A DNA stretch of 64,000 nucleotides from Panaeolus papilionaceus (lineage: Eukaryota > Basidiomycota > Agaricomycetes > Agaricales). Position 1 is the first letter of the stretch. The number at the start of each line of letters is the position of its first letter. Position numbers and translations under genes: made by a program. Shown piece after piece: positions 1 through 64,000 of the stretch. The stretch lies in the NCBI GenBank assembly GCA_015501605.1, contig JADNRZ010000005.1, positions 2,170,001-2,234,000 on the forward strand, given 5' to 3'. The notes under the pieces are model-generated. The model saw only the letters and a program-made list of their open reading frames with translations, made no database searches and was not told the origin of the DNA.

Positions 1-384
1 ATGGGAAATGTGTGGGGGAAAGTTGACGGACCAAGCAGCCGGATCTGGGATTGCAAGACAATAACAGGGCCTGCAGCATCTCTCCATTGCTGTGCCAAAT
101 AGGAAGAAACAGGATGTCGCCAACACTCGCCCATGCTGAATCGGGCGATGGTCCCTCGAACTGTCCGAATTTGGTGCCCACAATGAAAGTGAATCCCAGG
201 TCAGAGTTACGAAATGGGCACTCGTGCCCTCTCAGCGGAACCTTTAATGGTATCTAATCCGAGCAGAACTATAAAACTATCCGTTCGTATTGTTTCGTCT
301 TTTTGTGCCCCGCCTGTGCAATTGTTCTGCCCAGATCCCAGAGACAAAGAAAAACGATTGGCACCTTTGACTTGCATAACCCAT

Positions 385-425
385 TATTCTTTCCTCCCTC
401 TCTTTCTCTCTTTCCTAATCTCAAA
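385..425 (+). promoter_or_regulatory. CT-rich promoter tract of HMG-box gene
   Basis: An almost pure pyrimidine run lies about 75-115 bases before the proposed ATG at 499. CT-rich blocks just upstream of the start are common in promoters of basidiomycete housekeeping and regulatory genes, so I read this as the core promoter or start-site region. No clear TATA box is visible. The assignment rests on composition and position only. Confidence 0.4.
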
Positions 426-498
426 TTATCCGTAACCCTCGTCTCTCTTTACGAACAAGTCATCCTCTCCTTCATTGTCTTATACGACCAGAACAATC

Positions 499-2165
499 AT
501 GCCCGCCCTACGCACTCGCGATACCCAATCCCGAAGTAAGTCCTCATCGATATTCAATCAAAGTAATTTCGAAATTCACCTCGTTTAGCACTCGAAGTGA
601 TGACGGATGCACCACAGCCACCCTCCCTACAAATCGTTTCCCCGACGCCCCGAACATTCACCTTCCCTACGACGCACAATCTCTCTGACAGTCCTTACTC
701 TTCGCCTTCAAATTCGCCTTTTGAACCCGACCTTCGTTCGCTCCCTTCTTCATCACATTGTACATTATCAACACCACCGCCTCCTGTAGCGCGCCCTTTT
801 TCACCCGAATCTCCATCAGTACATTATCCAACTGAGTCACCGATAACCACATCAAATCTTAAGCGCAGAAAATCATCATGCAGTAGTGATCTCGTCGAAC
901 GCCGGCCGAAGAAAGGCGACGAAGATTACATCAAGCGACCAGAGAACGCATTCATCCTCTTCAGACGGAAGTGCTGTGAGGATCGTCAGGCAGTCGAGGA
1001 AGGAACAGCGACAGTAGCTGATGGACCAGCGAAGAAGCAGAGGCAGGCAGATCTTTCAAAAACGATTAGCCAGCAATGGAAGAGTCTGTCAGCGGAGGAG
1101 CGTCAGTTCTGGGAACAGTTGGCGAAGGACAAGAAGAAGGAGCACGAGGCGCTATACCCCAACTACGTGTATCGACCTCAGAGGGCGAAGGAAAAGGACT
1201 CCAAGGCGAAGAACAAGAAGTTGAAGAAGATCGAGCAGGAGGAGACCGACAGTGTTTCGTTCGTCGTCCCCATCAACCGTGGCTTTGGTCGTTCAGCGTC
1301 GATGCCTACTCCCCCTCCATACCAGTCTATCCAGGTGCCCAATGTTTACCAGTTCACTCCATCGTGTCCCACCTCCCCCTCCCTCCTCCCCATGATCAGC
1401 AGACGGTCAGCGCATCCAGGTCATCAGGAAGTCGACATCCTCTCCAACTTCGACTACGTCCCCAGCAACACCTACGTGCCACCGTCGTTCTCAGTACCTG
1501 GGCATTTCGAGGCAACTCTTCAGGTGAGTTATCATCGTGGTGGTGGTTCAATCGAACCATTCTCAGCATTATCTAATGATCGTTACCCCCCTTTAAAGTC
1601 GTCTGAGTTCCTCCGAAGCATGTTCAACGTTCCCCAACAACAGCAGCAACAGCAGCAGCCGCATCAACTCAATCTGCAATCAAACGAGCATTCGCTACTT
1701 CCAGCACACCAGCTCGTCTCACCCGCTTCATCGATCGGCTCTGGTTCATCAGGTCCGTCATCGCCCGCTACTGGCCCATATACCCCCACCAACGCCCTCG
1801 TCTCGCACTTCCTGCCATCGTCAACGAATCTGTCAGGTATCGAGGCTCAGGCTCAGGCCGAGATGGAGCTTCAAATGGAGATGCAGATGCAAGCAGAGTT
1901 TGCCAACTTCCAGTGGGGAGGCGGTAATGATCTCTGGGGTAACGAGCCTTCCGTTCTTATGGGCGATGACTTCGACATTCATGCCATCCCCCCTATTGAG
2001 CTTGGTATCCCCAAGTACACTGAGAACATGGCGCTTGGTGCGCACACTGCCCTAGAGTTCGGACAGGAGTTTACTCAAGCGCTCGAGGCGCGTCAGTATT
2101 CTGATGAGAGTCAGCACGGTGGCCTCATCGCGTTCGACGAGATGATGGCTGGCCATGTGTTCTGA
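499..2165 (+). CDS. HMG-box transcription factor
   Basis: Predicted nuclear DNA-binding regulator. Three exons join in one frame: 499-535, 589-1523, 1599-2165 (1539 nt, 512 aa). The ATG at 499 is preferred because the first intron (GTAAGT...TTTAG) joins MPALRTRDTQSR to the downstream frame. The second intron (1524-1598, GTGAGT...AAAG) is 75 nt and so does not close the frame if left unspliced. The HMG box covers about residues 126-205: it opens with IKRPENAFILFRR and ends near ALYPNYVYRPQ, followed by a lysine-rich stretch that is probably part of a nuclear localisation signal. It carries a short insertion after the first helix. The N-terminus is Ser/Pro rich; the C-terminal half has a polyglutamine run and Met/Gln/Glu-rich segments typical of activation regions. 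The family includes Agaricomycete sexual-development regulators, but I cannot assign an orthologue. A second HMG gene lies at 50.9-52.9 kb. Confidence 0.88.
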
Positions 2166-5100
2166 GCATTGACGGCGTCGTCATGCACCCCCACTTTGGC
2201 TGGGGCTGCTCATCGATACCCTCATTTACTTGCATTTATGATTCTCCTGCGGATGCTGCGCGTCTCGAAGGTTGTAAACATCCCACTTCGACGAACTTTC
2301 ATGCTTCAGGTTACGAACTTTGGACGATAATGTATTCTATATTTTGCGCATTTTTTGCCATCCCCCCTCATCTTCATGCGTCCATCTAGTCCCCGTCGGC
2401 GGCTTATATCCTTCTCCCTCTCTCTTCTACCCATGCTTTGGGTTCGACGTGGCTCGCTGGTGTACGTCTTTTCTCTGTTCACATCACATATACCTCTTGG
2501 TTTATCTTTTCTTTTCATCGTTCTTCTTCTTCATCCCCCCTTTTCCTTGTTGTTGTATCCCGACTCTTTGCTTTGGGTCTTGTAATCATAGTCGCTTTCA
2601 CGCGTAACCCACCGCACCATTTACGAAATTATATACTGCAAAGGAATGTGTCGTCGAGACGTACTGAGTACATTCATCCGCACGGCTTTTCCTCGGATGC
2701 GTCTTGAAGACCATCCGCACTTGCTGCCTCCCTCGATAGGAGTAGCGCCACCTCTATCCACACCACTTCATGCGCGACACGTTGATTACCACGATTTTGT
2801 TCACGAAAAAACCACCTCATTCCTTTTCATACCACCCACCTCCTTCAGATACCCATCGCAATCTTACTTTTATTATATATTTTTTTCGCGGTTTTCACTT
2901 TATATACTCCTCGACAGCCGCGTCGACCTTCCACCTTTGTTCGCTTTGTTTGATATGTGTAACTTTTTGTCTCGACACATTTCTTACTTATTCTTTACAT
3001 CACACCCTCATCCTCATCATATCGCATCACTTGCAGCTCTCCTCCCCTTTTCCGAACCTCACATACCACTGTCCACCCTCCATCATTCACTCGTCTTCGT
3101 TTTTTCTATTGCATCTCACACTCCAGGTTTCATATTAGTCACGTAGTATAGCAGGGCCTTCATGTACATACGATAGCTCGTTATTCTAAGAAACTGGAAA
3201 AAGCGAAAAGATAAAATGGTCCCATAACTTTCTAGATTATTTTCATTTCCGCTCAGAGTGAGAAAACGCCCGGCGTTTGAAGAGAAAAAACGATTAAATA
3301 CGACATGATGAAGAACAATAAGAAATCGCGAATGGAGAAAAGAAACGTCGCAGGACGATTAGAAACCCATGATACACGCACCGAAAATGTCCAAAAAATC
3401 CGAAAAGGGTATGAGAAATTCGACTGAGAACGTTTAGGTACTTTTTGGATTAAATCGAATGCGCGAACTTCTTTCCTGTTGGCTCGGACTCCCAGCACAC
3501 ACTCCGAAGAGGGGGTAACACTAGAACAAAAAGAAAACGGGATGTTGGGCACCAAAAAAGCGTCCGGGGACGGTAGGTTCGGACGGATCGGAGGAAAAGC
3601 GGCTATGGATGTGGGTAGGAATTATCGTGCGTATTCGTCCGAGTCATCTTTTCCTTCTGAGCCAGAGCCTGAGCCAGCGTTAGTCGTCGAAAGATAAATG
3701 AAAATTCCAGGTTTCAACGCCTCCTCGCTAGCCTTTTCTGAGCAAAAAGTTGGAGGTAAGCTGGTGAAGGGGTCCAGTGTCGCGCACCCTGCGCCGGTCG
3801 CGTATGTCTGTCATATCAAGGAGGGTCGACGGATTCCAGAGAACGAGCAGAAAATACCCAGATAGAGGTGTGATCCCACGAAGAGGTACTGAGAAAAAAC
3901 ACCCCAATCAATCCGTCAGAAGTAAGATTAAATTCGTGATGATTTCATTGGCTCGGCGGGGGGAAGGTTCTCACGATGAGGGAATTTGTGCCAGAGACGC
4001 AGCGATAACGCATTGTTGAGAAGCCCTCCAGACGCATTGTCGTCGAAACCTTCCCAAGTTTACCAACTTTGAAAACTACCATGAATGGTAATTTCAAAAG
4101 AGGGCGCAGGGCATGGTGAAATTTCGCGTTCATTAATACTTCCCTACGATGGTAGAAGCAAGTCATCAGTTGGTGTTTAAGTAAACATATGCGAAATTAA
4201 ATCTAGACGCACCCATTTTATTTTGCCGCGGATTTTAATTGCCAAGTATGGTGATACTTATCAACGTGCTCTGTCCATCATGACTGAATTCATGCAGGTT
4301 GAGACGAGAGGGAGCAATGTAAGGATCTGTGGCGTGGCGAGAGCGCCATAAGTGGAAGGTGAGAGCGCATCGTGCGGCACGGTGGCGCTGAGAACCTCTT
4401 TTCAAATCCAAGGCTGATGGATTTTATAACACGCGTTCAGGAAGGGCGTGGGTGGAAGAAGAGCAGGACGGGGGGCGGTGCGCCCACCTGGTCAGGTGGC
4501 GATTTTTTACATTGACGCGACTTCGCACACCCCTTGGTCAATCAGAAAGTGGATTACTCACTTATCAAAATCTAGACCCCAATTCATGAAAAACGACATT
4601 GATCGAATACCAAAGCTGCCAATCAGATTCCGTGATTGCGTAAAAGCCGTGCCAGTATGATAGATAATTGCAAGGTTCTCCGAGACGTGTGGAATATGAG
4701 GGGCTCAGGTGATAGACGATTTGGCATGTCGAGACCGAAGGTTTGTCCCAAGGACTGAACAAGGTTAGCTTGCAAGGAAACGTGGATAGTACAGCAGCAT
4801 GAGGTCTGCGGTGCGGCATCTGTGACATGAATGGGGAATACTGTTGACTTCCTTTGACGGTTCATCGCACAAGCACGAGGGCTTTATCGAAGGACTTAAT
4901 TGAGAGTGTTGAGAGTGAATTAGGAAAAGCGACACCGATTGGAGCTAGTTGAAGAATCTTTGAATGAACGAGGCAACAGGATTTTCAGTAAGGATTGGGT
5001 CATATCGAGTCGCCGACGGTGCGGTAACAAGACTTACCTTTATTGAATTACGAGACGTTCATCCTCGCCAGGGCGCAGACCGTTGTAAAGTCAAATCCTC

Positions 5101-6289
5101 AACGGGTACAATAGACAATTTCAGGGGAAATCATATCAGAGCATACCGCACGGGTCCGTACATCCTTGGCTTTCGTCCGAAGAGAGTGAATTCCTCAGGA
5201 AGCAAATTCCAAGGCGCGAGTTTACTGAAAGCTCAAGAGTCAACATGGGCGAAAAGGATGGAAGGAAAGTTGAGAAAAAGGAACACGACACTGGGGCTTC
5301 TGACTACCTATATACACCCTTCGCTATCAACATGAGGTAGCTGCACCCACATACACGTTCACGTTGCGGTGTTAATGTGAACATTGACTTCAAAGGAAGT
5401 GGCATCGCTGTAAATATCAGCATCGCCAGAACTGTTTCAAAGGAAAACATAAAAATTACTGACCAGTTTCTAAAACTCCAGAAAAGGGTACCGGTGTTTG
5501 AAAAGGTTGATAGAAAAGAATTAGAACAGACTAGTCTCTAAAATGATCGTTATACGGCCAGTCAACCAAGAGCGCCATGAGGTCTACACGCGGTGTCCTG
5601 GTTGAACCTTCTGACAGGAGACCGCGAGGGACGGACGGTAAATTACAGATAACTCAATTCAAGACGATCTTCATCTGCTTAAAGTATAAATCGCCTCGGG
5701 ACTGGCACATAAAGACAGTGAAAAGTATTGCCTAAGGTTCGGTCAGCGTTAACGTTGCGTTGTTTTTGCGAGACATTTCTGAGCCTTTAATGGTCGCCAT
5801 ATTGAGAGAGATAGACGCTCGTAGTTCCACATTGTCATCTGTAGCAAGTTGGCTAGACCACAATCGAAGAGCAAAGACTCAGAACATTGAACATTGTCGT
5901 CGACGACAAGACAGTCATGCAGCAGGAACCTGGAAGTCACAACCTTGGTGACGGTGAATCGTGACCTCACGACCCGTGGCGTTACTCTGCGTGTCTGTGA
6001 TGCTCCCTGCTCCTGTTCCTTCCTTAAATCTTTCCTCTGCTCATGGTCTTCAACAAAAATATTTCTTGATTTTTTAAAAATCTTTGGTCGACAAATTGAG
6101 CTATCCAAGCAAGATTATGGTCAAGAAGGGAACCCCTGGTTTTGACGGTGGACAAGCGCAATGCCATTAAAACAACTTGGCAAGGCTCAGAAAAGGTATT
6201 CAAATTCATGCGATGTCAACATATCATATCATATAAACTCACAAACGTACAAAAGATATAATACAGGTTATACGGTATCAAGAAGATAC
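2166..6289. other. Intergenic region, no gene recognised
   Basis: About 4.1 kb without a convincing gene. The first kilobase is pyrimidine-rich and probably holds the 3' UTR of the HMG gene. The longest open stretches (for example 3479-3697 and 4964-5335 on plus, 5749-6108 on minus) have no recognisable domain, no consistent splice partners and ordinary non-coding composition. I see no tRNA and no transposon ends with target duplications. Confidence 0.5.
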
Positions 6290-7879
6290 TTAAGCGGGAT
6301 GTAGAATCGGACCAAGCTCAGGAGAAAGTGAAAGCGGCACCCAGAGTTTGGTATCATCACTGGGATACCTTCCGCGAGAAATGGCGTCGGCTGGATTTTC
6401 TTCGGTCCAAATCCACAGAGGCACAAGCTTGATCTCGTTCTCCTGGCAAAGCCTCAACACACGCTGCAGGATCTCGTCTAGGCCAAATTTTGCCATCCAT
6501 GTGCGATCTTTTATCGCCTTGATCACACCCATGTTATCGGATCGCAGAAGGAGGCTGCATGCCTGATTACCTTGTGCTATGAAAGCTCGAAGGCCAGCCT
6601 CTACTGCGATCATCTCTGCCCAACTCATGATTATGTTCCCATCAGGACCGAGAGGGATGACTGCGCCTGAAGTAAACCTCCAACCAATCCAGCCAACCTC
6701 GTGCTCGCCAAACTTGTGGATGAAGCCAACACCAAAACTCGACGCATCAACGATAACCTCGTGGTCACAGGCTTTGATCTCTGCCTCGAGTACTTCGTCC
6801 ACCGCCCCTGGGCGTTTGGAATGACCAGGTTTCTTCCACTTTCGCAGCAGATATCTCTGGGCCTCTGTGCGTCTTGCTTTCGGTGTTCGCTCTGCCGCCA
6901 GGAGCGCATCTTTCATGGACTTGACAACATCACGCTGGTTTGGCTCCTGCGCAAGTCGCATCAACCTTTCCATCTCCGTCATGTCGACAACCCCAGGTGA
7001 CTGATGTGGTCGACGTGGGGTCCTGGGCGTCACCACAACCGTAGACGAGCCTTGCGAAAATTCTGATGTTGGCTCCACGACGGTGACAATATCTGCTCGC
7101 TCTTCGCTTGTTGGCTGCACCCTGGTTGATATATCAGTGAAGACGTTCCTGATGTATCATATGAAATTACCTGGCTTCCCATATCTCCCTTTGTAACAAG
7201 AAATCCTCCTCCATTAATGCAAGCATCTGAGCCACCTCATAATCGTCTAACTCATCATCAGTATCTGGCACCCAGAATTCCGAGTCGCTGTCCTCCGAAT
7301 CACTATTCTCTCGCGACCTCTGAGCTGGAGGAGTCTCGCTCCTTAAAGGACTGACAAAAAGTAGGACGTCAATCAGCTTCGTCCTGGGGTTTGTCGGACA
7401 GAGTCGCCGCGAAAAACATACCCAGTCCCCATCATCGTCTCCTGCATGTCATCAAACGCCACCTGGACCGCGACAAGCCTATCCTTGGTTTCTCTTAGCT
7501 CTCTTTCCTTGCCCATCACTTCATCTCTGTACCGCATATTCGTCTCCCTAGCGTCGTCTCTCTCTTGTCGCATCCTTGTAAGATCATTCTGGTACTGCTC
7601 CAACTGTTGCCTAGCTTCTTCTTTCTGCGCATTCCTTCCAATCTCTATCCCATGTAACACGGCTCTCTGTATGGCGCATTGCAGGTCTTCGGAGATAAGT
7701 GCACCAATGACCTCTTCGTAGCCATCGTAGGGTATGGATGTGAAATTGGTAATTTCGCGCACAATGGATCTGTTGGTGTCAAACATCGTGACATTGCAGT
7801 GGCTGCAAGTGCTGATATCATCTGGGTGTGTATGCGGGGCTGGGCACGTGGATGAGCCTTGGGGTGCTATAGCTGTCAT
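6290..7879 (-). CDS. CxxC / coiled-coil / RNase H-like protein, copy 1
   Basis: First of four paralogues in this window. Exons 7879-7422, 7350-7171 and 7121-6290 join in frame (1470 nt, 489 aa); both introns are phase 2. Layout: short N-terminus with a His and a CSHC pair (a possible small zinc site), a helical segment VLHGIEIGR, a coiled coil of about 80 residues rich in Arg/Glu/Gln, an acidic linker (DSEDSDSEFWVPDTDDE), then a C-terminal RNase H fold. The fold shows VDAS (first Asp), SWAEMIAVEAG (Glu), LRSDN (second Asp) and ENPADAISRG (final Asp). These match the acidic metal-binding residues of retroelement RNase H and the ENPAD-x-SRG signature of DIRS-like and related elements. No reverse transcriptase or integrase is present nearby. 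Predicted two-metal nuclease fold; substrate unknown. Probably a domesticated retroelement domain (inference). Confidence 0.8.
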
Positions 7880-8053
7880 TCTAGACGAACTGTGTATGAT
7901 GTGGTCGGGGAATTGGGACTGTGGGGTTTAGTATGTGGTGAATGGTCGTATTAAAGTACCCTTAGTTCCTCTGTTCGATGAAAATGCACAAGCAACGAGG
8001 ATAAAGATCCAAAAATCCCCAACGTTCAAGATTCAAGGGGATCGGTTTCAGAA

Positions 8054-8118
8054 GGCTTCTCCGTCCACAACGTGGTCGCAGCAATGTGGGTCGGTGCAAG
8101 CAGGCTGTGGTCCGTGAA
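8054..8118 (-). promoter_or_regulatory. Conserved 5' element of RNase H family, copy 1
   Basis: About 180-240 bases upstream of the copy 1 start codon lies a block shared with the other three family members. Read on plus it contains GGCTTCT, then CCACAACGTGG, then a GC-rich part ending in GCAAGCAGG. A CATATA-like box lies about 40 bases further upstream. The frame is not kept between copies, so I read it as 5' UTR or promoter sequence rather than an exon. Confidence 0.5.
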
Positions 8119-8315
8119 GTTCAAGTTAGGGTTGCCGTGGTCGTTCAACTTGATGGTATATGGGCGTCGATATCTCCCCACGATTTTGATGGCCACTTGC
8201 TCTTGGTGAGGACGTCTCAATTCAATTATATCCTGGCGCGTTTCTGGTGTGTATAATTCTCTTCTTTACCCATTAAATTACTAAAATTTGGATTTAGAGG
8301 ACATAAATTCATGGA

Positions 8316-9786
8316 CTACGTATACGTGGGCAACAGTAAATCCGCAATCTTGTGGGGAAGTAGGGAGGGGTTGCCTGGTATCATGTTGAGAACATCTACA
8401 CCAGGAATTACACCTCGAGATATAGGATCTGCTGGGTTCTCTCCGCTCGGGATCCATTCAGCCCGAATACTAATCCCATATTCCTGACAAAGGCCCAAAA
8501 TGCGGCGAAGAATCGCATTCAGACCAAACCTATCCTGCCAGTACCGGTTAGACAGCGCCTTGACTACCCCACTGTTGTCAGACAACACAACAACGTTGGT
8601 GCAGCCGTAATTCTCTGCGATGAGCATGCGAAAGCCAACCTCCACCGCTACAAGCTCAGCCCAACTAGTGATGATCTTGTTATCAGGCCCAACTGGTATG
8701 CTGTGGCTGTCAGTGAACTCCCAGCCCTGCCAACCAATATCATGCAAGACGATTCCGATGCCATGGTTTGACGCGTCAACAACAAGGTGCAAGGTGTCGT
8801 AGTCGGCGGAGCGCGTGTTGATGGCCCACTGGATGTTGTTCCTTTGATCTTTGAAGTATTGAGGGACCCTCCAGTTTTGTAACAGGTAGTGCTCGACATC
8901 GGTGCGTTGTGAATTCGGGATCCTGTGGGCTTTGGAACAGAGCTTTGAGATGGCTCTCACAAATCTATCGTTTCCTGGATATTGGGCGAGGTGTAGCCAG
9001 AGCTTTATCATGCCTGGGTGAATCATGGTATGGTCCAGTTCCCGGGAGGAGCTCCCCCATTGCAGGGCAGATAGCTCTATGTTGTAAATGGATGATCCAT
9101 TAAAAGGTATGACCCTACGAAAAATTGGAATTGTTTCGGTGGACGTCTCTCAAACCAGTTGTTTTTAGGCATCACCTTGTTTCGTCAAAAGAATCGTCGT
9201 ACTCTTCAAAAAATTCGTCTTCGGGTTCCTCTTCAGAGAATGATGACGGGCTTTCCCCCCAATAGTTCCTCTCATAGTCGAAAAAACTAAGGGAATGAAT
9301 ATATGAGTGTCAGGCATATCTTAGCAACGGGCATACTTACTGCCTTTTTCTAGGCTCTATACTCCCGAAAGGCTTGTCTACGCATGTCACCTCTTTCCTG
9401 ACACGGTCCAATTCCTCCCTAAGGTCCTGTATAACCTCCTGAGAGTGTTGCTCGGCGCGAGCGAGTCTGTCATTTTCATCGTGTGCGTGTTGCAGTTGCT
9501 GCCTATATAGGTTCAGCGTTTCATTGACAGTGTCTGCTCTCTTCTGAGCCTTCAACCCAATTTCGATACCGTGCCTAATCGATTGTTCCATAGCCTTCTC
9601 AACTGCCATATCAATGGCGTCGGTCAACAAACGATTGCGGATTGGTGAACTCTTGTAAGAACACTCGTCCTGTAGTATCTGTATCTCTCCCATGATGTCG
9701 CTGGCTGCCCTGGTGAGGAGCTTTCTGCACGGAGCACATTGGGAATAGATGTCTTCGGGGTGTAACCCATGCCATGAGATTGCCAT
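8316..9786 (-). CDS. CxxC / coiled-coil / RNase H-like protein, copy 2
   Basis: Second paralogue, same strand and design as copy 1. Exons 9786-9341, 9286-9176 and 9114-8316 join in frame (1356 nt, 451 aa) with both introns in phase 2. I chose the ATG at 9786 because the following HPEDIYSQCAPC aligns with the His/CxxC start of the paralogues; an upstream in-frame ATG at 9870 would add 28 residues. The middle exon is acidic (EEEPEDEFFEEYDD). The RNase H part keeps VDASNHGIG, SWAELVAVEVG, VLSDN and ENPADPISRG, so all four acidic positions are present. It is clearly diverged from copy 1 at the protein level, which argues for retention rather than a fresh duplication. Confidence 0.78.
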
Positions 9787-9940
9787 GTTGGAGCTTTGGT
9801 TGAAAAAATCAACAGAGTAAGGTGGTGCCTTGGGGTATCTGGTAGGGTTGTGATTAACGAAATTGGCCAAGGCTGCAAAGCTTTGAAAAGATGATATGTA
9901 TTTGCGAGTTCAAGTAGAAGCTGAATAAAGCTCAAGATTT

Positions 9941-9987
9941 CGCTTCCACAACTTGGCTGCAGCTATGTCCGCACACCAACAACCAGG
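9941..9987 (-). promoter_or_regulatory. Conserved 5' element of RNase H family, copy 2
   Basis: The most diverged version of the shared upstream block: plus-strand CGCTTCCACAACTTGGCTGC replaces the usual ACAACGTG core. It lies about 155-200 bases before the copy 2 start. A TTTAAA-type box is found roughly 55-80 bases further upstream, similar in placement to the TATA-like boxes of the other copies. Confidence 0.4.
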
Positions 9988-11309
9988 TTGGGAATAGTGA
10001 AGGTTATGATCAGAGTGTGGGACGCGTTTAAATTGGCTGAGGCCCAGGGTTTAAAATAGGTAATAATGCTGTGCCGACCACCTTGATTTGATGGCGGTCG
10101 GTTGGACTCGAGCCAACACACCCGGGGTAGCACAACATGGATCCTGTTTTTCCTCTCGAAATATTTGAACACATTATATCTCACATAGCCTCGAGCTCAG
10201 ACAATCACTCTAGGAGCAACTCCCGAGACCTTTATTCATGCAGCCTTGTTTGTATGGCTTTCGTTCCTTTATGTCGGACGCACCTCTTCAGAGACCTCAC
10301 TGTCGCTCTGGACACACCCAAAGACATACAGAAACTTGGGAAATTGGCACAGCTTATTACCAAGAACCCTTCTTTGAAGACCTACCTACAGGGTATCACC
10401 TGCGATCCGCGAAGATCAGGGCGCGGGGTCGAGGGAGATGATAAGGAATCGGACGAGTATCATCTAGAAACACTCTTGTATCTTCCAAACATACATTCCC
10501 TCGCTATACATAACGACATGCAGCCTGTCGACTACAACCATTGTAGTCCCGATATCTTTGGATATCGTTCTCTCATCGAACGATACCTTCACTCAGGAAC
10601 ACTGACGCATATATCGCTCAGGGGGATTACCAATATCCCTCTTCTGCCTCTGCTCTCTTGCCCAGAATTGAGAGAGGTTTTGCTCGAAGCAGTAACTCTC
10701 GTACTCTGGAAGCAAGAAGAGCTACTTCCTGCTCACGAACGATGGGCTCTCAGACAACTCTGGGTCGAGGACGTAATCAATTTTCCCCATTCAATTATTA
10801 AAATTCTCTGGCAACTCGAAAGCCTTTGTGTATCCGGTCCCGAAGCGCTGAGCGGTGTTCCATCGGGTCTTCTTCGCCTACCAACCACACCAGTGCAGTT
10901 CCAAAACCTCGAAACGTTGATAGCCTGTTCTGGGGTAGATTGGAAAACACTGTTATCTGTTGAGAAACATCATGCTGATGTCAAAGCATTCCTGTCAGTA
11001 AAAACGCTTGTGGTCGAGCTAGAGCGAGAAGTTGACCTCCATGGGGGAAATGCTATTTTCGATCATCTCCAGGTGTTGCAAACCCTTCAAGTTACCGGTA
11101 TGGCGCCTCACTGGTTTGTTCCAGCGATGAGTAGCTAATTGTTAATTTTTTAATATTCTAGTAACGCCGTCGATGGACACACGACTTCACGCTCTAAGGT
11201 TGGACAAGTGCCTTGCTGATATGCATCACACATTGAAGGATTTCACCTTCGAAATCGAGAAAGGCGACTTCTCGCAGACAATCATTGCAACGATCTGTCA
11301 ATTTTTGAC

Positions 11310-13831
11310 TAGGGCTGCGCACCGTGACCGTCACTACGGTCCTACGGGAACCGTAACGGGTGACCCGTACTGTACCGTCGTTGCTTTTTGAGCGTCAAAG
11401 TACGGCCGCAGAGCTTACGGCTGTAACCCGTAGCTGACCGTTCAGAAACGGCCGTAGACGGTTACTGACGGCCGTGACGGGTTGGTTGATCTAGGCGCGA
11501 GACACACCGTAGAGATAACTGTTGCCTAGATAAATGTCATTTAATATGACATCCACTTGTAAATGAGGTGCAATCATGGGTAGTTGTCACTGCCAACTAC
11601 CATGGATCTCTGTAGTTTAAACACGCACATGATGCAAAATGACCATCTAATTCCTTGTTATTTTACTACCCAAGGTTAGATACAAGGAGCAGGCCTCCAG
11701 GTGTATGACTTCAAAGGGTTCCCCACGTAAAAGTTGTCTCTTAGCATCCCAGGTTCAATGAAAGCATTTTGTTTAAATGCACATAAATTTTAACATTACT
11801 GGTCATCAAATAATTTCTTTAAATCCCCCCAGGAGTCGTTAACCTTTCGAATGAAGTCCAGAAGTTGTGACCATAGCAGGTGCACCTGGACCTCCTGATG
11901 CTTTAATATCTTCATATTCTGCCCCTCTCACTGGGGTGGCAGTGCTAAAACCAGTGCTAAAACCCTCGACATCAGGTCACTCGGATTAAGTATGATCAGC
12001 TGTGGCAGTGGAGAGAATATTCTCGGGTGGTCGAGATACAATCTCACTTAGGCACAAAAACCTCCAACCTTCATCTATCCATAAATTTACAATAAACATG
12101 TTTTTCATTCTATTTAATGTACCCGTTCACCCGTAACGGACGGCAAGACCCGTAATTTTACCCGTCCCGTACCGTCGTCGTTCGAAAAAAATCCAACCCG
12201 TACCGTAGGCGGTCAGATATCAAACGGGTTACGGCCGTTGGTCTACATCAGCAAATTCTGATTTTTTCCCATAGCTCCACATAGCGTGTGAGCCATCACC
12301 TGTAGTTCACCACTTGGCACTGTAGCGTGCTGTAGCACTGTAGCACTCCAGAGTGTTATGTCATTTATCAGAGACAATACAGATTTTTCTTATAGTAGTA
12401 TGGAGCCATTGGTAGTTGGCCCCTATTCATTGATGTGCATCCTGAGCATTAATTAATAATTATAGAGTTTTGGATTCCATTCTAAATAAAAACAAGTTGA
12501 TAGTTATCATTTAATATATAAAGCCAGTACCCCAATATAGTTTGCATGAGCTTAAGTTAAATTTCGGGCACTTGTTTTGTAGTAATTATGAGTGGTGATC
12601 TTATATATTTCTGTGCTGGGGCCTGAATGATCATTACCCAAGCTACCAAATAATAATTAAATAATTGACATTTATATAAGCTATTTTAAAAGCAAAAATA
12701 ATGATTCACCGCATATCATCTTAATTTTATGAGGACTTGTTTCAAAATATCATTTCTTATTGATGACGAAAACCTCAAAGTCAAAGTTTAAGTGATGTCG
12801 TCACGTTGTGATTGGTGTGATCATGTGATCACAAAAGTCACATTCAAAACCGAACTGTTCGCTTTTGAATGTGATCGTGTGAAAGGATGACAAATCCAGT
12901 CTAAAGAAATGATTTGTGGTTTGTTCTCGAAAACTCCAACATTTTCTCCTTCAACCACCACTTGCACCGCACTTCATGTGTTAGCCTTGCTTCACAACTG
13001 ACAGTTGGGTTAGTTTATGTCTTATCATGGTGTAAAGCATACAGCTGACTGTAATTTCACAGCATATCATTGGGAACACGGGCATTTAGTGATGAGGTGG
13101 CAGCATTGGGGCATTCTGGTATGTTCCCTTGCTCTCGTTTTTTTTGTTTTTTTACTTATTTATCCTACCTGGACAGTAATTCTGAATCGTTTTATTTCTC
13201 CTCTCACCCTCCACCTCCCTATTTACTCTTCTGTCTCAGGCTTCCCTCCCTCCTTCAGCCTGATCTGCCATTTCTCAATTTACCCTATACCCGCCAGGTA
13301 ACATGTAAGTGGTCTTCGTTATGCACATGTTCTGATACTCATACTTCTCTTTTCTACAGTTTGCCATAGTATATCCTTTATAGGTTTGGAACATCATTCC
13401 CTCTAGTTGATTTGCGAAGATTTTCTATTTTATTTTATTTTTTGTAGATACTGCAGTCACTTTTATTATTTCACACTCGTATTTTTGATGTATTAGGTAG
13501 TTTGTGAATATATATATTTATTCTAATTTTTATCGCTTGTGTCGGTTGTGTTGTATTTCAAAATCTAAGTGCCATTTTAACAACAGAAAATTGCACCCTA
13601 TAATCCAGACCCACTTCGGTAGTGTTCTGTAGCCACCTTATAGCACTCTGTAGCACTCTGTAGCACGAAGGGGGCGCTACGTAACACTACAGATATATGG
13701 GAGAGTGCTACGTAAAGGGGTACCCTTGCTACAGCACTACAGGGCTATGTAGCACTACGTAGCACTCCGTAGCCCTGACAGGGTTTGCTGATGTACGGCC
13801 GTCACCCGTTACGGTATGGTGCGCAGCCCTA
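11310..13831. mobile_element. Non-autonomous hAT-like transposon with nested element
   Basis: Ends are perfect 14-bp inverted repeats, TAGGGCTGCGCACC, flanked by 8-bp direct repeats TTTTTGAC (11302-11309 and 13832-13839). TAGGG-type ends with 8-bp duplications are diagnostic of the hAT superfamily. Near both ends there are many copies of CGTAACGG and the palindrome ACGGCCGT, likely transposase-binding sites. No transposase is present. The original element was about 970 bp; the rest (12246-13793) is a second transposon inserted in it. Confidence 0.85.
12246..13793. mobile_element. Small CATCAGCAAA-ended element nested in hAT
   Basis: Starts CATCAGCAAATTCTG and ends with the complement TTTGCTGATG, flanked by TA on both sides (12244-12245 and 13794-13795). 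Its right terminus is closely similar for about 100 bp to the left terminus of the 13.3 kb element next door, and its left terminus resembles that element's right terminus, so it is a 1.5 kb internally deleted relative in inverted orientation. It has no intact gene but keeps a palindromic block around 12800-12880 that resembles the divergent promoter of the large element. Subterminal GTAGCACT repeats are dense on the right side. Confidence 0.75.
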
Positions 13832-13945
13832 TTTTTGACGTGCACATCAGCAAACCTTGTCTGGGCTACGGAGCACTACGTAGCACTACGTAGCGCTGTA
13901 GTGCTGTAGCAAGGGTACCCGTTTACGTAGCCATCACTGGGCGCT
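13690..13945. repeat. Inverted repeat formed by two abutting transposon ends
   Basis: The last about 100 bp of the small element and the first about 100 bp of the large element are near mirror images, separated by 51 bp holding the hAT end and a few host bases. Both arms are rich in GTAGCACT and its complement. The DNA could form a long hairpin. Confidence 0.7.
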
Positions 13946-14313
13946 GCGTAGTGCCGAGTAGTGGACCCTGGTCAATCAGTAGCACTTCGTAGTGTCCCCA
14001 TGTCATTCCGTAATGCTCCAATGCTCTCATGGCGGCATTTGTATTGATCCCGACATACTTGGGAGCTCTCCGGAGTTGTGGGTGTGTAATCCAGATGACC
14101 ACCTATATCCTTTGAAGCTCTCCGAAGATGTCACCTGTGCTTATTGATCCATTGCCAACAGTACATACTTCGAAAACCAGCCATTAGTAGACCAAAATAA
14201 GCAGTATTATCATTATTTATGAGGTACTATATAACATCAATTCAACTATTGAGAACTACGCAAGGAGGAGAGAGAAAGTGGATAAACGGTCGCAAGAGTG
14301 AAAAAATTATAGT

Positions 14314-17300
14314 CTAATCCAGGTCAATGGGAATAACCCTTCCATTAGGTTCTTCGACAGGTTCAAGCAATGCCCTGATTGCGAATTCGTTAGACGTCTT
14401 CATGCACATTATAATTAGTAATCACTTACATTCCCGCTGCAGCCCAGCTACGTCGCAAGTTAAGCAATTTTTTCCCATGGTATTCATCATCGTGCACCTT
14501 TTCAATTGCTTTTACTAAGTTGCCATAGGTGCCCATATAGCCCTTGGCGTCAAAAGGAAGATTCCTTTGTCTGCCAATGGCGAGATATTCCTCAAGACAG
14601 GCTACAATCTACAGCAGATGAGACAGAATTAGTTAATGAGTAAAAAACACATACAGCTGTTGCAACCAGAGCGATGACTCTAAGAGGTACTTCTTGAGAA
14701 AAATCATCTGGGAATGAACGTGCGACTGCATCAGGCTTGCCATAGAAGAATTGTTGAATGACATGACCAATGCATGGATGAGCGAAGTTATTGGTTTTTC
14801 CCTACAGTATTTCAAAGAAGTATTAGTCAACAGCCAGAGTTGACAACAAAAGAAAACGATGAAAAATACCAAGCTATCCTTTTCAAGACCATGGTGAAAA
14901 GTTCCATCATCCAACATTGTCTTCACTCTTTCAATGACAGCATCAAATACGGCCAATTGATTTCCTTCGTATTCGTCAGGTATGACATCCTTGTAGAACA
15001 TTGGGATAATGGGGCGAACATAATCTTTCAATTTTCCTCGGAACGTGGACGCCTCCTGAAATATCTGTGGAATCTCATTAGTGAAAAAATGAATGAAAAA
15101 AACAATATCATGAAGCGTTGTACCAGAATCCACATGTGACGATTAACCTGGAACTCTAAAATACTGATTAGTATAGGTAGGATAGTTTAAAAATAGGCAT
15201 ACCGTCATTGAACACAACACCTTCATTTTTATAATGAAGAAGACGGGCGTTGAGAATTGCCTTGACAAAATGGATGTCATTTTGACGCGAAGGCCACGCA
15301 TTACCAATAGCCAGATTACGGCGCCAATGCAGCTTGCTCGAAGCCAAGGCCATCTTCCACGGACCATGATAGAATGCTAGGGTGGTAGGCGAGCGTATGC
15401 CAGAGTGACATGAATTCCTTGGTGCTCTTTTAGGGCGGTCATCGGTGTCGTCATCTTCTTCGATTTGAGCACCTTCATCCTCGTCATCACGGTCTTCATC
15501 AACAGCTTGTTCCCCAAATGGATCTTCCTCGACGTCGCGGATAAGACAGTTCAAGACATCTTGTTGGTGGGCAACTTCGGCAAGGTGTTCTTCTCGAGGA
15601 GGACGGCGAGCCCGATTTCGGGCACGATAATCATCAAGAACGTCAATTTGCTTGGAGGGCATGATAAATGTTAGATCCCAATATTAATTGAACAGTACTC
15701 ACGTCATTAGGGACAGGCGTGTTCAATGGCTGCTCATTCCTGGCTAAGAGTAAGAGGAGTGAGCAAAAATAGATCTTGAACGAGGTATGTAAAGACAAAT
15801 ATACATACCAGCATCGTCAAGGACATCGTCATTATTCTCATAGTCCTGGAAGTTCTCGTCCTCGTCGTGCTGGATGTTCTCGTCCTCGCCGTCCTGGATG
15901 TTATCGTCCTCGTCCTCGCCGTCCTGGATGTTATCGTCCTCGTCCTCGCCGTCCTGGATGTTCTCGTCCTCGTCCTCACCATCCTGGATGTGCTCGTCCT
16001 CGTCGTCCTGGATGTTCTCATCCTCGTCCTGATGCTCCTCATTGTCCTGGTTGTAATCAAAGTCGTCTACAGACACAAGGGTCAGGCAGACGAAAAATGG
16101 AATAAATAGAATACTAGTCACCACTGAATTCATATGGTTTGTACATGTCATTATGTGTACGTCCCCCATCCCAGTTGACTTCTTCGCATTGCATAGTGTT
16201 TTCGTCGTCGTTTTCGTCATCGTTTTCGGACTCTGAATCTGGTACTAAATATCGCCGCCCAATTCTCTTGTGCATTACTTCTGCCTTCCTCTGGCCTGGG
16301 ACGAGCTTGCGACCTGCTAGAGATATAGACTTATAAGTAGGTATAGATGAACAGATGAATATGCTGACCAATGGGATCATGCGTGACTGTGTTCTCATTA
16401 TTGTCCTCATGAGTTGAAGTATGTGTGGTGCGCGTTGCTTCAATATTTTGGCAAGGGCCGGTTACTGGTGTTCCGAGTTGGTGAGAGGATGTGCCTGAGG
16501 GTTGGCGAGAGGTGTGCGACAGGTCAGGTATTTGTGATGAAGGAGGCGGTGGAGCAACTGTTGATTTCGAAGGTACATTGGAAAACGGGTTGATGGATGT
16601 CAAGCCTGTGGTCATTCTGTTACCAGGAGGTGCACTGTTCTTCTGTATGGCGAGTTAGGCTGGCGGAAAAATGAAAGTCAAGAAGTCACACCTCGGCAGG
16701 GAGAGCAACTCTCTGCTTCTTAGCAGGAGGGGCCATGCTGTTGACTGGTGCGTCCTCTGGTATATCAAACAAATCAGCATCCACAGTAGCGCTTGGTTTG
16801 CGTTTATGTCTCTGCATGTTCGCCATGGTGCGCATTAAATCCCCCCCAATAACCTCAGAGTCCTTGTTCAGTTTGTCGATGCGACTGACTCTCTGACGTT
16901 TCGGACGTCCCGGAAGATCATTGGCGGCGATGACATTTGCTTCATCACTGTGTCGCACTGCTGGATTGGCTGCTCGTTGTTGATATCCTAAAAATATCGT
17001 TAACAAGGAATTTGTCAGATGGTGGTATGATACTCACCATCCGCAGTAGTGGATAGAGGACCAGGCCTTGACTTCTGTCTCGCCCTTTTGTCCACAACTC
17101 TAGTAGCATCAGCTGGCAGGTTTTGAGAAGCTACCGGTTGATTTTCTAAGGGAGTTCCTTCAAAAAAAGAAGCGAAAATGGGCGCAGAAAAAAAAGAACT
17201 TGCCTTTATCCACCTGGCGTTTACGGAGAGCAGAACCTGTTGTGGTAGATACAAGAAGTTTGAGTACAGCTACCTCTAAAACGGGTCTGTACTCACCTTT

Positions 17301-17378
17301 CGGTGCACGGGGTGCTTGTGCACTCTTTGTAGGATTAGTAGGCGGGTTTTCCTTGTGACCAGTAGACTTTTTAGCCAT
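14314..17378 (-). CDS. DUF6532-like protein with acidic repeat
   Basis: Fourteen exons join in one frame (2337 nt, 778 aa): 17378-17297, 17236-17204, 17157-17038, 16987-16692, 16642-16369, 16316-16122, 16066-15809, 15743-15703, 15650-15203, 15155-15148, 15064-14870, 14801-14655, 14608-14430, 14374-14314. Exon 2 ends at a GC donor (GCAAGT) and exon 10 is only 8 nt, so that joint is the least certain. The protein starts MAKKSTGHKENPPTNPTK, has basic segments suggesting nuclear localisation (GRPKRQRVSR, PPAKKQRV), then tandem acidic repeats, then a C-terminal region matching the pattern of DUF6532 of Agaricomycetes (FRGKLKDYVRPIIPMFY, FAHPCIGHVIQQFFYG, FPDDFSQEVPLRVIALVATA). The molecular function of DUF6532 is unknown to me. 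It is the left-most gene inside the large transposon and has no frame lesion. Confidence 0.78.
15830..16050 (-). repeat. Acidic-coding minisatellite in DUF6532-like gene
   Basis: Tandem units of about 24-30 nt in coding phase encode variations of DGEDEDDNIQ repeated roughly seven times. Unit boundaries keep the reading frame, so copy number changes would lengthen or shorten the acidic tract without breaking the gene. Confidence 0.8.
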
Positions 17379-17642
17379 GATGAGTTAGTGTTTCGAGGGT
17401 AGGGTTCTTGAGTTAATTAAGAAAAAATACGTTGGGTTGAAGAAATGCATTGGGGGATGTGTTGGAACCATATTTATGTTAGGCGTACCCTGAACCATCC
17501 CTGACTTGGAGTTACGCATTTGGGGATCATTGCAGAAACTCAGAGAACATTGCGAACCTGACTCAGCGCAACCAAGGAAAATAGCCTCTAAAGTGAAGTT
17601 CAATTGAAATGCAAGAAAATGACGACAAACATTGAATTATAA

Positions 17643-18133
17643 CTAATCCAAAACTATAGAAATGGGGTGTCCTTCCTCTCCAGCAATTGTTACTGTGTCT
17701 ATGAAAGTCATGAATTGAAGAGGACAAGGAGGACATAAAAACACTCACTAAAAGATTGAGTAACTTGATAATTAATAGGGCACGGTTCGATGGAGACTGG
17801 TATCCTATATCCTGATGCGCCAATAGCATAGTACAATCGCCCAAGCTGAAGATCCAGAGTAGCCAGCCTTTGTTCAACCTGACGAAGGGCATCAACTGCA
17901 ACTTTGAGTTGTTGGACTATGCCTTGCTTTTCCTCAAGGTGCTGTTCCCGCAGTGTCTGCGCAGCAGACAGCAATTGAGTGACATCATTCTCGCTTCGTA
18001 AAAGGAATGGCTCGCACTGCAGTTATAACAGTAAGAGAATGAAATACGCCACATAAACGAAAACGATACTTACCAGTGATTGATCAACAGAGCAGTCATG
18101 TGGGAGCGTGCTATTTGGCGCGCTGTGGGCCAT
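17643..18133 (-). CDS. Small coiled-coil protein, transposon cargo
   Basis: Three exons, 18133-18074, 18016-17749 and 17698-17643, join in frame (384 nt, 127 aa). The start MAHSAPNSTLPHDCSVD is chosen because the first exon ends at a good donor (GTAAGT). Residues about 30-85 form an amphipathic helix likely to be a coiled coil (VTQLLSAAQTLREQHLEEK onward, then LRQVEQRLATLDLQLGRL). No known domain is recognised. It lies between the DUF6532-like and JmjC genes on the same strand inside the large transposon. It might help the other element proteins assemble, but that is only a guess from position and the coil. Confidence 0.6.
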
Positions 18134-18502
18134 ATTGAGGTAATAGATACAACTTGAATCCATGAAAATGGTAAGTTCTTTCGGTCTCACACTGATGATC
18201 ATACATACGATAGTATACACAAAGTTTTGTCACAGAAATGTGGTAGTACAAGGGGGTTGGTGGGGGAGATGAGGGAGGTTCAGCGATGATGGCGTGGGAT
18301 AAGCTCGCAGTTCTGGATCAAGATGGTACATCACATGATTCAATGATGAGTTTTAAAGCCTGACATGATAATAATATATATCTGATTCTCAGTCAGACAT
18401 GCGCTCGAGGCTCAAAAATTCAAGTCTAATAACATTGTTAAAAATATTGTGTAGGAAATCTGCTTTGGTATACTAGATCACAATGACAAAATTAAGAAAA
18501 TA

Positions 18503-21500
18503 TTAAGAGGTGCGCATTTTTTTATGCCGCCTTGATTCGTCTAAATCCTCTGTGTCTGGTGGAAATGTGAGTTTGATTACGACTTTGATGTACTTCCAAA
18601 CCGCACCTGACATAGCATATGTATCCCATTCATCCCATTCTGATACGCCAGTTGAATCCCAGTTTAGGTCAAGTTCTGCATCGCTCTTGCCCATCGACAT
18701 AATCTGCTCTAAGTCTGCTTTATCTAAGTGAGATATTCATCGAGGGTGAGCGAGATTAAATACCTTTCAATATGTAAGTCCCTGGATCGCTCCTTCTTTC
18801 TGCATGCCACGTATCTGTGAAAATAGGGCCATATGTGATGCAGTGGTTCTTGTCCCCGGTCACAGTGATTTCCTTTGACCGCGTACAATAACCTTGGTAA
18901 ACAGAGTTTGGAATATCACCCACACTGAAAGTTTGGCGGATGTATTCCGCAAAATGAAGGGGATTACACCCAGGTGCGCCATCAATCTGAGCAGATTTTG
19001 CACAGCGCTGATAGCAAGCAACGTCTGCCAAGAACTGGCCCACAGCAAACAAAATGTCATTGTAAGACTGTTGCTCCATGGTTCCGGTCGGGCTCGGTTG
19101 TCTAGTTTCAACGCTAATGACATAGTGGTGATCCAGCCATTCCACCATGGTATAGGCTAGCCCACGAACATAAGCGTATTGCTCTCGTTCATGCCTGGTG
19201 AGCGAACTGATGTCAAACCCAATGGTACCAGCAGCACCACAATCGTATGCCTTGAAGTCGAAAAGGATCATTGTTATCCCAATGAGACATGCGACCAAGA
19301 AATCCTGGCAACCAGAAGCTGATTCTAGGATTGGGAGATGCTGAAATTCGTCCGCTATACAGGTTCAATTGGTGAAAAAAAAGAAAAGAAAACTGAAACT
19401 CACATTGACGATGTACACCTTGTTTGATGAGACCGGCATAAAAAAAGCTGAGAATACGTTGTAGAGCCGGTCTTGAAGCTGGTGTATTGCTATTGGTGAC
19501 GGCACCATCGGCGTTGAAGCAATGAACCAAAGCCCTCATGGTATCAGTCAGACAAGTCGTATTGTAAAAATAGCCACCAGCGACAATTGTGTGATCGACA
19601 GTGATGACGACGTGTCGGGTGTTAGGCCGCATGAGCCTGTTCCATGATAAGAATTTTCCGTAAGAAGGTTCACAAAAATTAAATACTCACAGCATCGTAT
19701 CCTCTGTTAGGAGAAAAGCCTCGTAGGTAAAAAGATCAGGACGCGGTATACTAGCGTCGAAACCTTTTTGCAAATGTATAAATTCTGCGGTATCTTCAAC
19801 ACCCTCCTTAGGCGTTGCGATAATCCACCATTTTGCCCCAGTTCGGATATGAAGAAATGTGGCGAAGCCGTCATTGTCGATGTGTACCCAGTGCACACCA
19901 CCCTTTGTTGTAACAAGAGCCCACCTGAGTTTGCTTATAGGGAACTCTTCGCCTCTTGGACAGTTGAGTTCCCCCATGGCCATACGCCAGCTGACAAGGT
20001 CTGTCATAAAGCAACTCTCTTCAAGCATGGCAGTGGGCATGGGAAGGTCTAGTGCGTTGAGGATCTTTCCATTCTCCATGTACGCGCATTCGAGAACTTG
20101 TCCCAGAGTACCAGACCTTAAGCGCTGACCAAGCGACTTGGGCCCACATTTGATCGAGTGGTCTTTAAATGCGTAAGAAATCATTGAATGCATAGAGGTT
20201 ATTTTACATACCGTGAATGTCCACAGGGTGGTCAACACGTTGAACCTCTTGTAGCGCAGCTAAGTTGAAGGTTCGTCGTTTTCCTGGAACATTTTTGACA
20301 ACGATGTTCTGCTTTAATTCCTGTAGCGTATGTTGAACGAGAGAGACATTATGGAGGTCGGAGTAATCCATAATCGCAAAGACCGATGTAGCGGGTTCGG
20401 CGAGCCAACGTGGCTGAGGAACACCGTCTTTGATAACATAGTTATCTTCCACAGCCTTGTGCCACTCGCCAACCCGACGACAAACGAATGCTTCCTATTG
20501 GGGGTTTTAAGTAGATGAGTAATGCATGGATTGGAATATTTGTTAGTTCGAACATACATGGAAGTCCAGTTGAATATCTCTCCGACAGCCATTGATGTCA
20601 ACAACGCCCATGGTTAGACTATAGTTCTATGGAGAGCGCTCAAACCCCAATAACATCTGTACCTCAAAACAATACTTACTTTGGGAGCGGGGACAACACA
20701 GAGAGTAATGTCTTCAGTTTGTGTCTAGCATTCGATAGTTAGTATTGAATATGTCGAAAATAATAATAATGGAAGTTACCCATCGACGCTGGGCTGCCTC
20801 TTTGATAGTCGCTAGTTCTCGCTTCAGAATCTTGATTGGGTCCGTGAAGTTTGTTTTAGGACCCCGAGATGCATTGATCTGCACAGTCCGGACAGCGGAA
20901 CGATTACCTGGCTTGCGTTTCTTTGTCGATGCAGTGGAACGCGGTTTTGGACGCAGGCTTTTACGACGCGGTCTGCTACCCTCCTTGCTCGCGTCTTGTG
21001 GCTTGCCTTGCTCTTCATCGTCTTCGTCTTCATCGTCTTCGTCTTCATTTGCGTTCGCGTCTTCATCGTCTTCGTCTTCACCCGCACCCGCACCCTCATC
21101 CTTATCCTCACTGTCGCCTCCTCCATTTCTGTCCTCGGTCTCCATGTTAACTGTGTCATCAGGCTCTTCATCTTGCCTGACATCTCGGTTGTCGTTGTTC
21201 TTCTCCTTGCCGTCGCCTTTTGCCTCCCCACCGCCTTGCGCATCTTCAGACTCGTCCTCGCCCACTGGGTCCCCAATGAAACCTAACGTTCCACCCATCG
21301 TAACATCGACCCCGTGAGTATCATTTTTGTCATGTTCCATGCAGCTTGACTTATCCCGTCCCTGGTTTAACCCACCATCGTGGGTGCTGTCTCGTTCCTG
21401 CGACGCTAAATTGTCTAGGCGGGCACCGCATTCTCCCAGCTGCCCTTCGTGAGCACGCATCTGATTCTGGGATAATCCCAACGACACTAATACCTCCACG

Positions 21501-23016
21501 CCAGCATCATCGGGGTCGGACTGTGAGGAATTATTCACAATTCCATGGTTTGCCTGCTGACGTGGATGTTCAGAATGAAAAACGAAATTTAGATAAGTAA
21601 GAAATACCTCAATATCATGAAGAAGGTCAACGTCCATTTGTTCACCTATCTCCGCTGGGCCGGGTGTAGCGCCAGGCGCCAAGCATGCTAGGTAAAGTCA
21701 AATCTGTCAGTTTCACACAGTTGGACATAAATCAGAGTAACGCACACAAATCAAACCACGTACGAATCCCGGGCGGTGCTCTTGCAAGATCATCCCAAGG
21801 GATTTCTTTGACCAAATGGCGCATTGCATCCTGGAGCGTGGTCTCATGTTTGAAAACGGAGAAAAAAGCTTTCCAAATTATCTTCTCTACGCGGAGGAGG
21901 ATTTCCGGCTTTGAATTTCCTAGCCTCAAAGAGTACTGTAAACAATGAGCATGTTGCGAGTTACCCATGTTCAAGAGGAATACGTACTTCGAGAAGTGAG
22001 TCTCGCTCCCATGTGTACTTAAAAATTCGGAATAGGGATAACAGAAAAACTGGTGAGATGAGCACCGCGAGATGCAGCGGTAGGCGAAAACCGTGCGCTT
22101 TGATGATGTCTGGGTCTTTATCGGATGTTCTAAAACTGGGTTGAAAAAAAAAAAAAAAACAACAGCTGATCGGAAAATCTCTTACCTGCTATCGTCAATG
22201 CGGGTGAACGTCTTCAGAGAGAATGAGGAATCCCAGTCTGGGAGCATTCCGTCAACATGTTCTTCTTGTAGGTAGGACAAGTGGATGATCGCAACATGGA
22301 AGTTTGATACAAAGACAGCGTTCTCGACCGTTTGGTATAAAATTTTGAAGGCATTTACATGTGACGAATAACCAGATTGGGGTGGCAATATTCCGGGTAC
22401 GATGTCTGAGTCAGTTAGGGATGCGAGTGCCAGCATTTTGTCCTTCCAATCATAAAGGACTTGAACCCAGTCCTGTACCCGCCTGGTATACTATAAACGA
22501 TTAAGTGATCAAACCCAATCACATCAACAAAACAAATACCATTTTCTGTGCATATCCCGCAATAATTTTGGGCATGTATTGGCGCTCATGGACAATGTGA
22601 GTCCTCTGCAGAGTAGAAAAATAGCATGCGAGGTCAAAGAGGCGAAGTGCCACAATTAACGAGCAGCGCTTATCGCGGGTGGGTTTTGTGGCATGACCGA
22701 CGTTTGCGCCCCGATTTACGATGTTGTTGGGGTCTTGTAGTAGATCCTTCAGTGATTGAGAGTTGAAGTCGATGGAAGGGGTGTTTACAATGAGCGCTTC
22801 ATAGCGTTTTATACACTGAGAAAGTCTCTATATTCCAAAGACCAGTTGCCATGTTAGTCCAGGGCTTGAAATTAAAGAACTGGGATGGGGATCACTCACT
22901 GATAGATTGAACTCAGTGGGATTATATATATCAGGTGCATTTCCGTGGGACCATGCATCACTTAACCATGGGTAAGCCTCTAGCGAGAGGAAAGCCTCAC
23001 GAAATGTCTTCGACAT
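18503..23016 (-). CDS. JmjC-domain protein, transposon cargo
   Basis: Fourteen exons join in one frame (3801 nt, 1266 aa): 23016-22900, 22827-22540, 22490-22186, 22135-21988, 21935-21764, 21687-21608, 21556-20780, 20724-20680, 20626-20558, 20494-20212, 20162-19691, 19636-19404, 19354-18764, 18723-18503. The N-terminal third is helical with no domain I know. The middle is very acidic (Asp/Glu runs) followed by a basic Arg/Lys/Ser/Pro stretch that may be a nuclear signal. The C-terminal half is the mushroom-type JmjC cupin: ISKLRWALVTTKGGVHWVHI precedes the HxD iron motif (WVHIDNDG), GAKWWIIA supplies the lysine expected to contact 2-oxoglutarate, and MRPNTRHVVIT provides the distal histidine. 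JmjC proteins are Fe(II)/2-oxoglutarate oxygenases, often histone demethylases; the substrate here is unknown. The gene is divergent from the transposase gene and shares its upstream region. Confidence 0.85.
20995..21110 (-). repeat. Low-complexity acidic tract in JmjC gene
   Basis: Repeated GAC/GAA/GAT codons on the minus strand (CGTCTTC-type repeats on plus) encode a run of Asp and Glu. It is simple-sequence DNA inside an intact exon, probably prone to length change. Confidence 0.75.
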
Positions 23017-23429
23017 GTGATCTAGAATTAGACGGAATTTGGGTCAAACGTCATGATATCCTGTTTCGTCTCTTGAATAGCACTCACCTTATGACTTGTA
23101 AGCTATTGATGGAGATTAGTGTGAATAGGTAATGGTGAGTATGTCCTAGAGTTGGTAGGCAGAAAATTTGAAACGATTGTCCAAGGTTGTAAATATATTA
23201 TGCGAAAGACTGAGACCGGAACAGTCGCGGTCACTGTGCCAACCTATCACGATCACGTGATCACGTGGTATGTGGTCACGAGCAAAAGCGAACTGATCGC
23301 TTTCGCCCCTGACTCCATGTCCCCAATGTCTAATCGATCATCGAAGTCAAACATGTATGGACAACAACCAATAGTCTGCATATTCTTCATCACTTCCCAC
23401 TCTTACCACAATCATAAGACCTCGTCACA
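23017..23429. promoter_or_regulatory. Divergent promoter between JmjC and transposase genes
   Basis: The 413 bp between the two divergent starts holds a palindromic block at 23250-23310: GATCACGTGATCACGTG (overlapping palindromes with an E-box-like CACGTG core) followed by AAAGCGAACTGATCGCTTT, an exact 7-bp inverted repeat around 5 bp. A possible 5' UTR intron of the JmjC gene lies near 23025-23091 (GTGAGT...TTCTAG). Related motifs occur in the small element at 12800-12880. I infer a shared control region for both genes, possibly including the transposase's own binding site. Confidence 0.5.
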
Positions 23430-26400
23430 ATGCCAACATCCTCCGCTTCTAAGAAATTCCCCTGTTTACGATGTGGGAAGTTATTCGAAAGTGAAGCCAA
23501 CGCTGCCAACCACATGAATCAACCACGAGCACTGTGTCGCTACACACATGAAAATGTCATACATTTCAACGAGATTGAGCAAGATAAGAGAGATAGTCCG
23601 GGTATGGAACAACTTACACCAGTACCACTATCGAATTGACGCTGTACCAACAGAACCTCATTCTCCTGACGTGTCGAACACAAACAACTTGGAGTATCCC
23701 GACGCAGATGCTGGTCCTTACTCTGAATCAATGGAAGGGATTGAAGAAGGACCACAACTTGGACCCTCAATTTTTAGTCACCCAACACCTCAAGAGCGGA
23801 CTCAATCTCTGCACCGCGAGGACTTTCCTTTGGAGGGAGCCCATCGCACCTGGAACGAAACTCACCCTGGAAAGACATTTATGGCACTTTTTGCGGAGGA
23901 TCCACTTTCAAGCGCTCGCGAAAACCTCCCTTACTACCCCTTCTCAACAAGAACCGAATGGGAAGTCGCGTCATTCCTTTTGCAATCGGGAATGAGTATG
24001 GCAAAGATTGATCAATTTCTAAAGCTCGAAATGGTGAGCCCTTTGTATGTTCATAGCATGCCACATTGGCTTATATCTATAATGTCAGATCAAGGCACTC
24101 CCCCTATCGTTTAGAACCTCAAAAGATTTATTCTCGCGGGCGGAGCAACTTCCTAGTGGTCCCCGTTGGGTAGCATCTTCTATACCAACGACCGTTCCGA
24201 CTAAAAATACCATCACGTTATATTATCGAAACCCTGTTGAATGTCTTCAGGCTCTCATGCGTAGCCCCTTAGTGAGCGATTATATTCAATTCACTCCATT
24301 TAAGCTTTATGAAACATGTGCCAAAACGATGAGAGTGTATACAGAGTGGTTGTCTGGGGATGCAGCCTGGTTCATGCAGGTGAGATATCCCCTGATATAT
24401 TTTGAATCGGCAATTTACTTGATCAAAAGGAAAAGTTACAACCAAGTGCTACTCTCCTAGGCACCATTTTATCGTCTGATAAAACAAATATATCTGCTGG
24501 TACCGGAAACCGTTATGCTCACCCACTTCTTATCTCCCTTGCAAATATCGCTGCAGAATTTCGGAACAAGGCCACCAACCATGCCTTCCTTCTACTTGCG
24601 TTGGTACCTATCCCTAGATTCATCCACCCACAATCAAAGATACGGGGAGTTTTAGAAGCTCGGCTGTTCCACGAGAGTCTAGATTTGGTGCTCCATCCTC
24701 TTAAAGAAGCTGCTCGTGTTGGTGTTATGCTCTCAGATCCCTTTGGAAACAGCCGCTGGTGCTTTACGCCCTGCGCAGCCTACATTGTTGACACACCCGA
24801 GTCAGCGCTCATAGCATGTGTGGCCGGTAAAACATCATCGATAACTACAGCCTCCTTCAAGCAGTTTGGAGACGCCCAGAAACATCCAATGAGGACTGGC
24901 CAAATGACATTGGATGCTTTAGCCAAAATTCAAGCCATTGTCGAGGATGAGTGGGACCTACAGCTTTACGAAAAGGAGGCGATGAAGTATCGGTTAAATG
25001 GTGTACATAAACCCTTCTGGAGGGACTGGGACCTTTCAAACCCTGCTGTCTTTCTGACAAGTGAACCCCTCCATCATTGGCACAGGATGTTTTGGGATCA
25101 CGATGTCAAATGGTGTATTAATGCAGTTGGAGCAGCCGAAATCGACTTTCGTTTTTCGATTCTTCCGTCGCACACAGGATTTCGACACTTCAAGGAAGGA
25201 ATCTCGTCACTCAAGCAGGTTACGGGAAGGGAACAACGTGATATTCAGCGCTACATTATTCCAGTTGTTGCAGGTGCATTACCATTGGATTTTTTGACAG
25301 CCATCCGATCACTTTTGGACTTCCGATACTTCGCCCAAGCACCTGTAATTTCAGATGATATTTGTCGCATGATCGATGAGTCTCTCTCTATCTTTCATCA
25401 GTTCAAGAAAGCTATCATCGACGCAGGTGCACGCCAAGGGGAAAAGGGCTGGAAGCTTAACCATTGGCAGATACCAAAGCTGGAGTTCATGCAGAGCGTC
25501 ACAGCAGGTATTCGACTCAGCGGATCTGCAATTCAGTGGTCCGCCGATACCACTGAACATGCACATATCGAGCTGGTCAAAGAGCCGGCCCGAGCATCAA
25601 ACCAACAGAACTACGACCCCCAAATTGTTCGGCGCCTGGATTGTAAAGACAAGGTTATGAATTTCGACCTAGCTACCGCCATGCGCGATGCTGGAGTTGA
25701 GTTCAAAGACAAGGCTTCATCAGCACCCCAACAGTCAACAGGTGATGATGACCAGGATCCTGGAAAGGACTTGGACTCCTCAGATGCTTCTGACACGGCG
25801 AAGCTTACAATTGGTACCACTGCTGAACTCTTATCTTTGATCTCATCTGTTCGCGCTCTTCCTGGATCACATGCAGGCTCTGCAGGTATCAACACATATA
25901 ACATCACCAATTACTTTTACAAGGCATCCATCCTGAAAAAGGGGCTTGATGCTTCTGCAAAGGTTCCATATCGTACGGTTCAGAACTCCTCTACAACTGT
26001 CTTTCATCTTTCCCGGGATCCGCAAATGGGTATCTGCACCATCGGCGATATCAGTCAGCAGTTTGGCATAGAGGACTTGGGATCAGCAATTTCTCGCTAC
26101 ATCTCAAAAATAGAAGCCAACCATCCAAACACGTTCATCTCAGAATTTAATTCTGGAGCACCTACGCATCATCCTCATTTTATGGCTGATAAAATACAGG
26201 TCTGGACATCACTTCGCCTTCAATCCACTGCCTACCACTATCCTCATCCCATTCAACCACCCGTCACACTGAAAGCTGAACCAGGATTAGGTGGGCATGA
26301 TTCCGCCATTTTTTGTGTTGATTCATCTAGCCAATGGCCATGGAGCAGCCTCTCAGGTGCGTAATCTGACTTAGTGTTTAATTATAGGGCAAGCTTAACC

Positions 26401-26800
26401 TTGACCTCAAGGCCATGTTGTTACAGAAATCCGTCTTATATTTCGTTTGGTGCTTCCCAAGAACCGCTGGCACATCCCAGACAGGTTCCTTGCCTATGTA
26501 CAAAAATATACAATCATTCCCCAGCCTAATCCTCGTAATACTAGGCAGACCGGTGAATTCCCTGATTCATGCACAGGACTCTACCTTTTGAAGCGATCTG
26601 CACCACAGCAACCCACCTCTGCTGTATATGGGGACATTATTCCCCTTGATCAACTGCGTGCTCTTGTGGACGTTGTGCCAAACTTTGGTGGGAAGGCAGA
26701 TACCCGGCTGACATGCAAGAACAGTCTGGCATACAGCCGTGAATTTTGGCTCAACAAGTACTTCAACAAAGAACTCTTTTATGCGTTATCATTGACTTAG
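23430..26800 (+). CDS. Plavaka-family transposase, intact
   Basis: Exons 23430-23601, 23654-24033, 24089-24379, 24430-26356 and 26427-26800 join in frame (3144 nt, 1047 aa). The N-terminus has a C2H2-like finger (FPCLRCGKLF ... NHMNQPRALC), as is usual for Plavaka. The body shows family hallmarks: LYYRNPVECL, VYTEWLSGDAAWFMQ, TLLGTILSSDKTNIS, HRMFWDHDVKWCI, AAEIDFRFS, ISSLKQVTGREQRDIQRY, QWSADTTEHAHI, and a C-terminal DUF6830-like region ending near ADTRLTCKNSL and FWLNKYFNKELFY. Plavaka transposases catalyse cut-and-paste movement of CACTA-like elements in Agaricomycetes. No stop or frameshift is seen, so the element may be autonomous. Confidence 0.92.
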
Positions 26801-27138
26801 ATTGCCTACTACATACTAGTACCCTACCAATTGGCCACTATTTGTATAAGACTGGGTATAGCTACTACAGAATAGTACTATGATTCTTTTAAGTAATGGG
26901 GCACTCTATGCGGCATAATGCACTGTAACAAATAAGTGGCATCATAAGACTACCGAGGTGCCATGGATCCTACCAAGGTACTGGGGGGTCTACCTTACAC
27001 TCTGAAGCTCGCACAGCATTCAACGTAACGCTCCAGAGCACTACCAGGCTACAGCTTGCTACACCAGCCAAGGTGAACACTACAGGCGTGACGTGACTGC
27101 TATACGGGGCTACTGTCCAAAAACAGAATTTGCTGATG
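26801..27138. other. Right subterminal region of large transposon
   Basis: Non-coding DNA after the transposase stop. It contains degenerate copies of the CTACAG/GTAGCACT-type repeats seen at the left end and terminates in TTTGCTGATG. No gene is visible. Confidence 0.6.
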
Positions 27139-27296
27139 CAGTCCACAATACAACCTCGAAAACTTGGAAATATCGCTATCATTCAGCTTATACCGCCCCG
27201 ACGAGATAAGGAAGGATTACACGGAGTGGACAAAACTAGCCAATGTGTTGCTGGATCGAGTCAGGTTCCCCTGCCTTCAATTTGTCAACCTGAAGG

Positions 27297-27612
27297 CACT
27301 GTGAACCCAGCTTGGGGGGTTTTCACCCCTTTTAGTTGTACATAAGATATTCACCCCCCTTGAAGGGAGGTTTTGAGAGGGGCTTTTTAGGGGCTTCATA
27401 CATCACTCTTTCTTTGAGCGTTAAAAACCCTACATTACAATGAGGGTTTTTGGTCACAAGCAAGTCACAAGCCACCACCCCCTATGATAGGGGGTTATGC
27501 GAGATTTGAACCCTCCTTCGGAGGAAGATATTTACTCAAAATAATTTTTTTTTTCCTATTTATCGGTAGAGGGCAATGTGCCCCTCTTATGTCAAAGGGT
27601 GATTTAACAGTG
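27297..27612. mobile_element. Short CACTG-ended repeat (MITE-like)
   Basis: Begins CACTGTGAACCCAGCT and ends with GGGTGATTTAACAGTG, giving imperfect inverted ends that start CACTGT. The inside is AT- and G/C-run-rich with several small hairpins and no coding potential. The start sequence recurs at 29700-29715. It supplies the stop codon that truncates the broken F-box gene. I could not find a clean target duplication, so the boundaries are tentative. Confidence 0.45.
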
Positions 27613-28343
27613 TTGAAAAGTCCCAGCTGAGGGGGGTTCTAGCCGATCCATTGTCTCCGAAAGTTTGTGGACTTAGCAAAAAAACAGAGTGTCTGTACAA
27701 ACAACACCTCGGCCCGAGATATGTTTGGTTTCACACGTGATCTTTGTTGAAATCCGTCATTTCGAAATGGCCCATTCTTTAAATTTCTTTTCTCCACCCC
27801 TTCCTTCTCTTCATCCACCACCGCCGCTAGCAACTCCCTTTAAAATAAGCTATGACTCGCCATATTCTAATCGACTTGTCATTTTTGTCCAAGGAATAAC
27901 TGTAGGCTCGAAACACAACAGGTATGTCAGTGCTTCTCTTCCTAGTAGAAACTGCTGACAGTGACACTGTATTTTGTACCAGCTAGGGCTCTTGGTTGAA
28001 CTTTCCAGGTTTAGGATGGGGTCGGATAGGGTAGCGAAGCAGAGTGGGTGCATGACTATAGGCTATTCTTGGCAGTATGTGCATTTTTAACTCTCTTTTC
28101 TTTCTCTCTCCGCCGTTACAGTACAGTTTTATTTCACACAATCATCCTGTCTGTTGTATGAGTCAATGTAGTCCTGTAGTACTTTAGCTACCTGTAATAT
28201 ATGATACTCAATTTCATAATTTTATTCTAACCATATTGTTTGACACTCCAATAAAGAAGGTGCATTGAGTTTATTAACCCTCATATAATATGATTCTAAC
28301 CTCACCACTGAAGGTGAATAACCCCCTAATTTTGAATAGTATA
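27613..28343. other. Intergenic or repeat-derived DNA
   Basis: About 730 bp with no gene I can support. A second partial copy of the CCCAGCTGAGGGG repeat motif is present at about 27623-27640, so at least the left part is repeat-derived. The missing C-terminus of the F-box gene was looked for here and not found. Confidence 0.4.
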
Positions 28344-28351
28344 ACTCTTCC

Positions 28352-29530
28352 TAGTGTTGCCGCAAGGGAGAGCTAGCTCACCTAAAGCGAGGCTCGAGTT
28401 TGACAGTTTCCTATAAAAGGGAACTCGATGCAGCTCGAGCCCGAGTGGCTCAAGTCCGCTCGTTCCTAATTTGGGAGACTTGTTTGATGCAATCAAGACT
28501 CAAGTCTCAAGCGGTTTTCAATACTCACGTCGTTCAATGTCTCATCCACACTAACCATCATGTCCTTTACCACCTTGTTACTCCTCCCCTGACCCTCCGC
28601 ACATTTTAATGACAATTACTTTTTCTGCTACACCTGCTACAAACGAAGATGAGTCTCATTCCTTCCAGGTGAGTGCTTGCTCTGGTGACAGGACGTGCCC
28701 CCTCTGTGTCACAACAACATCCCTGGCTGCACACAACACGTGCCGCAGCTTTGACGTGGCCCTTTTGAGGTCGGATTTCGTCGGGGAAGGGTGTGTAGGG
28801 CTGGATGCTGGCTGTTGGTTGGCTAAAGCAATAAAATGGGCGGGTGTATAGTGCACAGTAGAATTAGGATATTAGTATGTCTAATGGCACATATAGCTGT
28901 CACTGTGGCTCTCTGGAGGTATGCAGATGCTTGCCAGACCTACCACCTACCCCATTCACTTCATATCCAATGTATGCTCCTCAACCTACACAATATTATC
29001 ACTGTTACCCATATACATACCCCCCTTCTCAACCTTATCATGCTAACCCTGCCTCTCCTGCTCATTCTTTGCCACCACCTTCAGTTTCATGAGCACCCCT
29101 TGGCTCCCTCACCAACTCTATCAACAGTACTCCTGAGTCTATTGCTACCATGTCTTGTACATTTTTACAGCAAAAGCAACCGGATATACAAATACTGAAA
29201 TATTGCCAATGAAATAGGAGGGCTCGGAATTGTAGTCATAATACTCTTATTCGTTACTTAAACTAGATACCTCTCATAGTATAATTATTAACCCATGTAC
29301 ATAAATCACTCCAGTGAATACACAACTGCTCGTTGTATGACATGACCGAGCAACTCTGCGACTTGAAGATCCAAGGTCAATGCCGCCTTGCCGGACATCT
29401 ATATTAGGAAGTCGAAATTGATGAGCCTCGAGTTCCTCTCGAGCTAGTTTCTGAAAGTAGCAGCTCGAGTTCAAAGAGCTGTCCTAATTCGGAACTCGAG
29501 CTAGCTTGAGTTCAGCTCGCGGCATCACTA
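28352..29530 (+). mobile_element. hAT-like non-autonomous element, left palindrome arm
   Basis: A 1179-bp unit starting TAGTGTTGCCGC and ending GCGGCATCACTA, so its own ends are imperfect inverted repeats of the hAT kind. GAGCTCGAG-type repeats crowd both ends. No transposase is present. The 8 bp before it are ACTCTTCC; the expected direct copy is not on its other side but occurs inverted at 29931-29938. Confidence 0.7.
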
Positions 29531-29938
29531 CTATAGACTACATCCTATTTAAGAAAACGGTCTCCTGATATCTACATGCGCAGTAAACTCAAAATCGGTG
29601 CTACTAAAAAGGTCCCGCAACGGCTCCTTCAAGAACGCATTAAACTTTGCATCGCCATGCGTTTCGAATGTCAGGCGTCCATGCAGATGCAGTGTTACCT
29701 CACTGTGAACCCAGCTGAGGGGTTTATCACTCATTTAAAAAAGAGGCTGAAACCCCTCTGTAGAGGAGAAGAATTCACCTGATCAGAGGGGTGAACTAAG
29801 ATATGTCACGCTTGTGATGGCATCCTTTACCCCTTCTCGGGAAGGGATATTATCCCTTAAATTGACCTCCATCAAGAGGGGTTATTCTGCACCCGAAATT
29901 GACATTGGAAGGGGTTTTTACTGTCTACTCGGAAGAGT
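29531..29938. other. Spacer of the palindrome
   Basis: Contains CACTGTGAACCCAGCT at 29700-29715, the same start as the repeat at 27297, followed by similar runs of paired CCCC/GGGG motifs, so it includes another copy of that repeat family. The last 8 bases (GGAAGAGT) are the reverse complement of the 8 bases that precede the left arm. No gene. Confidence 0.6.
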
Positions 29939-31117
29939 TAGTGATGCCGCGAGCTGAACTCAAGCTAGCTCGAGTTCCGAATTAGGACAGCTCTTTGAAC
30001 TCGAGCTGCTACTTTCAGAAACTAGCTCGAGAGGAACTCGAGGCTCATCAATTTCGACTTCCTAATATAGATGTCCGGCAAGGCGGCATTGACCTTGGAT
30101 CTTCAAGTCGCAGAGTTGCTCGGTCATGTCATACAACGAGCAGTTGTGTATTCACTGGAGTGATTTATGTACATGGGTTAATAATTATACTATGAGAGGT
30201 ATCTAGTTTAAGTAACGAATAAGAGTATTATGACTACAATTCCGAGCCCTCCTATTTCATTGGCAATATTTCAGTATTTGTATATCCGGTTGCTTTTGCT
30301 GTAAAAATGTACAAGACATGGTAGCAATAGACTCAGGAGTACTGTTGATAGAGTTGGTGAGGGAGCCAAGGGGTGCTCATGAAACTGAAGGTGGTGGCAA
30401 AGAATGAGCAGGAGAGGCAGGGTTAGCATGATAAGGTTGAGAAGGGGGGTATGTATATGGGTAACAGTGATAATATTGTGTAGGTTGAGGAGCATACATT
30501 GGATATGAAGTGAATGGGGTAGGTGGTAGGTCTGGCAAGCATCTGCATACCTCCAGAGAGCCACAGTGACAGCTATATGTGCCATTAGACATACTAATAT
30601 CCTAATTCTACTGTGCACTATACACCCGCCCATTTTATTGCTTTAGCCAACCAACAGCCAGCATCCAGCCCTACACACCCTTCCCCGACGAAATCCGACC
30701 TCAAAAGGGCCACGTCAAAGCTGCGGCACGTGTTGTGTGCAGCCAGGGATGTTGTTGTGACACAGAGGGGGCACGTCCTGTCACCAGAGCAAGCACTCAC
30801 CTGGAAGGAATGAGACTCATCTTCGTTTGTAGCAGGTGTAGCAGAAAAAGTAATTGTCATTAAAATGTGCGGAGGGTCAGGGGAGGAGTAACAAGGTGGT
30901 AAAGGACATGATGGTTAGTGTGGATGAGACATTGAACGACGTGAGTATTGAAAACCGCTTGAGACTTGAGTCTTGATTGCATCAAACAAGTCTCCCAAAT
31001 TAGGAACGAGCGGACTTGAGCCACTCGGGCTCGAGCTGCATCGAGTTCCCTTTTATAGGAAACTGTCAAACTCGAGCCTCGCTTTAGGTGAGCTAGCTCT
31101 CCCTTGCGGCAACACTA
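29939..31117 (-). mobile_element. hAT-like non-autonomous element, right palindrome arm
   Basis: Reverse-complement copy of 28352-29530 with ends TAGTGATGCCGC and GCGGCAACACTA. Its inner flank is GGAAGAGT and its outer flank GATGTGAC, so it lacks its own direct 8-bp duplication in the present arrangement. Confidence 0.7.
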
Positions 31118-31137
31118 GATGTGACTTGGACTCTTAT

Positions 31138-32521
31138 GGGCATAGGTAAAATGCCGTGCAAAGCCGGGATCTGCCGTGCGCGACCGTGCAAAGCCGTGCA
31201 GAACTGTGAGCGAGCCGTGCATAACCGTGCATGTACCGTGCAGCGTACCGTGAGTGTGCCGTGCCATGCCCCATGCATGGCCGTTGATGTGTGTGTGGGG
31301 TTATCTGAGTGAAAAGGTGAGCAGTGGTGAAGGTGTGACTGAGCCAGGATAAGCCAGTAGAATGGAAAGGCAAGGTACTGACACGCAGTACGAGTTCTGT
31401 GAGAAAGCGATGAAGAGATGGAAAGGAAAGACCAGCGTAATGTGAGCTGGGGGCAAAGACAAAGTGAAATATGACGAAAACGAAGAATATAAATGCTAAC
31501 GAGGTACGCACGGGCACCGGGTGACGACGAAGATGAAATACAAAGATGAAACATGAAATATGGGGGCAGAAAGAGGATTTTATTCTTTGTAAACTAGATA
31601 CATAATATATATAAAACTATGTAAAATCATGGAAATAGAAAGAAAATACTCAAAACTACGAAAACCAAGAGCGCGCAACGCGTGAACGAAGCACCGGTGC
31701 GAATAGAAATGGCTGGAAAAATATGGAAAAATCGAAAAATATGGGGATATCGATGCAGTGCTCATCAGGGTGTGTGGAAGTGAACAAGTCCTGCTCAAAG
31801 CAGTGCGGGAGATGTCCATTTTCTCTCACCAGTACTAGACATTAAGAATAAAATGCAAACATTTCGAGTGCTACTGAGTTTCAGACGCTCTTCCTAGGAA
31901 CAAGCAGCTGAAACTGTGTTACCTTTCTACGTATATCAATCAGGTGACGAGATTCCTGCTGATGCGCCTCAGTGCGGCGCTTAATTATTTCATTCTTACA
32001 TTATATATCTTTGACTCGTCACCGAACCTATTGATAGTACAGTCATAAATCTTGCTACATAGATATTCCACCACTTATATATAAGCTAGATATACGAAGG
32101 CAAACTACATCTATCATTCTATCCTAATTTCACACCTCTGTTCACAATACAATCAACTGTGTCGTACCGTGCAGCTTACCGTGAGAGACGTGCCACTGCC
32201 GTGCTGAAAATACGGAAAACCGTGCAGAGACGTGAAGCACCGTGCAAGGACGTGAAAAGCCGTGAAAAGCCGTGTCCCTGCCGTGGTGAACCGTGACGAA
32301 CCGTGCGTGCCGTGTCCCTACCGTGTCTAAGACGTACAGAGTCACGGGAATCTGTGAAAAATAGTCGCTCTAATGGTACACTACCTATTTATTCACTACC
32401 GTGCTACTGTGCACTCAAGTGAGGAGCTGTTCAAAGCTGTGCAAAGCCATGATATTCGCCGTGGCGCATGGTAGTGGGATCACGGCAGCGCACGGCTTTG
32501 CACGGCGTTTTCTAGTTGCCC
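31138..32521. mobile_element. Mutator-like non-autonomous element
   Basis: Flanked by the 9-bp direct repeat GACTCTTAT (31129-31137 and 32522-32530), the length typical of Mutator-like elements. Termini are imperfect inverted repeats: GGGCATAGGTAAAATGCCGT against GGGCAACTAGAAAACGCCGT, both followed by GCAAAGCC. Both ends contain dense arrays of CCGTGC and its variants over 150-250 bp, probably protein-binding sites. Internal frames are short with no recognisable domain, so it depends on a transposase elsewhere. Confidence 0.75.
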
Positions 32522-32530
32522 GACTCTTAT

Positions 32531-33131
32531 GCTATACGAAACAACGTTGAATTGAAACCAGACCGACATCAGGAGGTAGTGCTGGCCTGCGGTGCGGTTG
32601 TCTCTAGCTGTTTCCGTCACTTCAATGAGAAGCTTTTTAACTCTGTTGACATCTGCTTACTCTCTGGAGCTTGCGATATTTCTAACCGACGCTGGGCCTC
32701 GCAGAGTGCGTCTTGATTATTCGTCGCTGGCGTTCTCCCCGTTGAAAGTGTGCTCCTAAATATCAACGATCAGTGCGAGAAGGGTGAGAGCTAAGTTATA
32801 ATGGTCTGAACACATTGGCTGCGGTCATATTGTGTCCCATTTTCCGAAGTACCTTCCACGATGGCGAGATAACCGACTCGAAGAACGTTATCAGGATGGC
32901 TGGAAGGGGCACGTTTATCCTTCGCAGCGCTCGACAAGAACAGAGCCAGCGTCGTGTTTCGTCTCGTGGAACAAAAGACCCTCATCCACTGTCGTTTACA
33001 GTCAACAGCTCAATTTAACCCCTTTTTACTACGATATCAATTGATGCTACGAAAAATTTGTGGGTTTTTGTAAATTCGTCTCAAAATTCTTTCAAGTTCT
33101 ATATAATACAATTTGTTTGACAGACAATATT
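32531..33131. other. Short intergenic region
   Basis: About 600 bp between the Mutator-like element and the stop of RNase H copy 3. Short open frames (32516-32716, 32832-33044) have no recognisable features. It should contain the 3' UTR of copy 3. Confidence 0.4.
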
Positions 33132-34678
33132 TCAGAGGACATGCACCAGAATTTTAGCGAGCTCAGGAGGGAGTGTTGGTGACGTGACCAGCTTTGGATC
33201 CCCACGAGGATATATACCTCGCGAGATCTTGTCTGCAGGGTTTTTGTCCGACGCTATCCAACGAGGAATAAGCTGAATCTTGTGTTGACGACAAAGACCC
33301 AAAATGCGATCGAGCACTGTGTTGAGACCGTATTTTTCCTGCCACGAGCCTGCTGAAAGCGCCTCAATGACCCCTCGATTATCGGAACGGATAACAAGAG
33401 AGGACACCGAGACCCCAGCCACGACATATGCGCGAACACCCATTTCCGCAGCTACGAGCTCAGCCCAGCTCATGACAATGTGGCCGTCGCTTCCGAGTGG
33501 TATATCAGGGCATGAATTGAACGTCCAGCCCAGCCAACCAACATTCGTGAAGAGAAGGCCAATGCCGTAGCCACTTGCGTCCACGATAATTTCATGAATG
33601 GGTGCATTCAATGTCGTGTCCGCGCTGACTTTGGTTGGTGCGTTTGCAGCTGTTCCTGACCGCTTCCTCTTCTTTGACGGCCTCCAATTGTCCATGAGAT
33701 ACTTTTGTGCCTTGTTGCGCTTGACCTTTTTGATTTGGCAAATCTTGTTATACATTTTCAGGAGTTCATCTGAGGCGTGCTGGTTTTCTGGGTTTTTGGC
33801 GAGTTGAATCAGCGTCGCAACGTCCTCGGTGTTGTAACTGTCGTTTGAGCCCCTCAGCTGCTTACTCACAACAATGGTGTTTTGGATAGTCGTGGACGGA
33901 GGGCATTCTGGAATCCTGGCTTTCCCCCCCTTTTCCATTGATAACCCGTCCCTAAAAAGTGGTGTAAGAATTATAACTGGTCCAATGTTGTTGATAAGCC
34001 GCACTGCATACCTTGTGGCCGTCTTGGTCCAGATTTCCCCTAATCCAAACTCCTCCTCCAGCCGAAGTATTTCCATTACCTCGATTTCTTCCAATTGCAC
34101 ATTGTCAATGTCGGATTCGTCTTGTGGATTATTACCAAGGTGTTCGACGCTATTTGAGGTCATAATCTCCGGGTTGACACCCCTTGCTGTAGGGCTACGA
34201 TGTATATACGAGTGTGTGTTTAATGAGGATCGTAACGTTCATCGGATTTCTCGCACCTCGATTTAGCTTCCTGGGGTTTATGATGTACCCAGCTCAGTAC
34301 ATCCAAATTTGTCTTCACCCTGTTAAGGTCCCGTATATTGGCTCGCACCTCCTCCCGGAACTTTGTATGGTCTTCTCTCGCTTGATCACGCTCCTGGCGC
34401 ATATCCCCGAGCGCCCGCTTATACCTGGTTACTTGCCCCTCATATTCACCATACTCCTCCTGTTTTAATCGCTTCCCAACCCCAAAACCATGCACGACTG
34501 CTTGTTGGATAGCGCTGCCTATTTCAGTCGCAAGACGGGATGTGATAGCGATGGCGAGGTCATTGTCTGTGGTGAGATTGGATATTTCCTTGATAACTGA
34601 CTTGTTGAGGTCGGATATAACTCCCTTACATTCCTCGCAATCGTGAATTCTTGCTGTATGTGACGCCTGGCGAGGCAT
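33132..34678 (-). CDS. CxxC / coiled-coil / RNase H-like protein, copy 3
   Basis: Exons 34678-34257, 34182-34012 and 33951-33132 join in frame (1413 nt, 470 aa); introns again phase 2. The first donor is GTGCGA with acceptor CAAG, weaker than in the other copies, so that joint is less sure. The second intron is 60 nt and in frame, so the exon looks continuous if it is missed. N-terminus HTARIHDCEEC matches the His/CxxC start; the coiled coil follows (KRALGDMRQERDQAREDH), then an acidic part ending LEEEFGLGEIWTKTATR. The RNase H domain keeps VDASGYGIG, SWAELVAAEMG, IRSDN and KNPADKISRGIYP. Confidence 0.76.
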
Positions 34679-34846
34679 ATCCGTTAGAGATGTAGAAATT
34701 TATCGACAGGTTGTCCTTGGGATGCAGTAGATCTGCCCTCGACTCTGGAGATCGGAGGACGGTGTTTCCGGCGGGACTGTTGGTGTGAATTCTACTGAAT
34801 ATTACCGTGAAATAGTCGAATATCAACGAAGAAGAGACTCGAAAAT

Positions 34847-34912
34847 GGGCTTCGCCTTCCACAACGTGATTGCAGCAAACCCCGCAAGCAAGCAAGTTGT
34901 GGGTGTGTGAAG
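34847..34912 (-). promoter_or_regulatory. Conserved 5' element of RNase H family, copy 3
   Basis: Plus-strand GGCTTCGCCTTCCACAACGT, then GATTGCAGCAAA, then GCAAGCAAGTTGTG. It lies about 170-235 bases upstream of the copy 3 start and is nearly the same as the block upstream of copy 4. TATATAA lies about 35-45 bases further upstream, so the element probably falls in the 5' UTR. Confidence 0.55.
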
Positions 34913-35195
34913 CCGGTGTAAGAGATACGTTTGGTGCGCTGTGGGTTATATACATAGTCTCCAAATTTCTCATGTCAATGATGCTGTCATGATGCCGTTC
35001 CCCCCATTGGAGTTTGCAGTATTTTTAGTCGTTGATTCGAACAAATTCGAAACTATCGTCTAATCTTTGTTGTCTTTCTATAGATCCTCATCCCTCTATA
35101 CTTCACGAGATTAAATTCATCATGGATTATATTCTTCGGTTTCATACAACAGTGTAAACCAACGCTAAATACACCGTACAGGTAATAACCTCTGT

Positions 35196-36837
35196 TCAAG
35201 AGACGGGCTGGAGTATCCTCGCCAGCATAGGTGGGAGTGTGGGTGTCGTCCAGAGTTTGGGTTCTCCATGAGGATATATACCCCGCGATATGTCATCTGC
35301 TGGATTTTCGTCCGTCGAGATCCAGCGAGGCACGATCGTAATCCCGTTCTTTTTGCAAATCTTTAAGATGCGCTTCAGGATAGCGTTAAGGTCAAACTTC
35401 TCCTGCCAGACCTTTTCTCCAAGTGCTTTAATCACGCCCTTATTGTCGGAGCGCAAAAGGAGGTTACACGAATGGAATCCAACCTCCACGTATGCCCGCA
35501 CACCGAGCTCCACTGCAATGAGCTCTGCCCAGCTCATAATTATATTGTCGTCAATCCCAATTGGGATATCAGGGCTAGATTTGAAGGTCCAACCGAGCCA
35601 TCCAACATTCTTGAAGATGAACCCGACACCATGATTTGACGCGTCGACCACGATTTCGGGGACAGATGCATCAACATACGAGGGCGATGAATCAACGACT
35701 TTTGTATCCCTGATGTATTTCGGTACCTTCCAATTCTTTATCAGGTACGTCTGCGCCTCAGTGCGAATGGCCTTGGGTGCCTGTGACGCGGCAGCAAGTA
35801 GTCGCCTTGCCTCTTTCACCGCTCTGAGATTCCCTTTCTGTCTGGTGAGTTGCAATAATTGCTTCATCCCGTCCACAGTTTGTGATACCTTGAGCTCGTC
35901 TGCATCGACAGCTGCAGTTGGCGTCGTGTTGACATCCAATGCCGATATGCTGCGCAGAATTTCAATCGCAAGATGTTCGTTCTCGCTCCTGGTAGCTGAT
36001 GACTGCGCGGTCACCGTGTCGTCTACCTCGTTTGATGGTGCCATCCAGTTTTCAGGAGCTACGACACTGTCGCTTTAAATAAATATTAATTCAAAAAATA
36101 TTTTAGGACGATCCGTTGATGGACGAACTACCTTGTATCGGATTGCTCGTGATCATGAAGTGGTGCTGGCTCCTCCTTTGCCAGTGATGAGTCGCTGCTG
36201 TGTAAGACTAGAGCTTCAGAAATTGTGAGCTGTTCATCCTCGTTTTGAGAAACCGGAGTGAGCTCGAGAGCCTTCTGTATGCTGGTTTCTCCTAAGTCGT
36301 TAAGGTGGATAGGCGACTCTTGGGTCAAGTCATGATCGTCAGGTGAGCTGAGTAGATATCAGCAAAGAGGGATGCATGTCGTCACCTCCTTTGATGTACA
36401 TACCCAATCAGTGCCGTCTCGTTGTCCACCCAGCTCAGAGCATTTAGGGCATTTCTGATGCTCTGAATCTCCTTCGTGTTGGTAACCACTCGTTCCTGAT
36501 AGCGTTGATGTCGCTCCTTCACTTCGTCACGTTCTTGGCGCATCCGCAGGAGCCCTTGTCGGTATTGGGTTATCATCTCGTCATCTTCTTCCATTTGCGT
36601 CTTTCGTCCAATGGTAATGCCATGTTGCAGGGATTGTTGAACCAACCATTCCAATTTTTTCGATATAAGCTTGCTGATAAGATCCTCAAACCCGTTGAAA
36701 GCTGCAAAGCTCTCTATTTCGCGCAGGATTGATTCGTTGGTGTCGACAATTGCGCCTCTGCAGTGTTCGCAATGAGTGACCTCTGCCGTGTGTATACTTC
36801 TGAATTCTGGGTCTGCATGTGATCTAGGAGCTGCCAT
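35196..36837 (-). CDS. CxxC / coiled-coil / RNase H-like protein, copy 4
   Basis: Exons 36837-36404, 36347-36132 and 36072-35196 join in frame (1527 nt, 508 aa), introns phase 2 with good GTATGT and GTAGTT donors. The N-terminus has HTAEVTHCEHC followed by DTNESILREI, then QHGITIGRKTQ and a coiled coil (RMRQERDEVKERHQRYQ). The middle exon is acidic and Ser-rich (ELTPVSQNEDEQLTISEA). The RNase H domain shows VDASNHGVGF, SWAELIAVELG, LRSDN and ENPADDISRGIYP. It is the longest and, with copy 3, nearest to the ABC transporter gene. Confidence 0.8.
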
Positions 36838-36986
36838 GTCGAGAGGAAGTCCGCTGAAATCAAGATAAACCTAGAAATTTTGTGCTCGAGTCGACCTCGG
36901 TCCAAGTAGTATAATACACCTTCACTCGAGGGTAAAATGAAACGACAACGGCCAAATATCGATAGGTGAAAGCAGATTGAGGACCT

Positions 36987-37053
36987 TGGCTTCGCTTTCC
37001 ACAACGTGACTGCGGCAAGCTTTGCAGGCAAGCAGGTTGTGAGTGCAGTGAAG
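36987..37053 (-). promoter_or_regulatory. Conserved 5' element of RNase H family, copy 4
   Basis: Plus-strand GGCTTCGCTTTCCACAACGT, then GACTGCGGCAAG, then GCAAGCAGGTTGTG, about 150-215 bases upstream of the copy 4 start. Matches copy 3 over about 65 bp with scattered changes. An ACATAAA box lies about 50 bases further upstream. Confidence 0.55.
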
Positions 37054-38486
37054 TCAAGAATGCCAGTGGGAATTTCAACTCCCAATGCGATGGTTTATGT
37101 ACTTGTATTGCCTTCGGGGGTTCCCATCCTGTTCCCATGTCAATTATTCCTATTGGAACAATGGTATGTATTTATAGAAACTGCTCAAGGTAATTCTTGC
37201 GGGTTCGAGTTGTCATTCAAGTAATGTGATCATACGGCGCTCTTTGATAGACTCGAAAAACCATGGTGAGCACAGCTGTTACTGTAATTAGAATGAAGTG
37301 TCAATGGGTCTTTGATTATCAGGTTCTGGTTAGGCTAGTTTGGGTTCTTGAGACAACATATTCGACCTGGAGGAACATAAATGGAACAATGCGATTCAAA
37401 TTGACGCTCAACGTCAAATTAACGGGTTGGTTGTCTGCGAGGTGGGTGTGGTCGTCCAGGATTTTAAGTAGAGCACAACGTCTTTCAGAACTATCTTATC
37501 GGGCGGGGCGGAATACCGCTATAGGAATCTCTGTGGGTATGGGAAGAAACGACGACAAATGTTGAGTGACTACATATCGGGACTACGGCACTGTGCCCTC
37601 TAAATTCGAAGTCGTTCTTCGATATGGGTGTATTGCAAAACCAGGAACCCGTTTGACTAGATTGAGCTGAAGATAAATTTGCGCCTCATTCCAACCTGGG
37701 CCGTGATGCCCGGTTCCGTATCACCAAACATCGTGTTGTATAGATCAATTTCAAACAATTATTTCAAAGCATTGATAGATTGCGCTTTGGTCGTTAGATG
37801 ACAGAGAGATGGCTGCCCATCCGTTGAATCAGTGGTCAATCCAAGCCCCAAGACTTAGTTTCGTCCGTTCATCCCGAGTTCTGACTCATACCTACATGGA
37901 GCTCCGTTAACAGCGCAGTTTCAGGATGTGGGATTGTCAATCTACCTCTCATCGCAGGTGAGGTACCCTAGGAACTGAACGTCTCTCGGAGTTAATAATG
38001 ACTTAACAGCCTTCCCAGAGATTTTTAAACTTTGCCATTCATTATCTGCCCTCACAGTATCCAGTACATTTGTTGTAAATGAAATATAATTTCTGAATCT
38101 CATGATGGCTGGATTCTTGCTGCAACCGCGTGCAAGCAATCTGGCAAACATCTCTGTGCTATCCGGGTATGAGTCATGAGTATCACGAAATCGAGTGATG
38201 GTTTCTCAGCTAGAAATAACGCTGACAGTGGTCAAAGCCAATGTAAGCGTTCCTTATTTCCGAAGACGGATCCGCATTGTACTACTGCGGCTCATAGCAT
38301 CGTCAGCATGCAGCATAAACATGTCTGGCCGGGTACACACGTCACATTCCACTGGAGTAAAACATTAATGCCGTGTAGACGTATCTACAACTTCCAAGAC
38401 GGCAAACATCTGCACGGCATGTAATATAAGAACGAGTCTTACACTGTATATTTTGATCAATTTTGTCGTTCCAATACACCTATTCC
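37054..38486. other. Intergenic region before ABC transporter
   Basis: About 1.4 kb holding the promoters of copy 4 and the ABC transporter. One minus-strand open frame (37942-38151, 69 aa) has no stop but no recognisable domain or splice partner. Nothing else stands out. Confidence 0.4.
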
Positions 38487-41400
38487 ATGGATCCACCAGA
38501 TATCATCCGTCCCTCACACCATCCTGCGAGTCCATCAGCCTCGACAGCGGCTTCATCTGTTTCGAGAGTCAACCTTGATTCATTCAATGCAGAGGGAGTT
38601 GCAGAGCTGCGGAGATCACTGACCAAAGAGAAGGTGACAGAGACGACGAGATATGCCAACATAGACTTGGAAAAAGCTTCTGCGATTACGGACGGAACTC
38701 TCCACGGCGAGCCATTTGATCTCGAGAAGGTGCTTCGAGACACAGTTCAGAGGTGAGCAATCCATGTATTCAGAGCCTCGAGCTCAAAGCTAACTAGTAT
38801 ACAGGCGGGAAGATGCCCAAATTAAACCGCGGTCAATTGGGGTTGGCTTCCGCAACCTTACGGTTGTAGGACTCGGGGCTTCAGATACCTATCTTCCGAC
38901 CATGGGAACTATCTTCAGTCCTTCTGCGATGATGGAGAACGTTCGTAAGGCAAGGCACCCGCACCTGCGAAATATTTTGCAAGGTATTGAGGGTGTTGTC
39001 CGACCTGGAGAAATGCTTCGTAAGTGCATTACGCGTGTTCATTAGGTTATTCGATTTATAACACTTCGATCAGTTGTTCTTGGCAGCCCAGGCGCCGGTT
39101 GTACCACCTTGCTGAAGACTCTCTCCAACCAACGAAAGGAATATTACTCTGTACAAGGGGACGTTCATTACGACTCTCTATCCCCCAAGGAGCTCGATCA
39201 GCACTTCAGAGGCGATGTTCAATACTGCCCTGAGGATGATGTCCACTTCCCGACATTGAGCGTGGATCAGACCCTGCACTTCGCCGCGACCATGAGAACG
39301 CCACGTGAGCGTGCCGGGGAGACGCGCAACGATTTCGCTCGGCGTTCCACTGACTTGCTCACAACCATCTTCGGTCTCAAACACGCAAAGGACACGCCCA
39401 TCGGAGATGCAGCCATTCGAGGTGTCAGCGGGGGAGAAAAGAAGAGGGTCTCAATCGCAGAAGCTTTGGCTGCTCGGAGTTGCATTGGGGCATGGGACAA
39501 GTGCGTAACAATTCACCAATATAAACTCGACAATTGTGGTATTGATTGTTATTGGTTTCGTCTAGCTCAACTCGCGGTCTGGATGCTAGTACCGCGCTGG
39601 AGTTTGTGAAAGCTCTGCGTGTCAGTACAGATGTATTTCAAACGACGACCATCGTATCCTTATATCAGGCGGGAGAGTCACTATATCAACACTTCGACAA
39701 AGTTTGTGTACTTTATGAAGGACGGATGGCATATTTTGGTCCCGCAAATCAGGCGAAGCGATACTTCTTGGATATGGGGTGAGTATCGTTGTTTCTCAAA
39801 CGGACCAAACGTTAACAACATTTCGCAAGATATCAACCTGCCAATCGTCAAACAACTCCCGATTTCCTCGTCGCCGTGACTGATGTCAATGCTAGGATAC
39901 ATCGCCCAGGCTCCACGAATCAACCTCAGACTGCCCAGGAGTTTGCAGATTATTTCATCAAATCCAACATTGGCCAGCTCAACCATGCGGACATGGAGGA
40001 GTATCTGGGTTCAGTTGTTGGGAGGCACGATCTGAAGAACGCTTACATCCAAAGTGCACGGCACGAGCTTGCGAAGCGTAGTCGTAACTCAAGGCAGGTC
40101 ATATCTACTCGTATTCTGGTTCCCTCTCTGATGACAAAACAGCCCTTACCTCTTGTCCATCCCTGAACAATTGAGTGCTGTCGTGAGGCGGAAGGTCCAA
40201 ATTATTCGAGGAAGCATGCTTGCAACTGGGCTCAACCTCTTGTGAGTGGATGCATTCAAATGCCATCGGCGTGATCTGACCTTCGCTTGAAGTTCCTTCG
40301 TGTTTCAAGGTCTAATTCTGGGTAGTGTCTACTTCAAAATGCCGCAATCCACAGATGGGTTCTTCCCTCGCGGTGGAATTTTATTCTTGTAAGGTTGATT
40401 TCACCAACCGTTTCAGAGGAGTTACCGACGCCTTTCTAGTGTTTTATTTTTTGCTGCACTTTCGTCTCTGGCAGAGATGCCGATGCTGTACGCGCAGCGT
40501 CCTATCGTCGCCAGGCATCAGAAGGCTGCATTCTACCACCCTTTCATAGAGGCTGCTGCGTTGACTATCGTTGATATACCCATCACAATCGTCATCTGCA
40601 CAGTCTTCACTATCATCCTTTACTTTATGATCGGCCTTCAAAAGACACCTGTAAGTATATGGTCAGCTCTTTGAACGTTCTTTTTCACTGTCGTTGACAA
40701 CCCGTTTTCAGGCTCAATTTTTGTAAGCTCCTCGGCACGTCTTTTATCCTCCAGCTAGCTGATCCCAAACTATATAAAGCACTTTCCTCCTTTTTGAAAT
40801 TGTAACCACCCTTACAATGAAAGGATGGTTCAGAGCAGTTGCAGCGGCTTTTGTATCGGAGGCATCGGCTCAAAGCTTTGCTGGAATCTCAATCCTGGCC
40901 CTCGCTATCTACACCAGTACGCTCTAAGTATCCCTTCTTACTAACAACCTCTCTAAACGATTCAACAGGCTATTTTGTCCCCCGCCCCAGTATGATCGGT
41001 GCCCTCCGCTGGCTCAGCTACATCAATGTATGTCAACGTGGCTCAAATTTCTTCCTTATCGACCTACTAAACCACGATTTTATGGTTAGCCTGTCAAATA
41101 TGGGTAAATACAATTCCCCTCCACAGAATTGTTCCGTACCTTACGATACGTTTATGCAGGTTTGAGGCGCTCATGGGTAATGAATTCCACACTCTGGAGG
41201 CAGCATGTTCTAATCTGGTGCCTCGTGGGCCTGGGTATGAAAACATCACGCTGGAAAACCAGGTCTGCGCCACAGTCGGTGCCGTATCTGGACAGCCATT
41301 TGTAGATGGTAATCGATTTATCGAACTCTCATATAGCTTCAAGCATTCGCATATCTGGATGGTACATGGTTGTTCTCTCTGCACTAATCCGCAAATTACT

Positions 41401-44041
41401 GATGATACCCCTTCAGAATCTGGGTATTGTAATCGCCTTTGGCATAGGATTCACGATTGCCCTCCTGACCTTTACGGAATTCAACACCAAACTCTCCAGC
41501 GATACTTCGGTCACATTGTTCAAACGAGGGGCCAAGTCGCATTTTGCAGAGGAACGCAACGATGAAGAAAAAGGCGATGACACACTGAAGAGGGCTCCCA
41601 CCAGTGCAACCAAGGAGAAAGCCCCAACACCGAAGATGACTGACGTCTTCTCCTGGCAACATATTAGCTATACAGTGCCCATTCCAGGACATGAAGATCG
41701 CAAGCTTCTGGATGACGTGTCAGGATATGTGGCGCCTGGAAAGCTCACTGCCCTCATGGGCGAATCTGGCGCAGGCAAAACGACACTGCTCAATGCTCTT
41801 GCTCAACGCACTGATGTTGGCGTTGTCACTGGTGATCGCCTGGTCAATGGTCAGCCTCTTCCTGCGGATTTCCAAGCCCAAACGGGTTACTGCCAACAAA
41901 TGGACACACACATGCCTTTTGCCACCGTTCGTGAAGCTCTGCTGTTCTCGGCGAAACTGCGTCAACCAGCTTCAGTTCCTTTGTCAGAGAAAGAGGCGTA
42001 GTACGTGTTCTGTTTCCTTTCATCGTCAACTCTAGCCTAATGAACCCTGATCCCCCTTAGCGTCGAGAAATGCTTGGAGATGTGCGGATTGGAGGAGTAC
42101 GCAGACGCCTCTGTTGGGTCCCTCAGTATTGAGCATAGGAAACGCACCACCATTGGCGTTGAGCTCGCCGCTAAACCAAAACTCCTGCTGTTCCTCGACG
42201 AACCAACCTCAGGCCTGGATTCTCGCAGCGCATGGGCTATCATCACGTTCCTCCAAACGTTGGCGAGCCGAGGGCAGGCCATCCTTTGCACGTACGTCCT
42301 TTATTTTATATTATATCGACGCTTGTATTTATAATTACCTGTATAGGATTCACCAAGTGAGATCCCTCCCTTCATCATTATCCATCTATTAATGCAAATT
42401 TCACAGCCGTCCGCTGAATTGTTCCAAGCATTTGATCGACTTCTGCTTCTGCGCAAAGGGGGACAAACCGTTTACTTTGGTGATCTAGGCTTGAACGCAA
42501 CCAAACTGCTCAACTATTTCGAGCGCAACGGCGCGAGAAAGTGTCAAGAAATTGAAAACCCGTATGTTGTTGTTACTTCTGCGATGCCTATGCTCATGAA
42601 CACCTGAAAGTGCGGAATATATGCTTGATGTCATCGGAGCTGGTGCGACGGCCACTAGCGAGCAAGACTGGCGCAAAATCTGGTTGGCATCACCTGAAGC
42701 AGACCAGGTTAGACAGGAAATACAGGCGATTATCAACGAAGGCCGCAGTCGTCCTCCCGTTGAGGCGACATTTCACAGCGAGTTTGCCAGCTCGTGGATG
42801 TATCAAGCTCGGGAGCTGGTCAAGCGCAATTCAGAGGCATATTGGCGTGACCCCACTTACATTATGGCGAAACTCGTTCTCAATGTCTTTGGAGGGCTGT
42901 TCATTGGCTTTACGTTCTGGAAGTCTAAAGACAGTATCCAGGGGACGCAAAATAGGCTTTTTGTAAGTGCCATAATATTCACATCACTACCGCTCCACTC
43001 ACAAGCTCTCCTATGCTTATCTAGGCTGTCTTCATGGCTACGGTCCTTAGGTACGGCTTCACTAGGATTATCTGATTTTCATAATTGCTGACGTTTCATC
43101 AGTGTTCCTCTTTCAAACCAGTTGCAGATCCCGTTCATTGCTACTCGTTCCGTCTATGAAATTCGTGAGCGACCCAGTCGCATGTACAGCTGGACCGCTC
43201 TTGTCACGTCTCAAATCCTAGTGGAATTACCTTGGAATTTCTTGGGCTCTGCACTCCTCTTCTTCAGCTGGTATTGGACTGTCGGATTTGAAAGCTCGCG
43301 TGCCGGATACACCTTCCTGATGATGACCATCTGCTGGCCGTTTTACTACACCACATTTGCGCAAGCTGTGACCGCAATGGCACCCAACGTCGAGATTGCC
43401 GCCATCTTGTTCTCCCTACTCTTTTCTTTCGTCATCACATTGTGCGTAGCGTTTCCAGTGACCTTACTTTCAACGCTCACTGTTTATCTGTAGTAATGGT
43501 GTTGTTCAGCCGTTTTCGCAACTTGGCTGGTGGAAATGGATGTACCGACTCTCACCATTCACATACCTCATTGAGGGTATTCTGGGTCAAGGTGTGTATA
43601 TTCAATTATTTGATTCTAAGGTCTTCTTGTTGACTCGTCGACTAGCTATGGGCCGCAGACAAATCAATTGTTCGCCGATTGAGTTGGTCAGGCTCAATCC
43701 TCCATCTGGCCTGACCTGCGGTCAATACATGGACGGATTTATCTCCAAAATGGGAGGATATGTAACCGATCCCAACGCTACTTCCGCCTGTGGTTTCTGC
43801 AGTGTAAGGACGACGGACCAGTTCCTGAATTCGGCTTTTAACATTTTTTACGAAAATCATTGGAGAAATTTTGGAATTATGATGGGTTACATCGTCTTCA
43901 ATGTCTGTTCTTCTCATTCCCGTATTGTTGCTTTGCTTGATGCTAACATTCTGATAATAGGTTGGCCTTGTTTTCGCCATGACATACATCTTCCGCATCC
44001 ACAAGGGGTCCTTCTTTCCTTCGTTCAAGAAATCATCATAG
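38487..44041 (+). CDS. PDR/ABCG-type ABC transporter, full length
   Basis: Plasma-membrane drug or metabolite exporter of the pleiotropic drug resistance class, (NBD-TMD) repeated twice, about 1,450 residues over many exons. NBD1 has the degenerate Walker [14 protein letters not shown] (Cys in place of Lys), signature [13 protein letters not shown], the altered Walker B IGAWDNSTRGLD and a Tyr in the H-loop position (VSLYQAGE), all normal for PDR proteins. NBD2 has [42 protein letters not shown] and IHQPSAE. TMD segments include [20 protein letters not shown] and PYNGV-like [10 protein letters not shown] near the end, which closes with FFPSFKKSS. The H-loop His lies in a 10-nt micro-exon (42349-42358 region). 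An apparent frame break near 41150 disappears if the exon NPVKYG (about 41090-41105) is spliced to FEALMGNEF. Start chosen at MDPPDIIRP. Isolated gene. Confidence 0.9.
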
Positions 44042-44498
44042 ATTTATGCAAATCATGCTTTCACGATCTATCCATGCTCAATAGACTACGATATCCTTCC
44101 TTATATATTTACCTGGACTCTCGATAAGTTCCTCATCTTTTTCGTCATTGTCAACCTATATGTAATAATTGCTTACAACTCGCCTTATTGGAATACTTCC
44201 TCCTTTATTCATTCACTGTTTATATATAGATCATATGCGATGTAATTTGAAACACTGCGCAAACTGAGATATTGATATTTGACATGGACTGTGGATGTTA
44301 ACGTGGTTAAAGTTTTAGCCCTGCTCCTATATATAACTCATGTCAACAGGTTCGCGTTGTTCCTCCACTATTCCCTTAGTCACGTTTGGTTCGTAACTCG
44401 TACCAGTGGTACTCAGCAAGTAGCGACTACTCAAGTATGTCAACTTACACAGTTCTCATGTTTACTGCGGAGTACAGTCGCTAAGTCACGTTCAGGGC
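44042..44498. other. Intergenic region, start of tandem duplication
   Basis: Holds the 3' UTR of the transporter and the promoter of the first F-box gene. From about 44240 onward it resembles 47460-47728 upstream of the second F-box gene, so the duplicated unit includes this promoter. Confidence 0.5.
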
Positions 44499-44970
44499 AT
44501 GCACCTCCCTTTGGATGTGTTAGAGCACATAGCAGACAAGCTCGTCAATGACGCGATCCCATCCCTTGAGGACATATTGGAGCATAAAAACGAGTTCTGG
44601 GGACCTAATCAACGCAGTGCCGAAGCACAATTGAACCTATTGCTCGGAATGCTTGGCTACAGCTACAAACCAGTTCCACGCAGACGAGATTTGAAAACCT
44701 TTTGTTTGGTCTCTAGGGAAGGTCGACAAGCTGCTCTCAAACACCTCTTCCATACCATTGAAATAACAGGTGTCGCGCAATTGCACAGACTGCTTAACAT
44801 AATTTGTGTGTTCAAGGACCACCAGTGTGCCGAGACGCCGATTTCGACCCCTCTCTTACCTCGTCCTCATATTTTCATTCGTCGTTTAACCCTCTGGCCG
44901 GCTCCTGGATTCCAAAGCAAATTCAATACCAGTTCCTACATGCTTTTCTTGGACTACGAACTCCCCAAGC

Positions 44971-46145
44971 CATCAGCAAAAAAACGGGCTGTAGATCTGT
45001 GATATCAGCCAATGTCTAGTCAATATCAGGCTGTGATGTGGCGGCGACAGAAGTCTAAGTCTGCCCACCCAGCTGTGGGCTTCAATCTGAGATCAAACGT
45101 CAACCTGATATTAAGTCCCAATCTGACATCTGCTGAACTAGTGACGTCTGATTATACTACACATACCTATCGAATAAGTGCAACAAGAGAGAAATAAAAA
45201 GATTTTTCTTTTTTGGAAGGGTTCACCCAGCCGCTCATTCCACATTTGCGTTGAATAACACCAGCAATGTAAATTGAAATTTGCCAATGCAAGGAATCGA
45301 ACCCAAGCGTTGACTAACACCACAGATTCTATAGCGATGAACCCACTAGTCCAAGAAGCCTTTGTTACTTTGCAACAGCAAAGGAAATATATGAACAACC
45401 GCCTCGCTCATCCCTCAAACTTCGAACTTCGAAGGCGTGGGATCTAGCCTCCTCCAAGAAATCGGACGTGATAATATTTATTACCGCCTGTATTTTTGAC
45501 TAGATAGACACTCATTTCCATAATTTAATCCACTTATCATTAATGAAGTATAGATAATAATTATGTTGAAAAAAAGTTGGCCTTCAATGGGTCTATGTGA
45601 TCCCAACCTGACACACTCAATATCAATCAGATATTCGTCTGATGTGTATACCTCAAGCTGAGTTCACGGTCAGTGTATGATTACAAGCAGAAATTAAGCA
45701 GACAAGATGGCGCGAGACTGAGATGTGTGTGATATACAGACTTCAATCTGAAATTAACATAATACACAACTGACAACTAGACAATCGATAGTCTGTGAAA
45801 TTTCAATGTGATGCCAAACTGATATGCCAGTTTATGCCTGATATTCAGCTAGTATACATTATTTATCTTAAATTTGCATAGATATGTGGAGTCTCTTCAG
45901 GTTTTAGATAATCTATGGGTTATCAGACTGACAAGTGACATAACAGGTTATAGTGTTCCGACATTTGACTGAGAGGGCATGGGCAAACTGAGATCCCTCA
46001 TAAACAAAGACTCTATCATGACGTGACACAGCTATGCACAACTTCGTACTGTAGTGTTGTATCGGAGAATGATATATACCATATCAAGCTGATATTTACA
46101 TTTCTACGACAGTTCGTAGATCTACTATCAATTTTTTTGCTGATG
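44971..46145. mobile_element. CATCAGCAAA-ended element in F-box gene
   Basis: Ends are perfect 14-bp inverted repeats CATCAGCAAAAAAA, with GC directly repeated outside (44969-44970, 46146-46147). The inside is AT-rich with many copies of CAATCTGA/CTGATAT-like motifs near both ends and no transposase. The ten terminal bases and the 2-bp duplication match the Plavaka-type elements at 12-27 kb, though the subterminal repeats differ, so it is a separate subfamily. Confidence 0.75.
45282..45360 (-). other. tRNA-like (SINE-like) segment inside element
   Basis: On minus, GGACTAGTGGG resembles a Pol III A box and GGTTCGATTCC, about 45 bases on, is a good B box. The stems do not fold into a proper tRNA, so I read it as a tRNA-derived repeat (SINE-like), not a functional tRNA gene. 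Confidence 0.35.
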
Positions 46146-47728
46146 GCTCCTCAATTTTCTCGCCGGAAGCGACTGCAATCTGCAAGGTCTTCGAATTGTC
46201 GCATCCAAAGCAATGTCTAGGAGTGGCCGTACCTCACCTCGTCGCTACGCAAGTCAATTCGCAACCTAATTCAACAACCCACCATGCGCATTGTCTCCTT
46301 TGTCAACATCAAAAATCTTCCTAACTACATCTTCCGGGGCCTGGAGATCACAGCACTTCAACTGAAATATACGAAGCCATATACTGAATTACACCATAAT
46401 CGCCCCTACAGGCACCTTCGTGCTGAAGACGGTGCTGAAGTCCAAGATGCGGAACGACTGGGAGGTATGCCCTTACTGCCTAAACTTGAATACCTTCGTG
46501 CAGATCACGACTTCGGTGACTTAATGTCAGCTCAAAATGCTGGGAATGCGTGGAGGCCGGGCATTTTGAAACGCCTGAAGGGGTACACAGTCACGGTTCG
46601 ACCTTACTATCGAGATAATGCAAAAATTCTGGATTTAGCAGCGGGTAGTGAGATAAAGGTCCTAAAGTTGGTCACGCGCGGTACGTCGTAGTTCGATTTC
46701 TGTCTCTTGGGATGACGCCGTGTGCTCAAGGACCTTGATTTACTTTCCAGAAACGCATCCAGTCGGAGGGTTCCAACCACGCCCGCCGCCTCGCGATATC
46801 TTCAACCTAGGACGATATCCAAAATTAGAAAAGGTCATCCTCGTTCGTAACATGAGCTCAGGGTCTGTCAATGGACTAGCGCCAGAGGCTAAAATGCTGG
46901 ATGAAGGCGATCCTTGCTTCAGCCTTCACACACTCGAATTCCGTATTCTGTACTGGGGATATCGCAGCGACCAATGCACCAATTATTTCATCGACCATGT
47001 CGATTCTCGAAGCAGCTGGTCACATCTCGTCAACGTCTTGAGATCGGGGAAATACCCAGCCCTTCGATGCATTCGCTTCAATATTACGGGTAGGATTAGG
47101 ACGTATTATACAGCACAGGAGGAGAGTAGAATGAGGGTGGTCATTGAGGGTTTTTTCGAACGAATGCTGGCATCACCCAGTTGCAAGGTGCACCTCGAGC
47201 TGAATATTTGTGTCAAGACGCAGGAACATACACACTTTCAGTCTCCTGATGGGTCGGAGTGGGACGATAGTGCGTCCGATGAGTACTCATCTTCTTCCCT
47301 GTAGGCAGCTGAGCTGTGGGGAAAATATTGCGGGTAAAGCGGGGTCTTATCCCATGCATTTTCTCTTCGTTCTTCGCCCCTTTTGAATTCATGCCATTTT
47401 ACAACTGGCTTTACCAAAGCATATTCTCTATTCTAAACCTTGACCATCCATATGTAGGTTTAATACAATTTGAAATACTGCGGAAGACTGATATTGATGA
47501 CTATTTGATAGTTGGCGTGGTCGTTGACGTGTTTAAAGTTTCGGCCACGTACAACCTACTAGACATAAGATGACCGCTTTCAACAGGTGTGCGTCATTCG
47601 TTCGCTCTTCCTTCAATTGTACCGACCTTTCAAAAGCTGTAATTGGAACTTGAGAGAAAATCACTCAGGTATGTCAATTTACGCATATTCACGTTCATCA
47701 GGCATACCTGAGCTGGTATGATCCAGGT

Positions 47729-49357
47729 ATGCACCTCCCATTGGATGTGTTAGAGCACATAGCGGACAAGCTTGTCAGCGACGCGATCCGACCACTTGAG
47801 GACATATTGGAGCATAAAAGCGAGTTCTGGGGACACCACCAACATGGCTATAAACAGCCAACTGTATACTACACAGCGCTTGGCCACAACTTCACACCAC
47901 ATCCATCTAAACAGGGTTTGAAAACGTTTTGTTTGGTCTCTCGGGAATGTCGTCGAGCTGCTCTGAAACACTTGTACCACACCATCGAATTGACCACTGT
48001 CACGAAGTTACACGCCCTGCTTGACGTGTTATGTGGGTCGTCGAAGGACGACGGAGATGCGACGCCAATTTCATCAACTCTCCTCCCCCGACCTCATATT
48101 TTCGTTCGTAGGTTGACAGTCAAATTTCCAATCGTTCAATGCCTATACAAATCGTCCCTCGGTTCGTACTCACCGGAACCTTTGTCGGATGACAGACTCC
48201 CCAAGCTCCTCGATTTACTCGCTGGCAGTGATTGTAACCTGGAAGGTCTTCGACTCACTGCGCTCAAGGTCCTACCAGTAGAATGGCCTCATCTCACAGC
48301 ATCACTGCGCACGTCCATCCGAAACCTCATTCAACAGCCCACAATGCGTGTCCTTTCGTTTGTCAGTATCAAGAATCTCCCGACTTATATCTTCAGAGGA
48401 CTGGAGATAACAGCGCTTCAGCTGAAGTATACGAGGTCATATGACGAATTACACCGTAAACACGGCTATATGCATCTTCGTGCTGAAGACGACGCCGAGG
48501 TCCAGGATGCGGAACGGCTGGAACGTCTGCAGTTGCTGCCCAAGCTTGAATACTTTCGTTCGAATCACGACTTCGGTAACGTAATGATGCCCGATGAAAA
48601 TGCTGTGTCGATGTCGAGCTGGGAGCCGGGAACTGTGAAGCATTTGAAGAGGTGCACTATCACGGTTCGAGGTTACTATCGAGACAACGCAAGGATTTTG
48701 GATTTCGCAGCGGGTAGCGAGATGAAGGTCCTGAAGGTGATTACGCGCGGTATGTTATCGTTTACTTTCGGTCTCTTATCATGCATGACCTTGATTTACT
48801 TTCTAGAGACGCACACATTCGGGGGGTTCCAACCACCCCTCGCACCTGATGATGACTTCAATTTCGGGCGATTTCCGCACTTGGAAAAAGTCATCCTCGT
48901 TCGAAACCTGAATGTAAATTCAGTCGACGGGTTAGCTCCCGAAGCTAGTATGCTATCCGAAGGCGATCCTTGCTTGAATCTTCACACCCTCAGCTTCCGC
49001 GTTCTGTACTGGGGATTTCGGAACAACCTATGCCGCAACTATCTCATCGACCACGCTAATTCTCGAAAGAGCTGGTCAAGATTGGTCAAGGCTTTGGTAT
49101 CGGGGAAGTACCCCGCGCTTCGATGCGTTCGTTTTGATATTACGGCGAGGCTTAAGATGAGGACGTATGATACTACGCAGGAGGAAAATCGGATGAGAGT
49201 GGCTATTGAGGGTTATTTTGAGAGTTTCCTTGTGTCGAGGAGCTCTGGGGTACAGCTCGAATTGAATATTTGTGTTAGGAGGCTGAAGCAAGCATTAGGT
49301 CAATCTCCTGATGGGTCGGAGTGGGAGGAGAGTGATGGTTATAGGTACATGGTTTGA
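47729..49357 (+). CDS. F-box protein, copy B, intact
   Basis: Likely SCF ubiquitin-ligase substrate adaptor. Exons 47729-48749 and 48807-49357 join in frame (1572 nt, 523 aa). The 57-nt intron (GTATGT...TTTCTAG) is in frame, so it is easily missed. F-box: LPLDVLEHIADKLVSDAIRP ... LKTFCLVSRECRRAALKHLY in the first 100 residues; the rest is the leucine-rich, variable region found in mushroom F-box families (LPKLLDLLAGSDCNLEGLRL, NLIQQPTMRVLSFVSIKNLP). It is the right half of a tandem duplication with the broken copy at 44499. Confidence 0.85.
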   Translation: MHLPLDVLEHIADKLVSDAIRPLEDILEHKSEFWGHHQHGYKQPTVYYTALGHNFTPHPSKQGLKTFCLVSRECRRAALKHLYHTIELTTVTKLHALLDVLCGSSKDDGDATPISSTLLPRPHIFVRRLTVKFPIVQCLYKSSLGSYSPEPLSDDRLPKLLDLLAGSDCNLEGLRLTALKVLPVEWPHLTASLRTSIRNLIQQPTMRVLSFVSIKNLPTYIFRGLEITALQLKYTRSYDELHRKHGYMHLRAEDDAEVQDAERLERLQLLPKLEYFRSNHDFGNVMMPDENAVSMSSWEPGTVKHLKRCTITVRGYYRDNARILDFAAGSEMKVLKVITRGMLSFTFGLLSCMTLIYFLETHTFGGFQPPLAPDDDFNFGRFPHLEKVILVRNLNVNSVDGLAPEASMLSEGDPCLNLHTLSFRVLYWGFRNNLCRNYLIDHANSRKSWSRLVKALVSGKYPALRCVRFDITARLKMRTYDTTQEENRMRVAIEGYFESFLVSRSSGVQLELNICVRRLKQALGQSPDGSEWEESDGYRYMV

Positions 49358-49427
49358 ATCGAATATTTAATTAGAATTGACGTTCGTGCTCTGTGTGTAA
49401 TAATTCTACAGTTTACTATTACGTCAA

Positions 49428-50137
49428 ATGTCTCGTGCGATTAGGGGTAGCGACGTCGCACTCAGTCCAAGTCCCATTGTCCCACATTTTCTCCCCTCAA
49501 CAGTATCCTTCAGCGCCGACCCCTTCCCGAAACCTCCAGCAATGTTTTCCAACGAATCAACGGCTAATTCCACTCCACCCCCACCCGCAAAACTCACCCA
49601 ACCCACCCCTCCACCCGAAAAACTCACCAGAGACTCACTCATCTCCCCTTCCCATATTCCCAACGCCATCAAAGGCGGCCGAATGTACATCTACGACGTC
49701 GTTTCGGGTATGCCTGTGCAGACAACATTGCCGGCTGAATATGTGCAGAGTGGGAGGATTCCGGAGGGGTATTGCGTTGGTAAGTTGATAGTAAAATCAA
49801 TTCTCGATTGGGTTCAGAGAATGTGGACGGATGTACTTTGTGAACGAACGATTTGACGATACGATACGATCTCATGCAGATTTTGCATTCGACCCAGCAA
49901 CGGCAGTCAGCACCCTGGTGCAATCGGGTATTTCAACTATCGAGTGAGTCGTCTCGTCTCCTATTCTTTCTCGACGACAACATGCCTGTTCAATTTATTG
50001 ACCATTCTTATGGCCCCTTTCACAGCCAACTTCCCCCAGGCCTCCTAGACTCGATGAAAACCACCATCAACGACTCCAAGAACCTCGTCGTCGTGCCTGT
50101 TGAGCTGTATGCAGCGGTACGAGATTTCAGTTTTTAA
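49428..50137 (+). CDS. Hypothetical protein, 175 aa
   Basis: Exons 49428-49779, 49880-49943 and 50026-50137 join in frame (528 nt, 175 aa) at GTAAGT/ATGCAG and GTGAGT/TCACAG junctions. The N-terminal half is Pro/Ser/Thr-rich and probably disordered (STPPPPAKLTQPTPPPEKL). The second half is ordered-looking: GGRMYIYDVVSGMPVQTTLP, then DFAFDPATAVSTLVQSGIST and a helical tail. No family recognised, no signal peptide or membrane segment. Confidence 0.6.
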
Positions 50138-50929
50138 CAATAAGTTGAATACCAGAGTTGATGTGGGTGCATACAATGTGGTGCAATGACTGATAGAAAC
50201 TTCAATCGGTTCTGAGTACGATTCAGTCGATAGATGGGAAGGACATGTACAAAGACGAGTGAACGTCGAACACGAAACATGTCTCCGGGTTGCAAACGTT
50301 TGGATGGGGTTTAAATTCACTGCTGTGGTTTCTGTTGGTACTCGGGCTCTCGGATTCACGCAGTTAAAAAGAATAGTCAAGACAACAAATCAAATATCAA
50401 TATCAATAATAAAGGCTACATCTTTTGGGCGGAGAGTAATTAATGAGAGGGGTGTAGAAGTAAGGAGGCCGTGACCTGGTATCAAGCTAAGTATGGAAGT
50501 AGACAGTCAGACATTTAAGAGTTAAAACGAACGAAGGAGGGCATCACTCGACTCGGAGGATGAACAAAAGCAAGTATAAAAGGGCAACAGAAAGGAGTGT
50601 GAAGGCGGAAGAAATAAAAAGAACGAGTAAGTAAGGATAGACGAGACGATATAACAAACAAACAAGAGAGACAGAGATAGTGGTGCTAAGGCTACAGATT
50701 TATGAACGTGAAGAACTTGAGAGCATGGAAGGGGCGTTTGAGCGTTTTGGTTGAATAGATAGATAGCGGGGTGGTCGTGAATGGGATGGTGTGCAGGCTC
50801 GGTGAGGCTCGGCAAGGGGATACTAAGGCTACAGTTAAATGTTGAATATGGAACAGGATATCAAGCAAAAGACGAAGACGAAAAGACAGAAAAACAAGAC
50901 AGGAAGAAGCGAGAGGCAGAGGGAAACGT
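50138..50929. other. 3' flank of the second HMG-box gene
   Basis: Purine-rich on plus (GA/AAG runs), which on the minus strand is a long CT-rich 3' UTR. No gene seen. Confidence 0.4.
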
Positions 50930-52883
50930 CTAGCACACATAGCCCATGTTCATCTCAGGGGCATACATGTTCTGGTTATACATCATCTCCATGCCATTAC
51001 CCATAGGCATTGACATCTGGTCGTACTGAGTCATTCCATGGGCACCGTACATCGCGTCCATCTCCAGGTTCTGCGTAGGTTGAGGTGGGGTTCCCGCAGG
51101 TGTAGAAGCGCAAGTAAGGGGAGAGACAGCATCAAGCGAGCTAGGGCTCATCGAAGCATGCATATGCTCCATCGACAAATTAGCGGGCATCGGCGCGGAG
51201 GGATCAACGGCCACATCCACCTTAGGGCTCATTGACAGAGGACCCTCAGATGACGACGCAGAACTCATCGATGATCCACCAAGTGAGAATCCGCTCTCGA
51301 AGAGGCTGGTCTCAGGCTCAGGAAGCGGCTCATCGGGTTCTTGCTGAAGATAAGAGTTCATGTCGACGTTATGCATGCCCATCATGGTAGAGAAGCTCAT
51401 GTCGAAAGGCATCATTTCGAGCTGGGAGTCGTGGTAAGAGGGCATGTACGCAGAGTTGTCGAAGGACTCGAATCCGGGCATGGTCCAGGAGCGTCGTAGG
51501 ATGGGTTGAGCGGATGAAGGACGACGAAGGCCGAGGAGAGAGCGGTTGCCGTTGATGTTGGAGTTAGAGGGAGCAGGAGCGTGAGGAGCGAGAGACATGT
51601 TGGCGAAGCCGTTGTTGAATGGCGTGGGTGCGCTGGACATGGAGAAGTTATTCTGGTTGCTGATGCGCACCGGGGATGCCGGCCGAGAGTGGAATCCGAA
51701 TTGCGGAACGGAAGGAAGCGCAATGCCCTGATGTTGCATGCCGGCGAATGAGAAGTCGTTCGGGAGAGGAACAGAGGAGGAGCGACGGTGCATTGAATAA
51801 CCCATGTTGCCCGATGCGTGGTTCGCCCAAGAAGTAGCGCCGAAATTGGGGTTGAACATGGGCTGAGGAGCGACAACGTGGGGAATGTGTTGAACCTGAG
51901 GCAGGAGGTTGATGGCAGATGGGGTTGCGGCACGGCTGTTAGAGGGGCTGTGTCCATATACAGAACCGTTCACCGAATCTCTCTCGCGCTGTCTGTCCAA
52001 CTCTTGCATCGCGAGAGCGAGCTCTTCACCCTTCTTCCCTGAGAGCAGGAGCTGTGAAATATCCTCGCATCGCCTCTCATCTTCGTCGTCTGCGAACTGT
52101 TTGTGCTTGGTCAAGTTGACCGATGTTGAGCGCGCATCAGTCTCGGCACGAGCAGCAGCAGCGGCAGCCTTCTTCTCCTTGTTGTGGACTGGTCGGAACC
52201 GGTAATCAGGGTAGAGGGCCTTGTGCTTTGCCTTTTCGATTTTAGCACGGTTCTGCCACACACGGCGTTCAGAATCGGGGAGGTTGTGCCAGCATGTGCC
52301 TGTCAGAGATAAGAAATTGCGCCGATGAGAAATACTGATCTGAATCATAGCCCGATGGACAGCTTGACAGGCAGAATGCAAACATACCGATGATCTTGGA
52401 CAGGGAACCATGGTTAGTTTCAATGCTTCCAGGAACGTGCTTCTGCTTCACGAAGTCGGCGCGGAAAAGCATGAAGGCATTGGGTGGACGTGGGATATAA
52501 CCTTGACTCCTTCTCTTTCCGGGTGGGCATCGCTTTCGTGCTGGGGGCGCTGCTTGATTCTCAAGGGGTGGAAATAGTGAGGAGTTCCCATCACCATCGA
52601 AGAGTGCTGCATCAAGAGTAGAGGGGTCAAGAGAACCTGATGAGACTGCAGCAGCGAGAGCATCGATATCGTCCTCCTCGGGGTCAGTGAATGTAACGGG
52701 CGTCACGTTGGGTGCAAACTGGACCGGGCGCGATGACGCAGGGATTCCATAGGTTCCAGGGCGAGCGGGGGTGACTTGATGATATACAGTGTTTAATTGT
52801 TGTGGGCATTGAGGTAGGAGTGTAGGCAACTCACAGATAGCATGAGATGATCGTCTACGACGGGATAGTCTTACGGCTGGCAT
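50930..52883 (-). CDS. HMG-box transcription factor, second gene
   Basis: Exons 52883-52835, 52774-52388 and 52299-50930 join in frame (1806 nt, 601 aa). The first intron is 60 nt and in frame; the second is 88 nt. The HMG box lies at about residues 109-180: YIPRPPNAFMLFRADFVKQ, then SLSKIIGTCWHNLPDSE, then HKALYPDYRFRP. Basic clusters flank it (RKRCPPGKRR before; an Ala-rich stretch after KEKK). The long C-terminus is rich in Ser, Pro, Met, Asn and likely disordered, with activation-type acidic patches (PDEPLPEPETSLFESG). Nuclear DNA-binding regulator of the fungal mating/development-linked HMG class; exact orthologue not assigned. Its first residues MPAVR recall MPALR of the gene at 499. 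Confidence 0.88.
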
Positions 52884-55238
52884 TTCTTATTCCTTTCCTT
52901 CTTCTTTCTAAATAAAAGTAGTCTGTCTTCGTGTCTAAAATCGATCGATTGCTGCGTGTGTGGTGGGTCTTGAGGTGAGCGGTGGGCGTAAAGTCTTGAT
53001 GAAGAGGAAAAGGAACAAGGGAATGGGGAGGGGCAGGAGCAATCGGACGTTCCGTTTCGTCCAAAGGTTTTATAAGGTCATCACCACATTCCCAACTTCG
53101 CTCCGTCGCCATTAAGGGTCCTTTTCCCACTTAAACTAGGACCCCGGACTTATCCCGATTCCTTTTCAGTTCAACGCACAGCATTCTCTCCTCATCCCGG
53201 TACTGCCTCCCCCACACCCAACACACAACCACCTTCGCAACTCACTGCAACACTTTGTTCTCATTCATAAAACTTATTCAAAACACTTTACAAAGTCTCT
53301 CAAAACCCATCCAAATCATCGAACTTGGGGTCCTGCTTTTCACTCGACGCCAGTTTCCTTATCTGTAGGTTTGCTTGTCCTGTTGCCTAAAACAGAGCAT
53401 CCCTTTATCCTCCCCTCCCCTGGGTCATCTGTCCCTTCTTCCATCTCATCATTCCTTACTGGGGTTTCCGAGAATTCTACAGAATCTCTCAGCTCCAGCG
53501 AAGTGCTCCATGCGTGCACAGAGCCTCTTGCCCCACGCGTCGAGCCGTGCGGCGCCGCTCTTTCATCAGAAGAGATGGGTGCGCATCGTCTGCTTGACAC
53601 GAGAGATGTTATGCCGCTTTCGAAGGAGAGTATGAAGTGCCTTTCATACCATTTTGTTCCTTTCATTGACCTCGGTGCAGTGAAATCAAGTCTGTTTACA
53701 ACCACCCACCACAAACTGTATCCGCATCCAGCATAGAGAATTCATTCAACTTTTGCGCTAATCTGAGCGCACCCGCCAGCTCCAGGAAAATTTAACATGA
53801 ACGCGCCGAAATTCTGTCTTCGCATCCTCTCACACTCCCCACGCTTCCGTGCATTTTCATGTTCCCATCAATTGACCAATCATTCCTTCCTTCCCTTTCC
53901 ACGCTGTCCTTGTTCCCTTCAGAGGAATGCTCTTCAAGTTTACGCTGGCCTTTCATGATTCATGATGATGGTGCGGACGGACTTACTTGCTTTACTACAT
54001 TGATTTATGTATAGGTAACGAGGGAGTCTTCTAGGCTGGATAATCCGCGTTTCAGCACGGAGCCGAAGTCGAAAATATTCTCAAGTTTATTCCTTCGATG
54101 GGTTTTTCGAAAGCAACTTGAGAGTATGGTTAGCTCTCACTGTGATAGTATAGCAAGATATGTATCAAGGCGGCTTTTACTGATTTAATACAGACGAATG
54201 GCGCCGTAAAACGTCCTTGCGGCGTTTTACCTTAACTTGAGTAAGATCTGTCGGCGAATGCAAGTATCAATTTACGATGACATGCCCTAAGGGTAAGATG
54301 GTGGCACGTCGTGGAAGTCCCGCAGATGATCACGTATTTCATTATCGCCCTTCAACTTCAGGACTATCCTTACACGTATGCACACTTAGCTGATAAGTCA
54401 TGCGCAGTACAGCGCAGTTAGCATGAATTGATCAGACTAGTCCTTTCAATTCAAAGTGCAGTAAAACGCCCATGTCACTATTGACTCACGCAGTGCAATC
54501 TCCCGCATCAGTACTAACCCCTATCCTCACCTCCAAATCCCATGTCCTACACACATCTCTCATCGCTACCCATTCCTGTACCAAAGTCCCAGCCCACCCA
54601 GCACTACCAAATCTCAAAAATCCCAGCACTCCCGACCCAAACCTAAACAAGACATCGCACTCACACCGTACTCACACTGAACGGCCAACAGCTGAGCGAC
54701 ATGATTAATTACTTTTACCTGATATCTCCCAGTACGCTCCCAGCGAGCGCGGTGATCTCTGATTATGTCTCACACTCGGGCGCGGGAGCACTTGTCTTGG
54801 CTTGGGTGAGAGCGAGCAAGGATGCGCTGAGGTCGGGGTGAGTGGGACGGCCAGGGGGGCTGTGGGAGATGTGAGAGTCGGTGAGAGATGTGAGAGGGTG
54901 GGAGGTGGTGAGAGATGCACTTGGGGTCAGCGTACCTGGCCCTGATGCGTTGTGTTATTTTATTTTGGGTTTGTGGAAGGACATGTAACGCAGTGATGAG
55001 CTTTCGTTAGCGCTCCCTTCATAGTTGAAGCGGCTTCGTTGTGTCCAATCTATAGCATACCAATCCTTTCGACGAAGTATTAGAGTCCACGATTACTTAT
55101 ACTTGAAGCTTGACGCCCCTGACGTGCGCCGCGACCACATCAGCGCGACTGATGCCATTGCCATTCTAGGAACGGGTCAGTTGGCTAAGCGCTTCGCTCC
55201 ACGCGCGACACATCCGACGCGTTATGGTATGTTATTAT
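52884..55238. other. Intergenic region, promoter of HMG gene and more
   Basis: About 2.35 kb. The first few hundred bases are the promoter and 5' UTR of the HMG gene (GA-rich on plus). Around 53160-53300 there is a CT/CA-rich tract on plus. At about 54207-54231, GTAAAACG and CGTTTTAC form a small hairpin. 54810-54910 is a GTGAGAG-type simple repeat. No protein gene can be supported. Confidence 0.4.
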
Positions 55239-55312
55239 GGCCGACTAGCTCAGTTGGTTAGAGCGTCGTGCTAATAACGCGAAGGTCTTGGGTTCGATCC
55301 CCACGTTGGCCA
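55239..55312 (+). tRNA. tRNA-Ile (anticodon AAU)
   Basis: 74-nt cloverleaf without intron. Acceptor GGCCGAC pairs with GTTGGCC (one G-U); D arm GCTCAGTTGGTTAGAGC; anticodon stem TCGTG/CGCGA with loop CTAATAA giving AAU; T loop TTCGATC with one mismatch at the base of the T stem; discriminator A. A run of T (55317-55322) just after it fits Pol III termination. Confidence 0.93.
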
Positions 55313-56006
55313 TTATTTTTTGTTTTTTCTTTCTACACATACATAGTGTGCCCTCACGCAACCCCACGCAACTTCACGCTCGGGACTCGAGAGTCGACTG
55401 TCGCCAAGATTTATATCTATAGAGCAGGAATCGAATTACTGATCCGTTCACAGGGTCCGCGGCAAGCCTGAATTGAGCTCAATGAGCTGTACTTACCTCA
55501 CGACGCCCACAAATGCTGCTCAGCGTCATCTATCCAAGCTTATGAGGGATGCATTCACTGAGCGAGATATCTTTGTTCTAATGGAGGTAAGCGCGAGCCT
55601 CAGATATCTACTTATTTCTGATTTGGTTGGTACTGTTCGAAGTTGGATAGGTGTGGCGTTGTCTGATATCTCGCGCTAAGAAGGTTTATGTGTGTACTGT
55701 GCGACTTGAACTCACAAGGAGATATCTTTAATCATCGACAGATTGTTAGTGCGACTGAGTCCTTGATTGTCATTGATTGAATTAGAGTTTTGACAGTCAC
55801 AATTCAATGTTGATACGGACTCAGGTGTTGCCTCGATACCGAGCCTGAGGCACCCACAAGGCCTCAGAAGCTGGGGTTAAAGCCGTTTGACTGTATTTTA
55901 TTTAGCACCAATTTAATTCTGTCTCTTCAACTAGAACTCTACATTACTTGAACGGTCAACAAGCAGGGATTTGTGGGTACTCGTAAAAATATGTCATTCA
56001 TCGGGA
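55313..56006. other. Intergenic region
   Basis: About 700 bp between the tRNA and the 3' end of the F-box gene. Apart from the T-run terminator I see nothing to annotate. Confidence 0.4.
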
Positions 56007-57494
56007 TCAATCAACTTCGTAGCTCCAATTCATAAAGGTAATATCCTCGATCACCCACTCCAGTTCCACTCTTTGAAGCGCTTTCGTCCGCATAAATGAC
56101 CGGTCAAAGCCCTCCTTCGTCAGCCTCTCCATCTCGGACTCGTCGAACCTCCCCGAAGGAGACTGCTCGATCTCCGGTGAAAGGATCTCGAGTGTGAAGC
56201 GGCTTAGAGCCGGGAATCTCGACGACGCTACCACGCGATCTAATTCCTCCCAAACACTAGGACCAGTTAGTGTGTCCGGTACAAGGAAGTCTTCGCGTGC
56301 GAATGTTTCGTAGAAGCCTATTATGCGGATGATCAACATGCGTAGATTAGGGCAGGTGTCTGTCGCTTCCAGCAGTCGAACGAGCTTCATGACGTCTTCG
56401 TCTTGTCCATGAAACCTGTCTCCTATATCCCTGCAACGCGTAATGAACAGTCTTTGCAGATTGGTATAAAGGCCAAAGTTGAAAGAATTGAAAGATGACG
56501 ATTGGCTGTATCTTTGGAGCACCGACCAAACTAGAGATGAATTTGCGCATTGTCAGCATAAAACGTCAATAAGTTGTCGTGCATACATGTGGATAGACAC
56601 ACTTATGCTGTCCACCCTTAGAGTCTCTAGAGAGTGCCTGGTGAACTCCAAGTTGTCGCTATCGATTTCGTAACGGGTATCAATGTTGCAGCCCTTTAAG
56701 TTTACTAGAGCATCCCTCCACCATGGCGCTTTGATGAAGATCAGGGAAAATTTATCGTTGGTCACAAGGAAGTCGATTTTCGGGAGGTCGAAGATATATT
56801 CTTCGCTTATAGATCTTAGCTGAGCATAACTATTACTGCATATTGCCAGTTCTACTGCCTTGATGGACGATTTGTGAAAGAGTGTATGGGGTACATCCTT
56901 AATGTTGAGAAGGGAAAGGATTTTCAAGTTCGGTGACCGTACCAGAGCTTGAAATGACGTGCGAAATGATATTGGGATTTGATCCCATCCGACTGAAATG
57001 GCTGTTAGGCTGTTATCGATTCGCAGGCATGTAATGATCATGCAGTCTTGGTCCAAAAGTTCGAATATCTTCGTCAACAAGCTGTCCCCTAATAGATAAT
57101 CTGCCGAAGTCCCCTGACCGTTGAGACTATCCATAATGTATCTTCCGATGGATAGCGTCCGGATGCAGGTCGCTGCTCTTGGCTCGAGCGAGAACTGCTC
57201 CTGAGATAACGATGTGGACAGAAAATTGTAAAATCGCTTGAGTCGTCGGAACAGCGAATCCCTGTCTCCTCCTGTAATATCGACGGTATAAAAGGTGTAC
57301 CGTATGGCCGCCCTTCTACAGTCACGGGAGACCAATGAAAGGCTCTTTAAAGTTGCCATTGCATCTGGAATATCATCTGGTCGGACTAAAGGCGTCCATA
57401 GTGAATGATAATCCTCCAAGAGATCCCTTGGACGTGGCCTTTTTCGACCGAATTGTGCTATAATGCAGTCAATGATGTCTTGAGGCAAGATCAT
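56007..57494 (-). CDS. F-box protein
   Basis: Probable SCF adaptor. Exons 57494-56603 and 56530-56007 join in frame (1416 nt, 471 aa) across a 72-nt intron. Start chosen at MILPQDIIDCIIAQFG because that is the F-box start; an upstream in-frame ATG at 57578 would add 28 residues with no F-box character. LKSLSLVSRDCRRAAIRYTF completes the F-box region. The remainder is the divergent leucine-rich region (IRTLSIGRYI, LKILSLLNIKDVP, NLQRLFITRCRDIG), ending EWVIEDITFMNWSYEVD. Confidence 0.82.
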
Positions 57495-58487
57495 AACGGA
57501 GTGTCGATGCTCGGAGAAGGAAGATGTCGCAAAGAGGGGCTGACAATCGTTGCAAGAGAAGAGCCGCAGAATTGGCACAGAATTGAACCAATCGGTGGCA
57601 GTGTTTCAAATTACCCAGGCTCAGCTGTACTCTCGGCAATCTCCGGTCAGCTCCTGCCGTTCTTGACGGCCCCAGTCGCTTAGGTTTGTTTTACATGTTC
57701 GAACCCCCGATGTATTGATACGCTATCCTGAGGGGTCGCAGACAGGTGTGTACTGTCACTTTCTTTGACAGAGAGCGGTAAAAATACAGCCTTATTGAAG
57801 GCCCAAGGCAAACCATATCATCAAACCTTGAGTCCCGACACTTAACAGAGACATCAGTTGTAATTTTCTACTTCATCTGAGAACGGAAAAAAAGCAAAGT
57901 TGATGAATTCAGTGAGACGTTAACTGTAGTAACTGATGCAGCTAACAACAAGATGAGTGCGCCCATCCCGGCTCGTTCGTCATCCAAACACAGTGGAGCC
58001 AAGAAATACCGGCGACACCTCCCATCAGGCGCCCGCCTAGCTTAATCGGATAAAGCGTCAGACTCTTATGAGTCCATCTTTCGGTTGCTGCGTGTTGTCA
58101 CTTTGCTCCAACATTCTCGCCTTTGGGTTCGTTTTTCTCTCGCCTTCGGTTCGACTAGGTGGTTATTCAAGCTGTGCGTTGTCGCTTTCGCTCCAAGACG
58201 CGCTTGAATTGCACGCTTCATCTCTCGCCCTGAATCAAGACTGTGAGTTCGACCCTGCGCTGTGCTACTTCTACTCAAAGCTGTGGAGAGGTACGTCATG
58301 GTTTGTGTAAGCCACGACTTTGTATCAATTCAAAATATGAATCGCATCAAAAAGCTTCGAGTTCCAATGTCATTTTTTGAGTGTTTTTTGAACAGAATCA
58401 GAATAATGAATTAAATAAGCGTTTAACCATTCCGAATCACATCTTGGGGGTCAGATTAAATCTATCTACGACTGCAGCAGCATTATT
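57495..58487. other. Intergenic region
   Basis: About 1 kb holding the promoter of the F-box gene to the left and the 3' UTR of the next one. It contains the tRNA-like segment at 58031; no protein gene is supported. Confidence 0.4.
58031..58070 (+). other. Possible 5' half of a tRNA-Lys gene
   Basis: GCCCGCC then TAGCTTAATCGGATAAAGC looks like an acceptor strand and D arm, followed by TCAGACTCTTA, which would place CTT in the anticodon loop. The sequence then departs from a tRNA. A T-arm-like GTGAGTTCGACCCTG occurs at 58241-58255, but no 3' acceptor strand pairs with GCCCGCC. Either a decayed tRNA or one with an unusual long intron; the former is likelier. Confidence 0.3.
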
Positions 58488-60108
58488 TTAAAAGATAGAC
58501 AAGTAGCCCCCACCCAGCCTCTTTACACTCACTGTGCTTTGAAATTTAAATTTTGCGGTCCCGGACAGGCATCGCAACTGGTCCTGCAGAAGGCTTGAAA
58601 TATGACCTAATAGCTCGGAGTCCGGCGTATCCTTATGGATACTCATCATCTCCTCCAGGAACAGCACCCAAGTGATAGAGACCTCCCTTAGTCGAGGGTA
58701 ACCCCCGCCGTTATTCGTCATCAGGACATCGTCGACGCGCTTCCATGCCTCCAATAATACGGAACCTGGTTGTAGGATTTCAATATCAAGACAACGGCTT
58801 TCGATCCTTAATGTCAACTTCTGAAGATTGTTACCGCCATGAATGGATTCTAGAGTGTCGCAGAGTCCGGTAACCAATAGTGTTGCGTCAATGGCAGAGC
58901 CTGTGCTAAGCTCCAGCCATATATGATGTAATGAGCTTCTGGATGCATAAACACAGTCGTGGAGCTGAAGGGTTCCGGGAAGCAACGTAGAAACGCGGTT
59001 TGCCGTGCCTGCCATTCCATCTGGTTGAGAACGACTATATCGTTTTATTACAGATACAGGCATACTCACTAAGGATATGAATGACCTTCAAGGACCGAGT
59101 AAATCTGAACAATTTATTAACGAAGGGTATGTTGTCCTCCCGGATCAAATGTATGTCAAGTTCCTTCAAGGCAGGAAACACATTCAAGCCTGTTCTCTCT
59201 GCTGTAGTGCAAAGGAAGCTTAAGCAGTCAGAAGAACCTCGACTTCTGAACAGCCTGAGTTTTCCGAAAGGGATATATGACTCCATCGGCAGCAACGGTT
59301 CTGCGGCGCGTTGGACATTGGCGACGTGTATTTCCTCCAGCTGCGGGGAACAACTGAGAAAAGAAAGGGGGAAGTTCTCCAGATCTACGCCTATGAACCT
59401 TTTAACATTAGAATAAGTGGGAGACTGGTTTTGAGAAAGTTGAGCGTTCAAGTTGCTGCGAAGACATTGACAATTCTTCATCACCAAGGTCACCAACGAA
59501 GGGAAGGAGAAGAGCTTTGATATCGGCGGGTTTGGCATCCTGTATATGATCATTTCTTCAATATTGCGATTGAGATAGTTGTGCATGATTGCCAGATTGG
59601 GATCATCGACATCGCTCAGCCGCGGGTGCATGTAAAAAACTTCATCATTATCGATTCCCAGTTTTTTGACATTCGGAAAATTAAAGAGTGCAACCAGCCC
59701 CGGAAGATCAGCTTCTACCAGTCGAGAAGACTTGAACGTGAACGAGACCTGGGTGACATATGTGGTCAACGTCGGATTGCTCCTCGTAAGATTCAGTAAT
59801 GCCTGGAGAGATGGAAAAGGCCCTTGGCTCGTCCAAGCGATGTTGATAAAGCGAAAGAGAATTGATTGGCACAGCGGGACAAATCGCCTGCAAACAAGAG
59901 ACAGGTTCTTGATATCCCTATTACTAGTTGCTGGTGGCGTCTCCGAGATATGATAAAATGGCTGTCTCTTGGTGAGAGATTTTCGCTCCTCCGCCATCCA
60001 CACGATCTGCTCAATAATCGCATAGAATATCTCTAGAGGAAAAACGGGATCATTTTCTTCGTCGGGTGCTGGGACATTTCCGCTCATCATCTGGAGTGTC
60101 ATTGTCAC
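58488..60108 (-). CDS. F-box protein
   Basis: Exons 60108-59070 and 59020-58488 join in frame (1572 nt, 523 aa) across a 49-nt intron (GTGAGT...CAACCAG). F-box: NDPVFPLEIFYAIIEQIVWM and IKNLSLVCRRFVPLCQSILF. Leucine-rich remainder with PNPPISKLFSFPSLVTLVMK, PQLEEIHVANV and FPALKELDIHLI; C-terminus EAWKRVDDVLM ... YPRLREVSITWVLF. Close paralogue of the genes at 60.7-62.3 kb and of the broken gene at 10.1 kb. Another nearby ATG (60093) could be used. Confidence 0.85.
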
Positions 60109-60747
60109 TATTATTATTATTATTAGTACTGCGAACTGACACAGCTCTCAGATTCCAATCTCGATGATTGAAATGAAAAATGGGCTCACGTACTCAGTTC
60201 ACCTGCGAGAGTGGCGTATTTTGAGGGATGTAGAAGCTAAGCTGGCGATTAGAAAATGTTATGTTGGTGGAGCCTAGCAAAAGGTGTTGAGAGCGTCGAA
60301 GCAAGCTGTGCTGCGCATTCGCCGTCTTATTTACCCCTGTTTACATCACTAAAGGCATGAGGTCCTCAACTTTACCCAGGGCCTGAGTAGTCCTTTGGTC
60401 CCTTCTTATCGAGCCAATTTCACAAGAGTGTTCAATTTAACTCATATAAACGCAGTCATTTCTCAAATTTGGCAGCCTTCAAGAGAGTTTAAAGCCTCAA
60501 AGCTGTAAAGTCGCCGGCTACATCCGAGTCTTGCGTCGGAAGTCCGAGCAGTGGTCGTTGGTCGTAACTTCTACTGAGGGAATAATGGGCCTGGTGTCAA
60601 AGCTGGTCAATATGTGAGGTATCGAGTGCTTCAACTCAGAGATGGAAAACGGGAATTAAGTGCTCATACTGTATTATCCCGTAGCTCTGAATGCAATCCA
60701 CAATAAAGGGAACATTCCTTGTAATCTACTCCATGGTACAAAATTGA
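60109..60747. other. Intergenic region
   Basis: About 640 bp with the promoter of the gene to its left and the 3' UTR of the next. Includes an ATT trinucleotide repeat at 60111-60125. Nothing else seen. Confidence 0.4.
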
Positions 60748-62342
60748 TCATAGTACGACAAATTTACTGCGCCGGCGAACGTCAACTATGCCTTTGAAAA
60801 TAAATTTCTTTGTCGCAATTAAATCTGAAAACTGCTCATCCAAGGCGCTCTGAAGCTTAGAGTTCGGAGTGTCCTTGTAGATGCCACTCCTCTCGAACAG
60901 CACAAATAGTATCCAAGTGACTGTGACCCCTCGTAAGCGAGGAAAATCCACACCCTCATTCCCTAACAGGATGCGGTCCACGCGCTTCCACGCCTCCAGT
61001 GACACTGAGGGTGGTTGTAAGATATCGGCATAGTGACATTGGCAGTCGATCCCCAAATATATTTCCTCGAGTTTGTTGCTTCCTCTGATGGATTCGAGGG
61101 AATCGCAGATGTCCATCACCAATGAAGCCGAGTCATCAGCGGACTTCGTGCTGACATCCACACACAAATATTGTAGTGAAGACCTGGCTGCGTATATGCA
61201 TTTCCCAAATTCAAGTTTGAGAACGTCGGGCACGAAAGAGGATATGCTGTTGGTTGTTGCTGGCGTGAAGTACGTCCAAATGAGATTAAAGTGTCATCAA
61301 TTTACAAATAAAACTCACAACGAATAATAAGCTTCTTCAAGTCCGGAGCATGGTTCAATAACGCATTGGTGGGCCGTATGTCATCCCCTTTAATTAAATA
61401 AACATTGAGCTCCTTCAACGCACGCAGCACATCCAAACTTTCTCTCTCTGCCAGAGCGCACAGAGAAAAGCCGTCGAAGGAACCTTGGGTTTTGAACAAC
61501 CGAAGTTTTTGGAAGGGTGTGAATGGCCTCGTCGACAGGAACCAAGATTGATCATAATGTGCTTCCGCCCAATGGACATTCCTGACATCGATTTCTTCCA
61601 GTCTTGGGCAGGAACTGAGGATGGAAAGAGGGAAGCCGCTCAGGTTAACCCCAAAGAATCGTTTCAGGTTGGAAGAATTGATCAGATGGGAAAGAGTGTT
61701 TAATCGGCTGGCGGTATGGAAGCAATTCTTCAACTTTAAGGCTGCTAATGAAGGGCACGAGAATATCTTATCGATAGGCGGGTCGGACATCGATGCTATG
61801 GTGATCTCGTCGAGGTCGCGTTTAATGAAGTGATCCATGATCCCTCTCCATACCGAGCTTCGATTATCTCCATCATAATACAGGAGCGGCCAATACGCGC
61901 GTTCATCGTTATTGATGTTGAAATGTTTGACATTGGGCAATTCGAAAAGTGGGGTTAGCACGGTGGGGTGAGATTCTAATGTTAGTATTTTGAATGCTTC
62001 AACACACAGGGTGATATCTGTAGTGTAGGCCGGTAATGATGGGTTTTGCTTCATCAGATTTGTGAGTTTCTCAAGGGATGGATAAGGTCCATTAGCTGTC
62101 AAAGTAATTGTAAGAGATCCAAAGAGGTGTGGTCGGCACAGAGGTAGGAATCCCCTGCAAACGAGAGAGAGGTTTTTCATGTCCTTGTGTCGTTCAAAGG
62201 GCGGGGGGTCTTCGCAGTACTTCGCGCAGCGAATATGCTTGGACATTTCCTCCTTTTCTTTCGATGCAACATGGTTGAATATTTCGCCAAATATTTCCAA
62301 AGGGAAAATAGGATCATCAGCTTCATTAGGTGTGGTTGGCAT
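60748..62342 (-). CDS. F-box protein
   Basis: Exons 62342-61319 and 61259-60748 join in frame (1536 nt, 511 aa) across a 59-nt intron. Start chosen at MPTTPNEADDPIFPLEIFGE, matching the paralogues' first residues; the frame stays open further upstream but without F-box character. F-box continues with MKNLSLVCRGFLPLCRPHLF. Leucine-rich region: DPPIDKIFSCPSLAALKLKN, CPRLEEIDVRNV, LRALKELNVYLI; C-terminus EAWKRVDRIL ... FPRLRGVTVTWILF. Tandem paralogue of the gene at 58.5-60.1 kb, with the intron at the same place in the protein. Confidence 0.84.
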
Positions 62343-62522
62343 GGTAGGACTGCAAACGTGATAAGATTGACGATGGATCGACATTTTAGTCATTGGGGAA
62401 ATCAACCAGCTTACCTTTATTCTTGAAGATACGGAGCCGGGAGGAGATGGTGGTTGGATAAGTACAAGGGTTTGACATCTACATGTGCATAAGGGTGGTC
62501 GAGCTTTCCACATTTGTCGAAA

Positions 62523-63330
62523 TTATGGCTGTGCTGTACGTACATGAACATCAGCACTCGAGAGGGCGTCTCTCGAATCCCCCAGGTCGATGGAAACCAA
62601 GTCGATTTGAAGCTTGAAGTCTTCCAGGATACCGCAAGGTGCGATGAGGGCAAGCGATTGGCAAAGATCTTTGAGTACAGTGTGTCGGGGGATGCTTCGT
62701 AATAGAGAAAGATGTTCTTCAACGTCGCATCCGACTGAGGGACGAATTTCAGAAGTCGAAAATCCGAGGTCAACGCTGGACACGGATACAAAAAATGAAG
62801 GTACGAGGTCTGAGTTATGATTTTGAGAGGTATGAGAATGCCTTCGACTGACTGTAGACATGTAGCGTTTCCAGACTCTGGACGCGCTGAAGCAACGACG
62901 ATTTCACACTTGGTAGGTCCTCCTCACGTGAAACCTTGATTCTGAGGTCTTTTAACTCGGGGGGACATCAACTTCAACGACATCCAGCCAAGTACTGAAG
63001 TCAGACCCGTTCGGTGAGCCTTCCGCAATCAACCTTTGAAGTCTTGCAAAGGACGAGAAGCGTCTTGAACGTAAAAGCCGGGTTGGCTTTTCGTTTGCGG
63101 CGATCACGTCTCCAAATTCCAATCCCTACAAGCTGGGACAGCAGCTCAGAAAGGGAAGTCAATAACGCCATCGCATAAATGACGCTTACATGAGCAAAAC
63201 CGTTTGCGGCGATGAGATCATCACGGAGTGAGACCCGTTCCCCTTGGCTCATTAAACATCTCCGAAGTTCCAGAGTCCTTAACGTCGTAGAAGAAAAGAT
63301 TTCGATGAGAGGCAGCTTCGTGACTATCAC
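62523..63330 (-). pseudogene. Decayed leucine-rich (F-box family-like) fragment
   Basis: Pieces in different frames resemble the leucine-rich part of mushroom F-box proteins: LIEIFSSTTLRTLELRRC (63300 region), FSSFARLQRLIAEGSPNGSD then WLDVVEVDVPP (63060-62960), PELKDLRIKVSREEDLP then LQRVQSLETLHV (62965-62860), and LLRSIPRHTVLKDLCQSL (about 62690). The frame breaks at a run of six C around 62965 in minus-strand reading, and no F-box or proper start is found. Could be a real gene with sequencing errors or a pseudogene. Confidence 0.4.
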
Positions 63331-63653
63331 AGGCTGGCGTTGACCCCCCCTTTTTTGTTGGATTTTGGCATGGTGCTAGATGAAGCACGGGTAAAACTGG
63401 AGAGCTGTTAATTGTTGGTGGTCAGAGTCAAGATGTAAAAGCGTCCTTCCAGATGTCCTGCCCTTATGGCTGTGTTTTGTCCCTTTTTGGTCACCACAAC
63501 GTACAGAAAGAATCATGAAATTGGAGCTACATATTTCAAGGCAATTCAGGGGATGACGGAAAAAGATGATAAAAATTTACAAAAACAACAGTACTCAAAA
63601 AACTCATCTCACTGACGACGAACAACCCGTATAGCGAGGCCAACACCTACATC
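63331..63653. other. Intergenic region
   Basis: About 320 bp between the fragment and the 3' end of the last gene. Nothing recognisable. Confidence 0.4.
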
Positions 63654-64000
63654 TCACTCCTCCCCAGAACTGTCCATTGAATCTTCATCTGCATCCCGCT
63701 TGTTGCCATCACCTTCTTCATCGGATTCCTCGTCTTCAGACGGTGACGGAGATCTTGAGTTATCATCACCAGTACTGAAATTGGCGAAGGCGCTGGCTCC
63801 ACCGCCACCTGCCGCTTGCTTCCAAGCATGAGCCATTTGTAAGAATTTGAAAGTCGAGGGATTGGACTCCTTCTCGTCGTCGGCGAAGACGAGAACGTAA
63901 TCTGTAAGATGCGAGTTAATACGTGTGATGTGATCCTCATGACCTCTAAGAGCGTACCTTCTACTGTCTGTCCTGTCTCCGCATCCACGATACGCTTCTT
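63654..64000 (-). CDS. 3' end of an unidentified gene (partial)
   Basis: Two exons are visible: beyond 64000 to 63958, and 63901-63654, separated by a 56-nt intron. The reading is KKRIVDAETGQTVEG, then DYVLVFADDEKESNPSTFKF and LQMAHAWKQAAGGGG, followed by an acidic Ser/Glu/Asp tail ending SMDSSGEE. The compact conserved-looking part suggests a housekeeping protein, but I do not recognise the family. The 5' part lies outside the window. Confidence 0.65.
   Translation of the reverse strand, partial: EAYRGCGDRTDSRRYALRGHEDHITRINSHLTDYVLVFADDEKESNPSTFKFLQMAHAWKQAAGGGGASAFANFSTGDDNSRSPSPSEDEESDEEGDGNKRDADEDSMDSSGEE

Follow-up and report, generated by a model that had tools for sequence, protein, structure and literature searches.

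Positions 13845-27138 of the analysed 64,000-bp stretch of Panaeolus papilionaceus DNA (the window) are one 13,294-bp DNA transposon. Its four genes code for a Plavaka transposase and for proteins of JmjC type, coiled-coil type and the DUF6532 family. The element is of PlavakaB type and complete, an assignment based here on the Plavaka domain, the termini and the 2-bp target duplications; C(2)C and H(3-4)H motifs and a place within PlavakaB in a transposase tree are further marks of that group. It moved as a unit, its genes were inherited together for a long time and under purifying selection, and TET/JBP replaces JmjC in sister elements. The best reading is a PlavakaB transposon with an exchangeable oxygenase of predicted activity and anti-silencing function. 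At a probability of about 0.6, the four genes form a standing set and the JmjC-type protein is a KDM2/KDM7-like demethylase that keeps the transposase expressed.

The B end begins at 13845 (+ strand) with CATCAGCAAA, after which come subterminal repeats of the GTAGCACTAC type (13845-13944, approximate extent), and is of a type common to other copies. The A end (27019-27138, - strand, extent set for the search) reads CATCAGCAAATTCTGTTTTTGG on the - strand, has an unlike subterminal sequence and is found at 10 places in the genome; on the + strand, TTTGCTGATG runs to 27138. CA was read on both flanks, at 13843-13844 and 27139-27140. The inverted ends with CA duplications claimed by an earlier note on this DNA are thus present, and identity to a second copy, split over contigs, begins at 13845 and stops at 27138. 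The termini fit the pattern 5'-CATCA..TGATG-3' that, together with 2- or 3-bp target duplications, defines PlavakaB (PMC12730594, section 3.2.2). The structural reading, a mobile Plavaka unit carrying a JmjC-type gene and companions, is supported.

The element interrupts a host coding exon on the + strand. The left part of the exon, taken from where the joined frame has its first Met and with one TTTTTGAC included, lies at 11173-11309; the host bases GTGCA (13840-13844) lie between the right duplication of a neighbouring hAT-like element and the Plavaka element, and the right part extends to the stop (27141-27301). In-silico excision of both elements, with one target duplication each, restored an open frame, and paralogues of the rejoined frame, one of them C4:567628-567906 (40% identity), could be aligned with it stop-free through the insertion point.

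A search of the genome for copies with the same ends, proposed by the earlier note, recovered nine JmjC-carrying copies at eight sites, each with matching 2-bp target duplications. Matching duplications were found in 11/11 copies read at both ends (one copy split over contigs, two at one site; the tally leaves aside the C30 remnant and an A end at C67:1713956), which ruled out chance ends. It had been named as a refuting outcome that all other copies might lack the JmjC/DUF6532 genes; nine of the 10 places with A ends like the window's belonged to JmjC-carrying elements (one joined across contigs by inference), a proportion valid for ends close to the window's, because the search did not pick up the A ends of the TET-carrying sisters or of the neighbour element at 12246-13793. 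In this genome, neither of the outcomes that the note gave as refuting was seen. The split copy was 95-97% identical to the window element; it was assembled over C32, C61 and C26 by inference, from a shared TG duplication and ends 95-97% identical in DNA. Most long JmjC matches on C61 were 90-93% identical at the protein level, and one short match was 76% identical.

Nested or segmentally duplicated DNA could mimic such a unit, and flanking bases common to C4 and C14 beyond the element do indicate that one of the nine copies arose by duplication of a larger segment. As an explanation of the whole, this is hardly credible: identity is lost at the element ends in the pairs C17/C67 and window/split copy, the sequence of the 2-bp duplication varies from site to site, and removal of the insertions makes the host exon continuous again. 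Two nearly identical copies sit at unrelated sites.

The transposase gene (23430-26800, + strand) has five exons, as the earlier note had it, and encodes 1047 or 1052 aa in two models. Its product matched Pfam Plavaka (E 1.7e-88; 297.4 bits, cut-off 26.3) and DUF6830 (E 7.4e-30). A zinc-finger-like motif was read by eye at the transposase N-terminus. A Starship-like cargo element, a type that uses a tyrosine recombinase, was considered and dropped because the transposase is a Plavaka enzyme and not a tyrosine recombinase. The DUF6532-family gene (14314-17378, - strand; gene models and Pfam) encodes about 740-765 aa and its product matched Pfam DUF6532 (E 1.9e-25); the 14 exons claimed were found in one model but were 15 in the other. 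These models probably go astray at the end of the gene, since the open frame at 14426-14608 agrees better with the relatives. The small coiled-coil-like gene (17708-18163, - strand; gene models) has two exons and 122-132 aa, which agrees with the 127 aa noted before. All four genes gave complete frames in the window, as expected from the claim of lesion-free splicing, read with the caution that a simple splice model, as used here, can bypass and conceal a lesion through its choice of introns. The models for C67 and C56 were built with a homology bonus towards the window proteins. For the JmjC gene, the C67 model deviated in places from that of the window; for the coiled-coil gene, the C56 model had only 65 aa, so that this gene may not be intact there.

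The gene for the JmjC-type oxygenase (18503-23016, - strand; gene models, profile and fold matches) encodes 1272 aa, with the exons of the catalytic core at 19404-20494 (- strand; alignments). The core holds H864 (19882-19884) and D866 (19876-19878) of the HxD motif, K881 (D+15; 19831-19833) at the location of the 2-oxoglutarate Lys in known JmjC enzymes, and the distal His, H936 (19612-19614), all on the - strand, which gives an iron triad HxD..H plus the 2-oxoglutarate-type Lys. The HxD and distal His that the earlier note reported were therefore confirmed, but its 14 exons were 13 in the model. The H and D of HxD and the Lys were invariant in 10 aligned proteins. The distal His was kept in all six sequences of alignment A3 and was missing from the predicted proteins P0010 and P0011, two of the fungal relatives P0005-P0011, perhaps because their gene models are faulty.

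The window protein had no match to Pfam JmjC, and its best relative scored 13.4 bits (cut-off 24); this failure concerns a threshold for detection and is not a property of the protein's biology. In sequence-profile and fold matches to the PDB, the nearest solved relatives were KDM2/KDM7 histone demethylases, including PHF8/PHF2. Six Foldseek matches reached E <= 0.001, each of them a JmjC demethylase, but the query model had a mean pLDDT of only 53.6 (an earlier structure model, P0003 first, mean pLDDT 30.1, was set aside). The KDM2/KDM7 subfamily carries a PHD, CXXC or F-box companion domain, and a Pfam scan of 12 family proteins detected none of these. A second protein search with alignment A1 returned A1's own first member as its sole match, and no Pfam domain was assigned to the ORF adjoining the C26 JmjC gene. 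The protein resembles KDM2/KDM7 (JHDM1/PHF8/PHF2) in HxD, the Lys at D+15, the distal His, a profile alignment that runs co-linearly through the JmjC region, and the best fold matches; it differs in the 6-15% identity of the fold alignments, in having none of the companion domains by Pfam, and in being a transposon-encoded, putative enzyme.

Values of dN/dS for the JmjC core were 0.065-0.068, matching the transposase, and the core was under stronger constraint than the whole protein. The calculation was confined to stretches of local similarity and their aligned codons (858-951 of 1241-1280 for JmjC, 250-256 of 256-264 for the core), a filter that lowers dN, with dS near saturation. The gene set was common to copies with dS of about 1-1.9. 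As judged by codon comparison, the JmjC gene is an old, constrained cargo. An alternative in which host genes were trapped between transposon ends and are useless to the element, already disfavoured, could appeal to JmjC matches at 10 places lying more than 10 kb from any Helitron, Plavaka or KDZ match (Plavaka proximity computed on 10/112 Plavaka matches, the other contigs concerned being checked by eye). The transposase-like dN/dS, the age of the shared gene set and the predominance of the JmjC gene at window-like A ends make it very improbable, and passenger cargo was rejected on dN/dS and A-end places.

The constraint also bears on whether the protein acts as an enzyme. According to PMC7192584, a putative fission-yeast histone demethylase counters silencing by non-enzymatic means, and a non-catalytic, Epe1-like protein opposing heterochromatin could have its partners encoded by the accessory genes. 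This is quite improbable here, given the invariant HxD and 2-oxoglutarate-type Lys and a core more constrained than the whole protein. An active oxygenase that is not a histone demethylase, and whose substrate for hydroxylation is a host target or else a factor, protein or nucleic acid, that transposition requires, is unlikely: the best profile and fold matches were KDM7/PHF8/PHF2/KDM2, and TET/JBP, an eraser of DNA marks, fills the same slot in sister elements. The KDM2/KDM7-like demethylase is the reading retained.

Two sister elements hold TET/JBP where the window element has JmjC. In C56:2215079-2232323, the TET/JBP gene inside reached the Pfam Tet_JBP cut-off; in C11:201466-234401 (read except 205029-215823), TET/JBP was assigned from where a match that fell short of the cut-off lies. 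A coiled-coil homologue was also present in the TET-carrying sisters. The possibility that the JmjC gene was a mis-seen TET/JBP gene was rejected, with no Tet_JBP match in the window element and a best E of 0.41 for the sister's TET exon searched against it. No TET enzyme occurred among 53 and 6 PDB sequence matches or among the 50 matches listed for each of two fold searches, which by itself excludes nothing, and the TET exon had no match in the PDB (phmmer).

Elsewhere in the genome, 6/19 JmjC matches lay upstream of Helitron Rep domains (0.03 expected), the association being defined by proximity and strand relative to the Rep domains. With a probability just on the favourable side of even, the place between the transposase and coiled-coil genes of PlavakaB elements is an eraser slot, occupied by TET/JBP (DNA-mark) or KDM2/7-like JmjC (histone-mark), Helitrons of this genome have acquired the JmjC gene as well, and histone demethylases are a second class of transposon-borne anti-silencing enzyme spreading between superfamilies, as TET/JBP does.

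TET+ PlavakaB DNA transposons were already described (Kojima 2025, PMC12730594). They share with the window element the Plavaka transposase, the CATCA..TGATG termini, the 2-bp duplications and a carried Fe(II)/2-oxoglutarate dioxygenase gene; the window element differs in its JmjC-type rather than TET/JBP oxygenase and in its DUF6532 and coiled-coil genes, and neither 'JmjC' nor 'DUF6532' occurs in the main text of that paper. One TET sister here passed the Pfam Tet_JBP cut-off, whereas PMC12730594 assigns Plavaka TET to the divergent PE type. In the literature searched, neither JmjC cargo in Plavaka nor any transposon with a histone-mark eraser was described; the novelty asserted for such cargo held for JmjC but not for Fe(II)/2-oxoglutarate enzymes at large, another group of which, TET/JBP, is known in PlavakaB (PMC12730594). 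In Phytophthora, according to the same paper, HarbingerS and MuDR transposons contain SET histone methyltransferase genes, and these are likewise DNA transposons with a histone-modifying enzyme gene; SET enzymes add methyl groups, whereas the window enzyme resembles erasers. Giant-virus insertions of Amoebidium (PMC11244446) are a similar case of a mobile invader that has multiplied JmjC genes within a DNA-methylated genome, but the genes are virus-borne, KDM4-like and in an unrelated element, and the Plavaka repeats of Amoebidium are a separate repeat type. The likeness to VANDAL/VANC of Arabidopsis is the action, proposed for the window element, of a transposon-encoded protein against silencing of its own element, VANC being sequence-specific DNA-binding proteins (PMC10398659).

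Related copies differed mainly by CpG-type changes, so the host probably methylates the family. The window element and the split copy had 361 differences, of which 127 were not polarisable and 26 fitted neither; 40/60 window-assigned changes were T>C or A>G, which are probably parallel CpG losses in other copies. To our knowledge, VANC proteins are not oxygenases. That the putative enzyme alters the element's own silencing is plausible, and is better motivated by the TET slot, the CpG decay and purifying selection.

In this reading, the transposase (D..E type by PMC12730594) recognises two unlike ends, A and B, and makes 2-bp target duplications on insertion, presumably through cut and paste. 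The transposase, the JmjC-type oxygenase, the coiled-coil protein and the DUF6532 protein are standing equipment. Acting as a KDM2/KDM7-like histone lysine demethylase, the JmjC-type protein would clear the chromatin of its own element of repressive histone methylation, and the transposase would stay expressed; the TET/JBP of the sister elements would do the equivalent job on DNA methylation. The DUF6532 and coiled-coil proteins might, as a guess, serve in targeting or complex formation.

Histone-eraser-like cargo may thus help the element family avoid being silenced. If this is true, histone-mark erasers join DNA-mark erasers (TET/JBP, known in fungal transposons) as transposon cargo. One genome holds apparently intact copies, TET/JBP sisters as a natural comparison and a probably methylating host, and the question of which silencing layer a transposon must defeat would be directly testable in that of Panaeolus papilionaceus.

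The focal element, a PlavakaB-type transposon of 13,294 bp, occupied positions 13845-27138 of the window (G000:C45:2170001-2234000 in the Panaeolus papilionaceus assembly), its inverted ends (CATCAGCAAA) each flanked by CA, as the earlier note had claimed. All four predicted genes had complete frames in the splice models, in agreement with the lesion-free splicing described there. The Plavaka transposase gene (23430-26800, + strand; Pfam Plavaka 1.7e-88, DUF6830 7.4e-30) had the five exons expected, and the JmjC-type gene (18503-23016, - strand; 1272 aa in the splice model) had the complete frame claimed for it but 13 exons instead of 14. The remaining two were a coiled-coil-like gene (17708-18163, - strand; splice model) and a DUF6532 gene (14314-17378, - strand; Pfam 1.9e-25). 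The two ends, A and B, were alike for the first ten bases only, past which the B end had GTAGCACTAC-type repeats and the A end continued as TTCTGTTTTTGG.

A small Plavaka-type non-autonomous neighbour of 1,548 bp at 12246-13793 (TA duplication) likewise combined an A-like with a B-like end, in the orientation opposite to the focal element, and the pairing of unlike ends is therefore taken as a family trait. This neighbour was nested within a hAT-like non-autonomous element at 11310-13831 (972 bp without its insert; 8-bp duplication TTTTTGAC). Deletion in silico of the hAT-like and the 13.3-kb elements, with one duplication left for each, restored an open frame. The joined frame had nine matches in the genome, two of them its own halves; four spanned the insertion point without stops at 37-42% identity (C4:567628; C45:2123044, 2140765 and 2142703), and three spanned it more weakly (29-30% identity). 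A further short element, CATCAGCAAAAAA-ended, with a GC target duplication and of a different subfamily, was located at 44971-46145 of the window.

The element is a unit that moves. Transposase, JmjC and DUF6532 matches were co-located at many places in six-frame genome searches, and a pair of ends flanked by matching 2-bp duplications was identified for the focal element (CA) and for eight others, on contigs C17 (TA), C67 (CT), C56 (2100737-2114060; AC), C31 (TG), C4 (AA), C14 (AA) and C7 (CA), and in a split copy spread over C32, C61 and C26 (TG). Because their flanking bases were also common to both, the C4 and C14 copies were counted as a single insertion, later duplicated; the search for copies with the same ends and genes, proposed in the earlier note, thus yielded nine copies at eight sites. 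The terminal regions of the C17 and C67 copies were 99.8% and 99.6% identical between unrelated flanks, the match beginning at CATCAGC and extending 3-4 bp beyond TGATG. The match between the window and split copies (95.0-96.8% identity) began at 13845 and stopped at 27138. Insertion of a TET+ Kyakuja into the split copy (95-97% identical) is suggested by the KDZ fragments of C32 and C61 and by a Tet_JBP match, also on C61.

The 120-bp A end as genome query returned ten places, nine of them these copies; the A ends of the small neighbour and of the TET-bearing sisters described below, too divergent, were not listed. The tenth (C67:1713956-1714071, 84% identity), near which JmjC, DUF6532 and transposase were all absent among the six-frame matches listed, is a putative truncated or non-autonomous copy. 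Eleven further Plavaka places had transposase identities of only 28-32% and neither JmjC nor TET matches nearby in the genome match lists, and the oxygenase is therefore a trait of the focal clade and not of Plavaka at large.

The conserved oxygenase gene is exchangeable with TET/JBP. Tet_JBP had six matches in the genome, one of them above the cut-off. Four were 3.1-3.4 kb from KDZ transposase domains, an arrangement like that of known TET+ Kyakuja; a 2014 PNAS paper reportedly dealt with TET/JBP and KDZ transposons. The other two were within two further Plavaka elements, at C56:2215079-2232323 (17.2 kb; TT duplication) and C11:201466-234401 (TA duplication). In the C56 sister the gene order was DUF6532, a homologue of the coiled-coil gene (35%), TET (Tet_JBP 37.8 bits, above the cut-off of 34.9) and transposase, with no JmjC match at E < 1; the TET exon was unmatched in the three JmjC elements searched (best E 0.40). 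Transposase identity was 93% between the two sisters (C11 covering 252 of 406 positions), 63-72% between sisters and JmjC copies, and 76-100% among JmjC copies. In the C56 sister, about 5 kb separating TET from the transposase (about C56:2223100-2227900) held proline-rich and arginine/glutamate-rich open frames; the one frame scanned matched no Pfam family above its cut-off.

Among the window, C67 and C56 copies (NG86; dS 0.9-1.9), dN/dS was 0.065-0.068 for the JmjC catalytic core, 0.117-0.160 for the whole JmjC protein, 0.067-0.097 for the transposase and 0.167-0.177 for DUF6532. For the coiled-coil gene (53-88 codons) it was 0.21 and 0.10 in two pairs, dS being saturated in the third. From these dN/dS and dS values, the gene set is old and was held under constraint during element divergence.

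A JmjC exon from C26 had 28 genome matches, nine in Plavaka copies and 19 elsewhere. Six of the 19 lay 3.3-6.4 kb upstream of a co-oriented Helitron_like_N domain (C26:117968, C20:411893, C45:2403426, C6:18814, C45:1296813 and C41:42420), against 0.03 expected from random placement (P ~8e-13); those on C20 and at C45:2403k may be one event, because their match scores were identical. Proximity and strand relative to the Rep domains suggest Helitron-borne JmjC genes. Among the remaining 13, one had a Helitron domain 7.3 kb off on the opposite strand, two lay less than 10 kb from a Plavaka match, and ten, which may include host genes, had no Helitron or Plavaka match within 10 kb, by computation and in the match lists. 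A distant JmjC match (30%) at C24:453199-453528, with a weak match to the Plavaka transposase 1.4 kb away, is possibly another old Plavaka-JmjC pair.

PlavakaB was defined, and TET+ PlavakaB described, by Kojima 2025 (PMC12730594), whose introduction mentions oomycete transposons with SET genes and in whose main text "JmjC" does not occur; in PMC11244446, JmjC refers to giant-virus KDM4-like genes. The novelty attributed earlier to the cargo appears to hold for JmjC in Plavaka, of which no description was found in the literature searched, a set lacking most subscription papers, but does not extend to TET+ PlavakaB.

DNA methyltransferase domains were found in the genome. In the stretches compared, 18 of 21 differences between the C17 and C67 copies and 77 of 96 between C4 and C14 were at CpG. 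Between the window and split copies, 234 of 320 differences were CpG-type, the CpG being present in the window copy at 200 sites and in its split counterpart at 12. When C56 and C67 were used to polarise the changes, CpG>TpG/CpA made up 100 of the 148 assigned to the split copy and 1 of the 60 assigned to the window copy, in which this decay was almost absent. The element had an observed/expected CpG ratio of 0.80; the ratio was higher in the window flanks (0.90-0.91) and lower in the small neighbour of about 1.55 kb (0.50). We interpret the CpG-biased differences as decay, linked to methylation, of copies that were silenced. The JmjC protein, whose protection, if real, fails for at least some copies (since the split copy decayed), would strip repressive histone methylation off the element, and its action on histones would parallel that of TET/JBP on 5-methylcytosine.
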